Below, one piece after another: positions 1 to 64,000 of a DNA stretch of 64,000 nt (positions are counted from its first letter, which is position 1; each line of letters opens with the position of its first letter). The position numbers and the translations under genes are program-made. This DNA comes from Emticicia oligotrophica DSM 17448 (GTDB lineage: Bacteria > Bacteroidota > Bacteroidia > Cytophagales > Spirosomataceae). The DNA lies in assembly GCF_000263195.1 (NCBI RefSeq), contig NC_018748.1, forward strand, positions 2,852,001 to 2,916,000. The letters run 5' to 3'. The notes beneath the pieces were generated by a model. It was given only the letters and a program-made list of their open reading frames with translations. It ran no database searches and was not told the origin of the DNA.

Positions 1-2331
1 CCCCTACCTAAAACTAATCAGGTAGCTTCTACGAAGTCTAAAGAAGATATTTTTACTATTTCTTCTACAACTCCACCTCTTATAAGCACACCTTCAGTAG
101 CAGAATCTAAGCCAGAACCTGTTGCGTTGACAGTAGGTAATGTAGCGTTAAAAACTGCCGATTTAAAATTTGCTTTCGAAAATCAGATTTCAGAAGATTC
201 GCTCTCGCCTAAAGCTTTTTTAGAGCAGGTCATCAACGACCAAAGGATTATCGCCGATGCAAAAAAGAGAGGCTACGATACTACCGCATCATTCAAGCAA
301 GAAATAGAAGATTATCGAAGTACTTTAGCCGAAGCGTATTTAACCGATAGCACAACGATTAAAGCTCTACTAAAAGAAACTTATGAATGGATGAAAGAAG
401 AGGTTCGCGTAGCTCATATTATGTATCCTATTTCAGAGTTTGCCGAGCCTACAGATACTTTAGCAATTTATAATAAATTAGTTGATATTCGAAATAGAGC
501 TCTAACAGGAGAAGATTTCGACACTTTAGCTCAACAGTTTTCACAAGATAAAAAAACAAATAGTGTTGGTGGTGATTTGGGTTGGTTTAGAGCGATACGT
601 TTTCTGTACCCACTTGAGAAAGCAGCATATACTACTCCGGTTGGACAAATATCTATGCCAGTTCGAACAAAGGGAGGGTATCATATTGTGAAAGTTTTAG
701 GTCGCCGACCTTACAGTGGAAGTGTGTTAGTACAACATATATTAAAAACAGTTCAGCCCAATGCTATTGAGGCAGAAAGCCTTAAAGCAAAAAATACGCT
801 GGATTCATTAAGAGAAGTGATTGCCAAAGGAGGAATCTCTTTTGAAGATGCTTGTAAAAAATATTCTGATGATACACGCTACCGAAATTTTGGTGGTTTT
901 TTGCCAGTATTCGGAATTGGTGGTAGAGAAGAAGTATCATTTGAACAAGCGGCATTTGCTTTGCAAGAAGGAGAAGTATCAAAACCAGTACGTACTACAA
1001 TTGGCTGGCATTTGATAAAGCTTTCTAAAAAAATCCCAATGGAGTCTTTTGATGAAGCTCAGGTAAAGTTGAAAGATAAAATTGTGACAGACTCAAGGGG
1101 CGATGTAGTAAAAGAAAATACGCTCATCAAACTAAAAAAACAAATGAAGTTTGATGAAGACCAAGAGGTTGTTAAAAGAGCCATTACGGCCGCTGATACT
1201 AACATTTTGGTGAAAAAATGGGCTTATGCAGTTAATAATGAATTATTGAATAAACCAATATTCAACATTGGCTCAAAAGCATACAAAACTAAATTGTTTT
1301 TTGATTTTGCTGTTGACCATCAAACTTTCGAACGAATACCAACGGGCTATACTCCTACAATGGTTATGCGTAGTTTCTATAAAAAGTTTGTTGAAAATAC
1401 CGTAAAAGAATATGCCGAATCTCATTTAGAGGAATTGAATCCTGATTTTAAGATTTTGATGAATGAGTATTCCACAAGTCTTTTGAAAATGGAATTACTC
1501 AATGATTTAGTATATGAAAAGTCAACATCTGATACAACCGAACAACGCCTCTTTTACGAAAAAAATATTGTACGCTACCAGATGCCTGAACGAGTACAAG
1601 CTACTATTATTGCCTCGAAAGATGCTAAAGTGGTTTATCAGGTAAAAGAATTACTCGAAAAAGGTAAGCCCTATAACCTCAAAAGACTCTATCGTACGCC
1701 ATTATATTTTACAAAATCATCGAGCAATCTAACCCCTGACCACAAGCAGACTTTAGTTTATATCCTAGAAATTATGCGAAAAAATAAAGGATATGTGGTA
1801 GAAATAGGTGGGCATGCAGACCAACACGAAGAAGATAATATTTCGGCTGAACGTATAGAAAAAGCTAAGGCGTTCTTGGTGGCTAATGGCTTATCAATTG
1901 AAAGAATTATCGAAAACGACTACGTAAAAACCAAACCCTCGGGTGATAAATTTGATTGGTCTAAAAACCAAAGAGTTACTTTTGCTTTTTATAGTAATTC
2001 ACAAAAAGATGTAGAAAAAATATTTAATGCTAAAGAAGCAAATACAGTAAGCATTGAAGAGGGATATTTTAAACACGGCGATAATAAGTTTATTGATTTA
2101 GTACAGTGGGTTGTAGGAAGGCACTCAGTAGCAAAAGATGGGCAGTTTGCTGATGTGATTATCGAACAAGTAGAGCCAGCAAGAAGCAAAACACTAAGAG
2201 AATGTAGAGGACAAGTGTTGGTGGATTATCAAAAATATCTTGAAAATCAATTTAAAACAGACTTGATTAATAAATATCCTGTAAATTTGAATCAAGAAGA
2301 GATTGATAAAGCCTTAGGTATAAAAAAATAA
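1..2331 (+). CDS. Parvulin-type peptidyl-prolyl isomerase with internal OmpA-like segment (5' partial)
   Basis: The reading frame is open to the left edge, so the start lies outside the window; an apparent TTG start at 127 is internal. Two PPIC/rotamase domains are visible. The first spans about nt 400-714 (VRVAHIM, then GGDLGWF and GGYHIVKV); the second spans about nt 721-1040 (VLVQHIL, FGGFLPVF, GWHLIKL). Family knowledge makes this a periplasmic foldase for outer-membrane proteins. About nt 1729-1998 reads like an OmpA C-terminal peptidoglycan-binding domain: VEIGGHAD, then SAER-EKAKAFL, then NQRVTFAFY, matching the family's GHTD, LSxxRA and NRRV motifs. A further stretch of about 110 residues follows it. 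SurA-like and MoxR genes lie downstream on the same strand, 85 and 94 bp apart, so co-transcription is likely. The PPIase call is firm; the OmpA call is inferred from motifs. Confidence 0.88.
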   Translation, partial: PLPKTNQVASTKSKEDIFTISSTTPPLISTPSVAESKPEPVALTVGNVALKTADLKFAFENQISEDSLSPKAFLEQVINDQRIIADAKKRGYDTTASFKQEIEDYRSTLAEAYLTDSTTIKALLKETYEWMKEEVRVAHIMYPISEFAEPTDTLAIYNKLVDIRNRALTGEDFDTLAQQFSQDKKTNSVGGDLGWFRAIRFLYPLEKAAYTTPVGQISMPVRTKGGYHIVKVLGRRPYSGSVLVQHILKTVQPNAIEAESLKAKNTLDSLREVIAKGGISFEDACKKYSDDTRYRNFGGFLPVFGIGGREEVSFEQAAFALQEGEVSKPVRTTIGWHLIKLSKKIPMESFDEAQVKLKDKIVTDSRGDVVKENTLIKLKKQMKFDEDQEVVKRAITAADTNILVKKWAYAVNNELLNKPIFNIGSKAYKTKLFFDFAVDHQTFERIPTGYTPTMVMRSFYKKFVENTVKEYAESHLEELNPDFKILMNEYSTSLLKMELLNDLVYEKSTSDTTEQRLFYEKNIVRYQMPERVQATIIASKDAKVVYQVKELLEKGKPYNLKRLYRTPLYFTKSSSNLTPDHKQTLVYILEIMRKNKGYVVEIGGHADQHEEDNISAERIEKAKAFLVANGLSIERIIENDYVKTKPSGDKFDWSKNQRVTFAFYSNSQKDVEKIFNAKEANTVSIEEGYFKHGDNKFIDLVQWVVGRHSVAKDGQFADVIIEQVEPARSKTLRECRGQVLVDYQKYLENQFKTDLINKYPVNLNQEEIDKALGIKK

Positions 2332-2416
2332 ACTTTAGTAGAGATATAGCCTAAGTGCCATTAATTACGTTTACAAAAGAACAATAGTAGAAATTATAAG
2401 TATTCAAATAAATAAA

Positions 2417-3763
2417 ATGTTTAAGAAATTATTCCTTTTGGTTTGTCTGCCAATATTGGCATTTTCCCAAAGTGCACCTATCAATATTGACAGAATTGTT
2501 GCAAAAGTTGACAACTACATCATCCTACGTTCAGAAGTTGAGCAGCTTTATATTAGAGGCCAGCAACAGCAACAACCAGTAAGTAAATGCCAAGCTCTAG
2601 AGAGTATGGTTGTTAATAAACTTTTGGTTGCGAAAGCAGAAATAGACTCTGTTTTAGTTGAAGATAAAGAAGTTGAAGCTCAGCTTACAGCCCGTATGCA
2701 ACAAATGGTGCAGTTGTACGGAAACGAGAAAAATATTATCGAACAATTCGGTAAATCGCTTGAAACACTCAAAAGTGAGGTACGCTCACAAGTGAAAGAG
2801 CAACTTACTGCCCAAAAAATGCAGGGAAAGATTACGGAAGACCTTAAGATTACTCCGAATGAAGTAAGAAGGTTCTTCAATCGTATTCCTAAAGACAGTA
2901 TCCCCGAAATACCTACCGAAGTAGAACTGGCACATATTGTGCGTTTGGCTAAGGTAACGAAAGCTCAAAAAGATGAGTTATCCGAACGTCTCCTCGATTA
3001 TAAACGTAGAGTTTTGGCCGGAGAAAAATTTGAAGACCTAGCCAAAGAATATTCTGAAGACCCAGGTTCTCGTCAATTTGGTGGTGATTTATCTTGGGCT
3101 AAACGTGGGCAAATGGTACCGCAATTCGAGGCAGTAGCAATGAAACTTAAACCCAACGAAATTTCAGATGTAGTAGAGTCAGATTTTGGTTTACACCTCA
3201 TTCAAACGCTTGAAGTTCGTGGACAAGAATACCATGCTCGCCATATTTTGTTAAGACCAGATTATAATAGATTAGATATCACTGATGCTAAAAAGTTTCT
3301 TGATAGTATCAGAACTGAAATTGTAAAAGATAGTATCAAGTTTGAAAAAGCTGCCAAAGAGTTTTCTGAAGATAAGCAAACTCAAGATGGAGGTGGTATA
3401 TTACTTGACCCTCAAAGTGGTTCAAGCAAAATGGCTCTTGATGAGAGCATGGAACCTACGCTTTACTTTACGATTGATACCATGAAAGTTGGCACGATTA
3501 CTGTTCCGCTACCTTACAGAAGCGAAGATGGTAAAACTGGCGTAAGAATCATTTATTATAAAGCTAAACATGCTCCACATAAAGCAAGCCTGAATGAGGA
3601 TTTTGAGCGATTAAAGGAGTTTGCTATAATGGAAAAAAGAAATGTTGAGATTGAAAAATGGTTCAAAAAGGCTACAGCCGATGTATATATTAAGATTGAC
3701 CCTGAGTTTGAATCTTGTAACATTTTTGGCAAAGACCGAATTAGTGGAGGGGTACAATATTAA
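2417..3763 (+). CDS. surA: SurA-like periplasmic peptidyl-prolyl isomerase
   Basis: This 448-residue protein begins with a signal peptide (hydrophobic core at residues 5-15, probable cleavage after AFS). A SurA N-terminal chaperone-like region follows at about 20-160 (INIDRIVAKVDNYIILRSEVE is the typical opening). Parvulin domain 1 lies at about 168-268 (VELAHIV, FGGDLSWAKRGQMVPQFE, FGLHLIQ) and a more divergent domain 2 from about 271 (YHARHILLR). It should act in the periplasm on unfolded outer-membrane proteins. The order PPIase, SurA, MoxR on one strand suggests an operon. The ATG start is supported by the intact signal peptide. SurA is the closest functional analogue, but orthology with the E. 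coli protein is inferred. Confidence 0.88.
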   Translation: MFKKLFLLVCLPILAFSQSAPINIDRIVAKVDNYIILRSEVEQLYIRGQQQQQPVSKCQALESMVVNKLLVAKAEIDSVLVEDKEVEAQLTARMQQMVQLYGNEKNIIEQFGKSLETLKSEVRSQVKEQLTAQKMQGKITEDLKITPNEVRRFFNRIPKDSIPEIPTEVELAHIVRLAKVTKAQKDELSERLLDYKRRVLAGEKFEDLAKEYSEDPGSRQFGGDLSWAKRGQMVPQFEAVAMKLKPNEISDVVESDFGLHLIQTLEVRGQEYHARHILLRPDYNRLDITDAKKFLDSIRTEIVKDSIKFEKAAKEFSEDKQTQDGGGILLDPQSGSSKMALDESMEPTLYFTIDTMKVGTITVPLPYRSEDGKTGVRIIYYKAKHAPHKASLNEDFERLKEFAIMEKRNVEIEKWFKKATADVYIKIDPEFESCNIFGKDRISGGVQY

Positions 3764-3857
3764 ATAGTGATAAAAACTGAAAATGTAGCGTTTGAATAAA
3801 TAATTTTTCTATTACTAAATCACATATTACATACATCCTAACTCATATCTAAAATAG

Positions 3858-4829
3858 ATGAGCAAAGTTACATTTACTTCTGACGTAGAAGCAGCTGATG
3901 CCCTAAAAGTGGCGTTTAATCAATTACAAAATGAAATTGGGCAGGTGATTGTTGGACAAGATGAAACTGTTCGTCTGCTACTCACTGCCATCTTTTGTCA
4001 AGGTCACTGCTTATTGGTTGGAGTGCCAGGTTTGGCAAAGACTTTATTGATTCATACTATGGCATCGGCTTTGGATTTAGATTTTAACCGAATCCAGTTT
4101 ACGCCCGATTTAATGCCTTCTGATATTTTAGGTTCGGAAACGCTTGATAATGACCGTAATTTCCGATTTATCAAGGGCCCCGTTTTTGCCAATATCGTAT
4201 TGGCCGATGAGATTAACCGTACACCACCTAAAACACAATCTGCTTTGCTTGAAGCCATGCAAGAGTTTGCCGTTACGGTAGGCGGAAAGAAACATGGTAT
4301 TGGCCGCCCTTTTTTCGTTTTGGCTACTCAAAATCCAATCGAACAAGAAGGAACTTACCCTTTACCAGAAGCACAGCTCGACCGTTTTATGTTTATGGTT
4401 ACCCTTGATTATCCGTCTTACAAACAAGAGCTTGATATTGTTAAGAATACCACTTCCGACCGCAAAACGACAGTAAATAAAGTTCTTTCGGCCGAAGAAA
4501 TACTTTATTTTCAACAATTAGTACGTCGTGTACCAGTACCTGATAATGTAGTAGAATATGCAGTTGCATTGGTTCATAAAACTCGTCCGACATCGGAAAT
4601 GGCTTCAGCTGATACTAAAAAATATTTAGAGTGGGGTGCTGGGCCAAGAGCTTCTCAAAATCTAATTTTGGGGGCGAAATGTAATGCTCTTATCAATGGT
4701 AAATACTCGCCAGACATTGAAGATGTGAAGGCTGTGGCAGTTTCAGTATTACGTCATCGTATCGTAAGAAATTTCAAAGCAGAAGCTGAGAATGTTTCTG
4801 TAGAAGATATTATCAAGAATATGTTGTAA
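3858..4829 (+). CDS. MoxR-family AAA+ ATPase
   Basis: The protein has 323 residues, the usual length for MoxR ATPases. Walker A is GVPGLAKT (residues 55-62) and Walker B is IVLADEIN (113-120), followed by RTPPKTQSALLEAMQE, a hallmark of the family. The sensor region ATQNPIEQEGTYPLPEAQLDRF is also intact. MoxR proteins are cytoplasmic chaperone-like ATPases that usually work with VWA-domain and DUF58 proteins, often in envelope stress or maturation. No VWA or DUF58 partner is adjacent here. Instead it follows two PPIase genes on the same strand and is closed by an intrinsic terminator, so a link to envelope biogenesis is plausible. The exact role is unknown. Confidence 0.92.
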   Translation: MSKVTFTSDVEAADALKVAFNQLQNEIGQVIVGQDETVRLLLTAIFCQGHCLLVGVPGLAKTLLIHTMASALDLDFNRIQFTPDLMPSDILGSETLDNDRNFRFIKGPVFANIVLADEINRTPPKTQSALLEAMQEFAVTVGGKKHGIGRPFFVLATQNPIEQEGTYPLPEAQLDRFMFMVTLDYPSYKQELDIVKNTTSDRKTTVNKVLSAEEILYFQQLVRRVPVPDNVVEYAVALVHKTRPTSEMASADTKKYLEWGAGPRASQNLILGAKCNALINGKYSPDIEDVKAVAVSVLRHRIVRNFKAEAENVSVEDIIKNML

Positions 4830-4847
4830 AAAATTAGATATTTCAAT

Positions 4848-4886
4848 AAAAAAAGGCTCAAAAGTGTAAACTTTGAGCCTTTTTTA
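4848..4886. terminator. Bidirectional intrinsic terminator
   Basis: Arms AAAAAGGCTCAAA and TTTGAGCCTTTTT enclose a short loop, with A- and T-runs on both sides. It lies between the convergent moxR (+) and ppx (-) genes and can stop transcription from either side. Confidence 0.85.
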
Positions 4887-4905
4887 TTGGATATATTACT
4901 TAACA

Positions 4906-5787
4906 TTATTCTTCATTCATCAAAGTTTCATACACTAACATCAGAATTCCATCTTTTAATCCTAAGTCGGGTACCATAATTTCGTTGGCTCCTGCCCATT
5001 TCATTACCGAAATATAAATATCTGATGCTGGAACGATTACATCGGCACGGTCGGCATTGAGTTGAAGTCTATTAATTCGTTCTTCAAGACTAAACTTTTC
5101 AATAAAGTTTCTCATTTTCTCTAAATCTTTCAACGAAGCTTTATTATCTTTTTTCCCTTCAATCATATTAAAGAGTTTTGAGACATTCCCACCTGTTCCA
5201 ACGGCAATCACTTCTTCTCCTTTAGGTATATTTTCATTGACCCAAACCTGCATTTTTTTCCAAACATCTGGTGCTTCTTTGTGCTCAAGCAATCGAACCG
5301 AACCAATTTTAAAAGATTTGGCTGTGACTTTCTTATGCCCTTTATAGATATTTAGTTCTGTACTTCCACCACCTACATCTATGTGTAGATAAGTCTTATC
5401 GTCATCTAATACCGTAACGATTACATTATTAATGAGTTCTGCTTCTTGCTCACCTTCAATGAGGTGTATTTCCATGCCCAATTCATTAAAAATTCGCTCC
5501 ACAATACTTGCTCCATTTTCAGCTTCACGCATGGCACTTGTCGCACAAATCATGTAGGCATCAACTTCATGAAGTTCCATCAATAACTGATAAGCCTGTA
5601 AGAGTTTTTTGATTCGAGCTTCGCTGGCGTGAGAAATACTCCCTGTGTTGAATACATCCATACCCAAGCGGAGAGCAAAGCGAACATACTCAACTTTTTT
5701 GAAGCTAATTTTATTTTTATTAGTTAATACCGACGAAATCTGCATTCGTGCAGCATTAGAGCCTATATCAATGGCAGCGATTTTCAT
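4906..5787 (-). CDS. Ppx/GppA-family phosphatase (exopolyphosphatase-like)
   Basis: This 293-residue protein starts KIAAIDIGSNAARM, the phosphate-1 motif of the Ppx/GppA branch of the ASKHA (actin/Hsp70) fold. A second phosphate motif, HIDVGGGSTELN, is at about residues 138-149, and AVGTGGNVSKL lies further on. Family members hydrolyse polyphosphate or pppGpp in the cytoplasm. The length matches the short single-domain form common in Bacteroidota and lacks the C-terminal HD-like domain of E. coli Ppx. A -7-like element sits about 50 bp upstream. Whether polyphosphate or pppGpp is the substrate cannot be read from the sequence. Confidence 0.88.
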   Translation of the reverse strand: MKIAAIDIGSNAARMQISSVLTNKNKISFKKVEYVRFALRLGMDVFNTGSISHASEARIKKLLQAYQLLMELHEVDAYMICATSAMREAENGASIVERIFNELGMEIHLIEGEQEAELINNVIVTVLDDDKTYLHIDVGGGSTELNIYKGHKKVTAKSFKIGSVRLLEHKEAPDVWKKMQVWVNENIPKGEEVIAVGTGGNVSKLFNMIEGKKDNKASLKDLEKMRNFIEKFSLEERINRLQLNADRADVIVPASDIYISVMKWAGANEIMVPDLGLKDGILMLVYETLMNEE

Positions 5788-5836
5788 AACTCCCTACCCC
5801 AAAAGGGGAGTTTTTGGTTTAAAGTTTAATGATTTG

Positions 5837-5844
5837 CAAAAGTA
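5837..5844 (-). promoter_or_regulatory. Putative -7 promoter element for ppx
   Basis: Read on the minus strand this is TACTTTTG, matching the Bacteroidota -7 consensus TAnnTTTG, about 50 bp before the ppx start. No clear -33 element is seen, so support is weak. Confidence 0.35.
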
Positions 5845-5874
5845 ATGATTTCATATTAAAATAAGGAGAGAAAT

Positions 5875-5908
5875 AAAAAAGGTACTGTAATTTCCCACAG
5901 TACCTTTT
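5875..5908 (-). terminator. Intrinsic terminator after the sodium:solute symporter gene
   Basis: Perfect 8-bp stem GGTACTGT/ACAGTACC around an 8-nt loop. On the minus strand it is followed by a run of T, and it begins about 24 bp past the symporter stop codon. Confidence 0.8.
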
Positions 5909-5931
5909 AAGAAATCTTTTATGATAGTCTC

Positions 5932-7551
5932 TTACCAGAAGTATGTATAAAGGAATACAATTGTGAGTATCACAATTGTTGCCCCAATTGCAAAGCTTTT
6001 TGAGGTTTTAAACATTGCTGTATCAATTTCCAATCCTTTATTTTCACTCGGTAGAGCCAAGCCTAAGACAAACATTACTGCTACACAAATAACAAATACC
6101 CATCCCATACGGTCAAGGAAAGGAACTGTTGTCCAATCTGCACCTGGTAGCCAGTTATTGTGCATTGAAAGAGCAATCAAGAAACCACCTACAATAGCGA
6201 AAAATGCACCCGCTGAGTTGGTTTTTTTCCAGAAAAAGCCCATAATAAATGTAGCGAAAATACCCGGAGAAAGTAGTCCTGTCATTTCTTGGATAAACTG
6301 GAAACCACCTTTCTTTTCGATTCCCATGAATGGAGAGATAACAATAGCCAAAATCATCGAAATAACGATAACTATTCGACCAATGACAACCAATTTTTTC
6401 TCGCTCATATCTTTAGCAAAGTATGGGCGGAAAACATCAAGTGTGAAAATGGTAGAAATACTATTGGCTTTACCTGCCAAGGAGGCAACAACTGCTGCTG
6501 TAAGTGCTGCAAAAGAAAGCCCCTTCAAACCAACAGGCAAAAGGTTTAATAATACTGGATAAGCACGGTCTTGGTTGAATGTACCATCAGCTCCGAGCAT
6601 TTCTTGTTGGAACATGCCTTTTTGGTATAAAGCATAAGCAGCAATACCCGGTAAAGTCACAATTACAGGCATCAATAATTTCAAGAACGCCGCAAACAAC
6701 AAACCATTACGAGCGGTATTGAGGTCGGCACCAAGGGCACGTTGTGTAATGTATTGATTACATCCCCAATAATTAAGATTTACAATCCACATACCACCAA
6801 AAAGAACAGTTAAGCCCGGAAGCGACATATAGTTTGGATTTCCTTTTGGATAAATCATGTGGAAGTGGTCATCGTGGTTCTGAGTCATTAACTTAAAGCC
6901 AGTTGCCAAACCTTCCATGCCATATTTTTCAGAAACGAGCGTTACGGCCAAATACGTAGCTGCCAAGCCGCCAATTACCAAGAAAAATACTTGAATTACA
7001 TCTGTAAAACCAATTACTTTCATACCTCCAATGGTGATAATAATGGCGAAAACGGCCAAGAATACCATACAAGTATAAAAATCTAAGCCCGAAATACCCG
7101 AAACGGCTAATGCCCCTAAGTATAAAATTGAGGTTAGATTTACCATGATATAAAGCAATAACCAAAAAATAGCCATAATCAAACTCACAGTTTTGTTGTA
7201 GCGTTGGCTTAAAAACTGTGGCATGGTTGAAATATTATTTTTCAAGTAAATAGGCATGAAAAATACTGCAACAATGATGAGTGTAGCGGCAGCCATCCAT
7301 TCGTAGGTTGAGATACCTAATCCCATCGAAAATCCATTGCCCGACATTCCAATCATTTGCTCGGCTGAAATATTCGAGGCAATCAAAGAGGCTCCAATTG
7401 CCCACCAAGTTAGGGAGCCCTCTGCTAAGAAAAAGTCTTTAGTAGAAGTTTGTGCTGATTTCTTTTTGTTATAAATCCAGTAGCCATAGCCTGCTACTAT
7501 AATAAAATAGAAGAGAAAAACTAAGTAGTCAAGTGTTTGAAGTTTTTGCAT
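5932..7551 (-). CDS. Sodium:solute symporter (SSS/SGLT family)
   Basis: The 539-residue polytopic membrane protein has about 14 hydrophobic segments. Family features include an N-terminal LDYLVFLFYFIIVAGYGYW helix, the SASNISAEQMIGMSG-type sodium-site region in the second helix (IASNISAEQ), and GMKVIGFTDVIQVFFL. It resembles the SGLT sugar branch more than the proline or pantothenate branches. It would import a sugar or related solute with sodium across the inner membrane. The gene stands alone between an intrinsic terminator and the divergent histidine kinase gene, so the substrate cannot be inferred from context. Length and topology are normal. Confidence 0.88.
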   Translation of the reverse strand: MQKLQTLDYLVFLFYFIIVAGYGYWIYNKKKSAQTSTKDFFLAEGSLTWWAIGASLIASNISAEQMIGMSGNGFSMGLGISTYEWMAAATLIIVAVFFMPIYLKNNISTMPQFLSQRYNKTVSLIMAIFWLLLYIMVNLTSILYLGALAVSGISGLDFYTCMVFLAVFAIIITIGGMKVIGFTDVIQVFFLVIGGLAATYLAVTLVSEKYGMEGLATGFKLMTQNHDDHFHMIYPKGNPNYMSLPGLTVLFGGMWIVNLNYWGCNQYITQRALGADLNTARNGLLFAAFLKLLMPVIVTLPGIAAYALYQKGMFQQEMLGADGTFNQDRAYPVLLNLLPVGLKGLSFAALTAAVVASLAGKANSISTIFTLDVFRPYFAKDMSEKKLVVIGRIVIVISMILAIVISPFMGIEKKGGFQFIQEMTGLLSPGIFATFIMGFFWKKTNSAGAFFAIVGGFLIALSMHNNWLPGADWTTVPFLDRMGWVFVICVAVMFVLGLALPSENKGLEIDTAMFKTSKSFAIGATIVILTIVFLYTYFW

Positions 7552-7599
7552 TTTGCTCAGGGTTAATTAATAAGTGTCAAAGTAACATTTCAATCGTTG

Positions 7600-7627
7600 T
7601 TTGTAACAAATTACGATATAAAATTTG
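7600..7627 (+). promoter_or_regulatory. Putative promoter for the two-component system
   Basis: TTTG at 7600-7603 and a near -7 match ending in TTTG at 7624-7627 are spaced roughly as in Bacteroidota promoters. The -7 has one extra base relative to TAnnTTTG. If it is real, translation cannot begin at the TTG at 7625, which favours the start at 7766. Confidence 0.3.
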
Positions 7628-7765
7628 CTTTTTCAAAGAAAAACTAAGGTTTTTAGAAGAGAGTGGCCCTATTTTAAAAAAATACCAAATACTCATTTAC
7701 AATTGATAGTTTTTTTTTGTAAGTGGGTGATATTTTTCATATTTTTACGAAAAAACCGTCCCGTT

Positions 7766-9022
7766 TTGAATAGGAATACAATCAGATTACTGGTTTTACT
7801 TGGTACGCTTTCGATTACGGGAATTATTGCTGTGCAGGCTTACTGGGTAAAACGTGCTTTCGACTTAAAAGAACAACAATTTCGTCAAACAGTCATGATT
7901 TCGCTGCGTAACGTGGCGAACAGAATTTCTACGCTTTACAAACTCTCAAAATTTGATAATCCAGTCTCTCAACTTTCTTCTGATTATTATGTTTGTAATC
8001 TCAGAATACCACTTGATGCGGATGTCTTGGAGCATTATTTGAAAGAAGAATTTCGGAAACAAAATCTAAATACACCTTTTGAGTACGGCATATATGACTG
8101 TGAGAGCGAGAAAATTGTTTATGGCTCTTATATTGATGCTAACTTCGAAGAAAATAAAGTTTCCTCAAAGCCATTACCTAAAACAGATAAATATCTCAAT
8201 TATTTTGGTGTTCGTTTCCCATCCAAAACGAGTTATTTAGCCAGTAAACTTGATATTTGGCTTATTTCTTCGTTAATCACGCTAATCGTAACTGTTTTCT
8301 TTGGGTATTCGATGTTTGTTATTTTGCAACAAAAACGCTTGAGTGAAGTCCAGCGAGATTTTGTAAATAACATGACTCATGAGTTTCAAACACCTATATC
8401 CACAATTAAAATTGCTACAGATGTTTTGAGTCAGCCTAAAATATTTGAGCAACCTGAACGTTTTAAAAAATACGTACAGATAATTAGGCAGGAAAATAGT
8501 CGATTGAAAACCCAAGTAGAATCGGTGTTGAATACTGCTCGACTAGAACGAGGAAAGTTTGAGTTAAATATACAGTTGCAAGAAATTCATGGGTTAATTT
8601 ATGAAGTAACTGAAGGAACGCAAGCAGAATTGGAAGAAGGATTGAAAATGGAATTTAATGCTGTTCGCTCTAGTATTTATGCCGACCGTACGCAATTAGT
8701 GAGCTTGATAAGAAATTTACTTGAAAACGCTATAAAATATTCCTCTAAACCTCCAAATATTACGATTCGTACCGAAAATACAACGGAAGGTTTGGTCTTG
8801 TCGGTTATTGATAAAGGAATAGGTATTCCGAAGGAAAGTATTGATAAAATCTTTAAAAAATTCTACCGTGTACCTACTGGAAATTTGCACAATGTAAAAG
8901 GATTTGGCTTGGGTTTGAGCTATGTCAATGAAATTGCTAAGGCTCACAAATGGCAACTTAAAGTTGAAAGTGAAGTAGGGAAGGGAAGTATCTTTAGTGT
9001 AATTATAAAGCAAGAAAGTTAG
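7766..9022 (+). CDS. Sensor histidine kinase
   Basis: I place the start at the TTG at 7766, which gives 418 residues and a normal N-terminus just before the first membrane helix (6-27). The frame extends to 7625, but that stretch looks like promoter DNA. A periplasmic sensor region of about 135 residues is followed by a second helix (164-187). The HisKA H-box is NNMTHEFQTP with phosphoacceptor H205. The HATPase has an N-box (NLLENAIKYS, 318-327), a G1 box (DKGIGIP, 349-355) and a G2 box (GFGLGL, 379-384). It autophosphorylates and passes the phosphate to the response regulator encoded 72 bp downstream. The sensed signal is unknown, as the sensor region matches nothing I recognise. Confidence 0.9.
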   Translation: MNRNTIRLLVLLGTLSITGIIAVQAYWVKRAFDLKEQQFRQTVMISLRNVANRISTLYKLSKFDNPVSQLSSDYYVCNLRIPLDADVLEHYLKEEFRKQNLNTPFEYGIYDCESEKIVYGSYIDANFEENKVSSKPLPKTDKYLNYFGVRFPSKTSYLASKLDIWLISSLITLIVTVFFGYSMFVILQQKRLSEVQRDFVNNMTHEFQTPISTIKIATDVLSQPKIFEQPERFKKYVQIIRQENSRLKTQVESVLNTARLERGKFELNIQLQEIHGLIYEVTEGTQAELEEGLKMEFNAVRSSIYADRTQLVSLIRNLLENAIKYSSKPPNITIRTENTTEGLVLSVIDKGIGIPKESIDKIFKKFYRVPTGNLHNVKGFGLGLSYVNEIAKAHKWQLKVESEVGKGSIFSVIIKQES

Positions 9023-9094
9023 TAAATTACTAATTGAATATAATAGATAAAACTATCTATTTCATTGACTGTGAACCCAATCTGTTGACTAAAA

Positions 9095-9778
9095 ATGCCC
9101 AAAATTTTATACGTAGAAGATGACCCCAATTTAGGGTTTGTGACGAAAGATAATCTCGAACTCGAAGGATACGAGATTGCTCATTTTCAAGATGGAAAAG
9201 AAGCATGGAAGAGCTTTACTAAAGAAAAATACGACCTCTGTTTATTGGATGTAATGTTACCTGAATTAGATGGGTTTTCTTTAGCTGAAAAAATTCGTAA
9301 ACAAAACCAGCAAGTTCCAATCATTTTTCTTACTGCCAAAGCGATGCAAGAAGACCGCATAACTGGCTTGAAGATTGGTGGTGATGACTACGTAACCAAA
9401 CCCTTCAGTATAGAAGAACTGAACCTAAGAATCAAAATTTTCCTTCGTCGTAAAGAAATTTCAAAAGAATCTATTCAAGGACATTCTGCGTGGAAAATGG
9501 GTTTATATGAATTTGACTACCAACAATTAAGTTTAAAATCAAATACTAAAATAGAGCAGCTTACGCATAGAGAAGCCGAGGTATTAAAGTTTCTGTGCGA
9601 ACGCCGCAATCAAGTTATTAAGCGTGAAGAAATCCTAACGGCAATTTGGGGCCGCGATGATTATTTCCTAGGGCGTAGTCTCGATGTATTTGTTACTCGT
9701 CTTCGTAAAATGCTTTCAGAAGACTCCACAATCAAAATAGAGAATATACATGGAATAGGCTTTAAGTTTACCTGTTAA
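9095..9778 (+). CDS. OmpR/PhoB-family response regulator
   Basis: The protein has 227 residues. The receiver domain (1-115) has the acidic pair D9/D10, phosphoacceptor D52 in LLDVMLPELDG, T80 and K102 in the TKPF motif. A winged-helix DNA-binding domain of the Trans_reg_C type occupies about 130-227 (LTHREAEVLKFLCERRNQVIKREEIL, then SLDVFVTRLRKML and IHGIGFKF). It pairs with the histidine kinase immediately upstream and is almost certainly co-transcribed with it. Target genes are not evident here. Confidence 0.93.
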   Translation: MPKILYVEDDPNLGFVTKDNLELEGYEIAHFQDGKEAWKSFTKEKYDLCLLDVMLPELDGFSLAEKIRKQNQQVPIIFLTAKAMQEDRITGLKIGGDDYVTKPFSIEELNLRIKIFLRRKEISKESIQGHSAWKMGLYEFDYQQLSLKSNTKIEQLTHREAEVLKFLCERRNQVIKREEILTAIWGRDDYFLGRSLDVFVTRLRKMLSEDSTIKIENIHGIGFKFTC

Positions 9779-9834
9779 TCTCATCATAAAGATTTAAGGT
9801 AAGAATCCTAATCCTTCACAGCTTAAAAGCATTA

Positions 9835-10293
9835 CTAAATTGGAATAATAGTAGTGCTTTTTACTTCCGACATGACGAAAAAACTATGTATTAGCGATAC
9901 TCCCGAAATCAACGAGAGTTTCTGTTGGTGAAATTGATGATAACTTTCCATATTTGGAACGATTATTTTAAGCATATAATCGAAGCTGCCAGATACAAAA
10001 TTACACTCTACAACTTCTGGTAAGTTCATAATGGCTTGGTTGAAGGCCTCAGAAGTATCGTTGGTTTGTTTGATAAGTGTTACTTGGCAATAGACGGTTA
10101 GATGTTGCCCTAATTTTCGTTTATTTAAAATAGTTACATACTTTTCAATAATTCCTTCTTGTTTCAATCGCTTTACACGGTCATGTACTGGTGTAAGCGA
10201 GAGATTTATTTGTTGCGAAATATCCTTTAATGTAAGCTGGGCATCTTCTTGTAAAAGCCTCAGAATCTTTCTGTCAGTTTCATCTAGATTCAT
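9835..10293 (-). CDS. Lrp/AsnC-family transcriptional regulator
   Basis: The 152-residue protein opens LDETDRKILRLLQEDAQLTLKDISQQINLS, the Lrp/AsnC helix-turn-helix (about 3-60). A RAM/AsnC ligand-binding domain follows (about 68-145, with VVECNFVSGSFDYMLKI). Members sense amino acids and control their metabolism. The gene is divergent from alanine dehydrogenase, with 273 bp between the starts. This is the arrangement seen for AldR-type regulators, which activate or repress ald in response to alanine. Regulation of ald by this protein is inferred from that context and from the palindrome at 10504-10529. Confidence 0.9.
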   Translation of the reverse strand: MNLDETDRKILRLLQEDAQLTLKDISQQINLSLTPVHDRVKRLKQEGIIEKYVTILNKRKLGQHLTVYCQVTLIKQTNDTSEAFNQAIMNLPEVVECNFVSGSFDYMLKIIVPNMESYHQFHQQKLSLISGVSLIHSFFVMSEVKSTTIIPI

Positions 10294-10455
10294 ATAAATA
10301 ATTAGGTTTTATTTTCAGTTAGTTTTTAGTCAGAATTTTTTTCTCTTAGGAAATAAGAATATACACTCAATCAGAAATTATTTCTATAAAAAGAATAATT
10401 AATAATAAAATTTTCTTATTTATTCAAATATAGTAATAATATTTTCTTGATATAC

Positions 10456-10463
10456 TAATTTTG
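10456..10463 (+). promoter_or_regulatory. Putative -7 promoter element for ald
   Basis: TAATTTTG matches TAnnTTTG and lies about 104 bp before the ald start. No good -33 box is present, which would fit an activator-dependent promoter. This is tentative. Confidence 0.35.
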
Positions 10464-10503
10464 TCTTGCAATTATACTTCATCACATATAAAACCTATCA
10501 TTT

Positions 10504-10529
10504 TCTACTACACCAAAATGTGTAGTAGA
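10504..10529. repeat. Perfect inverted repeat upstream of ald
   Basis: Arms TCTACTACAC and GTGTAGTAGA (10 bp, perfect) flank the 6-base spacer CAAAAT. It lies about 40 bp before the ald start codon, between ald and the divergent Lrp-type gene. It could be an operator for that regulator or a leader hairpin in the ald mRNA. Confidence 0.6.
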
Positions 10530-10566
10530 GAAACAATTACACTTCATCTTTCAAATTAAAGTACCT

Positions 10567-11679
10567 ATGATAATCGGAGTTCCAAAAGAAATCAAAAATA
10601 ACGAAAATCGTGTAGCTCTTACACCAGCAGGTGTAGCAGAATTAAAAAAACACGGACATACAGTTTATGTACAGTCAAGTGCTGGCGAGGGAAGTGGTTT
10701 CGCAGATAATGAATATGCAGCAGCGGGTGCAACTTTATTGCCAACGATTGAAGAGGTTTATGCTATTGCCGAGATGATTATCAAGGTAAAAGAGCCAATC
10801 GAGTCTGAGTATAAACTGATTAAAAAAGACCAACTTTTGTTTACATATTTCCACTTTGCTTCATCTGAGCCACTTACACACGCTATGATTGAGCGTGGAG
10901 CAGTTTGTTTGGCTTATGAAACAGTAGAAAAGACAGACCGTAGTTTACCACTATTGGTTCCTATGTCAGAAGTGGCGGGTCGTATGGCTATTCAAGAAGG
11001 TGCTAAGTATTTAGAAAAACCATTGAAAGGTAAAGGTATATTGTTGGGTGGCGTGCCGGGTGTTCCGCCAGCAAAGGTATTGGTTTTAGGAGGTGGAATT
11101 GTGGGTACTCAAGCAGCAAAAATGGCAGCTGGTTTAGGAGCGAGAGTGGTGATTATGGATGTAAGCTTACCACGTTTACGCTACTTGTCTGATATTATGC
11201 CACAAAACGTAACAACCATCATGTCGAATCACTATAATATCCGCGAAGCAATTGCTGAAGCAGATTTAGTAGTAGGTGCGGTATTGATTCCAGGTGCAAA
11301 GGCTCCACATTTAATCACACGTGACATGTTGAAGCTAATGAAACCTGGTACTGTAGTGGTTGATGTGGCTGTTGACCAAGGAGGTTGTATTGAAACTTGT
11401 ACGCCTACAACGCACGAGAATCCAACATTTATTATTGATGATATTGTGCATTATTGCGTAGCTAATATGCCGGGTGCAGTTCCATATACATCTACATTAG
11501 CTCTTACAAATGCTACATTGCCGTATGCGGTTCAGTTGGCAAATAAGGGATGGAAAAAAGCCTGCAACGAAAACGAAGAGTTGAAGAAGGGATTGAATGT
11601 TGTAAATGGCAAGGTAGTTTATAAAGGTGTTGCTGATGCTTGGAATTTAGAATTAAGCAAAATCGAAGACGTGTTATAA
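10567..11679 (+). CDS. ald: Alanine dehydrogenase
   Basis: The enzyme interconverts L-alanine and pyruvate plus ammonia with NAD(H) in the cytoplasm. The 370-residue length is standard. It begins MIIGVPKEIKNNENRVALTP, with substrate-binding R15, K75 (IKVKEP), catalytic H96 (YFHFASS) and catalytic D270 (VDVAVDQGG). The NAD-binding loop is LGGGIVG (174-180), with D198 at the end of the next strand. All key residues of characterised alanine dehydrogenases are therefore present at matching positions. The gene is monocistronic: an intrinsic terminator follows. The divergent Lrp-type regulator probably controls it. Confidence 0.97.
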   Translation: MIIGVPKEIKNNENRVALTPAGVAELKKHGHTVYVQSSAGEGSGFADNEYAAAGATLLPTIEEVYAIAEMIIKVKEPIESEYKLIKKDQLLFTYFHFASSEPLTHAMIERGAVCLAYETVEKTDRSLPLLVPMSEVAGRMAIQEGAKYLEKPLKGKGILLGGVPGVPPAKVLVLGGGIVGTQAAKMAAGLGARVVIMDVSLPRLRYLSDIMPQNVTTIMSNHYNIREAIAEADLVVGAVLIPGAKAPHLITRDMLKLMKPGTVVVDVAVDQGGCIETCTPTTHENPTFIIDDIVHYCVANMPGAVPYTSTLALTNATLPYAVQLANKGWKKACNENEELKKGLNVVNGKVVYKGVADAWNLELSKIEDVL

Positions 11680-11718
11680 TCTTTTCAACCCTTACCCACT
11701 ATAGAGTAAATAAATTAT

Positions 11719-11753
11719 AGCCTTTTCTCTCTCGTAGAGAAAAGGCTTTTTTA
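11719..11753 (+). terminator. Intrinsic terminator after ald
   Basis: A 12-bp perfect stem (AGCCTTTTCTCT/AGAGAAAAGGCT) with a 5-nt loop is followed by a T-run about 40 bp past the ald stop. Confidence 0.9.
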
Positions 11754-11817
11754 TGAAATAGAAATTTTACTATACGAAAATGCCTCCGAAACCCACAAAA
11801 ATCTGCAATTTTGCAAA

Positions 11818-12447
11818 ATGGCAAAGAAACAAAAATTTTATACCGTCTGGGAAGGAAGGAATAAGGGCGTTTTTGACTCTTGGGATGAATGCAAGAAACA
11901 AGTAGAGGGCGTACAAGGAGCAAAGTACAAGGCCTTTGATTCGAAGACTGAAGCCGTTAAAGCTTTAGAAGAGAATTATTGGAAATACGTACAAAATGCT
12001 GAGCAAAAACAAACAAAGATTCCTAAATCAGCATTTCCGCCACCAATGCTTGAGTCTATTGTGGTAGATGCAGCTTGGAATTCGGTCAAAAAAGATATGG
12101 AATACCAAGGTTTTTATTTAAGAACGAAAGAACGAATATTTCATAAGGGGCCATTTCCGCAAGCTACAAATAATATTGGAGAGTTTTTGGCAATCGTACA
12201 TGCCTTGGCGTTTCTGAAAAAGCAAAACTCTAACCTGCCTATTTATTCAGATTCTCGAACAGCTATTAGTTGGGTGAAAAATAAAAAAGCCAATACCAAA
12301 CTCGATGAAGCTACCGGAAACCCAGAGATTTTTGATTTGCTTGAAAGGGCTGAAAAATGGTTGAAAGATAATACTTACCCAAATAAAGTTTTAAAATGGG
12401 AAACTGATTATTGGGGCGAAAATCCAGCCGATTTTGGAAGGAAGTGA
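11818..12447 (+). CDS. Ribonuclease H with N-terminal viroplasmin domain
   Basis: The 209-residue protein has an N-terminal viroplasmin/RNase H1 hybrid-binding domain (about 4-52: KFYTVWEGRNKGVFDSW, YKAFDSKTEAVKAL). The catalytic RNase H fold follows from about 78. The four acidic residues are all visible: D84 (IVVDAAW), E122 (NNIGEFLAI), D145 (IYSDSRTA) and D205 (NPADFGRK). It cleaves the RNA strand of RNA:DNA hybrids in the cytoplasm. This domain order resembles eukaryotic RNase H1 and is common in Bacteroidota. The gene lies between the ald terminator and trmN6. Confidence 0.92.
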   Translation: MAKKQKFYTVWEGRNKGVFDSWDECKKQVEGVQGAKYKAFDSKTEAVKALEENYWKYVQNAEQKQTKIPKSAFPPPMLESIVVDAAWNSVKKDMEYQGFYLRTKERIFHKGPFPQATNNIGEFLAIVHALAFLKKQNSNLPIYSDSRTAISWVKNKKANTKLDEATGNPEIFDLLERAEKWLKDNTYPNKVLKWETDYWGENPADFGRK

Positions 12448-12515
12448 GAGGTTTGAATGATCAAATGTCAAATCACTCATGATTTATATCTTCTTTCTAA
12501 TATTTTAATAAAAAG

Positions 12516-13226
12516 ATGCCTAAAAATTCATTTACATTTAAGCAATTTACTGTTTATCAAGACCAATGTGGCATGAAAGTGTGCACAGACGCTTGTATTT
12601 TTGGAGCTTCGATTGATACTAAAAATGCTCAAAGGATATTAGATATAGGTACAGGAACTGGACTATTATCGCTGATGTTGGCACAACGTACAGATGCAAA
12701 AATAGATGCTGTAGAGATAGATGAAAGTGCTTACCAGCAGGCGATTAGCAACGTTGAGAAAAGTAATTTCGGTCAAAAAATTTCTGTTTTTCATCAAAAA
12801 ATTCAAGATTTTGAGTCATCTTTTCGCTATGATTTAATCATTTCTAATCCGCCATTTTATCAAAAATCATTAAAGTCAGCCGATGCCCAAACGAATAAAG
12901 CATTACATGCCGTTGAACTGAGTTTAGAAGAGTTGGTGGACGTTGTAATTCGCTTACTCAACCCAAATGGTCAATTTATTGTCTTATTACCACCTTTTGA
13001 GATTGAAAAATTGATTCAATTTGCACAAAAAAAAGGATTATATTTGTCAAAAAAAATCATGATTCGGCATAATGCTTCGAAGCCAGTTTTCAGAGTGATT
13101 GCTACGTTTTCTAATACTCAGATACAAGATATAGAAGAATCGACGTTAGTAATTCACGAAGAAGATATGAAGAATTATTCCGCCGAATTTAGAGAACTTT
13201 TAAAAGATTATTATTTAATATTCTAA
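12516..13226 (+). CDS. trmN6: tRNA1(Val) (adenine(37)-N6)-methyltransferase TrmN6-like
   Basis: This 236-residue class I SAM methyltransferase has motif I LDIGTGTGLLSL (42-53), an acidic residue ending strand 2 (VEID), and the adenine-N6 signature NPPF at 111-114. The opening FTFKQFTVYQDQCGMKVCTDACIFGA is characteristic of the YfiC/TrmN6 group. By homology it methylates A37 of tRNA1(Val). It is transcribed with its neighbours in the + direction, but intergenic gaps of 60-90 bp leave operon membership open. Confidence 0.88.
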   Translation: MPKNSFTFKQFTVYQDQCGMKVCTDACIFGASIDTKNAQRILDIGTGTGLLSLMLAQRTDAKIDAVEIDESAYQQAISNVEKSNFGQKISVFHQKIQDFESSFRYDLIISNPPFYQKSLKSADAQTNKALHAVELSLEELVDVVIRLLNPNGQFIVLLPPFEIEKLIQFAQKKGLYLSKKIMIRHNASKPVFRVIATFSNTQIQDIEESTLVIHEEDMKNYSAEFRELLKDYYLIF

Positions 13227-13311
13227 AAACCATTCCCTAAACCTTTCTCGCAGGAAAGACTTTCAAATTTCTCTAAAACAAATGAGGAATGAAAAAGGGT
13301 AATTATTTCGA

Positions 13312-14286
13312 ATGAACCAACCACTGCAAATATCAATTGTTATTCCTCTTTTCAACGAAGCAGAATCTTTACCCGAACTCCATGATTGGATTGTTCGTGT
13401 GATGACCACCCATCAGTTTTCTTACGAAATTTTGTTTGTAGATGATGGTAGTACAGATGAATCTTGGAGTGTTATTAGGCATCTTTCGGCCAATAATAAG
13501 GCAGTAAGAGGATTTAAGTTTACAAGAAACTACGGTAAAACTGCGGCATTGCAAACAGCCTTTATCAATACAAAAGGCGAGGTAGTAATAACTATGGATG
13601 CTGATTTGCAGGATAGTCCAGATGAAATACCCGAACTTTATCGAATGATTAAAGAAGAAGGGTATGATTTGGTTTCGGGTTGGAAAAAGAAGCGTTATGA
13701 CCCAATCACCAAAACTTTACCAACTAAGTTATTCAATGGCGTTTCTCGTTGGGTTTCTGGGGTTCATCTACATGATTTTAATTGTGGTTTGAAAGCCTAT
13801 AAATCGAGGGTGGTTAAGAGTATCACGATTTATGGTGAAATGCACCGAAATATACCGATTATTGCCAAATGGAATGGTTTCAAGAAAATCGGGGAGAAAG
13901 TTGTGCAGCATCAAGCTCGCAAATACGGTACTACAAAATTTGGTCTCGAACGTTTTATTTTTGGCTTTCTTGACTTGCTCACCGTAGCATTTGTGAATAA
14001 GTTTGGTCGCCGTCCAATGCATTTTTTTGGAACTATGGGGGTTTTATCTTTTTTAATAGGTAGCCTAATGGCCATGTATTTAATTTTCGAAAAGCTTTAT
14101 AATATTAACCAAGGCCTTCGTTATAGAAATGTGACCGATAATCCACTTTTCTTCTTTGCATTGTTGGCAATAGTTATTGGCTCTCAACTTTTTTTAGCAG
14201 GTTTTATTGGGGAGCTTTTCGTCAAACAAAATTTTAAAAAAGATGAATACTTAATTGAAGAAAAAGTAGGCGTCACTGAAGAATAA
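13312..14286 (+). CDS. Family 2 glycosyltransferase (DPM1/GtrB-like, polyprenyl phosphate)
   Basis: The 324-residue protein has a GT-A domain with IVIPLFNEAESL (9-20), FVDDGSTD (42-49) and the metal-binding MDADLQDSPDEI (95-106), typical of GT2 dolichol/undecaprenyl-phosphate sugar transferases. Two C-terminal membrane helices (about 234-256 and 275-300) match the GtrB/ArnC/DPM layout. It likely loads a sugar from a nucleotide donor onto undecaprenyl phosphate at the inner membrane. The class A PBP gene begins 45 bp downstream, which suggests a shared envelope role. The sugar is unknown. Confidence 0.88.
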   Translation: MNQPLQISIVIPLFNEAESLPELHDWIVRVMTTHQFSYEILFVDDGSTDESWSVIRHLSANNKAVRGFKFTRNYGKTAALQTAFINTKGEVVITMDADLQDSPDEIPELYRMIKEEGYDLVSGWKKKRYDPITKTLPTKLFNGVSRWVSGVHLHDFNCGLKAYKSRVVKSITIYGEMHRNIPIIAKWNGFKKIGEKVVQHQARKYGTTKFGLERFIFGFLDLLTVAFVNKFGRRPMHFFGTMGVLSFLIGSLMAMYLIFEKLYNINQGLRYRNVTDNPLFFFALLAIVIGSQLFLAGFIGELFVKQNFKKDEYLIEEKVGVTEE

Positions 14287-14330
14287 CACAAACTTTTCAT
14301 ACAATACCAACAAACACTAACCCAACAAAA

Positions 14331-16661
14331 ATGAAGTTTCCTTTTTTTGAACTGGCAGCTGGAAAATATCGAAATATAATCAGTAATATTTGGAAATTTA
14401 CTGGTTTTTCAATGATTGTTTTTATAATCTACCTGATTGCCGTTAACTTTAATTTATTTTGGTTATTTGGTAAAATGCCAAGTTTAGAAGATATTGATAA
14501 TCCGAAGAGCGATGTTGCTTCCGAAATAATTTCTTCTGATGGAAAGGTTCTAGGTAAATTTTTCTACGAAAATCGTAGTCCGATTGAATTTAATGAACTT
14601 TCACCAAATATTGTTAACGCATTGGTTGCTACTGAAGATGTGCGTTTTACCGTGCACTCGGGTATTGATGCTCGTAGTACCTTACGTGTAGTAACTGGTA
14701 TTTTTACTGGTCAACGCAAGGGCGGTGGAAGTACGTTATCTCAGCAATTAGCTAAAAACCTTTTTAGACTTCGAGAAGATGATTTTTATAAAGGTCCGCT
14801 CTATAGTGTTCCTGGAATTAGACAGTTGCTAATCAAAACTAAAGAGTGGATTACTGCCATTAAATTGGAGCGTAGATATACGAAGCAGGAGATTATGGAG
14901 AAATATCTCAATACGGTTGAGTTTAGTAGTGGAGCATATGGAATAAAATCAGCAGCGAAAACCTATTTCAAGAAAGAACCAAGTGAGCTTAGTTTAGAGG
15001 AAGCAGCAGTTTTGGTAGGAATGTGTCAGAATCCTTCAAGATTTAATCCTAAGTTTCACCCTGTCGCTTCAAAAGAGCGTAGAAATATTGTGTTTGACCA
15101 AATGGTAAAATACAATAAAATATCGCTTGAACAGGCTGAGAGTTTAAAAGATAAAACGATTGTCTTGAATTATTCGCCAGAAAGCCATAATTCGGGGCCA
15201 GCTCCATATTTCCGTCAGTTTTTAAAGGATTGGCTAAAAACCGAAATAGTAAAAGAAGGCTATGAAGCAGATGATATTTATACAAAAGGGTTCAAGATTT
15301 ACACAACCATTGATTCGCACATGCAAGCTTATGCCGAAGAAGCTTTGCGTGAAAACATGAAAGACCAACAGAAGAAGTTTTATGCTCACTGGAAAGGAAA
15401 GGGAAATCCTTGGGTCTTAGAATCTAAAACAAGAGAAGGAAGGTATGAAGAAATACCAAATTATATTGAAAATATTGCTAAAACCTCTCCACGTTTTCGT
15501 GAGCTAAAAGTAGAATACGATGGCGATTTGGATAAGGTTTGGCGTGATATGAATAAGAAAACAAAAATGAGGGTGTTTACATGGGCAGGTGAGCGTGATA
15601 CACTGCTTTCTCCTATGGATTCTATTCGCCACTATAAATTTTTCTTGCATTCAAGCTTCTTAGCCATGGACCCTCGTAATGGGCAGATTAAGGCTTGGGT
15701 AGGCGGTATCAATTACAAACATTTTAAATACGACCACGTTTATCAAGGTAAACGTCAGCCGGGTTCAACTTTCAAGCCATTCGTTTACTGTACGGCCATT
15801 GATAATGGTTTTTCTACTTGTGAGCATGTAACAGATCAACCGATTACAATTCAGGTTCCAGGGGGGAGTTGGACTCCTAAAAACTCCGATGGAAAATATT
15901 CATATCGCTCTATGACTCTCCGTCAGGCTTTGGGACAATCTATCAATACTGTGAGTGCTTATTTGATTAATCAGTTTAAAGCAGAAAACGTAATTAAATA
16001 TGCTCATAAGCTAGGCATTAAAAGTGATTTACCTGAGGTACCTGCCATCTGTTTGGGTATTGGAGATGTATCTTTATATGAATTAATGGCTGGTTATTGT
16101 GTTTTTGCGAATCAAGGAAAATATACTGAGCCACTTTTTGTAACTAAAATTACGGATAAAAATGGCGAAGTAATAAAAGAGTATTACTCTGATAGTAAGG
16201 AAGTTATCAGCCAAGAAACCGCCTATAAAATGATTCACCTGATGCGTGGTGCTACGCAGCCAGGTGGTACCGCAGCAGGGTTAGGACGTTATGGCGTATT
16301 AGATGGCAATGAGGTGGCCGCTAAAACAGGAACAACCTCAAACTTCTCGGATGGCTGGTTTATGGGTATTACACCAACACTTGTTGCAGGTGGCTGGACG
16401 GGTGGCGACGACCCAACTATTCACTTCCGTGATATAAATCTTGGGCAAGGAGCGAGGCTCTCTATGCCAACTTGGGGGGCGTTTTTCCAACGTGTATATG
16501 CTGATAAAACTCTTGAATATAAGAAAGGTTCGTTTTTGAAGCCCTCAACTGTTTCAATATCTGGCGATTGTGTATTTACTGCGGGAGAAGGTGCCTATAT
16601 TGATTCAACTCAAAAATATACACCTCCAACGGCAAAACCTGCCGATGATGAGTTGTTATGA
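14331..16661 (+). CDS. mrcA: Class A penicillin-binding protein (PBP1a-like)
   Basis: The 776-residue bifunctional peptidoglycan synthase has one N-terminal anchor (about 22-46). The GT51 glycosyltransferase domain has catalytic E102 in ATEDVRFTVHSGID and the GGGSTLSQQLAKNL motif (131-144). The transpeptidase domain has S479-x-x-K482 (PGSTFKPF), S537-I-N539 and K665-T-G667. All catalytic motifs are intact. It polymerises and crosslinks peptidoglycan on the outer face of the inner membrane. The next gene overlaps its stop by 4 bp, and a polyprenyl glycosyltransferase lies just upstream. Confidence 0.95.
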   Translation: MKFPFFELAAGKYRNIISNIWKFTGFSMIVFIIYLIAVNFNLFWLFGKMPSLEDIDNPKSDVASEIISSDGKVLGKFFYENRSPIEFNELSPNIVNALVATEDVRFTVHSGIDARSTLRVVTGIFTGQRKGGGSTLSQQLAKNLFRLREDDFYKGPLYSVPGIRQLLIKTKEWITAIKLERRYTKQEIMEKYLNTVEFSSGAYGIKSAAKTYFKKEPSELSLEEAAVLVGMCQNPSRFNPKFHPVASKERRNIVFDQMVKYNKISLEQAESLKDKTIVLNYSPESHNSGPAPYFRQFLKDWLKTEIVKEGYEADDIYTKGFKIYTTIDSHMQAYAEEALRENMKDQQKKFYAHWKGKGNPWVLESKTREGRYEEIPNYIENIAKTSPRFRELKVEYDGDLDKVWRDMNKKTKMRVFTWAGERDTLLSPMDSIRHYKFFLHSSFLAMDPRNGQIKAWVGGINYKHFKYDHVYQGKRQPGSTFKPFVYCTAIDNGFSTCEHVTDQPITIQVPGGSWTPKNSDGKYSYRSMTLRQALGQSINTVSAYLINQFKAENVIKYAHKLGIKSDLPEVPAICLGIGDVSLYELMAGYCVFANQGKYTEPLFVTKITDKNGEVIKEYYSDSKEVISQETAYKMIHLMRGATQPGGTAAGLGRYGVLDGNEVAAKTGTTSNFSDGWFMGITPTLVAGGWTGGDDPTIHFRDINLGQGARLSMPTWGAFFQRVYADKTLEYKKGSFLKPSTVSISGDCVFTAGEGAYIDSTQKYTPPTAKPADDELL

Positions 16662-17845
16662 TAAAAAATAGACCCTCATATCTCTTAGTTGTACTGGTTT
16701 TTGCTCAATTTGCAGGTACTACGCTTTGGCTTTCGGGGAATGCCGTTTCTGCACAACTTGAAGCTGAGTTAGGTTTAAAACTTGGTGGCTGGTTGACATC
16801 TGCTGTACAAATGGGTTTTATTTTGGGTACTTTGCTCAATGCTATCTTTGCTGTACCCGAACGGGTACTTAGCTCGAGACTCTTTGTCTATTCGGCTCTT
16901 TTAGGAGCATTGGCCAATATTAGTATAACAATTTTACCATTTAATACACCAGTAGTACTAATCAGTCGATTGCTTACGGGTATGTTTTTGGCAGGCATTT
17001 ATCCGATAGGAATGAAAATAGCGGCCGATTGGTATGGCAAGGATTTGAGCCGTGCCATGGGGTATTTGGTAGGGGCACTGGTCTTAGGTAAGGCATTTCC
17101 GTATTTATTGAAAGGTCTTAGCTTTGAATGGCCTTGGCGAGCGTTTTTATATTACATAAGTTTAATTGCACTTTTTGGGGGATTATTACTGTGGGTTCTT
17201 CTGCCTGATAAACCATTGCCCTCGCAACATAATCAGTTTTCAATTAAGGCTTTAGGAGCGATATTTAAGTTGCCTGAACTTCGAGCGGCTGCTTTTGGTT
17301 ATTTCGGACACATGTGGGAGCTGTATGCTTTTTGGGCGTTTGTACCTGCTATCTGGAAAACCTACCTGCATTATCATCCAGAAATTTCGTTTAATGTATA
17401 TATCGCTACATTTGGCGTTATTGTAGTTGGCTTTTTAGGGTGTTGGCTTGGAGGGTTAGTGGCTTTGAGGATTGGAAGTGGAAAAGTAGCTTTGGTGCAA
17501 TTATTAATCTCAGGTATTTGTTGTTTACTATTGCCCATTTTCGGGGGGGCTTCTATGGCTATCTTTGCTTTACTAATGTTTGTTTGGGGAGTTTCGGTAG
17601 TGGGTGATTCGCCGCAATTTTCTACCTTAGTTTCTCGTTTTGCTTTACCTGAACGCCGAGGAAGTATCATTACTCTCGTAACAAGTATAGGCTTTGCTAT
17701 AACGATATTCTCTATTCAATTGATTGATTTTCTCCTTGAATTATACCCATACGATTTTCGAATATTTTGGGTGCTATGTTTAGGTCCTATCTTTGGAATA
17801 TGGTCGAGCTATCGGAAATTTGCGAGTAATAGAAGCAATTTATGA
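16658..17845 (+). CDS. MFS transporter (CynX/NNP-like)
   Basis: The 395-residue protein has about 12 membrane helices. The cytoplasmic-loop signature of MFS proteins is degenerate (GMKIAADWYGKDLSRAMGYLVGALVLGKAFPYL). It resembles the cyanate/nitrate-type branch, in which an outer loop opens with LWLSGNAVSAQL. Its ATG overlaps the PBP1a stop codon (ATGATAA, 4 bp), so translation is coupled to mrcA. That is an unusual partner, and the transported solute is unknown. Length and topology look complete. Confidence 0.85.
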   Translation: MIKNRPSYLLVVLVFAQFAGTTLWLSGNAVSAQLEAELGLKLGGWLTSAVQMGFILGTLLNAIFAVPERVLSSRLFVYSALLGALANISITILPFNTPVVLISRLLTGMFLAGIYPIGMKIAADWYGKDLSRAMGYLVGALVLGKAFPYLLKGLSFEWPWRAFLYYISLIALFGGLLLWVLLPDKPLPSQHNQFSIKALGAIFKLPELRAAAFGYFGHMWELYAFWAFVPAIWKTYLHYHPEISFNVYIATFGVIVVGFLGCWLGGLVALRIGSGKVALVQLLISGICCLLLPIFGGASMAIFALLMFVWGVSVVGDSPQFSTLVSRFALPERRGSIITLVTSIGFAITIFSIQLIDFLLELYPYDFRIFWVLCLGPIFGIWSSYRKFASNRSNL

Positions 17846-17894
17846 GTTTTTGTGAGTAAAATTCTGCATATTTGCGTAAAAAACACTACTTTTC

Positions 17895-18809
17895 TTGAAA
17901 AGAGCAATTAAATTCTTACAAAATATTTATTTATGGGATACAACAGTTTCGCTGTATCATGTATTGAAAATCTTATGGAAAAAAATCGTAACTTTCGATA
18001 TTGACCAGCGTGCTGCTTCCGTATCTTATAGTTTTTTATTAGCGGTTTTCCCTGGTGTAATCTTCTTATTTACGCTTATTCCATTTGTACCGATTGAGAA
18101 TCTTGATGGTCTTATCATGAATTTTCTCCGTGATGCCATGCCACGGGGTATCTACGAAAATACCTCCAATACAATTCAAGACATTGTTAGTCGCCGACGC
18201 AGTGATGTACTATCATTTGGTTTTTTCTTTACTGTTTTTGCAGCAACTAATGGGATGATGGCTCTTATGCGAGCGTTTAATATGGCATTACAAGTTCGGG
18301 AAAAGCGTAGTTATTTGAAAGCTAGATTGATTGCTTTGTTCCTAACGGTACTTTTGATAGTAGTCTTAATTTCGGCTATCGTAGTATTGATTGTCGGTAC
18401 AATTGTACTAGATTTTCTCTTCGATAAAGGTATTCTTAATGAAGATTTCAACTTTTACTTGCTTCAAATTATTCGATATGGAGGTATTTTTTTGATTTTC
18501 TTTTTGGGGATTTGTGTGATATACTATTTTGCACCTGCGGTTCATAAACGCTTAAGGTTTTTCAATTTTGGTGCATTTATAGCTTCAATTTTGGGTATTT
18601 TAGTTACTAATTTATTCTCTTTTTATTTAGCTAATTTCAACTCTTACAATAAGCTTTATGGTTCAATAGGAACACTTATCGCTCTTATGGTTTGGATTTA
18701 TTTGGTTGCCTTAATCTTAATTTTAGGTTTCGAAATCAATATTTCAGTAAGAGATGCACTATTATTTCATGGCTCAAAAAAAGAAAAAAATACACCAGAA
18801 AATTCTTAG
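17895..18809 (+). CDS. YihY/BrkB-family inner-membrane protein
   Basis: The 304-residue protein with about 6 membrane helices matches the YihY/BrkB family, long mislabelled RNase BN. Typical segments are RAASVSYSFLLAVFPGVIFLFTLIPF, the middle region FFFTVFAATNGMMALMRAFN, and the C-terminal LYGSIGTLIALMVWIYLVALILILGFEIN. The proposed start is a TTG at 17895, because no upstream ATG is in frame and the family normally begins close to this point. The molecular function of the family is not settled. A strong bidirectional terminator follows. Confidence 0.87.
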   Translation: MKRAIKFLQNIYLWDTTVSLYHVLKILWKKIVTFDIDQRAASVSYSFLLAVFPGVIFLFTLIPFVPIENLDGLIMNFLRDAMPRGIYENTSNTIQDIVSRRRSDVLSFGFFFTVFAATNGMMALMRAFNMALQVREKRSYLKARLIALFLTVLLIVVLISAIVVLIVGTIVLDFLFDKGILNEDFNFYLLQIIRYGGIFLIFFLGICVIYYFAPAVHKRLRFFNFGAFIASILGILVTNLFSFYLANFNSYNKLYGSIGTLIALMVWIYLVALILILGFEINISVRDALLFHGSKKEKNTPENS

Positions 18810-18859
18810 TTCTGCTTAATATTTCTATTAACTCATTATAAGGATTTTAGATTGAAAGC

Positions 18860-18907
18860 AAAAAAGAACAGGTGTCTGAGCGAAGCCGAAGACACCTGTT
18901 CTTTTTT
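18860..18907. terminator. Bidirectional terminator built on a dispersed repeat
   Basis: A 17-bp perfect stem (AAAAAAGAACAGGTGTC and its complement) surrounds the loop TGAGCGAAGCCGAA. It lies between convergent yihY and dapA. The loop carries the GAGCGAAG(T/C)CGAAG core also seen at 37127-37156. Confidence 0.9.
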
Positions 18908-18925
18908 ATTCTAAATAGAAATCAA

Positions 18926-19810
18926 TCACTGCCAAAAACCTTCGGCAATCATCGCTTTAGTAAGTTTTACTCCGAGTTCTGAAGAGGCTTTTACTAATGG
19001 TAAGCGTACTTCAGAGCTACAAATTCCTTTAATCTCGCAACATTTCTTAATACCCACAGGATTTGACTCAACGTATAAAAGAGTATCAAAATCAACAAAT
19101 CTTTGCTGAATAGCTGCTGCTTTCTTGAAATCACCATTGAGGGCTGCCCAAGTCATTTCTCCAAATTCTTTTGGAAAAGCATTGGCAATTACTGAAATCA
19201 CACCGCTGAAGCCCATGCTCACAGAGGTTGTCACTAGGTTATCATCACCAGAAAGCAATAAGAAATCTTTTGGACAACGCTTACTTAATTCAATGGCATT
19301 TTCAATGCTACTTGCATCTTTTATACCAATAATATTAGGGTGCTTTGCCAATTCTAGTACAGTAGGGATTTGTATGTGCGTAACTGTGCGTCCGGGTACA
19401 TTATACAATAATACGGGCACTGGTGAGGCATCGGCGATAGCCGTAAAGTGAGCAATAAGACCCGCCTGAGAAGGTTTATTGTAATATGGGCAAACTGAAA
19501 GAATAGCTGTTACGCCGCTCAAATCAGTATTTTTTATAGTCTCAAGTACAACTTTAGTGTTGTTTCCTCCTAGACCATATACAATTGGTAAATTCTTTTT
19601 ATTATGTTCTTTTGCAAATTTCAGTAAATCTGCTTTTTCTTGTGCAGTGGTAGTTGAGGTTTCGCCAGTTGTACCTTGTACAACAAGATAATCTACACCT
19701 CCATCAGAAGTAAAATCAATTAATCGACGGAAGCCGTCATAGTCAATTTCGTGGTTTTGGTCAAAGGGTGTAATCAATGCTACACCTACTCCTTTCAATG
19801 GATGTTCCAT
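18926..19810 (-). CDS. dapA: 4-hydroxy-tetrahydrodipicolinate synthase
   Basis: The enzyme condenses pyruvate with aspartate semialdehyde, the first committed step to lysine and diaminopimelate. The 294-residue length is normal. Diagnostic residues are T48/T49 (QGTTGET), Y136 (LLYNVPGRT), R141 and Schiff-base K164 (IGIKDASS), plus SGDDNLV. It is a cytoplasmic TIM-barrel aldolase, usually tetrameric. It stands alone between a terminator and the serine hydrolase gene, and the 158-bp upstream gap holds nothing I can name. Confidence 0.96.
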   Translation of the reverse strand: MEHPLKGVGVALITPFDQNHEIDYDGFRRLIDFTSDGGVDYLVVQGTTGETSTTTAQEKADLLKFAKEHNKKNLPIVYGLGGNNTKVVLETIKNTDLSGVTAILSVCPYYNKPSQAGLIAHFTAIADASPVPVLLYNVPGRTVTHIQIPTVLELAKHPNIIGIKDASSIENAIELSKRCPKDFLLLSGDDNLVTTSVSMGFSGVISVIANAFPKEFGEMTWAALNGDFKKAAAIQQRFVDFDTLLYVESNPVGIKKCCEIKGICSSEVRLPLVKASSELGVKLTKAMIAEGFWQ

Positions 19811-19968
19811 TATTTTAATTTTAAATTTTCGAGCTGTAAAATTCGGTAGAAAATTGTATTTAAGAAAGATTATTGCTCGAAAAGTTTGTGTTAAATATTA
19901 ATTTATTTGTTTTCGTCATTGAATCTTGCTTAACTAATAAAGCCTTCAATGATGATGTTTTTATTAGA

Positions 19969-21243
19969 TTATAACATTGATTGATATACTAATATTCTAA
20001 ACTTACGCACTATTTCAGAATAGTGAGCATAAGGATGAACATTAGTATAAACTAGCATAATTGTTTCTTCTTTAGGGTCAATTGTATATTCTGAGCAGTA
20101 CATGCCACCCCAAGTTAATGAGCCTGGGGTCGCATTATCGCCATAATGTGATTCTGGCGAAATAATTTGCAAACCTAAACCAAATTTATCTTGACGGTCC
20201 CACACAAAACTTTCTCCTATTTGATTGCGTCCCATCATTTCTACGGTTGAACGAGCTAATAAACGTTTGCCATTAAACTCGCCCTTATTCATTATAAATT
20301 GACAAATTTTGGCATAATCTTCAATGGTACTTAATAGACCTGCTCCACCAGAAAAATAGGTTTTCGCTCCAGAAATAGCGTATTTTCTGTAAGTATCGTT
20401 TGTGTGAAGTGTAAGTTTATCTTCTGTACTTCCTTTAGAATAAAGTTCAACTAAGCGAGACGCTTTCGCATCAGGCAAATAGAAATAGGTATCGTTCATG
20501 CCTAAAGGCTCAAGAACTTTTTTACGCAAATACTCATCAAACGACATCCCAGAAAGTACTTCAATTAGACGGCCAATAATATCAGTGTTTAAGCCGTAAA
20601 CGAATTGCGTACCGGGGTCGGCTACGAGTGGTCGTGCAGCAATTTTATCAACAACGTCTTTTAAAATATCTTTTTCGGTTGAACAAAAGAAAGGCACTTT
20701 GAATTCGGGCAAGTCTTGAAGGGCATGTTCGTATGGAATGCCAGCTGAATGGCTGAGGAGTTGACGAATAGTTATTTCAGATTTTGCTGGACGAGTAATA
20801 TACTTGCTTCTATCTTTTTCGTCATAGCTTACTAATACGCGTGGATTTTTAAATGCTGGAATATATTTAGAAATAGGTTCATCTAAAAAAAATTTCCCTT
20901 CCTCAAAAAGCATTAAGAGCCCAACCGTTGTGATGAGTTTTGATTGTGAAGCGATTCTGAAAATATCATCTTTTTTTACCGGAATTTTGTTTTCTAAATT
21001 GCTGTATCCGAAGGCTTTATAATGTACAATCTTTCCTTTTTTTGCAATAAAAGTAACAATATTTGGAGCAATACCTTTATCTACCACACTCTGAAAGTGA
21101 GCATCTAAATACTTTAATCGTTCGCTCGAAAAGCCTACTTCTTCAGGCGTTTTAGAGAATGTAAACGATTGTGGTACTTGGGCTTTTATACCTGTAATTA
21201 GGAATAAAAATATAAATGAAAGGAGAATAGATAGGTTTTTCAT
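19969..21243 (-). CDS. Serine hydrolase of the beta-lactamase (class C/esterase) family
   Basis: The 424-residue protein has a signal peptide (MKNLSILLSFIFLFLITGIKAQ). The active-site S-x-x-K is SQSK (about 97-100, in FRIASQSKLIT), and the Tyr motif is in the FVYGLNTDIIG segment. HSAGIPY follows the family pattern, and WGGMYCSEYTIDP near the C-terminus stands where class C enzymes have K(T/S)G or HxG. Such periplasmic proteins act as esterases or D-aminopeptidases rather than true beta-lactamases. The substrate is unknown. It is transcribed alone, with a gap on both sides. Confidence 0.88.
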   Translation of the reverse strand: MKNLSILLSFIFLFLITGIKAQVPQSFTFSKTPEEVGFSSERLKYLDAHFQSVVDKGIAPNIVTFIAKKGKIVHYKAFGYSNLENKIPVKKDDIFRIASQSKLITTVGLLMLFEEGKFFLDEPISKYIPAFKNPRVLVSYDEKDRSKYITRPAKSEITIRQLLSHSAGIPYEHALQDLPEFKVPFFCSTEKDILKDVVDKIAARPLVADPGTQFVYGLNTDIIGRLIEVLSGMSFDEYLRKKVLEPLGMNDTYFYLPDAKASRLVELYSKGSTEDKLTLHTNDTYRKYAISGAKTYFSGGAGLLSTIEDYAKICQFIMNKGEFNGKRLLARSTVEMMGRNQIGESFVWDRQDKFGLGLQIISPESHYGDNATPGSLTWGGMYCSEYTIDPKEETIMLVYTNVHPYAHYSEIVRKFRILVYQSML

Positions 21244-21282
21244 AGGGGAATTCTGTTCGGGGTGCTGTTTTTACAAATATAA

Positions 21283-21316
21283 TAAAAAAGTTGCCTGTGG
21301 TTTTACAGGCAACTTC
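21283..21316 (-). terminator. Intrinsic terminator after the DUF4440 gene
   Basis: Nine-base perfect arms GTTGCCTGT/ACAGGCAAC. Read leftward, a run of six T follows. It ends the uxaC-exuT-DUF4440 transcription unit. Confidence 0.8.
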
Positions 21317-21321
21317 ATTTT

Positions 21322-21350
21322 ATGGACAAGTCTGGAGACTTGTGCTACAT
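21322..21350 (-). repeat. Dispersed palindrome, family A
   Basis: Imperfect palindrome read leftward as TGTAGCACAAGTCTCC then AGACTTGTCC. It begins directly at the stop codon of the DUF4440 gene. Related copies lie at 35453, 35529, 39937, 44090 and 44995. Confidence 0.65.
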
Positions 21351-21785
21351 TTAATTAGCGAGTTTCAATGATTGCCAAGTATTTAATTGCCAACCTTTTT
21401 TGCCATTTTTTGTATATACAACAGTGTATCTTAGTGGTAAAATGCTTGGTTTACCACTGGCAGTTCCTTGAGTGATAGTAACCCTTCCGTTAACTACGGC
21501 CGTTTTGCCATAATCACGAACCATAATTTCTTCTACATCAATTTTATCATAAACGCTTTTCCCATCTTTGATAGATTGAATGTATGATTGTTTGCTATCT
21601 TGTTTACCGCTTGAATGTGTGTAAACCAAGTCATCGGCAAAGACTTTTTCAAGAAAATCAAAATCTTTCGATACTTGTGCTGCAAAACGCTTGCGTTCGA
21701 GAGCTTCCACATCAGCTTTGGTATTTTGAGCCAAAGCAGCTTGTCCGAAAATGAGCGAAAAAGCTATAATTAATATTTTTTTCAT
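21351..21785 (-). CDS. Secreted SnoaL/DUF4440-like protein
   Basis: I start at the ATG at 21785 (144 residues), which begins a clean signal peptide MKKILIIAFSLIFGQAALAQ; the frame extends 13 codons further. The mature part (ADVEALERKRFAAQVSKDFDFLEKVFADDLVYTHSSG) matches the NTF2-like DUF4440 fold, a small alpha+beta barrel that binds or turns over small molecules. It lies about 35 bp downstream of the exuT stop, so it is probably the last gene of the uxaC-exuT unit. Its role there is unknown. A family A palindrome starts at its stop codon. Confidence 0.8.
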   Translation of the reverse strand: MKKILIIAFSLIFGQAALAQNTKADVEALERKRFAAQVSKDFDFLEKVFADDLVYTHSSGKQDSKQSYIQSIKDGKSVYDKIDVEEIMVRDYGKTAVVNGRVTITQGTASGKPSILPLRYTVVYTKNGKKGWQLNTWQSLKLAN

Positions 21786-21820
21786 TCGATTATGAATAGT
21801 TTGATAGAATACAATACATA

Positions 21821-23113
21821 TCAAAGATTTACTTTACTCATTTTTGGCACTAATAAGTGCATAATAAGCCAAGCCAAAAGGTAAGCTCCTGCACAAATCG
21901 CAAACATGATGTAATAGGCTGTTTCGATTTGGTTGATGCTTCTGTAATACACAAACATATTTTTCTGAACAGCCCAACTTAGTAAAATTCCACCTAAACC
22001 CCCAGCCATGCCACCAATACCAACTACCGAAGCTGTAGCTTTTTTCGGGAACATATCAGATACTGTGGTAAAGATGTTTGCACTCCATGCTTGGTGAGCA
22101 GAGGCCGCGATTCCGATTACGAGGACAGCCAACCACATATTAACTTGCCCTGCCATTTGTGAAAAAATTACTGGAATTACAAATAAAGCAAAAATAAACA
22201 TCGACGTTTTACGAGCTTTAAAAACAGGCATACCACGGTTGATAAGTGCCATTGGTAAATATCCACCACCGATACTGCCAACTGTAGAGATTATATAAAC
22301 TACCGCAACAGGAATAGAAATTTCGATGAGCGAAAGTTTGTATTGACTTTGAAGAAAATCTGGTAACCAGAATAGATAAAACCACCAAATTGGGTCACTA
22401 AGGAATTTACCTAATGCAAAAGCCCATGTTTGGCGGAAACCCAAAAGTTTTATCCAAGGCACTTTCTCTTCATTTGGTGCTGGTTGTTCGTCATCTTTGT
22501 CAGAGTGAATATAATCGTATTCGGTTTTGCTTAATTTCTTTGAATCTTGAGGTGTAGTATAATATAATTGCCATAAAACTAACCAAATAAAGCCGATAAG
22601 ACCAGTTAGAATAAATGCCCACTGCCAACCCCAAACCACGGCAATAACTGGAACGGATAGAGGAGCAATAATAGCACCGATATTTGTACCAGAGTTGAAG
22701 ATACCCGTTGCCAAAGCTCTTTCTTTTCTTGGAAACCACTCAGCAGTTGTTTTAATAGCCGCAGGGAAGTTTCCAGCTTCAGTAACTCCTAAAAATGCAC
22801 GAGCAATCATAAATCCGAAAGCAGAATTAGCAAATGCATGACCAATAGCCGCCAAACTCCACAAACCAGTAGCCCAAGCATAACCTTTTTTGGTGCCGAG
22901 TTTATCAACTACACCACCTGCTATGAGCATCCCGAATGAATAAAATAATTTGAAAGCAATTTCGATGTTAGCGTAATCACCGTCGTCCCATTTAAGTTCT
23001 GTTGTAAGAACTGATTTTAATAAGCTAATCACCTGTCTATCAAGGTAATTGACTGTTGTTGCAAAAAACACCAGAGCACAGATGGTCCAGCGATACTTAC
23101 CGATTTTTTCCAT
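21821..23113 (-). CDS. exuT: Hexuronate permease, MFS (ACS family)
   Basis: The 430-residue, 12-helix carrier opens KYRWTICALVFFATTVNYLDRQVISLL, the signature of the anion:cation symporter branch to which ExuT belongs. FLGVTEAGNFPAAIKTTAEWFPRKERALATGIFNSG is also diagnostic. It imports galacturonate or glucuronate with protons. It follows uxaC by about 90 bp on the same strand, so import and the first isomerisation step are encoded together. Some members transport other sugar acids, but the uxaC neighbour makes hexuronate by far the best call. Confidence 0.9.
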   Translation of the reverse strand: MEKIGKYRWTICALVFFATTVNYLDRQVISLLKSVLTTELKWDDGDYANIEIAFKLFYSFGMLIAGGVVDKLGTKKGYAWATGLWSLAAIGHAFANSAFGFMIARAFLGVTEAGNFPAAIKTTAEWFPRKERALATGIFNSGTNIGAIIAPLSVPVIAVVWGWQWAFILTGLIGFIWLVLWQLYYTTPQDSKKLSKTEYDYIHSDKDDEQPAPNEEKVPWIKLLGFRQTWAFALGKFLSDPIWWFYLFWLPDFLQSQYKLSLIEISIPVAVVYIISTVGSIGGGYLPMALINRGMPVFKARKTSMFIFALFVIPVIFSQMAGQVNMWLAVLVIGIAASAHQAWSANIFTTVSDMFPKKATASVVGIGGMAGGLGGILLSWAVQKNMFVYYRSINQIETAYYIMFAICAGAYLLAWLIMHLLVPKMSKVNL

Positions 23114-23203
23114 GATTTGTTTTAGGGTTGAATATTTTAGCTGTTAGCCATTGGAAATAGCTTTTAGCTTGATATTTAATGAACTCATTCCAACAGCTAA
23201 TTT

Positions 23204-24604
23204 TTAGAATCCAAAATAATCTTTTGCGTTGTTATAGCAAATATTCTGAACTATTTGGCCTGTCCATTTAATATCGTTTGGAATTTCGCCGTTTTCGATG
23301 TCATTTCCAAGGATATTACATAAAATTCTACGGAAATACTCATGGCGAGGGAATGATAAGAAACTTCTTGAGTCGGTTAACATACCAATAAATCGACTCA
23401 AAAGACCCATATTCGAAAGAGCATTGATTTGTTTTTCCATGCCATCTTTTTGGTCAAGGAACCACCAACCCGAGCCAAATTGAACTTTTCCTGCAATAGA
23501 ACCATCATTAAAGTTACCAATCATAGTGGCAATTACTTCATTATCGGCAGGATTTAAGTTATAAATGATTGTTTTGGCTAGTTGATTATATTCATCTAAG
23601 CGACCTAAGAACTTCGAAAGCGAAACGGCTTGAGAATAATCTCCGATTGAGTCCCAACCAGTATCTGGACCTAAAATTCTCAATGCACGAGTATTATTGT
23701 TGCGTAATGCTCCCAAGTGAAATTGTTGTGTCCAACCCAATTCGTGGTACATTACACCCAAAGCATGCAAGATGGCCGATTTGAATATGATGGCTTCTTC
23801 TGCACTTACGCCTTTGCCTGAAATTGCTTTTTTGAAAGCTGAATCAGCTTGTTCGGGTGTAAAGTCTGCTGCGTAAATTTGCTCTAAACCGTGGTCACAG
23901 AGTTGACAACCGTTGCTCGCAAAGAAATCAGCACGTGTACGAAGGGCTTTCAATAAAGCTTCGTAAGAGTTGATTTCCATATTCACGATAGTACCTAATT
24001 TTTGTACGAAAGTTGAGAAATTAGGGTTTTCTATTAATATAAACTTATCTGGACGAAACGCTGGCAACATTTTGATTTTTGCTGAAGTATCTTTATGATA
24101 AGCTTGATGGAATTCGAGTGTATCGAGTGGGTCATCAGTGGTACAAACCACTTCCACATTCATTTTACCTAAAAGGTTTCTTACCGAATATTCAGGCGAT
24201 TGAATTTTAGCCGTACAGTCATCATAAATTTGTTTGGCTGTAGCAGGACTTAATACATCCTGAATACCGAAATATCGTTGAAGCTCTAAGTGTGTCCAAT
24301 GGTATAATGGATTTCGGAGTGTATAAGGTACAGTTTCTGCCCATTTTTCGAATTTTTCGTAGTCAGTCGCGTCTCCAGTGCAGAATCTTTCGTTGATTCC
24401 ATTGGTACGCATCGCTCTCCATTTGTAATGGTCGCCGTAGAGCCAAACCTGAGTAATATTACCAAAAACTTTATCACCCAAAATTTGGTCAGGTGGTAAG
24501 TGATTATGGTAATCAATGATAGGCATATCTTTAGCATACTCGTGGTAGAGTGTGCGTGCTGTCTTTGTTTGTAGTAGAAAATCCTCGTCTAAAAACTTCT
24601 TCAT
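23204..24604 (-). CDS. uxaC: Glucuronate/galacturonate isomerase
   Basis: UxaC converts D-glucuronate to D-fructuronate and D-galacturonate to D-tagaturonate. The 466-residue length is typical. It opens with FLLQTKTARTLYHEYAKDMPIIDYHNHLPPDQI, where HNHL is the metal site of this amidohydrolase-fold enzyme. RNPLYHWTHLELQRYFGI, VVCTTDDPLDTLEFH and FHLGALRNNN are further family blocks. The minus-strand sequence TAGTTTTG at 24644-24637 fits the -7 promoter consensus just upstream. Downstream dehydrogenases and dehydratases (uxaB, uxuA/B) are not in the window. Confidence 0.95.
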   Translation of the reverse strand: MKKFLDEDFLLQTKTARTLYHEYAKDMPIIDYHNHLPPDQILGDKVFGNITQVWLYGDHYKWRAMRTNGINERFCTGDATDYEKFEKWAETVPYTLRNPLYHWTHLELQRYFGIQDVLSPATAKQIYDDCTAKIQSPEYSVRNLLGKMNVEVVCTTDDPLDTLEFHQAYHKDTSAKIKMLPAFRPDKFILIENPNFSTFVQKLGTIVNMEINSYEALLKALRTRADFFASNGCQLCDHGLEQIYAADFTPEQADSAFKKAISGKGVSAEEAIIFKSAILHALGVMYHELGWTQQFHLGALRNNNTRALRILGPDTGWDSIGDYSQAVSLSKFLGRLDEYNQLAKTIIYNLNPADNEVIATMIGNFNDGSIAGKVQFGSGWWFLDQKDGMEKQINALSNMGLLSRFIGMLTDSRSFLSFPRHEYFRRILCNILGNDIENGEIPNDIKWTGQIVQNICYNNAKDYFGF

Positions 24605-24765
24605 TCTTTTTTTTGACTATACGTTGTTTGATTTAGCAAAACTATTGAGTTTATTTTATTTATTCTGCCATAATATTTCTTTTTTTAATACTATTTTGAT
24701 AAAGGTATTTAGTAAATGTGATTTTATCATCATTTTATACTTTTCATACCCTTTTGCAGAAACAA

Positions 24766-24812
24766 AAATTTGACAACTCTATCAACCGTTCACGGATAAA
24801 AGTTGTCAAATC
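24766..24812 (-). terminator. Intrinsic terminator after the GH105 gene
   Basis: Perfect 11-bp arms ATTTGACAACT/AGTTGTCAAAT with a 22-nt loop. Leftward it is followed by TTTTTGTTT. It separates the GH unit from uxaC. Confidence 0.8.
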
Positions 24813-24841
24813 TGAGTGAAGTGTTCAATCTTTTAGAATAA

Positions 24842-26752
24842 CTATTTTACTCCCAAAGCCCATTTGGCTAAATCTTTGGCGGCACTAAAGTTTTCGTAAA
24901 TGATTGGAATTCGACGTCCGTCAGTATATTCATTGTATAACCAAGGGTCTCCAACGATAAATACACTGCCTTTACCAACTTTGGCCGTTGCAATGATATT
25001 ATCGCCACCTTCGCTTACAATTGTTTTGGCAGGAGCGTGTACATTGAGTGTTACTAATTCTTTGATATAAACTAATTTAGTATTTTTGAAAACAGGATTT
25101 CCCGCAGGAATATCTACACGGCCTTGTTCCCATTTGGTGCCTTGCACCATGTTTCTGCTTTTGTTCGTAAACTCAACGCCAAAGGCTTTTGCAAGTTCAT
25201 TAAAGTGAGGTATTTCACAGTTAGCTGTATCATTGGCCATCATGATGAGTGTTCCACCTGTTTTCACCCAGTCAGAAATAACTTTAATATCTGATTTTTG
25301 AACAAAATTCGGTTTTGCTGTCTCTTTTTTAGTGTCGGGGTCAACGATGATGTAAACATTTACATCTTTCAAATTCGCCGCCGTCGGTGCGGCCGAAATC
25401 GTTTTAAGTTTTGCTCCTAACTCTTGGAAGATTTGTCCCCAAACCCAAAAACCTGAGTGCATACGGTCATCCCAAGTATAGTGGAAAGATTCTTGATTCC
25501 CATTCAAATCTTTTCTGAACTCATTATTGAAGTAATTATCAACTGCTACGGTCTTGCCTTTACCGAGTGAATTTTCTGCCGCAATTTCCATTTCTACACT
25601 TGCAAAAATAAATGGCCCAAGACCCTTTAAGTCATTCTTGCGGATAGGCTCACTTAGATAATATTCGTAGCTACCATCACGGTAAGGAGTGCCGCCTAAG
25701 CCGCCAACACTTACGGTTTTGTTTAAACTAATAGTGCCATCAGCTTCTTTTTCTACAAACTCTTTCAACATTCCTGCGTAGCCTTTTTTAGCTGCGGCTA
25801 AATAGGTAGCTGGCAAATATCCTTTACGCACACCTTTGGCGAGGGTATAAACAAACATGGCTGAGCCTGATGCTTCTAAATAATTGCCTTTGCGAGTGCC
25901 AAGAGCTATCATCTGATACCAAACGCCCGACTTAGGGTCTTGGTATTTAATCAAAGCAGGAGCAAGTCGTTGAAGATATTTAATCAAATTAGCTCTTTCA
26001 GGGTGATTTTCAGGGAAATAATCAAGCACATCAACTAAAGCCATGGCGTACCAACCAATGGCTCTGCTCCAGAAGTGTGGAGATAAACCCGTTTTTTTAT
26101 CAGCCCATTTCTGTTCTTTACTTTCGTCGTATCCATGATACACCAAGCCAGTTTTGGCATCAACGGCGTATTTTTCAATCAAGGCAAATTGCTTAGCAAT
26201 ATCATTGAAATGCTCAGGTTTATTAAAAATCTTGCTGTATTCAGCGGCAAAAGGTTCGCACATAAAAAGGCCATCGAGCCACATTTGGAATGGGTAACGC
26301 TTTTTGTGCCAATATCCACCATCATTGGTTTTGGGTTGATTTTCAATTTGTTTCCAAAGTAAATCAGCTGCTTTCTGATACTTTTCTTTATCGGGTTGAG
26401 ATTGTTGGGCAAGCATTAATAACGCACGTCCAGTTGGAATGTTATCAAGATTGAATTCATCGTATTTGTAGGTGCGAATACTTCCATCTTTTTGTATGTA
26501 ACGGTCTAAATCATGGCGGATATACTCAAAATATTTGCCATCTCCCGTGCGATACCACACTTTTTCGAGAGCTTTTAGCATTAAACCTTGCTCATAGTCC
26601 CAACCTGCGGGTTTCCCTTCTTTTACCGCAATCGAATCTTTATGGCGACTCATAAATGATTCTGCCATCCAGACGGAGTATGTTTGCCCCCAAACTCCCA
26701 AAGGCAAGTTAAGAGCAAGTAATAAATAGAAAAATAGCTTTTTAGTGTTCAT
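24842..26752 (-). CDS. GH105-like unsaturated rhamnogalacturonyl hydrolase with C-terminal GATase-like domain
   Basis: I start at the ATG at 26752 (636 residues), giving a signal peptide MNTKKLFFYLLLALNLPLGVWGQ; the frame runs 42 codons further without a signal peptide. The N-terminal two-thirds is a six-hairpin barrel of the GH88/GH105 type: WDYEQGLMLKALEKVW, QMWLDGLFMCEPFA (conserved catalytic Asp), HFWSRAIGWYAMALVDVLDYFP, and EASGSAMFVYTLAKG. These enzymes release 4,5-unsaturated uronic acid from lyase products. The last 170 residues (VYIIVDPDTKK, VISDWVKTGGTLIMMAND, VGKGSVFIVGDPWLYNEY) resemble a GATase1/DUF4350-like fold. A second GH105 gene lies upstream. Confidence 0.87.
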   Translation of the reverse strand: MNTKKLFFYLLLALNLPLGVWGQTYSVWMAESFMSRHKDSIAVKEGKPAGWDYEQGLMLKALEKVWYRTGDGKYFEYIRHDLDRYIQKDGSIRTYKYDEFNLDNIPTGRALLMLAQQSQPDKEKYQKAADLLWKQIENQPKTNDGGYWHKKRYPFQMWLDGLFMCEPFAAEYSKIFNKPEHFNDIAKQFALIEKYAVDAKTGLVYHGYDESKEQKWADKKTGLSPHFWSRAIGWYAMALVDVLDYFPENHPERANLIKYLQRLAPALIKYQDPKSGVWYQMIALGTRKGNYLEASGSAMFVYTLAKGVRKGYLPATYLAAAKKGYAGMLKEFVEKEADGTISLNKTVSVGGLGGTPYRDGSYEYYLSEPIRKNDLKGLGPFIFASVEMEIAAENSLGKGKTVAVDNYFNNEFRKDLNGNQESFHYTWDDRMHSGFWVWGQIFQELGAKLKTISAAPTAANLKDVNVYIIVDPDTKKETAKPNFVQKSDIKVISDWVKTGGTLIMMANDTANCEIPHFNELAKAFGVEFTNKSRNMVQGTKWEQGRVDIPAGNPVFKNTKLVYIKELVTLNVHAPAKTIVSEGGDNIIATAKVGKGSVFIVGDPWLYNEYTDGRRIPIIYENFSAAKDLAKWALGVK

Positions 26753-26820
26753 ATTTGATTGAAATTTTGAATTCTTTGTTGAATAGAGATATAACTTACA
26801 CAAAATCTTAAAAAATTGGT

Positions 26821-26840
26821 GGCTGAGCGTTGTCGGAGCC
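26821..26840. repeat. Dispersed hairpin, family C
   Basis: GGCT and AGCC arms enclose GAGCGTTGTCGG, a variant of the GAGCGAAGTCGAAG core at 18877 and 37127. It lies between the two GH105 genes. Confidence 0.45.
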
Positions 26841-26917
26841 TCAATTTCGGGCGTTTCGGCTATGCTCAATAACCCCAAATGACAGTTTTAGCTATTTTAT
26901 ATAAGTCGAAAGAAAAA

Positions 26918-28270
26918 TTATTTGGTCAACATTATCGCACTATCATTCAATGCAAACTTGTATTTTTTTATAAGATTAATGATTTCTGCACCCGCAAAAA
27001 TTGCTGGGCCATAGCCATGTGCTGCATACACGTTGACAGGGCGATAGTAATAAAATGCTGGTTCGAAGCTCATACCTGTACCTACACATACCCCTTCTAC
27101 TTGTCCTTTTTCGGTAACTTTGGTTGCTACCGCATTCCAGCCCAATAGTGCCATTGGGCCATAAGTTGCAGCATCGAGCCAACCTTCGTTAATTCCTTTC
27201 GCAATACAATAGGTATAGATGGCAGTTGCTGAGGTTTCTAAATAGGAGTCATTTTTATCTAATAATTGATGCCAAAAACCTGTACCTGTTTGGTAAGATG
27301 CCAAGCCCTTTGCATGAGCTTTGTATAAAGCTAAAATTTCTGCACGACCTTTATAATCTTTCGGGAGAATATCTAATACTTCAACCATTGTCAAGATTGC
27401 CCAACCATTAGCTCTTCCCCAGTGAAATTCGGGATGAGTTTCCATGCTTTCTACCCAACCGTGCATAAAGATGCCTAAATCTTTATTGAACATTCGCTTA
27501 GAAAAAAGTTGAATTTGTTTTACGGCATCATCATAATATTTGGTATTACCCGTAAGTTTTCCCATTTGTGCTAAGGCTGGTACGCCCATAAACATATCAT
27601 CGAGCCAAAGCGTATTTTTTAGAGGACGATTACGTGCCAATGTTCCATCAGCCAAACGATATTCCTTTGTGAAAATATAGTTGAGATAATTATCAATCAA
27701 TGGACGAATATTCTCTTTCACCAAACCATCACGCATGGCTTTTATCATTGAAACCGACATAGCTCCGCAATCATCTAAGGCATGAGGGGCAATGATTTGG
27801 CGAAGTGGCATACCTGAACTAACAGGAAATTTAGCTATGATAATTGGTGTAAGTTCAGCCAAGAAATTGAGGCGTTGCGTTGTATATTGTGCAAAACGAG
27901 GGTCGCCAGTGGCCTTACTTGCTGCTAACATCGCCGCATAAGTTACACCCCATTCGTAGCTTGTCAGACTAAAATCTCCACGATAAACGGTTGCGTTTGT
28001 GTCAATCTTAGTATAATCCTTGATTTCTTCCTTGGTTACTTTATTAATTACCTTCGTTGGTGTAGCCGCCTCTAAATACGTGTGAATACGATTTAATACT
28101 TGGGTAACATCTTCTACTTTTGGACTTCCATAAGGGGTTGGATAATCAGGTTTGGCTGTATGCAGAGCCTCTGAATGTAAGGTAGAAGCAGGTGCTTGAA
28201 CTTGTGCAAAAACCAAATTCGATAAAAAATATGCCGCTATAATGAGCGATTTTTGAAGTAATTTAAACAT
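26918..28270 (-). CDS. GH105-like glycoside hydrolase
   Basis: The 450-residue protein has a signal peptide (cleavage near FAQ, residue 23). Six-hairpin-barrel blocks include TLWLDDMFMGVPALAQMG (the conserved Asp of GH88/GH105), HGWVESMETHPEFHWGRANGWAILTMVEVLDILP, and DSYLETSATAIYTYCIAKGINEGWL. By family it hydrolyses unsaturated galacturonyl-rhamnose or similar lyase products in the periplasm. Its stop is about 165 bp from the next GH105 gene and its start is 11 bp from rhaM, so rhaM and this gene are clearly co-transcribed. Two related but divergent enzymes may split di- and longer oligosaccharides between them. Confidence 0.88.
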   Translation of the reverse strand: MFKLLQKSLIIAAYFLSNLVFAQVQAPASTLHSEALHTAKPDYPTPYGSPKVEDVTQVLNRIHTYLEAATPTKVINKVTKEEIKDYTKIDTNATVYRGDFSLTSYEWGVTYAAMLAASKATGDPRFAQYTTQRLNFLAELTPIIIAKFPVSSGMPLRQIIAPHALDDCGAMSVSMIKAMRDGLVKENIRPLIDNYLNYIFTKEYRLADGTLARNRPLKNTLWLDDMFMGVPALAQMGKLTGNTKYYDDAVKQIQLFSKRMFNKDLGIFMHGWVESMETHPEFHWGRANGWAILTMVEVLDILPKDYKGRAEILALYKAHAKGLASYQTGTGFWHQLLDKNDSYLETSATAIYTYCIAKGINEGWLDAATYGPMALLGWNAVATKVTEKGQVEGVCVGTGMSFEPAFYYYRPVNVYAAHGYGPAIFAGAEIINLIKKYKFALNDSAIMLTK

Positions 28271-28281
28271 TAGGGTATTAA

Positions 28282-28596
28282 TTAAGCTAAATAAAAAACA
28301 TCTTTTAGATCAATACTGATAGGGGAATTGTCGGGGTTAGTATCCATAATGTCGGCCATGTATGCCCACCAACGCTTCGTGACGGGGTTATGAGGAATTT
28401 GATTGAATTTTTCTAAATCTTCAACCTTTAGTGTGCCAAACAAAATATTAGTTTCTTCATCTAAAAAAATCGAATAGTCGCTTACGGTGGCATCTTTCAA
28501 TACCTGACCGAGTTCTGGCCATAATTCATCATGGCGTCGTTTGTATTCTTCTGCTTGTCCAGCATGAAGTTTCATTTTAAATCCTAAGCGGTGCAT
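28282..28596 (-). CDS. rhaM: L-rhamnose mutarotase
   Basis: RhaM interconverts the alpha and beta anomers of L-rhamnose. The 104-residue protein matches the family exactly in length. Y18 and H22 (EEYKRRHDELWPEL) and W76/W77 (TKRWWAYM) match the active-site Tyr, His and Trp of E. coli RhaM. It is a cytoplasmic dimeric alpha/beta-barrel. The 11-bp gap to the GH105 gene downstream supports an operon releasing and using rhamnose. No rhamnose isomerase or kinase is nearby. Confidence 0.93.
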   Translation of the reverse strand: MHRLGFKMKLHAGQAEEYKRRHDELWPELGQVLKDATVSDYSIFLDEETNILFGTLKVEDLEKFNQIPHNPVTKRWWAYMADIMDTNPDNSPISIDLKDVFYLA

Positions 28597-28633
28597 ATTT
28601 TTAATGAATGAATTTGAAATTTATTTTTATTTA

Positions 28634-28761
28634 ATTGCCGTCTGCTTAAGTTGGCGGTTAGTATTGAAATGAAACAGACTTACTTTTTAGCTATATCGGA
28701 ACGCCGAAGCGACCCATTTGTTTCTATTTATTATCCGTCTGCTTTAGCTGACGGTAATGAA
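28634..28761. repeat. Two copies of dispersed hairpin, family B
   Basis: 28634-28662 (ATTGCCGTCTGCTTAAG then TTGGCGG) and 28731-28761 (CCGTC arm, loop TGCTTTAGCT, GACGG arm) share the same core. A third copy is at 59838-59868. They fill the 191-bp gap between rhaM and the gene upstream. Confidence 0.55.
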
Positions 28762-28787
28762 ATTATCACATCAGATCATTTTTTACC

Positions 28788-30917
28788 TTAAAAAAACTTC
28801 TGCATACCTTCCCATTTGACTTTCCAAGTACCATCTTTCGGGAAACCTGGGGTTTGCGTTTGGCAGCCATCATAGCCAGCACACATCAACGCAACAGCAG
28901 TAAGTAAACCTCCATTCCCTGGTAAATAAAGTCTCAAACGGCCATCTTGAAAATTATGACCATTGGCTAAGTAAGTATTTGTTCTAATTGGCATCATTAA
29001 GCCATCAATCGCCTTTTGGGGCATATCTAAGCGAGTGGCTGTCATTGAAACCATTGGAAAATCCCAGCCCCATGTGTCTTGCCAGTCCCAAAGCTCCCAA
29101 ACTTTCTCGAAAGTTCGTTTCATGGTAGCTTTGTCAAGCATAGGTGTTTCGGGCAACATTCCGAGTGTACAAAGCACCGCTGGGTGGTCGGTCAAATACT
29201 TCGGATTGGTATATGAATCTTGGGCATTTTCGGTGGCTAGATAAACACCATTTTTTTGTGGCAATGGCGAAAAATTGTCGATAACATGTTGCCACTTTTC
29301 ATTGGGCTTCATGCCGAGACGTTTACGCCAAATTTGAGCAATAGTCAAAGTTTGATACCAATAATTCAGCTCATAAGTTGGATTGAAAGTATCTTCAGGT
29401 TTAAAGCGTTCTTGGGCTGAAATAATCCCTTTTCCTAAAATATATTTTCCTTTTTGTTTATCGAAATCAGCAAACGATGTCATAAAATCGGCTGTTTCAA
29501 AAACTAATTGTTTGTATTTTTCTAAGGTCTGCTTGTTTGGTTTTTGTCGATAAACTAATTCTACGAAAGTAATGATATGTGGTTGCTGCCAAATAAGGTA
29601 TGAACCTACCGACGAAGATGTTTCTCCGCCATTATTATCAGTCATTTTTGGCCATCTTGCCCCTTCAAAACCTTGTCTTTTAGCGATTATTCGAGCAGTT
29701 GGTAAGGCTTTATTATACCAAGCAAGGCTTTTTTCGAGTAAATCAACTCTTCCCCATAGTGCAAAATGAACACCGTGCCACCAGTGCATTTCGAGGTGAG
29801 GTTTACCAAACCAAGAGTTGTACGTAAGTCCAGTTTCTTGTGGTGGTACCGAACCCGCACATTGTAATTTTGTAAGATATTCAGAAAGGATAATTTGACG
29901 TTCGAGTTCATTGGCTCGTGGGTCGGTGCTACCAGCTAAATCAATTGCTCCACCCGACTGCCAAAATTGTTTCCAACCTAAAACACTACTGTTCATCACA
30001 TTCCCAAAACTACTTGAGATAGGTGTTTTTTTCTCCGAAAACTCACAAGTAAAACCGAGATTTTCTGAGTTTTTAGAAGGTTCGAGTAAAAAATAATGAG
30101 CTTGGCTTTCGCTTATTTTGCCTGCGTTTGTCCAAGCCAAGTGAACAAAATATTGGTCTTTATCTAAAGTATGATTGATACTTGCACGAGTATTCGAAGA
30201 AGCAATGATTTTTGATAAATGTTTGTCAGCATTTACCCAATTATTACCCGCATCAATAAATTTATCCGTTGGATAGGCTAGGCGTAAACGAATCTTAATC
30301 TGACCAGTTTTGAGCAAACTCGACTGTATTTTAGCTGTAATTATATCATTTTTTGCATCGCAATAGGTCAACACATCTACGCTTGTACCTTCGAAAGTAA
30401 AGTGGCTTTTTATCTCGCCCGTGTAAGGGTTTAATGTTTGATTTATGTTTTGAATATCGGAAGGACTCGCCAAAGAATTGTCTTTTTTATATAACTCCAA
30501 ACCGACGTTTCCCAATTGTAAACGATGTGGGTTTTGACGAATAAAATCAGAAGCTTCTTTTTTACGTTTGGGTTCGTTCCACTGAGCTGCATACAGTACT
30601 TTACGGCCGTGGGATTCGAGGTCTTTAAAGGTTTCTTCTATTTTATAATTACCAGTATTCGGAAAACTATGCCATCCCCATTCTGACTGCGTTCCGAGCG
30701 GCACGCCATTGGCATAATAATCAGGGAAAGTTTGTAGACCAGTGGCATCAACAGTAAAGGCAAACTTTCCATTTCCGATTGATAATGAGGCAAGTGTGTC
30801 AATTTTATTAATCTTAACAATGTGTCGCTCAACCACAGCTTTTCTATCAATTTTTTGGGCAAAAATTGGTAGTGAAAAGCATAGTAGCGTCAATGTTTTA
30901 AATAAATAATTTGTCAT
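28788..30917 (-). CDS. Six-hairpin glycosidase-like secreted protein, family unassigned
   Basis: I start at the ATG at 30917 (709 residues) because it begins a signal peptide ending LPIFAQ; the frame runs 13 codons upstream. The N-terminal half looks like a beta-sandwich (SLSIGNGKFAFTVDATGLQTFP). The C-terminal half looks like an (alpha/alpha)6 barrel of the GH65/GH95-like clan: HWWHGVHFALWGRVDLLEKSLAWY, QGFEGARWPKMTDNNGGETSSS, WQQPHIITFVELVYR, FNPTYELNYWYQTL. Candidate catalytic acids are the Glu residues in GGETSSS and TYELNYW. I cannot assign a CAZy family. Its neighbours suggest action on rhamnose- or galactose-containing pectic side chains. Confidence 0.7.
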   Translation of the reverse strand: MTNYLFKTLTLLCFSLPIFAQKIDRKAVVERHIVKINKIDTLASLSIGNGKFAFTVDATGLQTFPDYYANGVPLGTQSEWGWHSFPNTGNYKIEETFKDLESHGRKVLYAAQWNEPKRKKEASDFIRQNPHRLQLGNVGLELYKKDNSLASPSDIQNINQTLNPYTGEIKSHFTFEGTSVDVLTYCDAKNDIITAKIQSSLLKTGQIKIRLRLAYPTDKFIDAGNNWVNADKHLSKIIASSNTRASINHTLDKDQYFVHLAWTNAGKISESQAHYFLLEPSKNSENLGFTCEFSEKKTPISSSFGNVMNSSVLGWKQFWQSGGAIDLAGSTDPRANELERQIILSEYLTKLQCAGSVPPQETGLTYNSWFGKPHLEMHWWHGVHFALWGRVDLLEKSLAWYNKALPTARIIAKRQGFEGARWPKMTDNNGGETSSSVGSYLIWQQPHIITFVELVYRQKPNKQTLEKYKQLVFETADFMTSFADFDKQKGKYILGKGIISAQERFKPEDTFNPTYELNYWYQTLTIAQIWRKRLGMKPNEKWQHVIDNFSPLPQKNGVYLATENAQDSYTNPKYLTDHPAVLCTLGMLPETPMLDKATMKRTFEKVWELWDWQDTWGWDFPMVSMTATRLDMPQKAIDGLMMPIRTNTYLANGHNFQDGRLRLYLPGNGGLLTAVALMCAGYDGCQTQTPGFPKDGTWKVKWEGMQKFF

Positions 30918-31065
30918 GGTTTTGATAGGATATTCTATCCTCAAAATTAGCCTCACTTGTTAATGTTTCTTTCCTGTACTTACACGTGAAAAAATATTGT
31001 TTTTTTAATATGGTTACTTCTTGAAAGTATAGTTCTCCAAAAAAGCTCTTGGCGTTCTAAAAAAA

Positions 31066-31998
31066 TTATTTCTTTAAGCCCTCAAAAACCTCCTCTGAAA
31101 CCTTTAAAACTGTTCCGTGGCGTAAGCCTTTCGGAAAACTTACTTGCTCAGAAATATCCTCCCAGTTTTTCATATCTTTTGAGCGGATGGCTCCATATTT
31201 ATGGTCTCGGTATTTATCAAAATAAACATACACATATTCGCCAATGCGAATAGAGGTTGGCCCTTCTGCCCAATAATTTCCAGTAATAGGGTCAGAAACC
31301 TTATTGACATCAAATACACTTGGTTTATCAGATTTAATGATGCGGATATTCTTTTGTGGTGGATTTGGATTTTCGTTCTTAATAAACATAAAGTAGCTCT
31401 TTCCATCTTTCAGAATGGTGGCATCAATCGCACTAAAATCTGGATTAAAATAAAGTTTGGTAGGACTGAAAGTCTTAAAATCAATCGTTTCGGTAGCATA
31501 AATTCGATGGTTCCAACCTTTTTCTCTTTCAGAATCGGCTATATCTCCGTGTCGGCCCGGAATCGTTGTTGCCCAAAATATAAGGTAATTTTTCTTTTTA
31601 TCATCATAGAAAACTTCTGGAGCCCAAGAGTTTTTGGCAGTAGGCTCGTGTTCCATAACTGGAATAGCCTTTTGTTCTGACCAATTGATTAAATCTTTCG
31701 AAGAAGCATAGCCTATAATTTGGTCATGCCAACCACTTGTCCAAACCATGTGAAAAGTACCATCGTTAGCTTGAATAATGCAGGGGTCTCGCATGAGTTT
31801 ATCTTTGCCTACTGCTGGAGTTAAGAAAGATTTTCCCTCCTTGAGACTTGTCCAGTTTTGTCCATCTTTACTATAAGCAAAGTGCAAACCATCTTGACCA
31901 TTATCGGTGAAGTAAGAAAACAAGTAAACGTCTTTTTGTGCGAAAGTAAGATGATTGATAAAAAGTAGAAGTAATCCTACAATTTTTGATGGATTCAT
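31066..31998 (-). CDS. GH43-like five-bladed beta-propeller glycosidase
   Basis: The 310-residue protein has a signal peptide (MNPSKIVGLLLLFINHLTFAQ). Propeller repeats are visible: GLHFAYSKDGQNW, IIGYASSKDLINWSEQ, YGAIRSKDMKNWEDIS. Candidate active-site acids fit the GH43 pattern of base, pKa modulator and acid: D71 (MRDPCII), D192 (AIDATIL) and E245 (WAEGPTSI). WAPEVFYDD is a common GH43 block. Activity would be on arabinofuranosyl or galactosyl side chains. It has its own upstream region containing a strong palindrome, and the GH95 gene further upstream ends in a terminator, so it probably begins a new transcript. Confidence 0.75.
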   Translation of the reverse strand: MNPSKIVGLLLLFINHLTFAQKDVYLFSYFTDNGQDGLHFAYSKDGQNWTSLKEGKSFLTPAVGKDKLMRDPCIIQANDGTFHMVWTSGWHDQIIGYASSKDLINWSEQKAIPVMEHEPTAKNSWAPEVFYDDKKKNYLIFWATTIPGRHGDIADSEREKGWNHRIYATETIDFKTFSPTKLYFNPDFSAIDATILKDGKSYFMFIKNENPNPPQKNIRIIKSDKPSVFDVNKVSDPITGNYWAEGPTSIRIGEYVYVYFDKYRDHKYGAIRSKDMKNWEDISEQVSFPKGLRHGTVLKVSEEVFEGLKK

Positions 31999-32084
31999 GA
32001 TTAATCGGGTTGAGAAATTTAAGGTCTAATGCCTTTAAAATTAGCCCGATTTTTGTAGTAAACCAATAAAATTTAGTGCTTATT

Positions 32085-32114
32085 TTACGCAAACGTTGTC
32101 GGGAACGTTCCCGA
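32085..32114. promoter_or_regulatory. Palindromic operator-like site upstream of the GH43 gene
   Basis: A perfect 16-bp palindrome, TCGGGAACGTTCCCGA, lies at 32099-32114. An imperfect one with the same AACGTT core (ACGCAAACGTTGTC) lies directly next to it at 32088-32100; the core centres are 12 bp apart. The CG-centred, AACGTT-type symmetry resembles LacI-family operators. The site is about 100 bp before the GH43 start. No LacI-type gene is in the window. Confidence 0.5.
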
Positions 32115-32180
32115 AAGAAAATTTCTGAAATGGTTTTTGTAGAGTGAAATTTTCGAAAGAAGAAAAATATTATTAGAAAA

Positions 32181-32214
32181 TAAGTTTGGTGAGTTTTGTT
32201 ACTCACCAAACTTA
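32181..32214 (-). terminator. Intrinsic terminator after the GH95 gene
   Basis: Perfect 14-bp stem (TAAGTTTGGTGAGT/ACTCACCAAACTTA) with a 6-nt loop, 7 bp past the GH95 stop on the minus strand, followed by TTTTC. Confidence 0.85.
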
Positions 32215-32221
32215 TAGAGAC

Positions 32222-34615
32222 CTACCAATTTATAGTCAGTTTTTCGCCTGCTTTAAGAGAAATATTCTTTGTTTTTTCGCCTGAAATGAGTTTTGTATTA
32301 CCCCCTTTTTTAGATGAAATGGTTACCTTTTTTAACAACTTATTATCCCATTCCAACGAAAGCTCAAAACCTCCGCGTGCACAGATGCCTTTTACCGAAC
32401 CACTTGACCAAGCGTCGGGTAGGGCGGGTAGTAAGCGGATTTCCTGTTCATCTGATTGCACCAACATTTCAGCAAATGCGGCAGCTCCACCAAAATTTCC
32501 ATCAATTTGGAAGGGTGGGTGAGCATCGAATAGATTCGGGTAAGTACCGCCACCACGAGCATAATTTGTTTTCACGCCATCGGGCTCAACGTAATTCAAT
32601 AATTCACGAATCATTTTGTAAGCATGATTGCCATCCCATAATCTTGCCCAAAGATTTATTCTCCAGCCTTTACTCCAACCAGTAGTTTCATCTCCTTTAA
32701 TTTCGAGCGTACGACGACAGGCATTGGCCAAATCAGGTGTTTGGTTTGGAGTAATGTGATTACCCGGAAAAAGACCAAATAAATGCGATTGGTGGCGATG
32801 TTTCGGTTCGGCATCTTCCCAATCATAATACCATTCTTGTAAATTTCCTTTCTTTCCAATTTGATAAGGGTAAAGTTTTGCCAAGGCTGTTTCGAGTTTA
32901 GTTCTAAAATTAGCATCAGTGTTTAATATTTTTGATGCTTTGATAGTTTGAATAAAACATTCTCGAATCATAGCTAAGTCGGCACTTCCACCATACATAG
33001 TTGCTCCTTTATAGCCATCGGGTGCAATATAAATATTCTCAGGTGATGTTGATGGCGAGGTGATTAACTTACCATTTTTATCTTCAACCATCCATTCCAA
33101 ACAAAATTGTGCCGCTCCACGCATGAGTGGATAAGCCTCGTTTTTCAAGAAATTCTGGTCTTTTGTAAAAATATAATGCTCCCAAAGGTGCGTACTAAGC
33201 CATGTACCTCCCATATTCCAGTTTGCCCAACCTGGGTCGCCTTCGCCAAAAGCCCCTACTGGATTACTCATTGCCCATATATCGGAATTATGAGCAACCA
33301 CCCAACCATTGGCTCCGTAGAATGTTTTGGCTGTGATGGCACCAGTTTTAGCAACATTTTTGATGAAGCCTAGAAGTGGAGCATGCATTTCACTTAAATT
33401 GGTATTTTCGGCTAACCAATAATTTTCTTCCGCATTGATATTGGTTGTGTAATTGCTGCTCCAAGGTGGACGTATATAAGGATTCCATATACCCTGTAAA
33501 TTAGCTGGTACACCCATCGTGCGAGAACTACTTATGAGTAGATATCGTCCATATTGAAAATATAAAACCTCTAAATTTTTATCTTCTTCACCTTTGGCAT
33601 AACGTCTGAGGCGGTCATCGGTTGGAAGATTTGGAGCGGTGGTTTTTCCTAAATCTAATGAAACTCGATTGAAAAACTTTTGGTAATCAAGTAGGTGCGA
33701 TTGGCGAATCTGTTCGTATGTTTTAGCATAAGCTTTAGCCAAACTTGTAGCGGCAATTGCCTGATTATTAAGTCCCTGTGTAGCAGGATTTTTATCAAAA
33801 CCATTGAAACTTGTAGCAATAGAAACATATACAATGGCTTCAGAGGCATTTTTGATACCCAAAGTGGTATCGGTACTTACGATTGCACCATCTGTATTTT
33901 TAATTTTGGCTAAAGTAGTAAATCTTATACCCTTATTTTCATCGAAAATCACAGGATTGTCGCTACGACGATAGTTTGGTTCTGCATGAATAGGGGCGTA
34001 GCCATTGATTTTCAGGGTTTTATCATTAACAATTGTTTTGTATTTCAATAAACTATTAAATTTTACATCGAAAGATAAAGCCCCCTTTTTACTACTTGTA
34101 AGCTTAATGACCATAATTTGGTCAGGATACGAAACAAAGTATTCTCGCGTATATTTTACGCCATCGACTTCGTAAGTAACTTTAGAAATTGCTTTTGATA
34201 TATCTAATTCACGGTAGTAGTTAGTATAATTCGTAGCCTTATCATTGGTGAGATACATCGTACCAAGTGGAGCATAAGATTCCGAAAATTTTCCTTGAAG
34301 CTTTTTATTGAGTTGGTCGGCGAGTTTATAGTTTTCGTTGCGAAGGGCTTCGCGAATGGCTGGAAGATGCTTATACGCCTCAGGATTCATATTGGCATTT
34401 ACTGGTTCGCCTGACCAAAGGGTAGCATCGTTTAAATAAATTTTATCAGATTCTACTCCGCCAAATACCGTTGCCCCAAGTTTTCCATTTCCTAAAACAA
34501 GTGTTTCTTCAAAATACTGGGCGGGTTGTTTATACCAAAGTGTGTTGGTTGATTGTGCAAAAGATTTGCAGGAGAGCATAATCATTAGTAATGCTCCGAA
34601 AGTTTTTCTTATCAT
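32222..34615 (-). CDS. GH95 alpha-L-fucosidase/alpha-L-galactosidase
   Basis: I start at the ATG at 34615 (797 residues), which gives the signal peptide MIRKTFGALLMIMLSCKSFAQ. The N-terminal block LVLGNGKLGATVFGGVESDKIYLNDATLWSGEP is the classic GH95 opening. Catalytic-site blocks are present: TTNINAEENYWLAE (paired Asn that position the water), TSPSTSPENIY (acid Glu) and HPPFQIDGNFGG (Asp). The enzyme removes terminal alpha-1,2-L-fucose or L-galactose from plant or host glycans in the periplasm. Next to pectin-degradation genes, it may trim rhamnogalacturonan or xyloglucan side chains. A -7-like TAAATTTG lies at 34671-34664. A terminator closes the gene, so it is a separate unit. Confidence 0.93.
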   Translation of the reverse strand: MIRKTFGALLMIMLSCKSFAQSTNTLWYKQPAQYFEETLVLGNGKLGATVFGGVESDKIYLNDATLWSGEPVNANMNPEAYKHLPAIREALRNENYKLADQLNKKLQGKFSESYAPLGTMYLTNDKATNYTNYYRELDISKAISKVTYEVDGVKYTREYFVSYPDQIMVIKLTSSKKGALSFDVKFNSLLKYKTIVNDKTLKINGYAPIHAEPNYRRSDNPVIFDENKGIRFTTLAKIKNTDGAIVSTDTTLGIKNASEAIVYVSIATSFNGFDKNPATQGLNNQAIAATSLAKAYAKTYEQIRQSHLLDYQKFFNRVSLDLGKTTAPNLPTDDRLRRYAKGEEDKNLEVLYFQYGRYLLISSSRTMGVPANLQGIWNPYIRPPWSSNYTTNINAEENYWLAENTNLSEMHAPLLGFIKNVAKTGAITAKTFYGANGWVVAHNSDIWAMSNPVGAFGEGDPGWANWNMGGTWLSTHLWEHYIFTKDQNFLKNEAYPLMRGAAQFCLEWMVEDKNGKLITSPSTSPENIYIAPDGYKGATMYGGSADLAMIRECFIQTIKASKILNTDANFRTKLETALAKLYPYQIGKKGNLQEWYYDWEDAEPKHRHQSHLFGLFPGNHITPNQTPDLANACRRTLEIKGDETTGWSKGWRINLWARLWDGNHAYKMIRELLNYVEPDGVKTNYARGGGTYPNLFDAHPPFQIDGNFGGAAAFAEMLVQSDEQEIRLLPALPDAWSSGSVKGICARGGFELSLEWDNKLLKKVTISSKKGGNTKLISGEKTKNISLKAGEKLTINW

Positions 34616-35020
34616 AGTTTTGAAATAAAACGATAGGGTGAATGAACCGTAAATATAAGGAAACAAATTTAAAGATAGATTTGAGCGAAATATTTTATGA
34701 AATAGATTAAAGAATATTTGAAAAATAGGGGTTTCAAATGGCAGTATTATGAATAGTGGAATCGTTAGATATATACAAATGTAGATATTTGTTAAAGAAT
34801 GTTAATTCAAAAAAAATATCTTAGTAAATGTGCAACTTTGTATCACACTTTTGCATCTTATATAAGTAATCCATTCAGGTTACCATTTATCATAAGTTTC
34901 AACCGTTTATACTGAAATTTGTAAAATAAAAGGTACTATGTATTGCATAATACTAAATAAAACACATATCTTTGTATTGTCAATCAAATAGATGGTTCTG
35001 ACACACAAAAAAACGACATT
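34616..35020. other. 405-bp divergent intergenic region
   Basis: Very AT-rich and without a credible coding frame. It carries a -7-like element for GH95 on the minus strand (34664-34671) and a promoter for the small secreted protein on the plus strand (34943-34974). I see nothing else named in it. Confidence 0.5.
34943..34974 (+). promoter_or_regulatory. Putative promoter of the small secreted protein gene
   Basis: TTG at 34943-34945 and a perfect -7 match TATCTTTG at 34967-34974 are separated by 21 bp. Transcription would begin near 34981, about 40 bp before the ATG. Confidence 0.5.
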
Positions 35021-35374
35021 ATGAAAAAGCTATTATTACTTCTTGCACTCTCTACTTTCAGCTTCGGTTCAATGGCTATGGGTTTCCCGCATAATACCTA
35101 TAAACAACAACGAACTTTGAGTAAGAACATTCAGCAAAAGAATATTGTAAGCGAAATTGAAAATTCATTAAAAGTAAATTTTGGTGAATTATCAATGGTA
35201 AAAGAAGATACAAATGTACAGGAATCGTTGGTAGAGATGTTTACTAATTTTGTGGTAGATTTTTTTACAAAGACTCTTTTCGGAACTAATGTATGCAAAG
35301 TAAATACAACCAAAGAAATTCAAGCAGAGCGAATTGCGGTAAAGCAAGACTTTGAGTATTGCTTAGTAGCTTAA
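35021..35374 (+). CDS. Small secreted protein of unknown function
   Basis: This 117-residue protein has a clear signal peptide (MKKLLLLLALSTFSFGSMA), leaving a mature part of about 98 residues. I recognise no family. The centre is polar and lysine-rich. The segment FTNFVVDFFTKTLFGTNVCKV is hydrophobic and could be an amphipathic helix. Two cysteines (in NVCKV and EYCLVA) could form a disulfide. A good promoter upstream and a terminator immediately downstream show it is an independent, monocistronic gene. A similar FVVDFFxKxxFG string occurs in the DoxX-like protein at 50570. Confidence 0.72.
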   Translation: MKKLLLLLALSTFSFGSMAMGFPHNTYKQQRTLSKNIQQKNIVSEIENSLKVNFGELSMVKEDTNVQESLVEMFTNFVVDFFTKTLFGTNVCKVNTTKEIQAERIAVKQDFEYCLVA

Positions 35375-35417
35375 GAAATTAAAAATGAATTTATATACGG
35401 TTTAGTTAGGGTTTAGA

Positions 35418-35450
35418 AAAAGGCTTGGGTCGTTGACTCAAGCCTTTCTT
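35418..35450 (+). terminator. Intrinsic terminator after the small secreted protein gene
   Basis: Stem AAAGGCTTG.../...CAAGCCTTT with loop CGTTG, followed by CTTATT, about 45 bp past the stop codon. Confidence 0.7.
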
Positions 35451-35452
35451 AT

Positions 35453-35476
35453 TGTAGGACAGATTTGTAAGCTGTC
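35453..35476 (+). repeat. Dispersed palindrome, family A
   Basis: TGTAGGACAGATTTG followed by TAAGCTGTC. Nearly identical to the copy at 44090-44113 and located directly after a terminator. Confidence 0.7.
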
Positions 35477-35487
35477 GATTTTTTACA

Positions 35488-35525
35488 TAAAAAAGTGTGA
35501 TATAGCTTCAAACCATATCACACCC
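35488..35525 (-). terminator. Intrinsic terminator after glyA
   Basis: Perfect 9-bp arms GTGTGATAT/ATATCACAC. Leftward it is followed by a run of six T. It lies 30 bp past the glyA stop. Confidence 0.8.
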
Positions 35526-35528
35526 TTT

Positions 35529-35552
35529 GACAGGTTTCAAACCTGTACTACA
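35529..35552 (-). repeat. Dispersed palindrome, family A (inverted copy)
   Basis: Leftward it reads TGTAGTACAGGTTTG then AAACCTGTC. It starts 2 bp past the glyA stop and is inverted relative to the copy at 35453; the glyA terminator lies between the two. Confidence 0.65.
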
Positions 35553-35554
35553 GA

Positions 35555-36850
35555 TTAATATTGAAACAATGGATAATCTTTCATCCATTTATTGATTTCG
35601 CCTCTAACATTCGCAATCTTTGTTGCGTTATCATGATTCATCAACACTTCATCAATCAAATCAACGATTTTTACCATATCAGTTTCAACCAAGCCACGAG
35701 TAGTCATGGCGGCAGTACCCACACGCATACCTGAAGTAGTCATGGCTGTTTTATCATCAAATGGAACCATGTTTTTGTTTACCGTAATATCTGCTTGGAT
35801 AAGCGAATTTTCAGCAATTTTACCAGTTAAGTTTTTCGGACGTAAATCAATCAACATCAAGTGATTATCTGTACCACCAGAAATAACTTTATAGCCACGG
35901 TTAATAAACTCTTGAGCCATTACTTTAGCATTTTTCTGAACTTGTACTTGATAATTGTAGAAATTATCAGTCAATGCCTCTCCAAAAGCGATTGCTTTAG
36001 CAGCAATGATGTGCTCTAATGGACCACCCTGAGTGCCTGGGAAAACACCAGAATCAAGTAATGATGACATCATTCTGATTTCACCTTTTGGAGTAGTGAT
36101 TCCGAATGGATTCGGGAAGTCATTGCGAAGCATAATCACACCACCACGTGTTCCGCGAAGAGTTTTGTGCGTAGTAGTTGTTACGATATGACAGTGGTCA
36201 AATGGGTCGTTTAATAAACCTTTAGCCACCAAACCTGCTGGGTGAGAAATATCGGCTAATAAAAGTGCACCAACCGAATCTGCAATCTGACGAAGACGTG
36301 CATAATCCCAGTCACGAGAATAAGCTGAAGCTCCACAGATAATTAATTTCGGACGCTCGCGTTGAGCGGTTTCTTCTACTTTATTCCAATCGATTAAACC
36401 TGTTTCTTGTTCTACGCCGTAGAAGAAAGGTTGGAAATATTTGCCCGAAATATTAACAGGAGAACCATGCGAAAGGTGTCCACCGTGCGAAAGGTTGAAA
36501 CCTAAGATTTTATCACCTGGCTGCAAACATGCCAAGAAAACCGCCATGTTTGCCTGTGCACCAGAGTGTGGCTGAACATTGGCCCATGAAAGATTGAATA
36601 ATTGTTTAAGACGGTCGATAGCGATTTGTTCTACTTGGTCAACAACCTCACAACCACCATAATAGCGTTTTCCAGGAAGACCTTCAGCGTATTTATTTGT
36701 CAAAACACTACCTGCCGCTTCCATCACCTGTGGCGAAACGAAGTTTTCAGATGCAATTAATTCGATGCCGTGCAATTGGCGATTGTTTTCTTTCGTGATT
36801 AAATCAAAGATTTGTGTGTCACGAACGATAGAAGTTTGTACAGAAGACAT
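35555..36850 (-). CDS. glyA: Serine hydroxymethyltransferase
   Basis: GlyA converts serine and tetrahydrofolate to glycine and 5,10-methylene-THF with PLP. I use the ATG at 36850 ([11 protein letters not shown], 431 residues) rather than the TTG two codons earlier. Diagnostic blocks are [38 protein letters not shown] near the N-terminus and the PLP lysine motif [14 protein letters not shown]. The N- and C-terminal domains are complete. It is cytoplasmic and monocistronic: a terminator and family A repeat follow directly. Confidence 0.97.
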
Positions 36851-37187
36851 TGTCAATTATCAGTTATCAGTAAACAGTTATCAATATGCTTGTCTTTGGT
36901 TATTGAACTTGTGTTCAATGTTTAATTCAGTACTTTCGCAAGTACGCCGTATTATGGATTTGACAGAAACCTGCCCTGCTTGTGATGAAGAAATATGTTA
37001 CAAAATTAACCGATTATTACGATAAGAAGAATTTTTGACAAAATATTATTTGGGCGGCTACGAATTGTTTTGAAGTTTCTTGATAAAGTTATATTTTCAA
37101 CTTTATCTCACACAGCTCCGGTACCTGAGCGAAGTCGAAGGTAGCGAAGTCGAAGGTAGCAAAGTTGAAACCCCAAAAATAATCTTC
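36851..37187. other. 337-bp intergenic region upstream of glyA
   Basis: It contains near glyA a TTATCAGTTATCAGTAAACA-type low-complexity string (36855-36880), and the 15-bp tandem repeats described separately. A 23-codon frame at 36954-37025 (MDLTETCPACDEEICYKINRL) has a C-x-x-C and a third Cys, but no further support. No other gene is seen. Confidence 0.45.
37096..37171. repeat. Tandem 15-bp repeat inside a long inverted repeat, family C
   Basis: Three 15-bp units at 37127-37141, 37142-37156 and 37157-37171 (GAGCGAAGTCGAAGG, TAGCGAAGTCGAAGG, TAGCAAAGTTGAAAC). Arms TTCAACTTT (37096-37104) and AAAGTTGAA (37161-37169) bracket them. It sits just past the stop of the leftward gene ending at 37188. 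Confidence 0.75.
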
Positions 37188-38522
37188 CTACTTAATAAAT
37201 GGATGTTCTTTCAACATTTTCTCTAAAACCTCACAACTTGACACATAAGAAAGCTCGGTTTGATAACTTCCTCCATTAATAATAAATACACGTGGATATG
37301 CCTTAAAAAATGCTTTTTTATAGGCATCTGCCAAAGTTTCTAAGCCAATATCAAGGCGTTTTTCATTGATTTCTGCTTCGCTATATTCCCCTAATGACTC
37401 TTTTTGCCAGTAACTTTTTGAGAGTTTTTTGTCAATTTCAGGAGTATTACATTTTGAATGAGGGTCTAATTGGAAGCGAAAAACTTTTACTTTCCCAAAT
37501 GAAAAAACATTGAGTGAGGTATTTTTTGAAGTATTGATATCTTCTCTGCTACGAAAATTTCCTCTGCTGGCATAAATTCTATTAATATGGTGTGGTAATA
37601 ACTTACCATCTCTGACAGCTTGGTTTATCAGTGAACTAATATCACTTTCTTGGGCTGGAAAAGAACTTGAAAATAGGTCGAGCACAATACTATTATTGAG
37701 TAGTGAATTATTAAAATTCTGTTCTGCAAAGAAAAAGGAAGCTCTATCTCTTGAAACGTTGCGAGAATCTCTACCCGAAAGACCAATTAAATTTTCGTCA
37801 GGAAATCCATTATCTTCAATGATTTTCGTGATTGTATTATAGACAACATGTTGATTTTTTGCAAATAATTCGTTTTGAATTTTTCTTAAACTGTCTTGTT
37901 GAAGCCTTAGTTTTTCGGGCAAACTATTGAAAAAATAAAGGCTATCTATAAAACCTACTCGCCTGATGTTGATTGTGGTGTCTTTACCATTCTGTTTGAT
38001 TGTAAAAGTTGGCTGTGATGCTTGATTTTTTACGAAATACTCTCTTAAATCGGCTGTCAGAGGAACTCGAATATTTCTGGAACCTAATGCGTATAATTTT
38101 GTCAGACTATCTCTTAATTCTTGATTAATGTTGGGCTTGATGAACCTTATTTGGTTTTCAAATTTTTCCCACCTTTTGCATGTATCAGCCACGAAATGGA
38201 AGAAAATATCTTTGCGTAAACTATCAGAAGGATAGCCTTTTTCTACGATTTTCTCCAAATAATCAAACATAGTTGAGATTTTACCAACCATGGCGGCACA
38301 AATGGCTGCATTGTAATAATCTTTAGCAAAAGGTTTTTTTACATTATCGAAGGCTGCTTTATAATAATCGAGTGCTTCGTAGTAATTTGTGTCAACAATG
38401 GCCAATTCAGCAGAATTAATAATTGGATGATAAATCCGAGTGAAATCGCCTTGTGCGAATAAAAGGCCGCTTAGTCCACAACAATGGAGTAAAATAATGA
38501 CAGTAAGTATTATTTTTTTCAT
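37188..38522 (-). CDS. Secreted protein of unknown function, possibly TPR-like
   Basis: This 444-residue protein has a signal peptide (cleavage near LLFAQ, residue 24). The N-terminal part (YYEALDYYKAAFDNVKKPFAKDYYNAAICAAMVGKISTMFDYLEKIVEKGY) looks like helical TPR-type hairpins. The rest is mixed, with the segment LPHHINRIYASRGNFRSRED and a pair of Cys near the C-terminus. I recognise no catalytic motif. It is transcribed leftward, alone, with repeats on its 3' side. Such large secreted helical proteins are common lineage-specific genes in this phylum. Confidence 0.75.
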   Translation of the reverse strand: MKKIILTVIILLHCCGLSGLLFAQGDFTRIYHPIINSAELAIVDTNYYEALDYYKAAFDNVKKPFAKDYYNAAICAAMVGKISTMFDYLEKIVEKGYPSDSLRKDIFFHFVADTCKRWEKFENQIRFIKPNINQELRDSLTKLYALGSRNIRVPLTADLREYFVKNQASQPTFTIKQNGKDTTINIRRVGFIDSLYFFNSLPEKLRLQQDSLRKIQNELFAKNQHVVYNTITKIIEDNGFPDENLIGLSGRDSRNVSRDRASFFFAEQNFNNSLLNNSIVLDLFSSSFPAQESDISSLINQAVRDGKLLPHHINRIYASRGNFRSREDINTSKNTSLNVFSFGKVKVFRFQLDPHSKCNTPEIDKKLSKSYWQKESLGEYSEAEINEKRLDIGLETLADAYKKAFFKAYPRVFIINGGSYQTELSYVSSCEVLEKMLKEHPFIK

Positions 38523-38571
38523 AAAATGCTGGCGAACTACTTTTCTGAGCTATTCTAATAGCTAAAAATAG

Positions 38572-38602
38572 AAAAACCTGTCCATTTTGGGGCAGGTTTT
38601 AA
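38572..38602 (-). terminator. Intrinsic terminator after the 166-residue membrane protein gene
   Basis: Arms AAAACCTG/CAGGTTTT with further pairing inside. Leftward it is followed by a T-rich stretch. Confidence 0.65.
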
Positions 38603-38631
38603 GAAACATTAACAATGTCTTAACAAATATT

Positions 38632-39132
38632 TTAGACTAAATATTTAAGGTTAATGGCGTAAAGACCCGTAAAAATAGCTGAGGCAATCAACGACATAAT
38701 ACCAATACTCCAGCCGATGCTTCCTCCAAAAATGACGATTGGAGCAAGGATTCCAACCACATTACCTGCAATGTAAACCCAAAAACCTTTTTTGCGGAGC
38801 CCCCACATCCAAATTGCACCGAGCATGATTAATAAACTTGAAATTAAGTTAACTCCACCCGCTAATACTAGGTTATCTCTTTGAAACATCTTCTCTGTTT
38901 CTGCTTGAGATTCTTCCACTTTTTCGATGTCTTTTTCAGACATATATTTTGAGAACATATCCATCATCATTTCATTGGCTTGTTCTTTACTTTCCATTAC
39001 TTTTTCAGGTGTGAAAGTATTCGGAATTGCTCCATAAAATTTATAGGCATTCCAGATGAGAGTTAGTACACACAAAATGGTGAGTAATGTTGGGCGTACT
39101 GAGCCCGTATTTTCTTCGAATGGATTTTGCAT
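38632..39132 (-). CDS. Small integral membrane protein of unknown function
   Basis: The 166-residue protein has about four hydrophobic segments: PTLLTILCVLTLIWNAYKF near the N-terminus, and three in the C-terminal half (LVLAGGVNLISSLLIMLGAIWM, VYIAGNVVGILAPIVIFGG, IMSLIASAIFTGLYAI). A charged, Met- and Glu-rich loop lies between segments 1 and 2. No family can be named. It lies 52 bp downstream of pssA on the same strand and is closed by a terminator, so it may be co-transcribed with pssA. Confidence 0.78.
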   Translation of the reverse strand: MQNPFEENTGSVRPTLLTILCVLTLIWNAYKFYGAIPNTFTPEKVMESKEQANEMMMDMFSKYMSEKDIEKVEESQAETEKMFQRDNLVLAGGVNLISSLLIMLGAIWMWGLRKKGFWVYIAGNVVGILAPIVIFGGSIGWSIGIMSLIASAIFTGLYAINLKYLV

Positions 39133-39184
39133 TGTTTTTAGTTTTAAGGTCTGAAAATAATTTCAACCAATGATAAATAACAGT

Positions 39185-39931
39185 TTATGAGTTTTTCGGG
39201 AGTAAATTATTGATAACTGATAAAATGATATACAAAAATATGATTAACGGTATTGCAAGAAACTTTAAGCTTAGAAGTAAAATTACAGAAAGTATTAGAA
39301 AAATGTATTTGATTTGATTCGAAGCCCACGAAAAACTCTTAAATTTTAATGCAAATAGTGGTATCTCCGAAATTAGTAAGTAACTCATAATGAGCGTGTA
39401 CGCTATTAAGAATGTAGAATTAAGAATTAAGAATGCGTATTCAGAATTAAATTTTATAATTAACGGAAAAGCCGCTACTACAAACGCATTGGCGGGAGTA
39501 GGAACACCAATGAATGAATCAGACTGACGAGTGTCAATATTGAATTTGGCCAAACGTAGGCAAGAAAATAAGGCTAAAATAAAAGCACTATAAGCTAAAG
39601 TTGGTAAATGAGTTTGTGATAAAAGATTGGACGGAACCAAATCTGATAAAATTGTATTTTCTTGCGTTGAAAGTTGAATTAGCTTAGCTACAATAAACGA
39701 TGGTAATACGCCAAAAGTAACCATATCGGCCAAGGAATCAAGTTGCTTGCCTATCTCGGAATGTTGTTTGAGCAAACGAGCCACAAATCCATCTAAAAAA
39801 TCAAGGATTCCTGCGATAAAGATTAAATAAGAAGCCCAAAGCAGGTTCCCTTCAAAAACAAAAACAATACCTACACAACCACAGAGTAAATTACAGAGGG
39901 TCATGATATTCGGAATAGTAAATAATTTCAT
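39185..39931 (-). CDS. pssA: CDP-diacylglycerol--serine O-phosphatidyltransferase
   Basis: PssA makes phosphatidylserine from CDP-diacylglycerol and serine, the route to phosphatidylethanolamine. I start at the ATG at 39931 (248 residues); the frame's earlier TTG lies inside a dispersed repeat. The CDP-alcohol phosphotransferase motif D-G-x2-A-R-x8-G-x3-D-x3-D is complete (DGFVARLL, then GKQLDSLAD, about residues 44-66), and about seven membrane helices follow. This is the membrane-integral type II enzyme typical of Bacteroidota. No decarboxylase (psd) gene is adjacent. Confidence 0.92.
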   Translation of the reverse strand: MKLFTIPNIMTLCNLLCGCVGIVFVFEGNLLWASYLIFIAGILDFLDGFVARLLKQHSEIGKQLDSLADMVTFGVLPSFIVAKLIQLSTQENTILSDLVPSNLLSQTHLPTLAYSAFILALFSCLRLAKFNIDTRQSDSFIGVPTPANAFVVAAFPLIIKFNSEYAFLILNSTFLIAYTLIMSYLLISEIPLFALKFKSFSWASNQIKYIFLILSVILLLSLKFLAIPLIIFLYIILSVINNLLPKNS

Positions 39932-39936
39932 AAACT

Positions 39937-39960
39937 TGTAGGACAAGTTTCTAACTTGTC
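39937..39960 (+). repeat. Dispersed palindrome, family A
   Basis: TGTAGGACAAGTTTC followed by TAACTTGTC. It lies between pssA and the MBL hydrolase gene, so it is in the pssA leader rather than at a 3' end. Confidence 0.7.
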
Positions 39961-40006
39961 AGATTGTATTAAAATATTATTTGAGCGAACAATTCTGAAA
40001 AGTGTT

Positions 40007-40642
40007 CTACAAAAAAGGATTGGTTTTGCGTTCATAGCCGATAGTCGTGGGGTCGCCGTGGCCAGCATAAACCGTAAAGTCATCATCAAGCGTTAGAAAT
40101 TGAGTTTCTATGCTTTTAATTAACGCTTCATGGCTACAAAACGGAAAATCAGTTCGCCCAACGCTACCTTTAAAAAGTACATCTCCTCCTATGACAAACT
40201 TTTGGGTATGATTTACAAAAGCTAAATGTCCGGGAGCATGTCCGGGCACGAATCTTATTTCAAGCTCTGAGTTTCCAAAGAATATTTTATCGTTTTCATC
40301 AATAAATACATCAGCTTCTACGGGTTCGTAGCCCTTGATTCCCCACATTCGACAGCGATTTTCTACATCAGCTAAAATTGGCACTTCATTTTTATGAATA
40401 GCCATTTTTACCCCAAACTTACGCTTTACGTAGGCTGCCCCAAAAACATGGTCGAGATGGCAGTGTGTTTGAACTAATTGCTTTACTACAAGACGATTAT
40501 CGGCTATAAAATCGACCAATTCTTCTTTTTCATATTGAGCTAAACAACCAGCATCTATGATGATAGCCTCATGAGTTTCGTCCCATAAGATATAGGTGTT
40601 TTCAGCTATCGGCGAGAAGGTAAAAGAGTGTATGTTTATCAT
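40007..40642 (-). CDS. MBL-fold metallohydrolase (glyoxalase II-like)
   Basis: I start at the ATG at 40642 (211 residues), since the family begins at about MINIHSFTFSPIAENTYIL; the frame runs 12 codons further. The metal motif HCHLDH is present after the strand KQLVQT. GHAPGHLAF, VIGGDVLFKGSVGRTDFPF and VYAGHGDPTTIG supply the remaining His and Asp ligands. This group hydrolyses thioesters such as S-lactoylglutathione or related adducts in the cytoplasm. The length fits the short glyoxalase-II-like form (YcbL type). The exact substrate is open. Confidence 0.9.
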   Translation of the reverse strand: MINIHSFTFSPIAENTYILWDETHEAIIIDAGCLAQYEKEELVDFIADNRLVVKQLVQTHCHLDHVFGAAYVKRKFGVKMAIHKNEVPILADVENRCRMWGIKGYEPVEADVFIDENDKIFFGNSELEIRFVPGHAPGHLAFVNHTQKFVIGGDVLFKGSVGRTDFPFCSHEALIKSIETQFLTLDDDFTVYAGHGDPTTIGYERKTNPFL

Positions 40643-40723
40643 TTTGGGTAAGTCAACAGTCAATGGACAACAGCCCACAAATTATTATATAATTGATTTT
40701 TCTATCTTAAACAGTCATATTCA

Positions 40724-41413
40724 TTACAAAAGTAAAAAAATAGTAGGCTTTTTGTGTAAATCTGGCTTAGATTTTCGCCAATCTTTCACCCTTAATGTTT
40801 TAATAAATTCTTCTGGAGCAGTCACATTACATGCAATGCAGAGCAAAGTTTCTGGATTGAGATTTTGTAAAACATCTTCCAATAATTGGTTATTGCGGAA
40901 AGGTGTTTCCATAAAAATCTGTGTTTGCTTTTTTTTCTTGGCCAGTTGTTCTAATTCACGAATTGATTTTATTCTTTGTTGTTTATCAATCGGTAAATAA
41001 CCATTGAAAGTAAAACTTTGTCCATTAAATCCAGAAGCCATCAAAGCCATTAAAATAGAACTTGGACCTACCAATGGCACTACTTTATGGCCAAGTTGAT
41101 GAGCGTAGCCAACCGCAACCGAGCCAGGGTCTGCAATGCCAGGACAACCCGCTTCGCTGATGATACCTGCATCTGTTTTGAGCTTTTTGAGTTGTGCAAG
41201 GGTTTGTTCGGGTGGTGTATCTTTATTCAATTCATAAAATGTAATCTCATCAATTACTTTGTTGAGCTTAAGGCTACTAATAAATCTTCGGGCAGTGCGG
41301 AGTTCTTCCACAAAAAACACATTCAATTCGCTCACGACCGCTTTTATTTGAGTTGGAAGTACTGTTTCTTGGGTATCAGGGGCGAGTATGGTAGGTATTA
41401 GAAAAAGGGTCAT
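40724..41413 (-). CDS. RsmI-like SAM-dependent (tetrapyrrole methylase fold) methyltransferase
   Basis: The 229-residue protein has the core of the family: ISEAGCPGIADPGSVAVGYAHQLGHKVVPLVGPSSILMALMASGF is the typical RsmI/CobA-fold segment. FNGYLPIDKQQR and FMETPFRNNQLLEDVL match RsmI blocks. RsmI 2'-O-methylates C1402 of 16S rRNA. This is a shorter paralogue type common in Bacteroidota, and its N-terminus lacks the usual glycine-rich GNLGDIT-type stretch, so the target may differ. It is divergent from selD. Confidence 0.8.
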   Translation of the reverse strand: MTLFLIPTILAPDTQETVLPTQIKAVVSELNVFFVEELRTARRFISSLKLNKVIDEITFYELNKDTPPEQTLAQLKKLKTDAGIISEAGCPGIADPGSVAVGYAHQLGHKVVPLVGPSSILMALMASGFNGQSFTFNGYLPIDKQQRIKSIRELEQLAKKKKQTQIFMETPFRNNQLLEDVLQNLNPETLLCIACNVTAPEEFIKTLRVKDWRKSKPDLHKKPTIFLLL

Positions 41414-41472
41414 ATTTTGTTTAGTTCAATTCCGAAACAAGCAGTTTTGTTTATGTACTTTCTCGAATTGTA

Positions 41473-41493
41473 TTATAAAAACTAGTTTTATAA
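41473..41493. repeat. AT-rich palindrome between the RsmI-like gene and selD
   Basis: TTATAAAAACT and AGTTTTATAA pair over ten base pairs with one bulged A. It lies in the divergent promoter region, 60 bp before selD, and could be an operator. Confidence 0.35.
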
Positions 41494-41551
41494 AAACCAT
41501 TTTACAATATTATGTATTTTTACGGCGGTTTACAAAATTACCACTCCTACC

Positions 41552-42583
41552 ATGACTGAAATAAAACTTACTCAATATAGCCACGGCTCAGGTTGTGGAT
41601 GCAAGATTTCTCCGAAGGTTCTTGACCAAATTCTCCATACAATTTCACCACAAAATACTTACCCAAACTTATTGGTAGGGAATAAAGACAAAGATGATGC
41701 AGCGGTTTTTGATATGGGTAATGGAGATGCACTTATCAGTACCACCGATTTCTTTATGCCAATCGTTGATGATGCCTTTGATTTTGGTCGAGTTGCTTCT
41801 ACGAATGCTCTAAGTGATGTGTATGCCATGGGCGGAGAGCCGCTAATGGCAATTGCTATTTTGGGTTGGCCAGTTGACACAATTCCACCTGAGATAGCTC
41901 AAAAAGTGCTCGATGGAAGCCGTGCCACCTGTACGGCAGCAAATATTCCGCTGGCGGGTGGGCATAGCATTGATAGTCCTGAGCCATTTTTTGGTTTGGC
42001 GGTTACGGGTAGAGTGAAAATCGAACATCTGAAACAAAATTCTACTGCCACAGAAGGTTGTTTATTATATCTGACCAAGCCTTTAGGAGTAGGTTTATTA
42101 ACTACCGCACAAAAAATGGGTATTTCGAATCCAGAAAATTTACAAGCTGCCGTTGAGCAAATGACTACACTAAACAAAGTAGGAGCTTCTTTAGGAAAAC
42201 TCTCTTCGGTAAAAGCCATGACCGATGTAACAGGTTTTGGTTTACTTGGGCATTTACTTGAAATGTGCGAAGGCAGCCATCTGAGTGCAGAAATTAGTTA
42301 TGACAGGGTGCCAAAAATTGCGGGAGTGACAGATTATTTGTATCCGTTTTGTGCACCGAAAGGATGCAATACCAATTGGGATAGCTACAAAGAAAAAGTA
42401 TCGGTAATGAGCGATACCCAAAAAATATTATTGGCGGACCCTCAAACTAGCGGAGGTCTTTTAATTGCTGTTGAACCTTCTGGTAAAGAAGAATTAGAAA
42501 GAATTTTAGAGGAAAATGGCATATTAGCTGAATCTTTTGGGCAGATGATTGCTAAAACCGAAAAAAGTATCAATGTAATTTAA
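41552..42583 (+). CDS. selD: Selenide, water dikinase (selenophosphate synthase)
   Basis: SelD makes selenophosphate from selenide and ATP. The 343-residue protein opens LTQYSHGSGCGCKISPKVL. C15 and K18 correspond to the catalytic Cys17 and Lys20 of E. coli SelD, so it is the cysteine rather than selenocysteine form. The PurM-like fold blocks are intact: DAAVFDMGNGDALISTTDFFMPIVDD, LAGGHSIDSPEPFFGLAVTG, MTDVTGFGLLGHLLEM and DPQTSGGLLIAV. No selA, selB or selenouridine synthase gene is nearby. Bacteroidota with SelD often use it for tRNA 2-selenouridine, but this is inference. Confidence 0.96.
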   Translation: MTEIKLTQYSHGSGCGCKISPKVLDQILHTISPQNTYPNLLVGNKDKDDAAVFDMGNGDALISTTDFFMPIVDDAFDFGRVASTNALSDVYAMGGEPLMAIAILGWPVDTIPPEIAQKVLDGSRATCTAANIPLAGGHSIDSPEPFFGLAVTGRVKIEHLKQNSTATEGCLLYLTKPLGVGLLTTAQKMGISNPENLQAAVEQMTTLNKVGASLGKLSSVKAMTDVTGFGLLGHLLEMCEGSHLSAEISYDRVPKIAGVTDYLYPFCAPKGCNTNWDSYKEKVSVMSDTQKILLADPQTSGGLLIAVEPSGKEELERILEENGILAESFGQMIAKTEKSINVI

Positions 42584-42662
42584 TTAACCCAATTTTACTT
42601 ATTGTGATGAGTTTGTAAACCCATCGCCATGGAATTTGAGAACAAAACCTCGATAATATAAA

Positions 42663-44087
42663 ATGCAACACATCAATCGCCGTAAATTCATACAGCAGAG
42701 TACTTTAGCTAGTGTGGGTTTATTGTTTCACAATCAAAGTTTCGGACAAGATTTTCCTACTGTACGTGTTTCTGCGGATAAGCGAAATTTTAGTAGTCCA
42801 GCTATCGAATCAATTATTGGACGTATGAAAACGCTCATCAAAGACCCAGAATTGGCTTGGTTATTTGAAAATTGTTTCCCGAATACCCTCGATACGACTG
42901 TTCATTTCAAAAAGAAAGGAGACCGCCCCGATACTTTTGTGATTACTGGCGATATTCATGCGATGTGGCTACGAGATAGCACAGCACAAGTGACACCTTA
43001 CTTAAGTTTGATGAAAGAAGATGCTGCCCTACAACAACTCATTGCAGGAGTAATTAATCGTCAGACGGAATGTATTTTGATTGACCCTTATGCTAATGCG
43101 TTTAATGATGGTCCCGGAAAATCAGAATGGTTGAGCGACCACACTGATATGAAGCCCGAACTTCATGAGCGTAAATGGGAGCTTGACTCGCTTTGCTATA
43201 CAGTCCGTTTAGCCTATAATTACTGGAAATTGACCAATGATACTAGTGTTTTTGATGAAAAATGGCTGAAAGCGGCTCAAAGTATCATTGCTACTTGTCG
43301 AGAACAACAACGGCTCAAAGGAGTAGGTAAATATCGTTTTGGTCGAACTACTTCTTGGTCAACTGACACCGTTCCCGGAAATGGACTAGGTAATGTAACT
43401 AAGCCCAATGGCTTGATTCATAGTATTTTTCGCCCGTCAGATGATGCTACAATTTATCCGTTTTTGATTCCTGCTAATTTATTTGCCGTTGTATCTTTCA
43501 GACAAATCGCTGAAATAGCTACGAATGTTTATAAAAATGCCGAATTTGCCAAAGAATGCCAAATTTTTGCGAATGAAGTAGAATCGGCTATCAAAAAATA
43601 TGCAATTATTACACATCCAAAGTTTGGTAAAATATACGCTATGGAAGTGGATGGATTTGGTAATTGTCTTCTGCAAGACGATGCAAACGTTCCAAATCTA
43701 ATGAGTTTGCCATATTTAGGGGCTGTTAAGGTAAGCGACCCAATCTATCAAAATACGCGTCGATTTGTATTGAGTGACTCAAACCCATATTTTTTTAAAG
43801 GAAAAGCTGCCGAAGGGGTGGGTAGTCCACATACGTTAGTTAATCAGATTTGGCATTTGAGTATTATCATGCGTGCCATGACTTCTACTGATGATAAAGA
43901 GATTTTGCAACAGCTAAAATTCTTGAAAAATACACACGCAAAAACTGGTTTTATGCACGAATCATTTGATAAAGATGATGCCGCCAAATTCACCAGAAAA
44001 TGGTTTGCCTGGGCCAATACCCTTTTCGGCGAAATGATACTGAAAGTTGCTAAAGAACGCCCACATTTATTTAAAAATACACTTTAA
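42663..44087 (+). CDS. GH125 exo-alpha-1,6-mannosidase
   Basis: The 474-residue protein has a Tat-type leader (NRRKFIQQSTLASVGLLF). The metal-independent GH125 (DUF1237) family is shown by TFVITGDIHAMWLRDSTAQVTPYL, QTECILIDPYANAFN, HERKWELDSLCYTVRLAYNYWK, SIFRPSDDATIYPFLIPANLFA and TGFMHESFDKDDAAKFTRKWFAWANTLFGEMI. It is a complete (alpha/alpha)6 barrel. It trims alpha-1,6-linked mannose from the non-reducing end, probably in the periplasm. No other mannan-degrading gene is adjacent. It is followed by two intergenic palindromes. Confidence 0.93.
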   Translation: MQHINRRKFIQQSTLASVGLLFHNQSFGQDFPTVRVSADKRNFSSPAIESIIGRMKTLIKDPELAWLFENCFPNTLDTTVHFKKKGDRPDTFVITGDIHAMWLRDSTAQVTPYLSLMKEDAALQQLIAGVINRQTECILIDPYANAFNDGPGKSEWLSDHTDMKPELHERKWELDSLCYTVRLAYNYWKLTNDTSVFDEKWLKAAQSIIATCREQQRLKGVGKYRFGRTTSWSTDTVPGNGLGNVTKPNGLIHSIFRPSDDATIYPFLIPANLFAVVSFRQIAEIATNVYKNAEFAKECQIFANEVESAIKKYAIITHPKFGKIYAMEVDGFGNCLLQDDANVPNLMSLPYLGAVKVSDPIYQNTRRFVLSDSNPYFFKGKAAEGVGSPHTLVNQIWHLSIIMRAMTSTDDKEILQQLKFLKNTHAKTGFMHESFDKDDAAKFTRKWFAWANTLFGEMILKVAKERPHLFKNTL

Positions 44088-44089
44088 TT

Positions 44090-44113
44090 GTAGGACAGAT
44101 TTGCAATCTGTCA
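44090..44113 (+). repeat. Dispersed palindrome, family A
   Basis: TGTAGGACAGATTTG followed by CAATCTGTC, starting 2 bp past the GH125 stop codon. Confidence 0.7.
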
Positions 44114-44129
44114 ATTTTTACTGAAAAAT

Positions 44130-44193
44130 CTCCGACTTTGTAGCGTTGGTTCTGCCGTTCAGAGAACGAAACCAAACCTACAAGGTCGAAGAC
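44130..44193. repeat. Long imperfect palindrome (MITE-like)
   Basis: Arms of about 25 bp (TCTCCGACTTTGTAGCGTTG at 44130-44149 and its near-complement AACCAAACCTACAAGGTCGA at 44171-44190) flank a centre with GTTC-AGA-GAAC. It follows the family A copy after the GH125 gene. Confidence 0.6.
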
Positions 44194-44244
44194 TTAGCAG
44201 AGCAGTTGAACGAATTATAAATATTGATATCACGATTTAAACTA

Positions 44245-44562
44245 ATGAAAATATTAAAAATAGCCATCTTAAAAGATGATTTTGATGAAATTTTGAATGG
44301 CGAAAAAAATGAGGTATATCAAGATTTTATACCTTTTTGGGAAGAACAACTGCTGATAAATGACAAAGAAGGAGTCAGATTCAGAGAGTATGATGCTGTT
44401 GAGTTTAGAAATGGCTTTGAGGCAAAAGTACCGACTATTTTGATTGAATGGAAAGGTACAGAACTCGAACTTTTTGATGAAGCTCCACGAGGTTCGAAAG
44501 ACCCTGAAGATTATTTTTTTGTAATTAATTTGGGAAAAATCATTGAAACAAAATACTGCTGA
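44245..44562 (+). CDS. ASCH-like small protein
   Basis: I use the ATG at 44245 (105 residues); a TTG seven codons earlier is less likely. The pattern LKIAILKDDFDEILNGEKNEVYQDFIPFWEEQLL, then YDAVEFRNGF and FFVINLGKIIETKY resembles the ASCH fold, a PUA-like RNA-binding beta-barrel in which GEK-x-x-E/Y-R is a hallmark. The role could be RNA binding or nucleoside-derivative hydrolysis. It stands alone, after the GH125 gene and repeats. The assignment is tentative. Confidence 0.62.
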   Translation: MKILKIAILKDDFDEILNGEKNEVYQDFIPFWEEQLLINDKEGVRFREYDAVEFRNGFEAKVPTILIEWKGTELELFDEAPRGSKDPEDYFFVINLGKIIETKYC

Positions 44563-44602
44563 TGAAACGATGATAAAGTAGAAATTTTAAGGGTGTAAAT
44601 TT

Positions 44603-44965
44603 CTAAATCTCCCCTAAAATCACAGATTCTTCTTCAGTAAAAAGCCTTGATTTGATCACGAAACGTACACCAAGTGGAATTTCAAGCGAAAAACTTGCTC
44701 CTCTACCTTTTACTACATCTAGTGTAAGGTGCGTGTGTTTCCAATATTCAAATTGGTCTCTCGACATATAAAAATCACATCCGTGAATCCTACCGAGCTT
44801 TACATCGGTTTCATTGAGCATTAATTCTCCTACCTGAAAACACATTGGGGCAGAGCCATCACAGCATCCTCCGCTTTGATGAAAAAATAGTTCTCCGTTT
44901 CGGTCTCTTAATTTATCAATAATTTCTGCAGCTTCGGGCGTAATAGCCACGCGTTCGATAGACAT
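44603..44965 (-). CDS. DUF779 protein associated with aldehyde dehydrogenase
   Basis: The 120-residue protein matches DUF779 (ERVAITPEAAEIIDKLRDRNGELFFHQSGGCCDGSAPMCF, then YWKHTHLTLDVVKGRGASFSLE). Its conserved HQSGGCCDGS is striking, with Cys in tandem. Family members are encoded beside acetaldehyde/alcohol-type aldehyde dehydrogenases in many bacteria, and the function is unknown. Here it lies 78 bp downstream of such a gene on the same strand, so the pair is probably one unit. A perfect palindrome sits between them. Confidence 0.88.
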   Translation of the reverse strand: MSIERVAITPEAAEIIDKLRDRNGELFFHQSGGCCDGSAPMCFQVGELMLNETDVKLGRIHGCDFYMSRDQFEYWKHTHLTLDVVKGRGASFSLEIPLGVRFVIKSRLFTEEESVILGEI

Positions 44966-44994
44966 ATTATATTATTTAGACAATAAATACAAAA

Positions 44995-45023
44995 CGTAGA
45001 GACAAGGCATGACTTGTCTCTAC
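44995..45023. repeat. Perfect palindrome between ALDH and DUF779 genes
   Basis: Arms GTAGAGACAAG/CTTGTCTCTAC (11 bp) with a GCATGA centre. It resembles GTAGAGAC-type repeats found widely in Bacteroidota. It has no T-run, so it may be an mRNA hairpin modulating DUF779 rather than a terminator. Confidence 0.7.
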
Positions 45024-45043
45024 AAATCGGTAAATCGGTATTA

Positions 45044-46567
45044 TCAGAAAAATCCGAGTTTATTTTTATCATACGAAATCAGCATATTCTTCGTTTGGCG
45101 ATAATGATTGAGCATCATTTTGTGCGTTTCACGACCAATACCTGATTTCTTATATCCACCAAATGGAGCGTGTGCTGGGTAATCGTGATAGCAATTTACC
45201 CAAACTCTACCTGCTTGCACGGCTCTTGCCACAGTATATGCTTGGTGCATGTCACGTGTCCATACGCCAGCACCTAAACCATAAAGTGTATCGTTGGCAA
45301 TGGCAATGGCTTCAGCCTCATCTTTAAAAGTTGTTACACAAACCACTGGCCCAAAGATTTCTTCTTGGAAAATACGCATTTTATTATTCCCCTTGAAAAT
45401 GGTAGGCTTGATGTAATAGCCACCTTCTAAACCTTCGTTATAAGAGGCTCCACCGCCAGTTAGTAATTCTGCTCCTTCTTCTTTTCCGATTTCAATATAG
45501 TTCAAGATTTTCTCGTATTGGTCGTTCGAAGCCTGAGCTCCCATCATTGTTTCAGGGTCGAGTGGGTGCCCAAGTTTAATCGCATTTACACGCTCAACTA
45601 CACGTTCAATAAAAGCATCATAGATTGATTCTTCTACCAAAATTCTTGACGGGCACGTACAAACTTCTCCTTGGTTTAAAGCAAACATAGATGCTCCTTC
45701 GAGGGCTTTATCGAAAAACTCATCATCAGCTTCCATGATACTTTTGAAGAAAATATTTGGCGATTTACCACCCAATTCTAACGTAACTGGAATAATATTT
45801 TTAGAAGCATATTGCATAATAAGCTGACCAGTAGTGGTTTCGCCAGTAAATGCAATTTTATTGATACGTGGGCTTGATGCCAATGGTTTTCCAGCTTCGA
45901 TACCAAAACCATTGACAATATTCAAGACACCTGCTGGCAGTAAATCCTGAATTAATTCGGCCAAAACCATGATACCTACTGGCGTTTGCTCGGCTGGTTT
46001 CAATACCACACAATTACCTGCCGCTAATGCTGGAGCAATTTTCCAAGCAGCCATCAATAATGGGAAGTTCCAAGGAATAATTTGTCCAACTACGCCAAGT
46101 GGCTCATGAATAATTAATGAGAGTGTATTGGCATTTAATTCTGATGCTGAACCTTCTTCTGCACGAATAACACCCGCAAAATAACGGAAGTGGTCAATTG
46201 CCAAAGGTAAATCTGCCGCCATAGTTTCACGAATGGCCTTGCCGTTATCCCATGTTTCTACACGTGCTAAAAGGCTAAGATTTTGCTCTAAACGGTCGGC
46301 AATTTTCAACAAAATATTGCTACGAGTAGTAGCCGATGAAGTGTTCCAGCTCGGAGCGGCTGCCCATGCAGCATCTAATGCTAAGTTGATATCTTCTTCA
46401 GTAGAGCGTGCTACTTGGGTAAATACTTTGCCATCAACTGGAGAAGTTACTTCGAAGTATTCGCTTTTTACCGGAGCTACCCACTTGCCACCAATGAAGT
46501 TGTCGTAATGAGTCTTGAAAATAGGTTTTTCTACTAAATTACTTTTTGCTGTTGTTACCGCTGACAT
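45044..46567 (-). CDS. Aldehyde dehydrogenase (AldB/acetaldehyde type)
   Basis: This 507-residue NAD(P)-dependent enzyme oxidises an aldehyde to the acid. Catalytic Glu lies in [14 protein letters not shown] and catalytic Cys in [47 protein letters not shown] is the cofactor-binding block, and [12 protein letters not shown] closes the fold. The [11 protein letters not shown] form and the DUF779 partner are typical of acetaldehyde dehydrogenases of the AldB/AcoD/ExaC group. It is divergent from an AraC-type regulator, with phased repeats between, so it is probably induced by an alcohol or aldehyde signal. Confidence 0.93.
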
Positions 46568-46634
46568 AGTTATAAATAATTATTAAGGTGAAAAATGATA
46601 ATGCAAATAAATCTTGCAATAGTTATATTTAGTG

Positions 46635-46713
46635 TCATTTTTCTACCCAACAATTTCATTTTTCTGCCAACTGATTGCACTTTTCTATATTGAATTGCAC
46701 AATCCTATCAATT
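46635..46713. promoter_or_regulatory. 21-bp phased direct repeats, probable AraC-type operator
   Basis: Successive copies begin at 46635 (TCATTTTTCTACCCAAC), 46656 (TCATTTTTCTGCCAACTG) and 46677 (GCACTTTTCTATATTG), each ending in ATT, with a weaker fourth from 46697. The spacing is 21, 21 and 20 bp, two helical turns, as expected for AraC-family half-sites. It lies in the gap between the ALDH and AraC genes. Confidence 0.7.
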
Positions 46714-46849
46714 TGCATAGAATAATTCAATTTAGATAGTGATATTTTTTGTAGAAATAATAATATTAAGTAGGTTTGTTTAAGATGTTGTTCGTGGTTG
46801 GTAGCCAATTGTTAACAGAAAATCGTTAGAAACTAAAATCTTGGGAGTT

Positions 46850-47764
46850 ATGATAAATCTAAATTCTTCTCACTACGAAAATCGTAAGCTGCAAAGTTTG
46901 GTTGAAAACAGAACGATTCATACACTCAATAATGCGGAATTGAATGTCTTTGAAACTCATCAACAAGCATCTCAGGTTTTGCTTCGCTTTAAAGAACCTG
47001 TATTAGCAAGCATGATTAAAGGGAAAAAAGTGATGCACTTAGAAAATACTCATTCTTTTGGTTTTCTACCTGGCGAATCGGTGATTTTGCCTTCTAATGA
47101 ATTAATGTGTATAGATTTCCCAGAAGCTACCGAACTTAGTCCTACTCAGTGTTTAGCCTTGGCATTTTCTGAATCAAAACTTCAAGATACCGTTGATTTA
47201 CTGAATTATCGTGGAACTAAACAAAATGGAAAAGAATGGAGCATGACTGATTATAATTATCATTTTACTAATGATGTAGCCATTAATCAGATTCTCCAAC
47301 GTCTTATCTTTATTTTTGCCGAAAAACACCCTTCGAAAGATATATTTGCCGATTTGCTCATTCAAGAATTAATCATCAGAATTCTACAAACTGAATCGAA
47401 AAGTATTTACTTGAAAAAAGCTCAAACTCATTCTAATAATGACCGTATTTCGTTTATTATCAAGTATATTCAAGATAATATCACAGAAGATTTATCAATA
47501 GAACTTTTGAGTGAAAAAGCTTATATGAGCGAGTCGAATTTTTATCGTACATTCAAGCATGAACTTGGGTCTTCGCCAAATGATTTTATCATCGAAGAAC
47601 GTTTAAAAGTAGCTGAAAGCTTACTCCGAAACCCCAAAGTGAGTATTAAAGAAGCTTACATGGCCAGCGGATTCAATAGTTTCTCTTATTTCTGCCGTAT
47701 TTTTAAGAAAAAGAAAAAACTTTCGCCAACTGAATTTAAAGAGCAAACTTGTGTAATAAAATAA
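46850..47764 (+). CDS. AraC-family transcriptional regulator
   Basis: I start at the ATG at 46850 (304 residues) rather than the TTG three codons earlier. The N-terminal 190 residues form a cupin-like sensor without an obvious ligand motif. The C-terminal AraC domain (about 200-300) has two helix-turn-helices: LSIELLSEKAYMSESNFYRTFKHELGSSPNDFIIEERLKVAE, then VSIKEAYMASGFNSFSYFCRIFKKKKKLSPTEFK. It resembles regulators of alcohol or acetoin-type aldehyde dehydrogenase genes. It is divergent from the ALDH gene and probably activates it through the phased repeats. The effector is unknown. Confidence 0.9.
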   Translation: MINLNSSHYENRKLQSLVENRTIHTLNNAELNVFETHQQASQVLLRFKEPVLASMIKGKKVMHLENTHSFGFLPGESVILPSNELMCIDFPEATELSPTQCLALAFSESKLQDTVDLLNYRGTKQNGKEWSMTDYNYHFTNDVAINQILQRLIFIFAEKHPSKDIFADLLIQELIIRILQTESKSIYLKKAQTHSNNDRISFIIKYIQDNITEDLSIELLSEKAYMSESNFYRTFKHELGSSPNDFIIEERLKVAESLLRNPKVSIKEAYMASGFNSFSYFCRIFKKKKKLSPTEFKEQTCVIK

Positions 47765-47789
47765 AAAGGGAAGACTTTCATCTTCCCTT
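47763..47789. terminator. Intrinsic terminator between convergent genes
   Basis: Arms GGGAAGA/TCTTCCC with a 6-nt loop. Leftward it has a good T-run (TTTTTATTTTA) and so serves best for the esterase gene. Confidence 0.65.
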
Positions 47790-47824
47790 CATGTAGAAGT
47801 TGCGGAATTGTTAGTATAAAAATC

Positions 47825-48688
47825 TTAAAGATATTTGTCGGCGAAAGTGAGCATGATATCAACGGTTTCATTTAGTCGGCCCCATTCGTGGTAGAGTTCT
47901 GGATAAAAATAGTATTCGTGCTTGCTTCCCATTTCTTCTAATTTTTGTTTCATTTTTTCACCTTGTTCTGGCGGTACAATCGTATCACTGCCACCATAAA
48001 ATAGAATTGTTGCAGGCGAACTCTTTTTCATCTGATAATATGGACTTGCCGAGCGGTATTCTCTAACAGTTTCTTCACTGAATGGCTGACTAATAAGTTT
48101 TACAATATCGCTATTCATTCGTCCTTGGCGTAATTTATCAGAAGTGAGGTCAGCGGGGCTAGCAATTCCTCCTACAACTTCCACCAAATTTTTGTTATCG
48201 GCTGTGTAGGAATAAAGCATAGCTAAATGCCCACCTGCACTAATTCCTAAAAGAAAAAATTTAGGTGTGATATTAAGCGAATTTGCTTCCTTGTGTAACT
48301 TTTTGAGAAGCATGCCTATATCGTCAAGTTGCTGCTTATAGGTAATACCTTGTTGAAAAGTAAGCCTGTAATTCATGTTTACAATGGCACACTTAGTGTT
48401 TTTTTGTCGAAAATGGTCAACAATGGGGTTAATAAATCCTTTATCACCCTCGCTCCATCCACCTCCGTGCAAAAGCACAATTACTGGTACTTTTGTTGAT
48501 TGATTTTTAGGTAAATAGAGGTCATAGTTTTGAAGTTCATTATCACCATATTTTTCATTTTTTCTTACTTCATAATCTAGCGTTTCATCGGCTCTAATTG
48601 AATAATTTTTATTAATAAGTGGTACTAAATCAATCGTATCACATGAACTCAACAATAGCATTGAACTTACGATAAAGAAAAATCTCAT
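47825..48688 (-). CDS. Lipoprotein alpha/beta hydrolase (esterase-like)
   Basis: I start at the ATG at 48688 (287 residues), giving MRFFFIVSSMLLLSSC with a lipobox (LLSSC) for lipidation; the frame runs 8 codons upstream. The alpha/beta hydrolase has an oxyanion-hole motif HGGGWSEGD and the nucleophile motif GISAGGH, as in the hormone-sensitive lipase/BD-FAE group. The acid and base are D in GGSDTIVPPEQG and H in LYHEWG. It is probably a membrane-anchored carboxylesterase or acetylesterase, perhaps on acetylated sugars. The substrate is unknown. Confidence 0.87.
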   Translation of the reverse strand: MRFFFIVSSMLLLSSCDTIDLVPLINKNYSIRADETLDYEVRKNEKYGDNELQNYDLYLPKNQSTKVPVIVLLHGGGWSEGDKGFINPIVDHFRQKNTKCAIVNMNYRLTFQQGITYKQQLDDIGMLLKKLHKEANSLNITPKFFLLGISAGGHLAMLYSYTADNKNLVEVVGGIASPADLTSDKLRQGRMNSDIVKLISQPFSEETVREYRSASPYYQMKKSSPATILFYGGSDTIVPPEQGEKMKQKLEEMGSKHEYYFYPELYHEWGRLNETVDIMLTFADKYL

Positions 48689-48752
48689 GGCTATAAGTTT
48701 TGAAGCAATCATCTGATAAATAATTATTTATGAATAACTCATGACTATTACT

Positions 48753-49232
48753 TTATTTGATGGCTATTCTAGCCGTTAGGGCTATATCATCGAGCCATAA
48801 GCCTTGATAACCAACCACGTTGAGGGCGGGTTTCCAGTCTAAACTAAGATTAAGCGGGATTTCTTTAAATGTATATTCAAGTCCCAAGATTCCGTCAGCT
48901 CCAATCACTGTGTGGTTATCATAATTTTCAAACCATGGATTTCCGTAGCGTCCGCCATTTCTCCAAAATCCGATATGCCCGCCAATTCCATAATACCAAC
49001 GCCAATTTGGGGTTTCAAAAGCTGCTTTATGAATTTCATACAATCCTGTGAAGTTTACTCCCTGCCATCTCGAATACACAATTCCTTCAAATGCCTCTTT
49101 ATTATTCATTTTATATTTTACACTTAGCCCATATCCATAATTGAGTCTGGCACCAATCCCTAACTTATATTGAGCGTTTGCAACAGTAAATGTGGTAATG
49201 ATAAACAGGAAGCTTATGAATATTTTTTTCAT
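48753..49232 (-). CDS. Small secreted outer-membrane beta-barrel-like protein
   Basis: The 159-residue protein has a signal peptide (MKKIFISFLFIITTFTVANAQ). Alternating aromatic/glycine strands (YKLGIGARLNYGYGLSVKYKM, WRWYYGIGGHIGFWRNGGRY, GADGILGLEYTFKEIPLNLSLDWKP) fit an 8-stranded outer-membrane barrel. No family motif is certain. It follows no close neighbour on the same strand apart from the esterase gene 65 bp downstream. Confidence 0.78.
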   Translation of the reverse strand: MKKIFISFLFIITTFTVANAQYKLGIGARLNYGYGLSVKYKMNNKEAFEGIVYSRWQGVNFTGLYEIHKAAFETPNWRWYYGIGGHIGFWRNGGRYGNPWFENYDNHTVIGADGILGLEYTFKEIPLNLSLDWKPALNVVGYQGLWLDDIALTARIAIK

Positions 49233-49438
49233 TTCAGGAATTTAATTAGTTTGATTTTTCTCATTAAAACAATGTGCCAAAAGCTTATGTAGGGTATTTG
49301 TGGGGAATTTATGTGGAAAAAAATACACAATTTGAGGAATAGTAATAGGAAATGATGGTTTGAAGATTCGTGGAATATTTTTTTTGATTTTGCTGGAAAA
49401 GTAGATTAATCATTACACAAACACAACTTAAGTTAAGC

Positions 49439-50419
49439 ATGAAAACATTTAAAATTGCCATTTTAATGGCTAGTATGTTTCTATTGCAAGTAGCATGTCA
49501 GAAACAGGATGATTCTGTAACACCCGTAAGTCAGCAAGACCCCAATGCTCCAAAAGGAGATATGCGTATTGGTATAACTGACGCTCCGATTGATGATACC
49601 AATATTAATGGTGTTTTCGTAACAATTACAGAAATTAGATTTGATGGTAAGGTATATGATGCTTTCAAAGGTCCTAAAACTGTGAATCTTTTACAATTAC
49701 AAAATGGTAATTCACTGAATTTGGGGGATGGTAAATTTCAAACAGGCTCATATAGTAAATTGACTTTGGTGATTGATTATACCAAAGATGCAAGTGGGAA
49801 TGCTCCTGGATGCTATGTACAGAAAACTGATGGAGCCAAGGAAGCATTAGTGATTTCAGGAAATGCTAAACAAGAAGTAGAGATTACAACTAAGAAATTT
49901 GATGTGAGACAGAGCGGTGTAACCGATTTAATGATTGATTTTGATTTACGGAAGGCCATTAAAGAAATGAATAGCAATAGTAAAAAGAGTTATGCTTTTG
50001 TTACGTATGGCGAGTTACAATCTTCTATTCGATTGGTCAATAGAGCTTCTACTGGTGATATAGTGGGTAAGATTGATAATTATAATCCAATAATCAATGG
50101 TCAGGTAGTGGTGTATGTTTATAAAAAAGGTACTTATAACGAAAATGCTGAAGTAAAAGGACAAGGTGAAAGTAGTGTTACTTTCAGGAATGCCGTGACA
50201 AGTGCAAAAGTAGATGGTGCAGGAAACTTTAAAATAGCATTTTTGGAAGAGGGTGATTATGAGCTACATTTTGCTACCAATAAGAGTACAAGTGGAGCAA
50301 TCATAGATTTTAGTTCTTTTTTGAATCTGAATTCAAATCTTGCACTCAATAGTATTGCCGTAAAATCAAATACACAAGTGAGCTTATCGCTCTCAATCAA
50401 AAGCATCATAGGTTTGTAA
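49439..50419 (+). CDS. DUF4382 lipoprotein
   Basis: The 326-residue protein has a lipoprotein leader (MKTFKIAILMASMFLLQVACQ, Cys 20). The N-terminal half matches DUF4382: GDMRIGITDAPIDDTNINGVFVTITEIRFDGK, then FQTGSYSKLTLVIDY. The C-terminal half (GDIVGKIDNYNPIINGQVVVYVYKKG, GNFKIAFLEEGDYELHFAT) looks like a carboxypeptidase-regulatory-like or transthyretin-type beta-sandwich. It is likely surface or periplasmic, and the function is unknown. A good terminator follows. Confidence 0.85.
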   Translation: MKTFKIAILMASMFLLQVACQKQDDSVTPVSQQDPNAPKGDMRIGITDAPIDDTNINGVFVTITEIRFDGKVYDAFKGPKTVNLLQLQNGNSLNLGDGKFQTGSYSKLTLVIDYTKDASGNAPGCYVQKTDGAKEALVISGNAKQEVEITTKKFDVRQSGVTDLMIDFDLRKAIKEMNSNSKKSYAFVTYGELQSSIRLVNRASTGDIVGKIDNYNPIINGQVVVYVYKKGTYNENAEVKGQGESSVTFRNAVTSAKVDGAGNFKIAFLEEGDYELHFATNKSTSGAIIDFSSFLNLNSNLALNSIAVKSNTQVSLSLSIKSIIGL

Positions 50420-50460
50420 AGAAATTCATAAATAGTGTTTAGGTTAGAAAATGGTAAATG

Positions 50461-50488
50461 GCTGTCCTTTGGGACAGCTTTTTCTTTT
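50461..50488 (+). terminator. Intrinsic terminator after the DUF4382 gene
   Basis: Perfect stem GCTGTCC-TTTG-GGACAGC followed by TTTTTCTTTT, 40 bp past the stop codon. Confidence 0.9.
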
Positions 50489-50569
50489 ATATGATATTGG
50501 AAAAGTAGCAAGTAGTTTATAAATTACTGTTGTTTTATAATTTACTTCTACCCAAAACATTATTATTTT

Positions 50570-51832
50570 ATGTCAGATTTATCCAAATGGTCGATTAGCC
50601 ATAAAATCGCTTTTTATTTTTCTTTTCTCTTCTTGGGCTTAAACTTTTTCCCCTTTCCTCTCGAATTTTTAGGCGGCCTAATGACTATGCTATGGAGTTT
50701 TGTGGTTGATTTTTTCGGGAAAATCGTTTTTGGTATTCCCGAAGTGACGGTTCGGCCTAATGGGAGTGGTGATACTACTTGGAATTGGCTTCAACAATTA
50801 GCCATTGTAAGTTTTTCTACAATAGGTAGTATTGTTTGGTACGTGCTTGCCCGTAATCGACCTAATCATGAAAAATTAGCCTTTTGGTTTAAAATTTGGC
50901 TACGATATTTTTTAGCAGCTACTATGTTTTCGTATGGGTTGGTAAAGATTTTTCCTTTACAGTTTGGGAATATTACAACCTATCGCCTTTTCGAACGCCT
51001 CGGAGAAATGAGTCCGATGGGGCTGTTATGGACATTCATGGCGTACTCTAAGGGCTATCAATTTTTTGGTGGACTCATGGAAGTGATAGGAGGGGGATTA
51101 TTAATTTTCCGTAGAACCACAACTTTAGGTGCAGTCATGAGTGCGAGTATTATGCTCAATGTTTTCATGATGAATGTCTTTTATGATGTACCCGTGAAAA
51201 TCTTTTCTTTCACTTTATTGCTCATGTGTGTGTATTTGTTAGCTGCTGATGCTAAACGCTTATGGCTGTTTTTTGTGGCTAATAAACCTACTCAGTCTGC
51301 AGAAGAAATAAAGGTTTTTGAAGGAAGAAAATGGTATAAATATGGCAGAATTGTTCTAAAAACAATATTTTTAGGAATAGTAGGTGTAATGGGTTTTTAT
51401 GAAAACTTTACTACAGCCAAAGATATAGATGCTCCAAAATCTTTAATTTATGGGCCTTATAAAGTTGAAAGATTCGAACGAAATAATACTGTTTCTGAAA
51501 CTGACACTCTACGCTTGCAAGAAGTATTTATCGACCGCCGTGGTGCATACGATATGCTTTATGTAACGAATGACGATGGTCTGCGTAAACGAGCCAATTT
51601 TACGCTTGATTCTGTTAAACACATTTTACGCATGACAGACTATGCTGCTCCTATCACCGATACTACGCAATACACTTTTACGTATTCACAACCAGATGCG
51701 GAAACATTAATGTTGCAAGGAAAAATCAAATCTGATTCGATTCGAGTGGCCATGAAGAAAATGAAACACCGAAATTTCATTCTCACTAGTCGTGGTTTTC
51801 ATTGGATAAATGAAGTGCCTTATAACAAGTAA
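50570..51832 (+). CDS. DoxX-like membrane protein
   Basis: The 420-residue protein has about seven hydrophobic segments in the first 235 residues and a soluble C-terminal domain of about 150 residues. The region WLRYFLAATMFSYGLVKIFPLQFG, then GGLMEVIGGGLLIFRRTTTLGAVMSASIMLNVFMMNVFYDVPVK resembles the DoxX/SURF4-like family, which is linked to quinone redox reactions. The GSGDTTWNW string after the first helix is typical of Bacteroidota members. The C-terminal beta-rich part is not recognised. It is a single gene. Confidence 0.8.
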   Translation: MSDLSKWSISHKIAFYFSFLFLGLNFFPFPLEFLGGLMTMLWSFVVDFFGKIVFGIPEVTVRPNGSGDTTWNWLQQLAIVSFSTIGSIVWYVLARNRPNHEKLAFWFKIWLRYFLAATMFSYGLVKIFPLQFGNITTYRLFERLGEMSPMGLLWTFMAYSKGYQFFGGLMEVIGGGLLIFRRTTTLGAVMSASIMLNVFMMNVFYDVPVKIFSFTLLLMCVYLLAADAKRLWLFFVANKPTQSAEEIKVFEGRKWYKYGRIVLKTIFLGIVGVMGFYENFTTAKDIDAPKSLIYGPYKVERFERNNTVSETDTLRLQEVFIDRRGAYDMLYVTNDDGLRKRANFTLDSVKHILRMTDYAAPITDTTQYTFTYSQPDAETLMLQGKIKSDSIRVAMKKMKHRNFILTSRGFHWINEVPYNK

Positions 51833-51834
51833 TA

Positions 51835-52248
51835 TCATCGACTTGACCGCATGGCTTTTACAACTGTTGTAGATTTATCATTCAATAACTTTTCGTATTC
51901 GCTCGAATCGCAGGCATAAATGGCAACTTTACCTTGTTCATTGTGGTGTACACCCCAGCCATACCTTTTAGTAAGTGGCGAGGTTCGTAAGCATGCTTGT
52001 CCTTTTGAGAAAAATGCCGTACGAGCTTCGGTTAATTCTTTTTCTGTAAGGTCGTTTCTTTCGGCGAATACCTGAAAAATTATATCATCTGAAGTATATT
52101 TATAAGGGTGTTTCCGAAGTATATCAAACTGCAAATTGGCTACCGATTTTTTATCTCCTTTATGTGGAGGCATTTCGCCAGTGTTGGCTGGGCAGTCATC
52201 GGCTATGGCAATTAATGTCGATTCGTAATTGGTCGTATGTATTTTCAT
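51835..52248 (-). CDS. DUF6157 protein
   Basis: I start at the ATG at 52248 (137 residues: MKIHTTNYESTLIAIADDCP). The sequence, including PPHKGDKKSVANLQFDIL, HPYKYTSDDIIFQVFAERN, FFSKGQACLRTSPLTKRYGWGVHHNEQGKVAIY, matches the DUF6157 family as I know it. It is a small soluble cytoplasmic protein with no known function. It lies between a convergent DoxX-like gene (2 bp away) and an alpha/beta hydrolase gene. Confidence 0.83.
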   Translation of the reverse strand: MKIHTTNYESTLIAIADDCPANTGEMPPHKGDKKSVANLQFDILRKHPYKYTSDDIIFQVFAERNDLTEKELTEARTAFFSKGQACLRTSPLTKRYGWGVHHNEQGKVAIYACDSSEYEKLLNDKSTTVVKAMRSSR

Positions 52249-52299
52249 GAAATTTTTCTTTAAAGGAAACACTGCTTACTGTCAACCCTATGTCAGTAA

Positions 52300-53106
52300 T
52301 TATTTTAGAAAGCCTATAATTTCAGCCGAAAATGCTTCTGTATTATAGGTAATATTATGATTGCCCTTTACAATACTCAATTTTGCATCTCTAAAGTAAG
52401 TTTGTAGAACTTCTGGGTTGCCGTTATCTTTATCTTCATCACCTGCAATAATTAAGACTGGTTTGCTGAATTTTTTCAATTCCTTTGGCGTAGTGACGGG
52501 TTGATACTTTTGTAAAAGCCCCAGAGCTACTGTATCAGCATTAATAGATTTGGCATATTTTACTGCACCCTGAGCTTCGGGATATAGATGAAATTTTCCG
52601 TTAAAAGCGGCCGCAAACATTAATCTTCTATCCCAATTTGGATTTGTAAAATGCTGCCCCATACCGCCTAAAACTACTTTTACCACACGTTTATCCTTCG
52701 TAATTAATTTTGCTGCAACAATGGCTCCTCTTGAGTAGCCGACTACTTCATAAGATTTTATTTTTAAGTTAGTAAGAATCCCTATCACGTCTTTTGTTTC
52801 GATATCATTTGTATAAAATTTATCTTCATGAGGTTTATCGGAATGTCCGTTCCCTCTTAAATCAGGGACGATTACACGATAGCCATTCTTCAAAAGATCT
52901 TTATACAGGGCTGTTTTTCGCCAATTTGCACCTGTATTGATAAATCCATGTAAAAGCACAACGACCTTTCCCGAACCCGAATCAGTATAGGCAATTCTAA
53001 TTTTGTCGGGAGCTTGATAATATTTGAAATTCTGGGCAAATCCAAATGAAGAAATAAGGAGGATGAATATCACACCAAGAAGATTTAATGGTATTAAGCG
53101 TTTCAT
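52300..53106 (-). CDS. Secreted alpha/beta hydrolase
   Basis: The 268-residue protein has a signal peptide (cleavage near FGFAQ, residue 25). VVLLHGFINTGANWRKTALY supplies the oxyanion hole, VPDLRGNGHSDKP follows, and GYSRG is the nucleophile elbow with catalytic Ser. The acid is D in IAGDEDKDNG and the base H in KGNHNITYN. This is a periplasmic esterase, lipase or lactonase-like enzyme. It is encoded leftward, divergent from the TPP-riboswitch operon; the upstream 180 bp is shared. Confidence 0.88.
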   Translation of the reverse strand: MKRLIPLNLLGVIFILLISSFGFAQNFKYYQAPDKIRIAYTDSGSGKVVVLLHGFINTGANWRKTALYKDLLKNGYRVIVPDLRGNGHSDKPHEDKFYTNDIETKDVIGILTNLKIKSYEVVGYSRGAIVAAKLITKDKRVVKVVLGGMGQHFTNPNWDRRLMFAAAFNGKFHLYPEAQGAVKYAKSINADTVALGLLQKYQPVTTPKELKKFSKPVLIIAGDEDKDNGNPEVLQTYFRDAKLSIVKGNHNITYNTEAFSAEIIGFLK

Positions 53107-53264
53107 AATTTTAAATTGGGGCGAAAAGAGTATGCAAGTTAGAGCATATTCACAAAGTCAAACTTATTTTGGTCGATTTAGACATTGAAGGTACATAAAA
53201 GATTTGACTAACTGAGTTTACTAATAAACAAATAATAAAATGAGTTTTTTCTATATTTATTTCA

Positions 53265-53281
53265 ATTGATGATTACATTTG
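53265..53281 (+). promoter_or_regulatory. Putative promoter of the TPP-riboswitch transcript
   Basis: TACATTTG at 53274-53281 fits TAnnTTTG. Transcription would start near 53288, immediately before the aptamer. The -33 element is weak. Confidence 0.45.
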
Positions 53282-53292
53282 TAATATATTTC

Positions 53293-53366
53293 ATGCACGG
53301 GGTGCTGTAAAAAGCTGAGATGATACCCGAGAACCTGAACTGGTTAATACCAGCGTAGGAATGCAG
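53293..53366 (+). ncRNA. TPP (THI-box) riboswitch aptamer
   Basis: The conserved THI-box segments appear in order: GGGGTGCT, GCTGAGA, ATACCC, GAACCTGAACTGGTTAATAC, CAGCGTAGGAA. The P1 stem closes through TGCA at 53294-53297 and TGCA at 53362-53365. This aptamer senses thiamine pyrophosphate. It is on the same strand and about 115 bp ahead of the methyltransferase ATG, with an intrinsic terminator between, so the ligand should shut off the operon. Confidence 0.95.
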
Positions 53367-53427
53367 GAGCCAATAAGATATTGAGAAGAGTAGCCTTAGA
53401 GCTTTATCTAATCTATATACGTTTTGA

Positions 53428-53469
53428 GACCTCATTTCGAGCATTCAGTGCAGAAATGAGGTTTTTTTT
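53428..53469 (+). terminator. Expression-platform terminator of the TPP riboswitch
   Basis: Ten-base arms ACCTCATTTC/GAAATGAGGT with an internal GCA/TGC stem in the loop, followed by eight T. It ends 12 bp before the first ATG of the operon. It makes transcription attenuation the likely mechanism. Confidence 0.88.
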
Positions 53470-53481
53470 ATCAAAACTATT

Positions 53482-54207
53482 ATGGAAGAATTAGAACTAA
53501 GCGAAAAAAGTTTGGTGAAGCCACCACTCCGCAATTGGCAGGGCCGAAAAGAATGGTTTTTTAACCGTGAACACACCGATACCTACGAACTTTGGTACGA
53601 AGGCCGCTACAAACGAGCCGAAGTTTGGCAAAAGAAAATTATGGGTAGATTCGTGAAGTCTGACCCAAGAATTAAAACACTACTCGAATTTGGCTGCGGA
53701 ACTGGCCGTTTTACCCGTTGGTGGAAAGAAATTGGCATTGATGCTTCGGGTGGTGATATCTCTCCTTTTATGTTGGGGCAGGCCGTTCATCTTTTTGGTG
53801 GAAATCTTGTCTGGGCTGATTCTCATTTTATGCCTTTCAAAGACCACACTTTTGATGCACTTGCGTTTATTACCACCTTTGAATATTACCGTGACCCCGT
53901 GCAGGTAATTCGTGAAGCTGCAAGAGTGGGCAAATATGGAATTGCATTCGGAATGATGAATCGTAATTCTCCAAAAGTGGTTCGACGAAGAGTGCAAGAA
54001 GCCTTTGGGAAAAATCCGTTCTACGTAACTGCTACTTTCTACACGCCTGAAATGCTTACCCGAAAAATCCATGAAGCACTTGTAGGGCGTAGCTACACCA
54101 TTGAGTGGCAAGCAACTGGCTTACCCGAATGGTTTCCTGTGCAAGAATGGCACGTACCTTATGGCGATTTTTTTGGTTTGTTTGTACGATTCAATGATGT
54201 GGATTAA
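53482..54207 (+). CDS. Class I SAM-dependent methyltransferase in TPP-riboswitch operon
   Basis: The 241-residue protein carries motif I LLEFGCGTGRFTRW (67-80), an acidic residue after strand 2 (GGDISPFM, D92) and FKDHTFDALAFITTFEYYRDP as motifs II-III, like Methyltransf_11/UbiE proteins. An N-terminal extension of about 60 residues (YELWYEGRYKRAEVWQKKIM) may cover the active site. The substrate cannot be told from sequence. It is the first gene after the riboswitch, and its stop overlaps the next ATG (TAATG). The Trm112-like gene three places downstream could encode its activator. Confidence 0.88.
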   Translation: MEELELSEKSLVKPPLRNWQGRKEWFFNREHTDTYELWYEGRYKRAEVWQKKIMGRFVKSDPRIKTLLEFGCGTGRFTRWWKEIGIDASGGDISPFMLGQAVHLFGGNLVWADSHFMPFKDHTFDALAFITTFEYYRDPVQVIREAARVGKYGIAFGMMNRNSPKVVRRRVQEAFGKNPFYVTATFYTPEMLTRKIHEALVGRSYTIEWQATGLPEWFPVQEWHVPYGDFFGLFVRFNDVD

Positions 54208-55259
54208 TGGAAAATATAGGAAAAATCAACGAAGAATACTTTAAAAAAGTTATCTTACCTAATAGTGGCTTTAAGCGTAAAGAAGTTGTTATTGGGCCAA
54301 ATTTTGGTGTCGATGTGGCACTTGTAGAATTGCCAAACAATATGGCCATGGCTCTTACCTCTGACCCACTGAGCTTAATCCCTACTTTGGGTTTGCAGGA
54401 ATCAGCGTGGCTTTCGGTGCATCTGATGGCCAACGACATCGCTACCACCAGTTTTGCTCCAATGTATTTACAAACGGTACTTAACTTACCAACTAGTATC
54501 TCCGATGCTCAGTTTAGAGAATATTGGCAATACATTGATAAGTTTTGTAAGGAAATTGGCGTTGCAATTACGGGCGGACACACCGGCACAATTGAAGGCC
54601 AAAACTCGACCATTTCGGGTGGTGGAACATTGATAACTATTGCTCCGCAAAAACAAATACTTACTTCGAATAACGCTCAAATTGGTGATTCAATCATTAT
54701 GACCAAACAATGTGCGATGTCATCTGTATCTATTTTGGCGATGTCCTTTCCAAAGACTATTCGTCAGAAATTAGGCACTGAAGTAGCACAAAAAGCGGAA
54801 GAATTGTTTTATCATACCTCTGTCTTGAATGAAGCATTGGTTATCAATAAACTTAATCAACAACAGAAAGTGGTGAATGCGATGCATGATGTTACGGAGG
54901 GTGGTGTGTTAGGTGCGGCTTTCGAGATGGCAATCGCAAGTGGTTTAGGTATTGAAATTCAGGCAGATAGGCTCAATATTTCACCAATTGTCAGCTCAGT
55001 TTGCGAAGTTTTTTCATTTGACCCTCGTTATTGTATTGGAGCAGGTTCAATGATTATTTCGGTTAAGCATCAATACGAAGAGTTGGTAATCAATGCTTTA
55101 CATGAAAATAATATCGAGGCCTGTACGATTGGGAGTTTCACAGCATTAGAAGAAGGCCATAGGATGGTTGAAAATGATGAAGTTAAGCCAATGACTTACC
55201 ACGAAACTGACCCTTACTGGGCAGCATTTTTTGAGGCATTCAAACGTGGTTGGAAATGA
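54207..55259 (+). CDS. AIR synthase/HypE/ThiL-like ATP-binding protein
   Basis: The 350-residue protein has the PurM-like two-domain fold. FGVDVALVELPN, LTSDPLSLIP, LMANDIATTSF and AITGGHTGTIEG are N-domain metal- and ATP-site blocks. MHDVTEGGVLGAAFEMAIASGLGIEI and FDPRYCIGAGSMIISV are C-domain blocks. The superfamily includes thiamine-monophosphate kinase (ThiL), HypE, SelD and PurM. It lacks the C-terminal Cys of HypE and is not a recognisable standard ThiL. Under a TPP riboswitch, phosphorylation of a thiamine precursor is a reasonable hypothesis. Its start overlaps the methyltransferase stop and its stop overlaps the next start by 4 bp. Confidence 0.8.
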   Translation: MENIGKINEEYFKKVILPNSGFKRKEVVIGPNFGVDVALVELPNNMAMALTSDPLSLIPTLGLQESAWLSVHLMANDIATTSFAPMYLQTVLNLPTSISDAQFREYWQYIDKFCKEIGVAITGGHTGTIEGQNSTISGGGTLITIAPQKQILTSNNAQIGDSIIMTKQCAMSSVSILAMSFPKTIRQKLGTEVAQKAEELFYHTSVLNEALVINKLNQQQKVVNAMHDVTEGGVLGAAFEMAIASGLGIEIQADRLNISPIVSSVCEVFSFDPRYCIGAGSMIISVKHQYEELVINALHENNIEACTIGSFTALEEGHRMVENDEVKPMTYHETDPYWAAFFEAFKRGWK

Positions 55260-55867
55260 AAAAAAGTATTTATCTCATCGCCGACCCAGCCATGGAACAA
55301 AGTGTTTTGCTCAATAAAATTGAGATGGCTCTGAAAGGTGGCCTTTTTGCCGTGCAATTATGGAATAATTGGCAAAATGTAGCTAATAAAATCGAAATCA
55401 TTGAAACTATCCACCAACTCACAAAGTTGGCAGGTGTGCCTTTGATTCTTAATGAAGGTCAAGATTGCCTTGATTTGACTTGTTTTGATGGAATTCATCT
55501 TGATTTTCCCAACGAAATGATACAAGAATACCGGCAAAAACGACCAGATTTAATTTGGGGACTCACTTGTTCAAACGAAACCGAAAAACTCATTTGGGCT
55601 GAGCAAAATTCGTTGGATTATATTTCGTATTGCTCAATATTTCCATCGAAAACTAGTAATAGTTGCGAGCTTGTTAGTTTTGATACTATTGACAAAACTC
55701 GCGAGTTTTTTAGTCGAAAAGTATTTTTAGCGGGGGGAATTAATCAAAATACGATTCCGAATCTCAAAGATTTACAATTCGATGGTATTGCCTTGGTATC
55801 GGCCATTATGGACGCCGAAAATCCAACCGAAGTAGTATTGAATTATTCAGAAATCTTAAACCATTAA
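55256..55867 (+). CDS. ThiE-like (thiamine phosphate synthase fold) protein with altered active site
   Basis: I start at the ATG at 55256 (203 residues), which overlaps the previous stop as ATGA. The TIM-barrel order of ThiE is visible: YLIADP, GGLFAVQLW, LILNEGQD, FDGIHLDFP, SIFPSKTS, FLAGGIN. Several family residues are changed. The VQLReK pyrophosphate-binding pair is replaced by W36 and N38, the usual ND by N66-E67, HxGQ by H81-L-D, and the PTxTK lysine by S134. The protein may bind a related ligand or have lost activity. TenI-type members, which aromatise the thiazole rather than couple it, are an alternative. Confidence 0.78.
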   Translation: MKKSIYLIADPAMEQSVLLNKIEMALKGGLFAVQLWNNWQNVANKIEIIETIHQLTKLAGVPLILNEGQDCLDLTCFDGIHLDFPNEMIQEYRQKRPDLIWGLTCSNETEKLIWAEQNSLDYISYCSIFPSKTSNSCELVSFDTIDKTREFFSRKVFLAGGINQNTIPNLKDLQFDGIALVSAIMDAENPTEVVLNYSEILNH

Positions 55868-55871
55868 AGTC

Positions 55872-56138
55872 ATGACCAAAAGTTTTTTTGATAAATTATG
55901 TTGCCCATTCGATAAATCTGAACTTTCAATTCAGGTTTTCACCGAAAAAGAAAATAACATCATTCATGAAGGGCTTATCACTTGTCCAACTTGTAAGCGT
56001 TTGTATCCAATCATTCATGGAGTGCCGATTATGATACCCGATGCTTACCGAGAGGCACAACTCGAAAAACCATTTTTTAAAAAATGGAATGATAAGCTAA
56101 GTCTGGAAGCAAAAGCCAGCTTGATATTGGAAGAATAA
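55872..56138 (+). CDS. Trm112-like zinc-binding protein
   Basis: The 88-residue protein has four Cys (C10, C11 near the start and C38, C41 in CPTCKRLYPI), a typical Trm112/UPF0434 zinc knuckle, followed by HGVPIMIPDAYREAQ. Trm112 is a small co-activator that binds and stabilises SAM methyltransferases acting on tRNA, rRNA or release factor. It begins 4 bp after the ThiE-like gene and closes the operon, so the methyltransferase at the head of the operon is its most likely partner. It is somewhat longer than most bacterial Trm112 proteins (about 60 residues). Confidence 0.87.
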   Translation: MTKSFFDKLCCPFDKSELSIQVFTEKENNIIHEGLITCPTCKRLYPIIHGVPIMIPDAYREAQLEKPFFKKWNDKLSLEAKASLILEE

Positions 56139-56553
56139 ACGATGAAAAATGGTTTTTGGGGTAATGTATCCAAACTGAATTTATTCAATGAGCTAATTTC
56201 AAAAGGGGAAAATAAGTATTTAACTTGAGTTTGGATAAAGCACTTATAGCTAATTGGTTATAAACTTGAAATTACTCCAAAGGAGTTAAATATTGGTAGA
56301 GAAATATGCTATCACCTCTATCCAAGCCCCATTGGGTGAAACATTTCGTATAGTCTTTGATGTATTTTTTTCTACCAAATATAAAGCCCCGCCTGGGGCA
56401 AATATGATTCAATTTAATCCCGAATTTACTTTATTTAATTAAAGCCGAGTATTGATGAATTTTCGATACTCGGCTTTAATTCTTTGCATTGAAAGAAGTA
56501 AACAAGTATTTTCCAAGTATATTTGTTTTAAACTCTATTCATCCTAACATTAA
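56139..56553. other. 415-bp intergenic region with dispersed hairpin element
   Basis: A 28-codon frame at 56142-56228 has no support. At 56274-56399 the hairpins ACTCC-AAA-GGAGT and GCCCC-GCCT-GGGGC bracket inverted strings ATTGGTAGAGAAA and TTTTCTACCAAAT, forming one long inverted element. A further stem-loop is at 56441-56476. Confidence 0.6.
56441..56476 (+). terminator. Stem-loop, possible terminator upstream of the GH39 gene
   Basis: Perfect 12-bp arms AAAGCCGAGTAT/ATACTCGGCTTT around a 12-nt loop, followed by TAATTCTTTG. The T-run is poor, so termination is uncertain. Confidence 0.45.
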
Positions 56554-58233
56554 ATGAAAAAAGCCTACTTTCTCTCTATCCTTATAGCCATTTTTCGACT
56601 GAGTTTTGCACAAGAAGCAACTAAGACAACTATCCAAATTGATTTGAATAAAAAAGTTGGCGAAATGAGTACCATGTGGGCTTGGTTCGGTGCCGACGAA
56701 CCCAACTATGCTTACATGAAAGATGGCAAAAAATTGCTGACCGAATTAAGTCAACTAAGTCCAGTACCCGTTTATTTTCGAGCCCATAATATGCTTACTT
56801 CTGGGCATGATACTCTTACTATGAAGTGGGGTTCTACCAATGTTTATACTGAAGATGCCAACGGAAAGCCCATTTATGATTGGACAGTCGTCGATAAAAT
56901 TTTTGATACTTACCGAGAAAGAGGCATCAAACCAGTGGCACAATTTAGTTTTATGCCCGAAGCTCTTTCAATCAAGCCACAACCCTATGAGCATAAATGG
57001 AAACCCGGAATGCCTTACAATGAAATTTATAAGGGTTGGACTTTTCCGCCGAAAGATTATAAAAAATGGGCCGATTTGGTCTATGCGTGGGTAAAACATT
57101 CAGTAGAACGCTATGGAAAAGCCGAGGTAGAAACTTGGTATTGGGAATTATGGAATGAACCAAATATTGGTTATTGGAGCGGAACGGTAGAAGAATATTG
57201 TAAACTTTATGATTATACCGCCGATGCCGCCAAACGAGCTTTGCCAACGATTAGAATAGGTGGCCCTGAAACAACTGGCCCAAGTTGGAGTAAAGCGGCT
57301 GATTTTCTTAAAACTTTTCTAACGCATTGCGAGTCAGGGACTAATTATGTGACGGGTAAAGTAGGTTCTCCGCTTGATTTTATTACTTTTCATGCGAAAG
57401 GTGCTCCAAAAATTGTGGATGGACACGTACAAATGAATGTAGGAACCCAACTACGAGATATTTCGGAAGGATTCCGAATTGTTACTTCTTATGCCAAATT
57501 CAAAAACTTACCTATTATCATTGGCGAGTCAGACCCCGAAGGTTGTGCGGCTTGTGGCATGAAAACCAACCCATCAAATGCGTATCGAAACGGCACGATG
57601 TATTCGAGTTATACGGCTGCTTCGTTTGCCCGAAAATATGCCTTGGCTGATTATTTCAAAGCTAATTTATTGGGGGCAGTGAGTTGGTCGTTTGAGTTTG
57701 AAAATCAACCCTATTTTTATGGTTTCAGAGATTTAGCCACCAATGGCATTGATAAACCCGTATTGAATGTTTTCAGAATGTACGGCATGATGTCGGGCAA
57801 TAGAGTGGAAGTAAAGGGTAATCAGAATTATACATTTACGATGGTGCGAGATTCGAGCGTACGCAAAAAAGCCGATATTGATGCCCTCGCCAGTAAAGAC
57901 CAACGCTCAGCAGCGGTAATGGTTTGGCATTATCATGACGATGACCTAAAAGCTGAAGATGCGACAGTAGAAATAGACTTAAGAGGTTTTCCTGCTCAAC
58001 AAGTCAATTTTAAGCATTACCGAATCGACAACGAAAACAGTAATTCATATGAAGTTTGGAAGAAAATGGGTTCACCCGAAAACCCGACGGCCGAACAAAT
58101 TAGTATCTTAGAAAAAGCAGGACAATTGGCATTACTCACCTCGCCAAGCTATTTAAAATTGACCAACGGTACACTAAAACTCAATTTCAAATTACCCCGT
58201 CAAGGTGTTTCGTTATTGAGGTTTGATTGGTGA
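56554..58233 (+). CDS. GH39-like beta-xylosidase/glycosidase
   Basis: The 559-residue protein has a signal peptide (cleavage near SFAQ, residue 20). It has a TIM barrel of clan GH-A: acid/base E202 in WELWNEPNIGYW and nucleophile E325 in IIIGESDPEG. FDTYRERGIKPVAQFSFMPEAL fits GH39. A C-terminal beta-sandwich occupies about the last 100 residues. It is probably a periplasmic beta-xylosidase or similar. The downstream Crp-type gene starts 29 bp after its stop. No other xylan gene is adjacent. Confidence 0.88.
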   Translation: MKKAYFLSILIAIFRLSFAQEATKTTIQIDLNKKVGEMSTMWAWFGADEPNYAYMKDGKKLLTELSQLSPVPVYFRAHNMLTSGHDTLTMKWGSTNVYTEDANGKPIYDWTVVDKIFDTYRERGIKPVAQFSFMPEALSIKPQPYEHKWKPGMPYNEIYKGWTFPPKDYKKWADLVYAWVKHSVERYGKAEVETWYWELWNEPNIGYWSGTVEEYCKLYDYTADAAKRALPTIRIGGPETTGPSWSKAADFLKTFLTHCESGTNYVTGKVGSPLDFITFHAKGAPKIVDGHVQMNVGTQLRDISEGFRIVTSYAKFKNLPIIIGESDPEGCAACGMKTNPSNAYRNGTMYSSYTAASFARKYALADYFKANLLGAVSWSFEFENQPYFYGFRDLATNGIDKPVLNVFRMYGMMSGNRVEVKGNQNYTFTMVRDSSVRKKADIDALASKDQRSAAVMVWHYHDDDLKAEDATVEIDLRGFPAQQVNFKHYRIDNENSNSYEVWKKMGSPENPTAEQISILEKAGQLALLTSPSYLKLTNGTLKLNFKLPRQGVSLLRFDW

Positions 58234-58262
58234 TTTAATTTTAAAATGGATTTTAAAACAGA

Positions 58263-58844
58263 ATGACAATGGATAATCTCATCATCAACTATATTTCAAA
58301 ATACATTCCACTAACGGAGGAGGAAATTGAAATCATCAAAGAGCAAAACTTGATTCGTTACTTTAAAAAGAATGAGCTTTTGCTGGAAGAAGGGGAGTAT
58401 GCCAAAGAATGTTATTTTGTATTAAGTGGTTGTGTAAGAGCCTATTATCTAATGGATGGCGAAGAACGAAATACAGAGTTTTATATTGAAAATCAATCAA
58501 TTACGCCTGTTAGTTATCAAACTAAAAAGCCTTCGGAGTATTATTTATCTTGTTTGGAAGATTGTGTCTTGGCATTGGGTAGTGATGAACGAAACCAGAA
58601 ACTTCTTGAAAAAGTGCCCAAACTCACCACCATGATTATGCAAATGAGCAACGAAATGTTGGTGCAAAAAGTCATAGAATTTGATGAATTTAAGACCTTC
58701 AGTCCCGAGCAACGTTATCTTAATCTTTTAGAAAAACGCCCTGATTTAGTCAATCGAATTCCGCTTTATCATTTGGCGAGTTATTTGGGTATTACGCAAG
58801 TATCTTTGAGCCGTATAAGAAAACGTATTTCGGTGCAAGTATGA
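58263..58844 (+). CDS. Crp/Fnr-family transcriptional regulator
   Basis: The 193-residue protein has a cNMP-binding-like domain (about 20-125: YFKKNELLLEEGEYAKECYFVLSGCVRAYYL) and a C-terminal winged helix (about 165-190: IPLYHLASYLGITQVSLSRIRKRI). The cAMP-contact residues are not clearly conserved, so the ligand may differ. Such regulators are frequent in Bacteroidota. It lies directly after the GH39 gene, and both may be co-transcribed. Confidence 0.88.
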   Translation: MTMDNLIINYISKYIPLTEEEIEIIKEQNLIRYFKKNELLLEEGEYAKECYFVLSGCVRAYYLMDGEERNTEFYIENQSITPVSYQTKKPSEYYLSCLEDCVLALGSDERNQKLLEKVPKLTTMIMQMSNEMLVQKVIEFDEFKTFSPEQRYLNLLEKRPDLVNRIPLYHLASYLGITQVSLSRIRKRISVQV

Positions 58845-58856
58845 TATTGGTAAAAA

Positions 58857-59008
58857 AAATATCACCCCTTCGGGGTTTGTTTGTATGGTACGTACACGAA
58901 TTTCTATAATCTTTTCACCTCTTAGAGGTTATGTATAGAATGGCGAAGCCATGAAATGACCATAACAAAGAAACATATAAATAAAATCCCTAAGGAATGG
59001 TATTTTTA
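58857..59008. repeat. Dispersed hairpin element after the Crp gene
   Basis: Hairpins ACCCC-TTC-GGGGT, ACCTC-TTA-GAGGT and GGC-GAA-GCC are strung together with AT-rich spacers and an ATTTCTATAAT-type string. The style is like that of the element at 56274-56399. Confidence 0.5.
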
Positions 59009-59091
59009 AGGACCAGTTGCTTATTATCTTTTGTTAATTTTTCTGAAAAACGGCTTTGGTATTTTTGCTGAAACATTATCGAAAAAGCAAA

Positions 59092-59781
59092 ATGAATATT
59101 CAGAAAAACGACAAACAAAATGCAACTATTACGGGTATATTTTTTATTCTTGCGGCCATCTCATCCATTATTGGACTAAAACTCTACGACCCTATTTTGG
59201 CGGAAACTGATTTCATTACTTCCTCCCACCAACATCATCATGCTATTGTTTGGGGAGCAATAAACGAACTTATTCTTTGTATTACAGCAACAGGCACAGG
59301 CTTGATGATGTATCCATACTTAAAAAAATACAATGAAAGTTTAGGATTGGGTTATCTAAGTTTCCGAATGCTGGAGGTAGTATTTATCATGATGGGAATT
59401 GTGGCAGTTTTAGCGGTGCTTTCTATAAGTCAACATTATGCCAATCATGCAATTGATAAACCAACGGCTACTGCCTTAGGTTTGGCATTTATTGAATTTC
59501 ATGATTGGACTTTCATGTTGGGGCCTAATTTTATGCTCGCCATTAATACGTTTATTTACAGCTATGTTTTCTTCCAAACTAGACTCTTACCTAAAAAACT
59601 GGCTATTCTTGGACTAACGTCAGCCTGTTTGATTATGCTTGCAGCCATGCTTGAGATGTTTCATATTATTGAGCAAATATCAACTTTAGGTGTAATTTTG
59701 GCTATTCCAATCGCTCTTTATGAAATGTCATTAGCGGTTTATTTGATTAGAAAAGGCTTCCAAATTGAAGAAAATAAGTAA
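59092..59781 (+). CDS. DUF4386 membrane protein
   Basis: I start at the ATG at 59092 (229 residues). Six hydrophobic segments match DUF4386: TITGIFFILAAISSIIGLKLYDPIL, IVWGAINELILCITATGTGLMMYPYLKKY, LGYLSFRMLEVVFIMMGIVAVLAVL and YEMSLAVYLIRKGF. It is an inner-membrane protein without known function. The gene stands alone after the repeat region, and a family B hairpin follows. Confidence 0.85.
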   Translation: MNIQKNDKQNATITGIFFILAAISSIIGLKLYDPILAETDFITSSHQHHHAIVWGAINELILCITATGTGLMMYPYLKKYNESLGLGYLSFRMLEVVFIMMGIVAVLAVLSISQHYANHAIDKPTATALGLAFIEFHDWTFMLGPNFMLAINTFIYSYVFFQTRLLPKKLAILGLTSACLIMLAAMLEMFHIIEQISTLGVILAIPIALYEMSLAVYLIRKGFQIEENK

Positions 59782-59837
59782 AAGAGCTCTCTTGAATTTC
59801 AATAGATGATTTACTAACAGGATTTGTTTTATTCTCT

Positions 59838-59868
59838 TCATTGCCGTAAGTTTTAACTGACGGCAATG
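59838..59868. repeat. Dispersed hairpin, family B
   Basis: Arms CATTGCCGT/ACGGCAATG with inner AGTT/AACT pairing. It lies between convergent DUF4386 and TolC-like genes and may terminate either one. Same core as at 28634 and 28731. Confidence 0.6.
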
Positions 59869-59891
59869 AGTAATTTGAAATAATTCATTTT

Positions 59892-61232
59892 TTACTGTCC
59901 AATCAAAGCATCTAAATCTGAAAGAGCAATTAAATAAGCCAATTTAGCGGCGTACACATCAGCTTCTGCTTTGGCCAAGACTGCTTTGGTAGCTAAAATA
60001 TCGGTTTTCAGGTTCATTCCTGCTAATTGCTTGTCTTCTTGCAATTTCAATTCCTCTTGGCGGTATTTGAGGGCTTTTTCTGCAACATTAATCAATGATT
60101 TACTTTGTTGAGCTTTTCTATATGCTTTTTCTATTTCATACAAAAGTTGCTCTTGTGTATAATCAATATTTTCTTCGGCTTGCTTCATTTGTAATGCCCT
60201 TTGTTTCTGAATTTGTTTATTGGCATAAAGGTCTTGCAAATTCCATTTCAGATTTACGCCAATAAACGGATTATTGGCAGGAGCAAGTGGATTGCCACTT
60301 TGGTAGGCATAACCAGTCACTAAACCAATATCTGGGCGGTCGCTGAGTTTAGCAGCTTTGAAACCTAACTCGGTTTTGTATTTGGTTAAATTAGCAATTT
60401 GAACATCGGGATTGGTTGAAATACCAGACTTATAATCAGTGATTGAAGAAAGATTATTCACAACTGGTAGGGTGGAGGTCAATGAAAAATCTTCATTGGG
60501 CAAGCCTGCTAGTTTAGCTATATCTGCCTTGTAATTTTGAATCTGAAAATCGAATTTTAAGATATTTTGCTCTTCATCGGCAATACTGGCCAAAATACCT
60601 GCTTTATTCAAATCTAAAGTTTTCCCAGCAGTGATAGCATTTTCTAAATCATTCAATCGATTATTGGCCAAATTGAGTTTAGCTTGAGCTTCTTCTTGTT
60701 GTTTTTGGGCAATCAAAGTGGCATAATAGAGCTGTTCGATGCCGTGTTTAAGTTGTAGCGAAACCTTTAGTTTTTCTTTTTCACTTACTTGGTTTTCTAC
60801 TTTACTTACTTCAATACCCATTTTGATTTTGGCTTGTTGTGTTAAGGGCATATAGGCGGTCAATCCAATATTATAATTATTATTGCTTCCAACAGTTATG
60901 TTTTTATCAGTATTTGGAAGAGGCACTTGCGTAGTGGCATTCATAGGAATTACGCCAATTGCACCAGCAGGAATTGTAATATTTGCCAAATTTACATTGT
61001 ATTGGTAAGTGCTACTCAGATTTACTACTGGCAAACGCTTGATTTCGTCTTCTTTGACTTTTATTCTTTTTTCTTCAATTTGTAATTGCTTAATAGCAAG
61101 ACCTTTATTCGATTTGATAGCAATTTCACTCAATTGTTCTAATGAATAAGTAGGTGTTGTTTGGGCAAAAGTGCTTTGGTTTTCAAGAAGAAAACCTAAA
61201 ACCAAAGCTATATATATGCGTAAGTTTTTCAT
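59892..61232 (-). CDS. TolC-family outer-membrane efflux protein
   Basis: I use the ATG at 61232 (446 residues), which starts a clean signal peptide (MKNLRIYIALVLGFLLENQSTFAQ); an ATG four codons earlier overlaps the pump stop. The two outer-membrane-efflux repeats are present (YSLEQLSEIAIKSNKGLAIKQLQIEEKRIKVKE and TDILATKAVLAKAEADVYAAKLAYLIALSDLDALIG). The protein forms the trimeric outer-membrane channel of a tripartite exporter. It is translationally linked to the RND permease gene just upstream. Confidence 0.92.
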   Translation of the reverse strand: MKNLRIYIALVLGFLLENQSTFAQTTPTYSLEQLSEIAIKSNKGLAIKQLQIEEKRIKVKEDEIKRLPVVNLSSTYQYNVNLANITIPAGAIGVIPMNATTQVPLPNTDKNITVGSNNNYNIGLTAYMPLTQQAKIKMGIEVSKVENQVSEKEKLKVSLQLKHGIEQLYYATLIAQKQQEEAQAKLNLANNRLNDLENAITAGKTLDLNKAGILASIADEEQNILKFDFQIQNYKADIAKLAGLPNEDFSLTSTLPVVNNLSSITDYKSGISTNPDVQIANLTKYKTELGFKAAKLSDRPDIGLVTGYAYQSGNPLAPANNPFIGVNLKWNLQDLYANKQIQKQRALQMKQAEENIDYTQEQLLYEIEKAYRKAQQSKSLINVAEKALKYRQEELKLQEDKQLAGMNLKTDILATKAVLAKAEADVYAAKLAYLIALSDLDALIGQ

Positions 61233-61243
61233 TGGAATAATCA

Positions 61244-64000
61244 TTATTGGTTCAACAATACATCTTTTTTGTCACGAGGTTTTATCCAGCCGATATAAAG
61301 AATGGGTACAGTAATAAGGGCCATAATCATACTCCAAACAACCCCAAATGCTAGTACACTTGCCAGCGGAGCCCACATCGGAGATTTAGAGATAATCATG
61401 GGAAGTACCCCGATGGCTGCCGCCATGGCAGTCAGGAATATCGGACGTAATCGACGTTTACCACTTTCAACGGCTGCGGTCTGAATATCCATGCCGTGCT
61501 TCATGAGTTCATTGGCGTGGTCAACTAAGATAATGGCATTTCTTACGACAATTCCCGATAATGAAATTAGACCTATAAAGGCAGTGAAACTGAAATTATT
61601 ACCCGTAACTGCCAACCCTAAAATTGCTCCAAACAAACTCAATGGAATGGTGAGCATCACAATGCTTGATTCTTTGAGGTTACGGAATTGGAATAATAAA
61701 ATGAAGAATATTAAAACCAAACTTGTCACCAAGGCAGTAATCATTTGTGAAAAGGTTTCTTGCTTGTTGGCATATTCGCCACCGTATTCGATATGATACC
61801 CACTTGGTAATGAAAGTTTTTCAATTTGTGGTTGAATCTCTTTCAATAATTCAGCGGGTAGAACACCCTCCGAAACTTCTGATTGTACGGTAAGTGTACG
61901 CACACCATTACGGTGGATAATCTTACCAGTTTGCCACTGTGGTATAAGGTCTACAATCTGGCGAAGTGGTACGTTTACTCCTGTAATTGGTGATTTTAAG
62001 TAAACTTTTTGTAAATCATCCGTACTTTGGCGGTTTACATCATCTAATCTCAAAACGATATTTACTTGGTTATTTCCTTCGTAAATTGAAGAAATAGCGG
62101 CTCCACTAAAACCAGTGTAAACGGTTTGGGAAATGCTGCTTGTTGTGAATCCTAAGCGACTTGCTTCGGGTTTTAAATTTAGTGATAAACCATAATAATC
62201 CTCAGCAAAATCGTTTCTGATGAGTTTACTACCTTTGGCATTTTTCATGATTTCGGCTACTTGCGTGCCTATTTTTTTCAAATGAGAAATATCTTCGCCC
62301 ACAATTCTAACCTCTACTGGTGCTTTCATCGGCGAACCTTGTTGCATGAGTTTCACGAAAGTTGTACCTTCTGGAATAGTTGTATCTACTTTTTTTCTTA
62401 ACTCTTCTACCAATTCTTCGGCCGTTTTATCGGTTGTTGTATTGACCAAAATCTGTGCATAATTACTTGTAGGAAACTCTGGCGAGAAATTATAATAAAA
62501 TCTCGGTGAAGCAGTGCCCGTAAAAGTTGCATAAGAAACCACTCTTTTGTCTTGCTTAATAATGTTTTCGGCTTTTTGAATGGCCGCATTAGTTTTCTCT
62601 AATTTTGTGCCTGTGGGCATCCATAATTCAATAATAAACTGATTTCTTTCGGCCGCAGGAAAAAACAGTTGACGAACACTGGTTTTGAACAAAAACCCAG
62701 CTAAAGCAATGGGAATAAGGCTACTAATAATGGTCGTTTTAGGGTATTTTACGCACCAATCAATCAATTTGTTGTAGCCTTCTTGCATGTAATCAAGCAA
62801 TGATTTTCTTTTCTTTTTGTTCTCATTTTCATGGTTATGTAAGCCTTTTTTGATGAAAACATAGCACAGCATAGGTGTCAGTAACATCGCTACAATAAAA
62901 GAGGATAGCAGGGCAATGGCAACCGTAATGGGCAAAGCAAAGATAAATTCGCCGATACTGCCATTAAGTAAAATCATTGGCATAAACGAAGCTACAATCG
63001 TAACGGTAGCCACTAAGACAGGCATTACTAAGTCGTTGGCACTTCTCCAAGCGGCTGTCCAGCGGTCGATGCCTTCATCTAATAATTCTACATAATTATC
63101 AGCAATTACGATGGCGTCATCTACGACCATTCCTAAAACCAAAATCAAAGCAGCCAACGAAACTTGGTGTAGTTCGATTCCTAATGCGTGCATCATAGCG
63201 AAGGTTACGGCCACCGTTACAGGAATGGCTGTTGCGGCAACCGCTGCAATTCGGAAAGGTAAAAGCAAAATCACAACGATGATGACCGAAATAATTGCCA
63301 ACATAAATTCTTGGATAAAATGAGATATATTTTCCTCTACCAAATGGGGTTGATTGACAATTGTAGTAATCTTTACATCAGAAGGGATTACTTTTTGGGC
63401 ATCAGCTATTTTTTGATTTACCTGCTCTCCAAATTTTACAATATTGTTACCTTCTTGCATTTGAATAGCCAACAATATTGCTTGATTGCCATTGACAGTA
63501 ATGATACTTTGGGGTTCGGTATATGCTCTTTTGAACTGAGCAACGTCTCCTAATTTAACAACTGAGCCATTTTGTGAAGCTCCCACAATTTGATCGGCTA
63601 AATCGGTTTCTGTGCTATAATAACCTTTGGTATAAAGCGTAGTTCTGTTGTTTTCAGTTTTAATATCACCCGTTGGGTTTATCTTATTTTGCGATTGTAA
63701 AAGACTCACAACTTGCTGCAAATTTACGCCATATTGAGAAAGTTTCTCAGAACTCGATGAAACTACTATTTCTTCTTTTTGGTCGCCAATGCGTTTAACT
63801 TTCGAAGTGGCAGGAAGCGTGCGAAGGTAATCTTCTAATTTTTGAGCGTAACTTTTCAACTCATTCGGACTCGCAGTTTTACTTTCTAAAGCAATTACCA
63901 TTGCTTCGGTATCGCCAAAATCTGAATTTACAATTGGACCCCTCACACCTTCGGGTAAATCAATTTGTTTGGCTACCAAAAGTTGATTACGAAGTTTACT
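61244..64000 (-). CDS. RND efflux permease (HAE/CzcA type), 5' partial
   Basis: The frame is open past 64000, so the N-terminus is outside the window. About 918 residues remain of the roughly 1030-1040 expected. Blocks of the AcrB/MexF fold include HFIQEFMLAIISVIIVVILLLPF, LAALILVLGMVVDDAIVIADNYVELL (with proton-relay Asp-rich helix), and SGIVVRNAIILVDHANELM. It exports drugs, bile-like compounds or other hydrophobic substrates with proton import. TolC follows directly and the membrane-fusion protein is presumably upstream, outside the window. Substrate class is uncertain. Confidence 0.92.
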   Translation of the reverse strand, partial: SKLRNQLLVAKQIDLPEGVRGPIVNSDFGDTEAMVIALESKTASPNELKSYAQKLEDYLRTLPATSKVKRIGDQKEEIVVSSSSEKLSQYGVNLQQVVSLLQSQNKINPTGDIKTENNRTTLYTKGYYSTETDLADQIVGASQNGSVVKLGDVAQFKRAYTEPQSIITVNGNQAILLAIQMQEGNNIVKFGEQVNQKIADAQKVIPSDVKITTIVNQPHLVEENISHFIQEFMLAIISVIIVVILLLPFRIAAVAATAIPVTVAVTFAMMHALGIELHQVSLAALILVLGMVVDDAIVIADNYVELLDEGIDRWTAAWRSANDLVMPVLVATVTIVASFMPMILLNGSIGEFIFALPITVAIALLSSFIVAMLLTPMLCYVFIKKGLHNHENENKKKRKSLLDYMQEGYNKLIDWCVKYPKTTIISSLIPIALAGFLFKTSVRQLFFPAAERNQFIIELWMPTGTKLEKTNAAIQKAENIIKQDKRVVSYATFTGTASPRFYYNFSPEFPTSNYAQILVNTTTDKTAEELVEELRKKVDTTIPEGTTFVKLMQQGSPMKAPVEVRIVGEDISHLKKIGTQVAEIMKNAKGSKLIRNDFAEDYYGLSLNLKPEASRLGFTTSSISQTVYTGFSGAAISSIYEGNNQVNIVLRLDDVNRQSTDDLQKVYLKSPITGVNVPLRQIVDLIPQWQTGKIIHRNGVRTLTVQSEVSEGVLPAELLKEIQPQIEKLSLPSGYHIEYGGEYANKQETFSQMITALVTSLVLIFFILLFQFRNLKESSIVMLTIPLSLFGAILGLAVTGNNFSFTAFIGLISLSGIVVRNAIILVDHANELMKHGMDIQTAAVESGKRRLRPIFLTAMAAAIGVLPMIISKSPMWAPLASVLAFGVVWSMIMALITVPILYIGWIKPRDKKDVLLNQ

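Follow-up and report, generated by a model that had tools for sequence, protein, structure and literature searches.

HMP diphosphate is the source of the leaving group in the familiar routes to thiamine. Holoenzymes composed of Trm112 and a methyltransferase are found in archaea and eukaryotes, and the known partners of Trm112 act in translation, on tRNA, rRNA and release factors. Within the genus Emticicia, the sister genome G001 (L383) carries a short TPP-riboswitch operon, thiM-thiE-thiD-tenA, which encodes an HMP kinase, a thiazole kinase and a canonical ThiE with a QLREK site, and forms thiamine monophosphate (TMP) from salvaged moieties. The Bacteroides operons thiSEGCHF-tenI and OMthi-pnuT-tnr3, also TPP-controlled and from Bacteroidota, serve de novo synthesis and uptake according to an excerpt of their description (PMC5613172). 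In paenibacilli, according to the excerpted account, the bacimethrin operon has a putative TPP riboswitch in front of thiM, thiD, thiE and genes for a SAM methyltransferase, a thymidylate synthase, a glycosyltransferase and thiaminase I (PMC5627462).

The window, a stretch of 64,000 nucleotides from Emticicia oligotrophica DSM 17448, contains on its plus strand a unit of an aptamer, a terminator and four genes (53288-56138). The TPP riboswitch aptamer (THI element, 53288..53378) matches the full RF00059 model (1-105) in cmscan with 65.7 bits, against a gathering score of 54.3. It is followed by an intrinsic terminator (53430..53469), the likely expression platform, with a stem at 53430-53461 (CCTCATTT/AAATGAGG) and then T8; when folded, the leader forms a long hairpin just before T8. 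Of twelve relatives that were also folded, seven show, as judged by eye, a hairpin and then a T-rich stretch in the interval from aptamer to gene. The genes encode a class I SAM-dependent methyltransferase of 241 residues (53482..54207, Pfam Methyltransf_11/25/23), an ATP enzyme of the AIR-synthase (AIRS) fold and HypE/SelD/ThiL superfamily with 350 residues (54207..55259, Pfam AIRS/AIRS_C), a ThiE-like TIM barrel of 203 residues (55256..55867, Pfam TMP-TENI), and a Trm112-like small protein of 88 residues (55872..56138, Pfam Trm112p). They are joined by TAATG (one-base overlap), ATGA (four-base overlap) and a 4-bp gap, and this architecture agrees with the original prediction. The operon is probably controlled by TPP through its aptamer and terminator, and its link to thiamine is well supported.

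As in the archaeal and eukaryotic Trm112 holoenzymes, a class I methyltransferase is accompanied by a Trm112-like protein, here co-encoded; however, the pair lies in a TPP-controlled operon, whereas the known partners belong to translation. The operon of Emticicia G001 is likewise short and preceded by a TPP riboswitch, but lacks a methyltransferase, an AIRS-fold protein and Trm112. With the Bacteroides operons as excerpted, the proteins of the cluster share only the TMP-TENI relation, while a TonB-dependent receptor and PnuT recur at other TPP sites of the genomes studied here (PMC5613172). A methyltransferase with Trm112 had been predicted to be new under TPP control. The methyltransferase is not, given the paenibacilli operon, although no AIRS-fold or Trm112 protein is listed among the conserved genes in the excerpt (PMC5627462). 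The word methyltransferase is absent from the main text, as excerpted, of both the Bacteroides paper (PMC5613172) and a survey of TPP regulons (PMC3766115), and a further paper concerns a fungus (PMC5955953). Our literature search found no description of the four-gene operon and no growth data for cluster-bearing species, in agreement with the prediction of a so far undescribed, thiamine-linked unit.

A scan of GTDB contigs yielded 112 relatives of the methyltransferase, 80 of which were kept for analysis and underlie all locus counts. The four genes occur in identical order in 77 of the 80 loci, and the remaining three (L139, L158 and L159) are cut off by contig ends, so that the expected sharing of gene order across Bacteroidota is borne out. 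A custom model places a same-strand aptamer upstream of the cluster in 79 of the 80 loci, a count that is not independent, because 11 of the 12 training aptamers are sites within the searched loci. Rfam's own RF00059 provides an independent test and detects the cluster site in all 42 cluster genomes, 41 of them above the gathering score. These 42 distinct genomes were hand-picked, mostly from isolates with long contigs; their choice drew on 40 of the 80 loci, L125 was left out, and three duplicates were removed before counting. Pontibacter, Mucilaginibacter, Pedobacter, Runella and Chitinophagaceae are represented among the cluster-bearing genomes searched. The four genes are the entire conserved unit, and no further neighbor keeps its position across genera. 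Gene families that recur near the cluster in several genera, the largest of which we read as ATPases (26 of 80 loci), occur on either strand and at varying distances from it, and were rejected as additional operon members. Eight plasmid records match the methyltransferase weakly, none with a single place covering 80% of the protein.

The ThiE-like protein has a TMP-TENI barrel (91.7 bits, E 4.7e-26), but reaches only 95.6 bits against the ThiE equivalog TIGR00693, with a cut-off of 145.1. Its AF2 model has a pLDDT of 95.1, and the top Foldseek matches in the PDB are ThiE structures, with TM-scores of about 0.83 to ThiE and 0.77 to TenI. Compared with the site residues of known ThiE and TenI, the protein retains Gln34 and His81, which correspond to pyrimidine contacts, as well as Gly160-Gly161 and Ser182, which correspond to the thiazole-phosphate pocket. 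The diphosphate and Mg site of ThiE (QxRxK, ND, HxGxxD, TxTK) is not preserved. Among 78 ThiE-like proteins, the Arg of QxRxK is replaced by Trp (76 proteins) or Tyr (2), its Lys by Asn or His in 74, and the Asp of HxGxxD by Pro in 61; the Lys of TxTK has no counterpart in the protein from the window. The Arg and Lys that hold HMP diphosphate in ThiE are thus missing, and two invariant cysteines, Cys126 and Cys137, are added. The ND site is partly retained: 66 of the 78 proteins have Asn66, and the residue after this position is Glu in 41 of the 78. All but one of them (77 of 78) also share a new Asp83. The Glu and Asp83 suggest that some metal or phosphate binding may persist.

The AIRS-fold protein (AF2 pLDDT 93.0) has HypE as its top PDB match. 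Its scores stay far below the curated NCBIfam cut-offs of the ThiL equivalog TIGR01379 (69.3 versus 184.15 bits), the HypE equivalog TIGR02124 (87.9 versus 251.6) and the SelD models NF010705 (74.3 versus 291) and TIGR00476 (60.9 versus 125). The fold is common to HypE, SelD and ThiL, and conserved Asp positions align with Asp residues of the ThiL site, whereas the GDD and GGDT motifs of ThiL are changed to GVD and GGHT. The protein ends in GWK, without the C-terminal Cys of HypE. Identity with HypE was rejected on account of the low score and the missing Cys, and a separate HypE-like gene is located in a hyp-like set (L029). Judged by its sequence, the AIRS-fold protein is neither a canonical ThiL nor HypE.

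The methyltransferase (Methyltransf_11, 54.7 bits, E 1.6e-14, Pfam cut-off 21.2) is the most conserved member of the cluster. Its motif I, EFGCGT, is invariant in 81 sequences, as are 89 of its 241 positions, and a comparison of two species gives 66 synonymous codon changes and two amino-acid changes. The methyltransferase is therefore the most constrained part of the cluster and is under strong purifying selection. The Trm112-like protein scores 30.3 bits against Trm112p (PF03966, E 4e-7, cut-off 22) and 56 bits against the stricter NCBIfam equivalog Trm112_arch, below its cut-off of 77. It matches PDB chains 6zxw_H and 6f5z_C, which are presumably archaeal. The genes of the two proteins co-occur in 77 of the 80 loci, and the Trm112-like protein is a putative partner of the methyltransferase.

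Canonical thiamine genes are scarce in the cluster genomes. ThiC and full-length ThiG were each found in one of 42, the same genome, and ThiD above the TIGR00097 cut-off in none, with near-misses in G465 (a 120-bit ThiD-like protein) and G444 (a fragment). ThiG matches above the Pfam cut-off of 23 bits occur in 28 of 50 genomes, but the model is covered only in G465 (358 bits); elsewhere the matches are partial and do not exceed 36.1 bits, and we read them as other TIM barrels. ThiC is present in 1 of 42 cluster genomes versus 8 of 35 non-cluster relatives (Fisher P 0.009, for phylogenetically non-independent genomes and differently drawn sets). In 34 of the 42, no intact TMP-TENI protein other than the ThiE-like one of the cluster scores above the cut-off, and one Pedobacter has a broken ThiE fragment adjoining a ThiD fragment. 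TPK is encoded in nine of the 42, which could live on thiamine alone; five further genomes have, near the receptor described below, a TPK homolog without the catalytic motifs of intact copies. Canonical ThiL exceeds its curated cut-off in all 50 genomes searched, including all 42 with the cluster. Most cluster genomes therefore need TMP from somewhere; the genome-wide searches covered ThiC, ThiG, ThiD, TMP-TENI proteins, TPK and ThiL, and another source of TMP, for instance one involving ThiM, TenA, ThiN, ThiK or THI4, may exist. Whether genomes with the cluster lack thiL, thiE or thiC had been named as a check, and replacement of ThiL and ThiE as one possible role of the four genes. ThiL is present throughout, and its replacement was rejected. 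ThiC is largely absent, and replacement of ThiE gains limited support from the 34 genomes. The E. oligotrophica genome encodes canonical ThiL and TPK outside the cluster, and searches of it for ThiC, canonical ThiE, ThiD above cut-off and full-length ThiG found none. None of the findings that would have weakened the idea of a novel pathway was made: the score of the aptamer is high, the four genes are conserved as a unit, and a full canonical thi set was not found in this genome.

A second, weak TPP match in E. oligotrophica (42.9 bits, below the cut-off) precedes a TonB-dependent receptor. Receptors of one family stand behind a TPP match in all 42 cluster genomes, with the match above the gathering score in 22 and below it in 20. 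Genes were counted as downstream of a TPP match as long as they followed one another on the same strand with gaps of up to 300 bases, so that copies elsewhere in a genome would be missed. Ekhidna (L160) has the receptor gene inserted between the cluster's aptamer and the methyltransferase gene, in one apparent operon. Among 11 Emticicia genomes, three have the cluster, four have canonical ThiE and ThiD, and none has both, although this non-overlap is not significant (chance P 0.34).

We infer the chemistry of the operon from its four proteins. We hypothesize, as an evenly balanced proposition, that the operon forms TMP from scavenged material in place of ThiD, ThiM and ThiE, and by different enzymes. 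It would function like the salvage operon of Emticicia G001. The methyltransferase with its Trm112-like partner would use SAM to activate one half of the molecule, most likely by creating a good leaving group on a pyrimidine compound that replaces the diphosphate. The AIRS-fold enzyme may use ATP to phosphorylate or otherwise activate the second half, such as the thiazole. The ThiE-like barrel would couple both halves without HMP diphosphate, perhaps via Cys126 or Cys137, and the separate canonical ThiL would convert the resulting TMP to TPP. This reading draws on the conserved aptamer (79/80 loci, RF00059 in 42/42 genomes) and gene order (77/80), the near-absence of ThiC, ThiG and ThiD beside constant ThiL, the receptor behind a TPP match in 42/42, the degenerate TPK in five genomes, the ThiE and ThiD fragments of Pedobacter, the non-overlap in Emticicia, the lost diphosphate Arg and Lys, and the purifying selection on the methyltransferase.

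Some observations are counted against the formation of TMP. Besides the cluster, Sphingobacterium rhinopitheci G465 has a single TPP-controlled operon that encodes ThiC, a ThiD-like protein, ThiE and ThiG. Others are the nine genomes with TPK and the retention of Glu and Asp83 in the ThiE-like protein.

It is unlikely, though worth weighing, that the cluster is a complete new de novo route, in which the four proteins also build the pyrimidine or thiazole ring without ThiC and ThiG and the methyltransferase provides a ring methyl. Such a route would fit the absence of ThiC and full-length ThiG from all but one of the 42 cluster genomes and the extreme constraint on the methyltransferase, and ordinary salvage needs neither a methyltransferase nor an AIRS-fold enzyme. 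However, all cluster genomes examined have a thiamine-type receptor behind a TPP match, which points to uptake, Emticicia G006, G007 and G009 possess TPK and neither operon, and two heterocycles are a lot to build with four proteins. Furthermore, ThiC is present in all 21 thiamine prototrophs (100%) of a study of leaf bacteria, the main text of which does not name the cluster-bearing Pedobacter Leaf41 and Leaf176 (PMC9666465).

Rather improbable, too, is the repair or salvage of modified or damaged thiamine, for example oxidized or ring-altered, by swapping one of its halves. The loss of the diphosphate Arg and Lys with retention of both substrate-pocket equivalents fits an exchange reaction, and the two invariant cysteines are compatible with it. 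In its favor, too, PnuT followed by a flavin monooxygenase stands behind TPP matches in 16 of the 42 cluster genomes; but all 16 matches are below the gathering score, and in the remaining 26 genomes no TPP site has the monooxygenase.

Synthesis of a thiamine antivitamin is very improbable, despite the resemblance to the bacimethrin operon in putative TPP control and in the combination of ThiE with a SAM methyltransferase. The cluster has no conserved fifth gene, and no counterpart was found beside it for the three further enzymes of the excerpted paenibacilli operon, namely thymidylate synthase, glycosyltransferase and thiaminase (PMC5627462). Most cluster genomes also lack the vitamin pathway from which such a cluster would branch, and persistence across the phylum under strong purifying selection fits a core function better. 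Equally remote is a role outside thiamine chemistry, with RNA or protein as the substrate of the methyltransferase-Trm112 pair. The known Trm112 partners act in this way, and the profile of the methyltransferase matches the 18S rRNA methyltransferase in PDB entry 6g4w, co-solved with a TRM112-like subunit. However, thiamine enzymes occur in the superfamilies of two of the four proteins, the aptamer is retained across the phylum, and the operon of Ekhidna includes the thiamine-type receptor.

Predictions of vitamin B1 status often rest on thiC, thiE, thiG and thiL. Such a rule would class the searched cluster-bearing Pontibacter, Mucilaginibacter, Pedobacter, Runella and Chitinophagaceae as thiamine auxotrophs. 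If the cluster makes TMP, these assignments are incorrect or tell only part of the story, a central vitamin pathway holds an enzyme chemistry yet to be discovered, and the methyltransferase-Trm112 pair has a small-molecule role. It is possible, but doubtful, that the cluster represents a second biological assembly of vitamin B1, in which the methyltransferase and Trm112 make the leaving group and a cysteine-bearing relative of ThiE forms the C-N bond, so that genomes scored as auxotrophs for lack of thiC/thiG/thiE might in fact produce TMP, either from precursors or even de novo. With its four genes the unit is small, and heterologous complementation with it would therefore be direct.

The four-gene unit of the window is preceded by a TPP aptamer (53288-53378, + strand), which matches Rfam RF00059 with 65.7 bits against a gathering score of 54.3. 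A terminator hairpin (53430-53461, + strand) followed by a T8 run was identified from the sequence and from folding of the leader. The four genes (53482-56138, + strand) are joined by a one-base overlap, a four-base overlap, and a 4-bp gap, which confirms the original observation of an aptamer, a terminator, and four tightly joined genes. In gene order, Pfam assigns their products to the class I methyltransferases, the AIRS fold, TMP-TENI (the ThiE-like barrel), and Trm112p, each above its cut-off. No product attains a curated cut-off among the NCBIfam families listed: the AIRS-fold protein scores 87.9 bits with hypE (cut-off 251.6) and 69.3 bits with thiL (184.15), the ThiE-like protein 95.6 bits with thiE (145.1), and the Trm112-like protein 56 bits with Trm112_arch (77).

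Close relatives of the methyltransferase (E <= 1e-120) occur in four genomes of a class-level sample of 395, the window's own included. The cluster is present in three of the 11 Emticicia genomes searched and in Emticicia sp. CRIBPO (locus L089), from outside those 11. A scan of GTDB contigs yielded 112 methyltransferase relatives. The best 80 of the 112, on which all locus counts are based, include members of Leadbetterellaceae, Spirosomataceae, Hymenobacteraceae, Sphingobacteriaceae, Chitinophagaceae, Crocinitomicaceae, Prolixibacteraceae, and Balneolaceae. The gene order methyltransferase, AIRS-fold, ThiE-like, Trm112-like is conserved in 77 of these 80 loci, and the remaining three (L139, L158, and L159) each end at a contig end. 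A custom model trained on 12 aptamers, 11 of which are sites within the searched loci, finds an upstream aptamer on the same strand at every one of the 80 loci except L159. Across genera, no fifth gene holds a constant position next to the cluster in the neighborhoods of these 80 loci. In the methyltransferase tree, Runella limosa and R. defluvii group with Emticicia (100/96); another five Runella sequences fall with Sunxiuqinia instead (97/87). This split placement suggests that the cluster was transferred, or lost and then regained.

Thiamine genes were compared between 42 cluster-bearing genomes (six from earlier searches plus, via 40 of the 80 loci, another 36 distinct genomes) and eight Emticicia genomes without the cluster. 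Rfam's own TPP model matches the cluster site in all 42, in 41 of them above the gathering score. ThiC, which makes HMP, is encoded in a single cluster genome, that of Sphingobacterium rhinopitheci, and in none of the eight. The thiazole phosphate synthase ThiG is full-length in one of the 42 (358 bits) and none of the eight; matches above the low Pfam cut-off occur in 28 of the 50 genomes and, the full-length one aside, are partial hits scoring no more than 36.1 bits. ThiD, the source of HMP diphosphate, exceeds its cut-off in 0/42 and 4/8 genomes, and TPK (TIGR01378) is present in 9/42 and 7/8. Canonical ThiL, whose substrate is TMP, is encoded in all 50. A second full-length TMP-TENI protein above the cut-off is found in seven cluster genomes, and a cluster-bearing Pedobacter carries a broken ThiE remnant with a stop adjoining a ThiD remnant (G444:C12:712227-712826). 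The cluster protein is therefore the sole intact TMP-TENI protein above the cut-off in 34 of the 42. The idea that the cluster replaces ThiE is supported in this limited sense; that it replaces ThiL is not. Four of the eight cluster-free Emticicia encode canonical ThiE and ThiD, one of them (G001) in a thiM-thiE-thiD-tenA operon behind a 73.9-bit aptamer; the other four have neither, and three of these encode TPK.

Since the conserved unit behind a TPP aptamer occurs mostly without ThiC, full-length ThiG, and ThiD, often without TPK, and always with ThiL, the simplest reading is that it supplies TMP. We consider the chances that it does so by salvage to be about even. Against this reading, TPK is present in nine cluster genomes, and S. 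rhinopitheci (G465) has the cluster together with ThiC, a ThiD-like protein (120 bits), ThiE, and ThiG in one operon. The methyltransferase of the latter sits on a terminal branch longer than any other in the tree (0.6), which could reflect a relaxed need.

The predicted model of the ThiE-like protein (pLDDT 95.1) has ThiE structures as its best matches (TM about 0.83). In 78 sequences aligned with canonical ThiE, Gln34 and His81, whose equivalents we take to contact the pyrimidine, are invariant, as are phosphate-pocket Gly160 and Gly161, and Cys126 and Cys137; Ser182 is kept in 75. The arginine of the QxRxK motif is replaced by Trp (76/78) or Tyr (2/78), its lysine by Asn or His in 74, and the aspartate of HxGxxD by Pro in 61; nothing in the window protein corresponds to the TxTK lysine. 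The diphosphate site is nevertheless only partly lost: Asn66 (66/78) and Glu at the next position (41/78) remain in many sequences, and 77/78 have a new Asp83. With the Arg and Lys residues for holding HMP diphosphate gone from the barrel, some other form of activation is likely.

The natural candidate for this activation is the methyltransferase, the most constrained member of the cluster. Mean pairwise identity in sets of 78-81 sequences is highest for the methyltransferase (77%), followed by the AIRS-fold (55%), Trm112-like (52%), and ThiE-like (44%) proteins, and 89 of 241 methyltransferase positions are invariant. Comparison of the window with E. aquatilis shows 66 synonymous codon changes in the methyltransferase gene but two amino-acid differences in its product (99% identity, against 90% for canonical ThiL), the mark of purifying selection and not of recent transfer.

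The AIRS-fold model (pLDDT 93.0) matches HypE first, followed by SelD and ThiL. Aspartates 36, 53, 77, and 228 are kept, whereas GVD and GGHT replace the GDD and GGDT of ThiL, and the C-terminal cysteine of HypE is absent. At E 0.001, its sole other match in the window's genome is a HypE-like protein, encoded in a gene set that lies about 100 kb from the cluster and, judged by eye from the sequences, resembles hydrogenase-maturation genes (L029 1737-7863). The Trm112-like protein matches PDB chains 6zxw_H and 6f5z_C, which are archaeal. Asp14 is present in 78/78 sequences and Cys11, Cys38, and Cys41 in 76. The other two (L140 4191-4466 and L149 12413-12685) lack all three cysteines together, so a zinc site, if any, is dispensable there.

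We propose that the methyltransferase-Trm112 pair would use methylation to give a pyrimidine compound a leaving group of the sulfonium or ammonium type. The AIRS-fold enzyme would phosphorylate or activate the coupling partner, and the ThiE-like barrel would couple both halves, perhaps via a cysteine. This exact chemistry is far more tentative than TMP formation itself.

The cluster belongs with the TPP-controlled thiamine operons, an already known class, and there is a real chance that its chemistry is new. The nearest precedent is the bacimethrin operon of paenibacilli, with a methyltransferase and ThiE behind a putative TPP riboswitch (PMC5627462); the other enzymes described there have no counterpart beside the cluster. 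No description of the cluster operon was found in the open full-text literature of PMC. De novo synthesis by the cluster is disfavored by a leaf-bacteria study in which 21/21 thiamine prototrophs had ThiC (PMC9666465), provided that cluster strains were among those tested.

Genes downstream of other TPP matches were read in the 42 cluster genomes. In 40 of them, a match other than that of the cluster has a TonB-dependent receptor gene of one family behind it. The same holds additionally for the window's own genome, where the match is a second, weak one of 42.9 bits (L003 4533-4631; C5:2404532-2404630). In Ekhidna lutea (L160 7537-12724), the only aptamer is followed first by the receptor gene and then by the four cluster genes, the methyltransferase leading, so the five genes seem to form one operon. 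All told, a receptor lies behind a TPP match in 42/42 genomes, the match being below the Rfam gathering score in 20. The receptor may carry thiamine, by analogy with OMthi and PnuT in published work on B. thetaiotaomicron (PMC5613172), an assignment resting on that work and the TPP matches rather than on direct sequence comparison.

PnuT occurs together with an HsaA-like flavin monooxygenase (Acyl-CoA_dh_2 fold) in 16 of the 42 genomes, with every TPP match below the gathering score (loci L329, L336, L339, L341, L342, L348, L352, L354, L357, L361, L364, L365, L369, L372, L374, and L377); a monooxygenase within a TPP regulon is unexpected. Five cluster genomes encode, near receptors behind TPP matches, TPK homologs without the GDFD, KTDLE, and GRRADH motifs of intact Emticicia and Runella copies (L347 2103-2750, - strand; L351 3781-4371, +; L367 4212-4844, +; L373 3759-4319, +; L375 2751-3311, -), perhaps sensor or structural proteins. 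In a member of Catalimonadaceae (G441; L345 2839-4811), two NMT1/THI5-like proteins, one identified by Pfam and the second by similarity to the first, lie behind the receptor at the TPP site and are possible HMP synthases or precursor-binding proteins.
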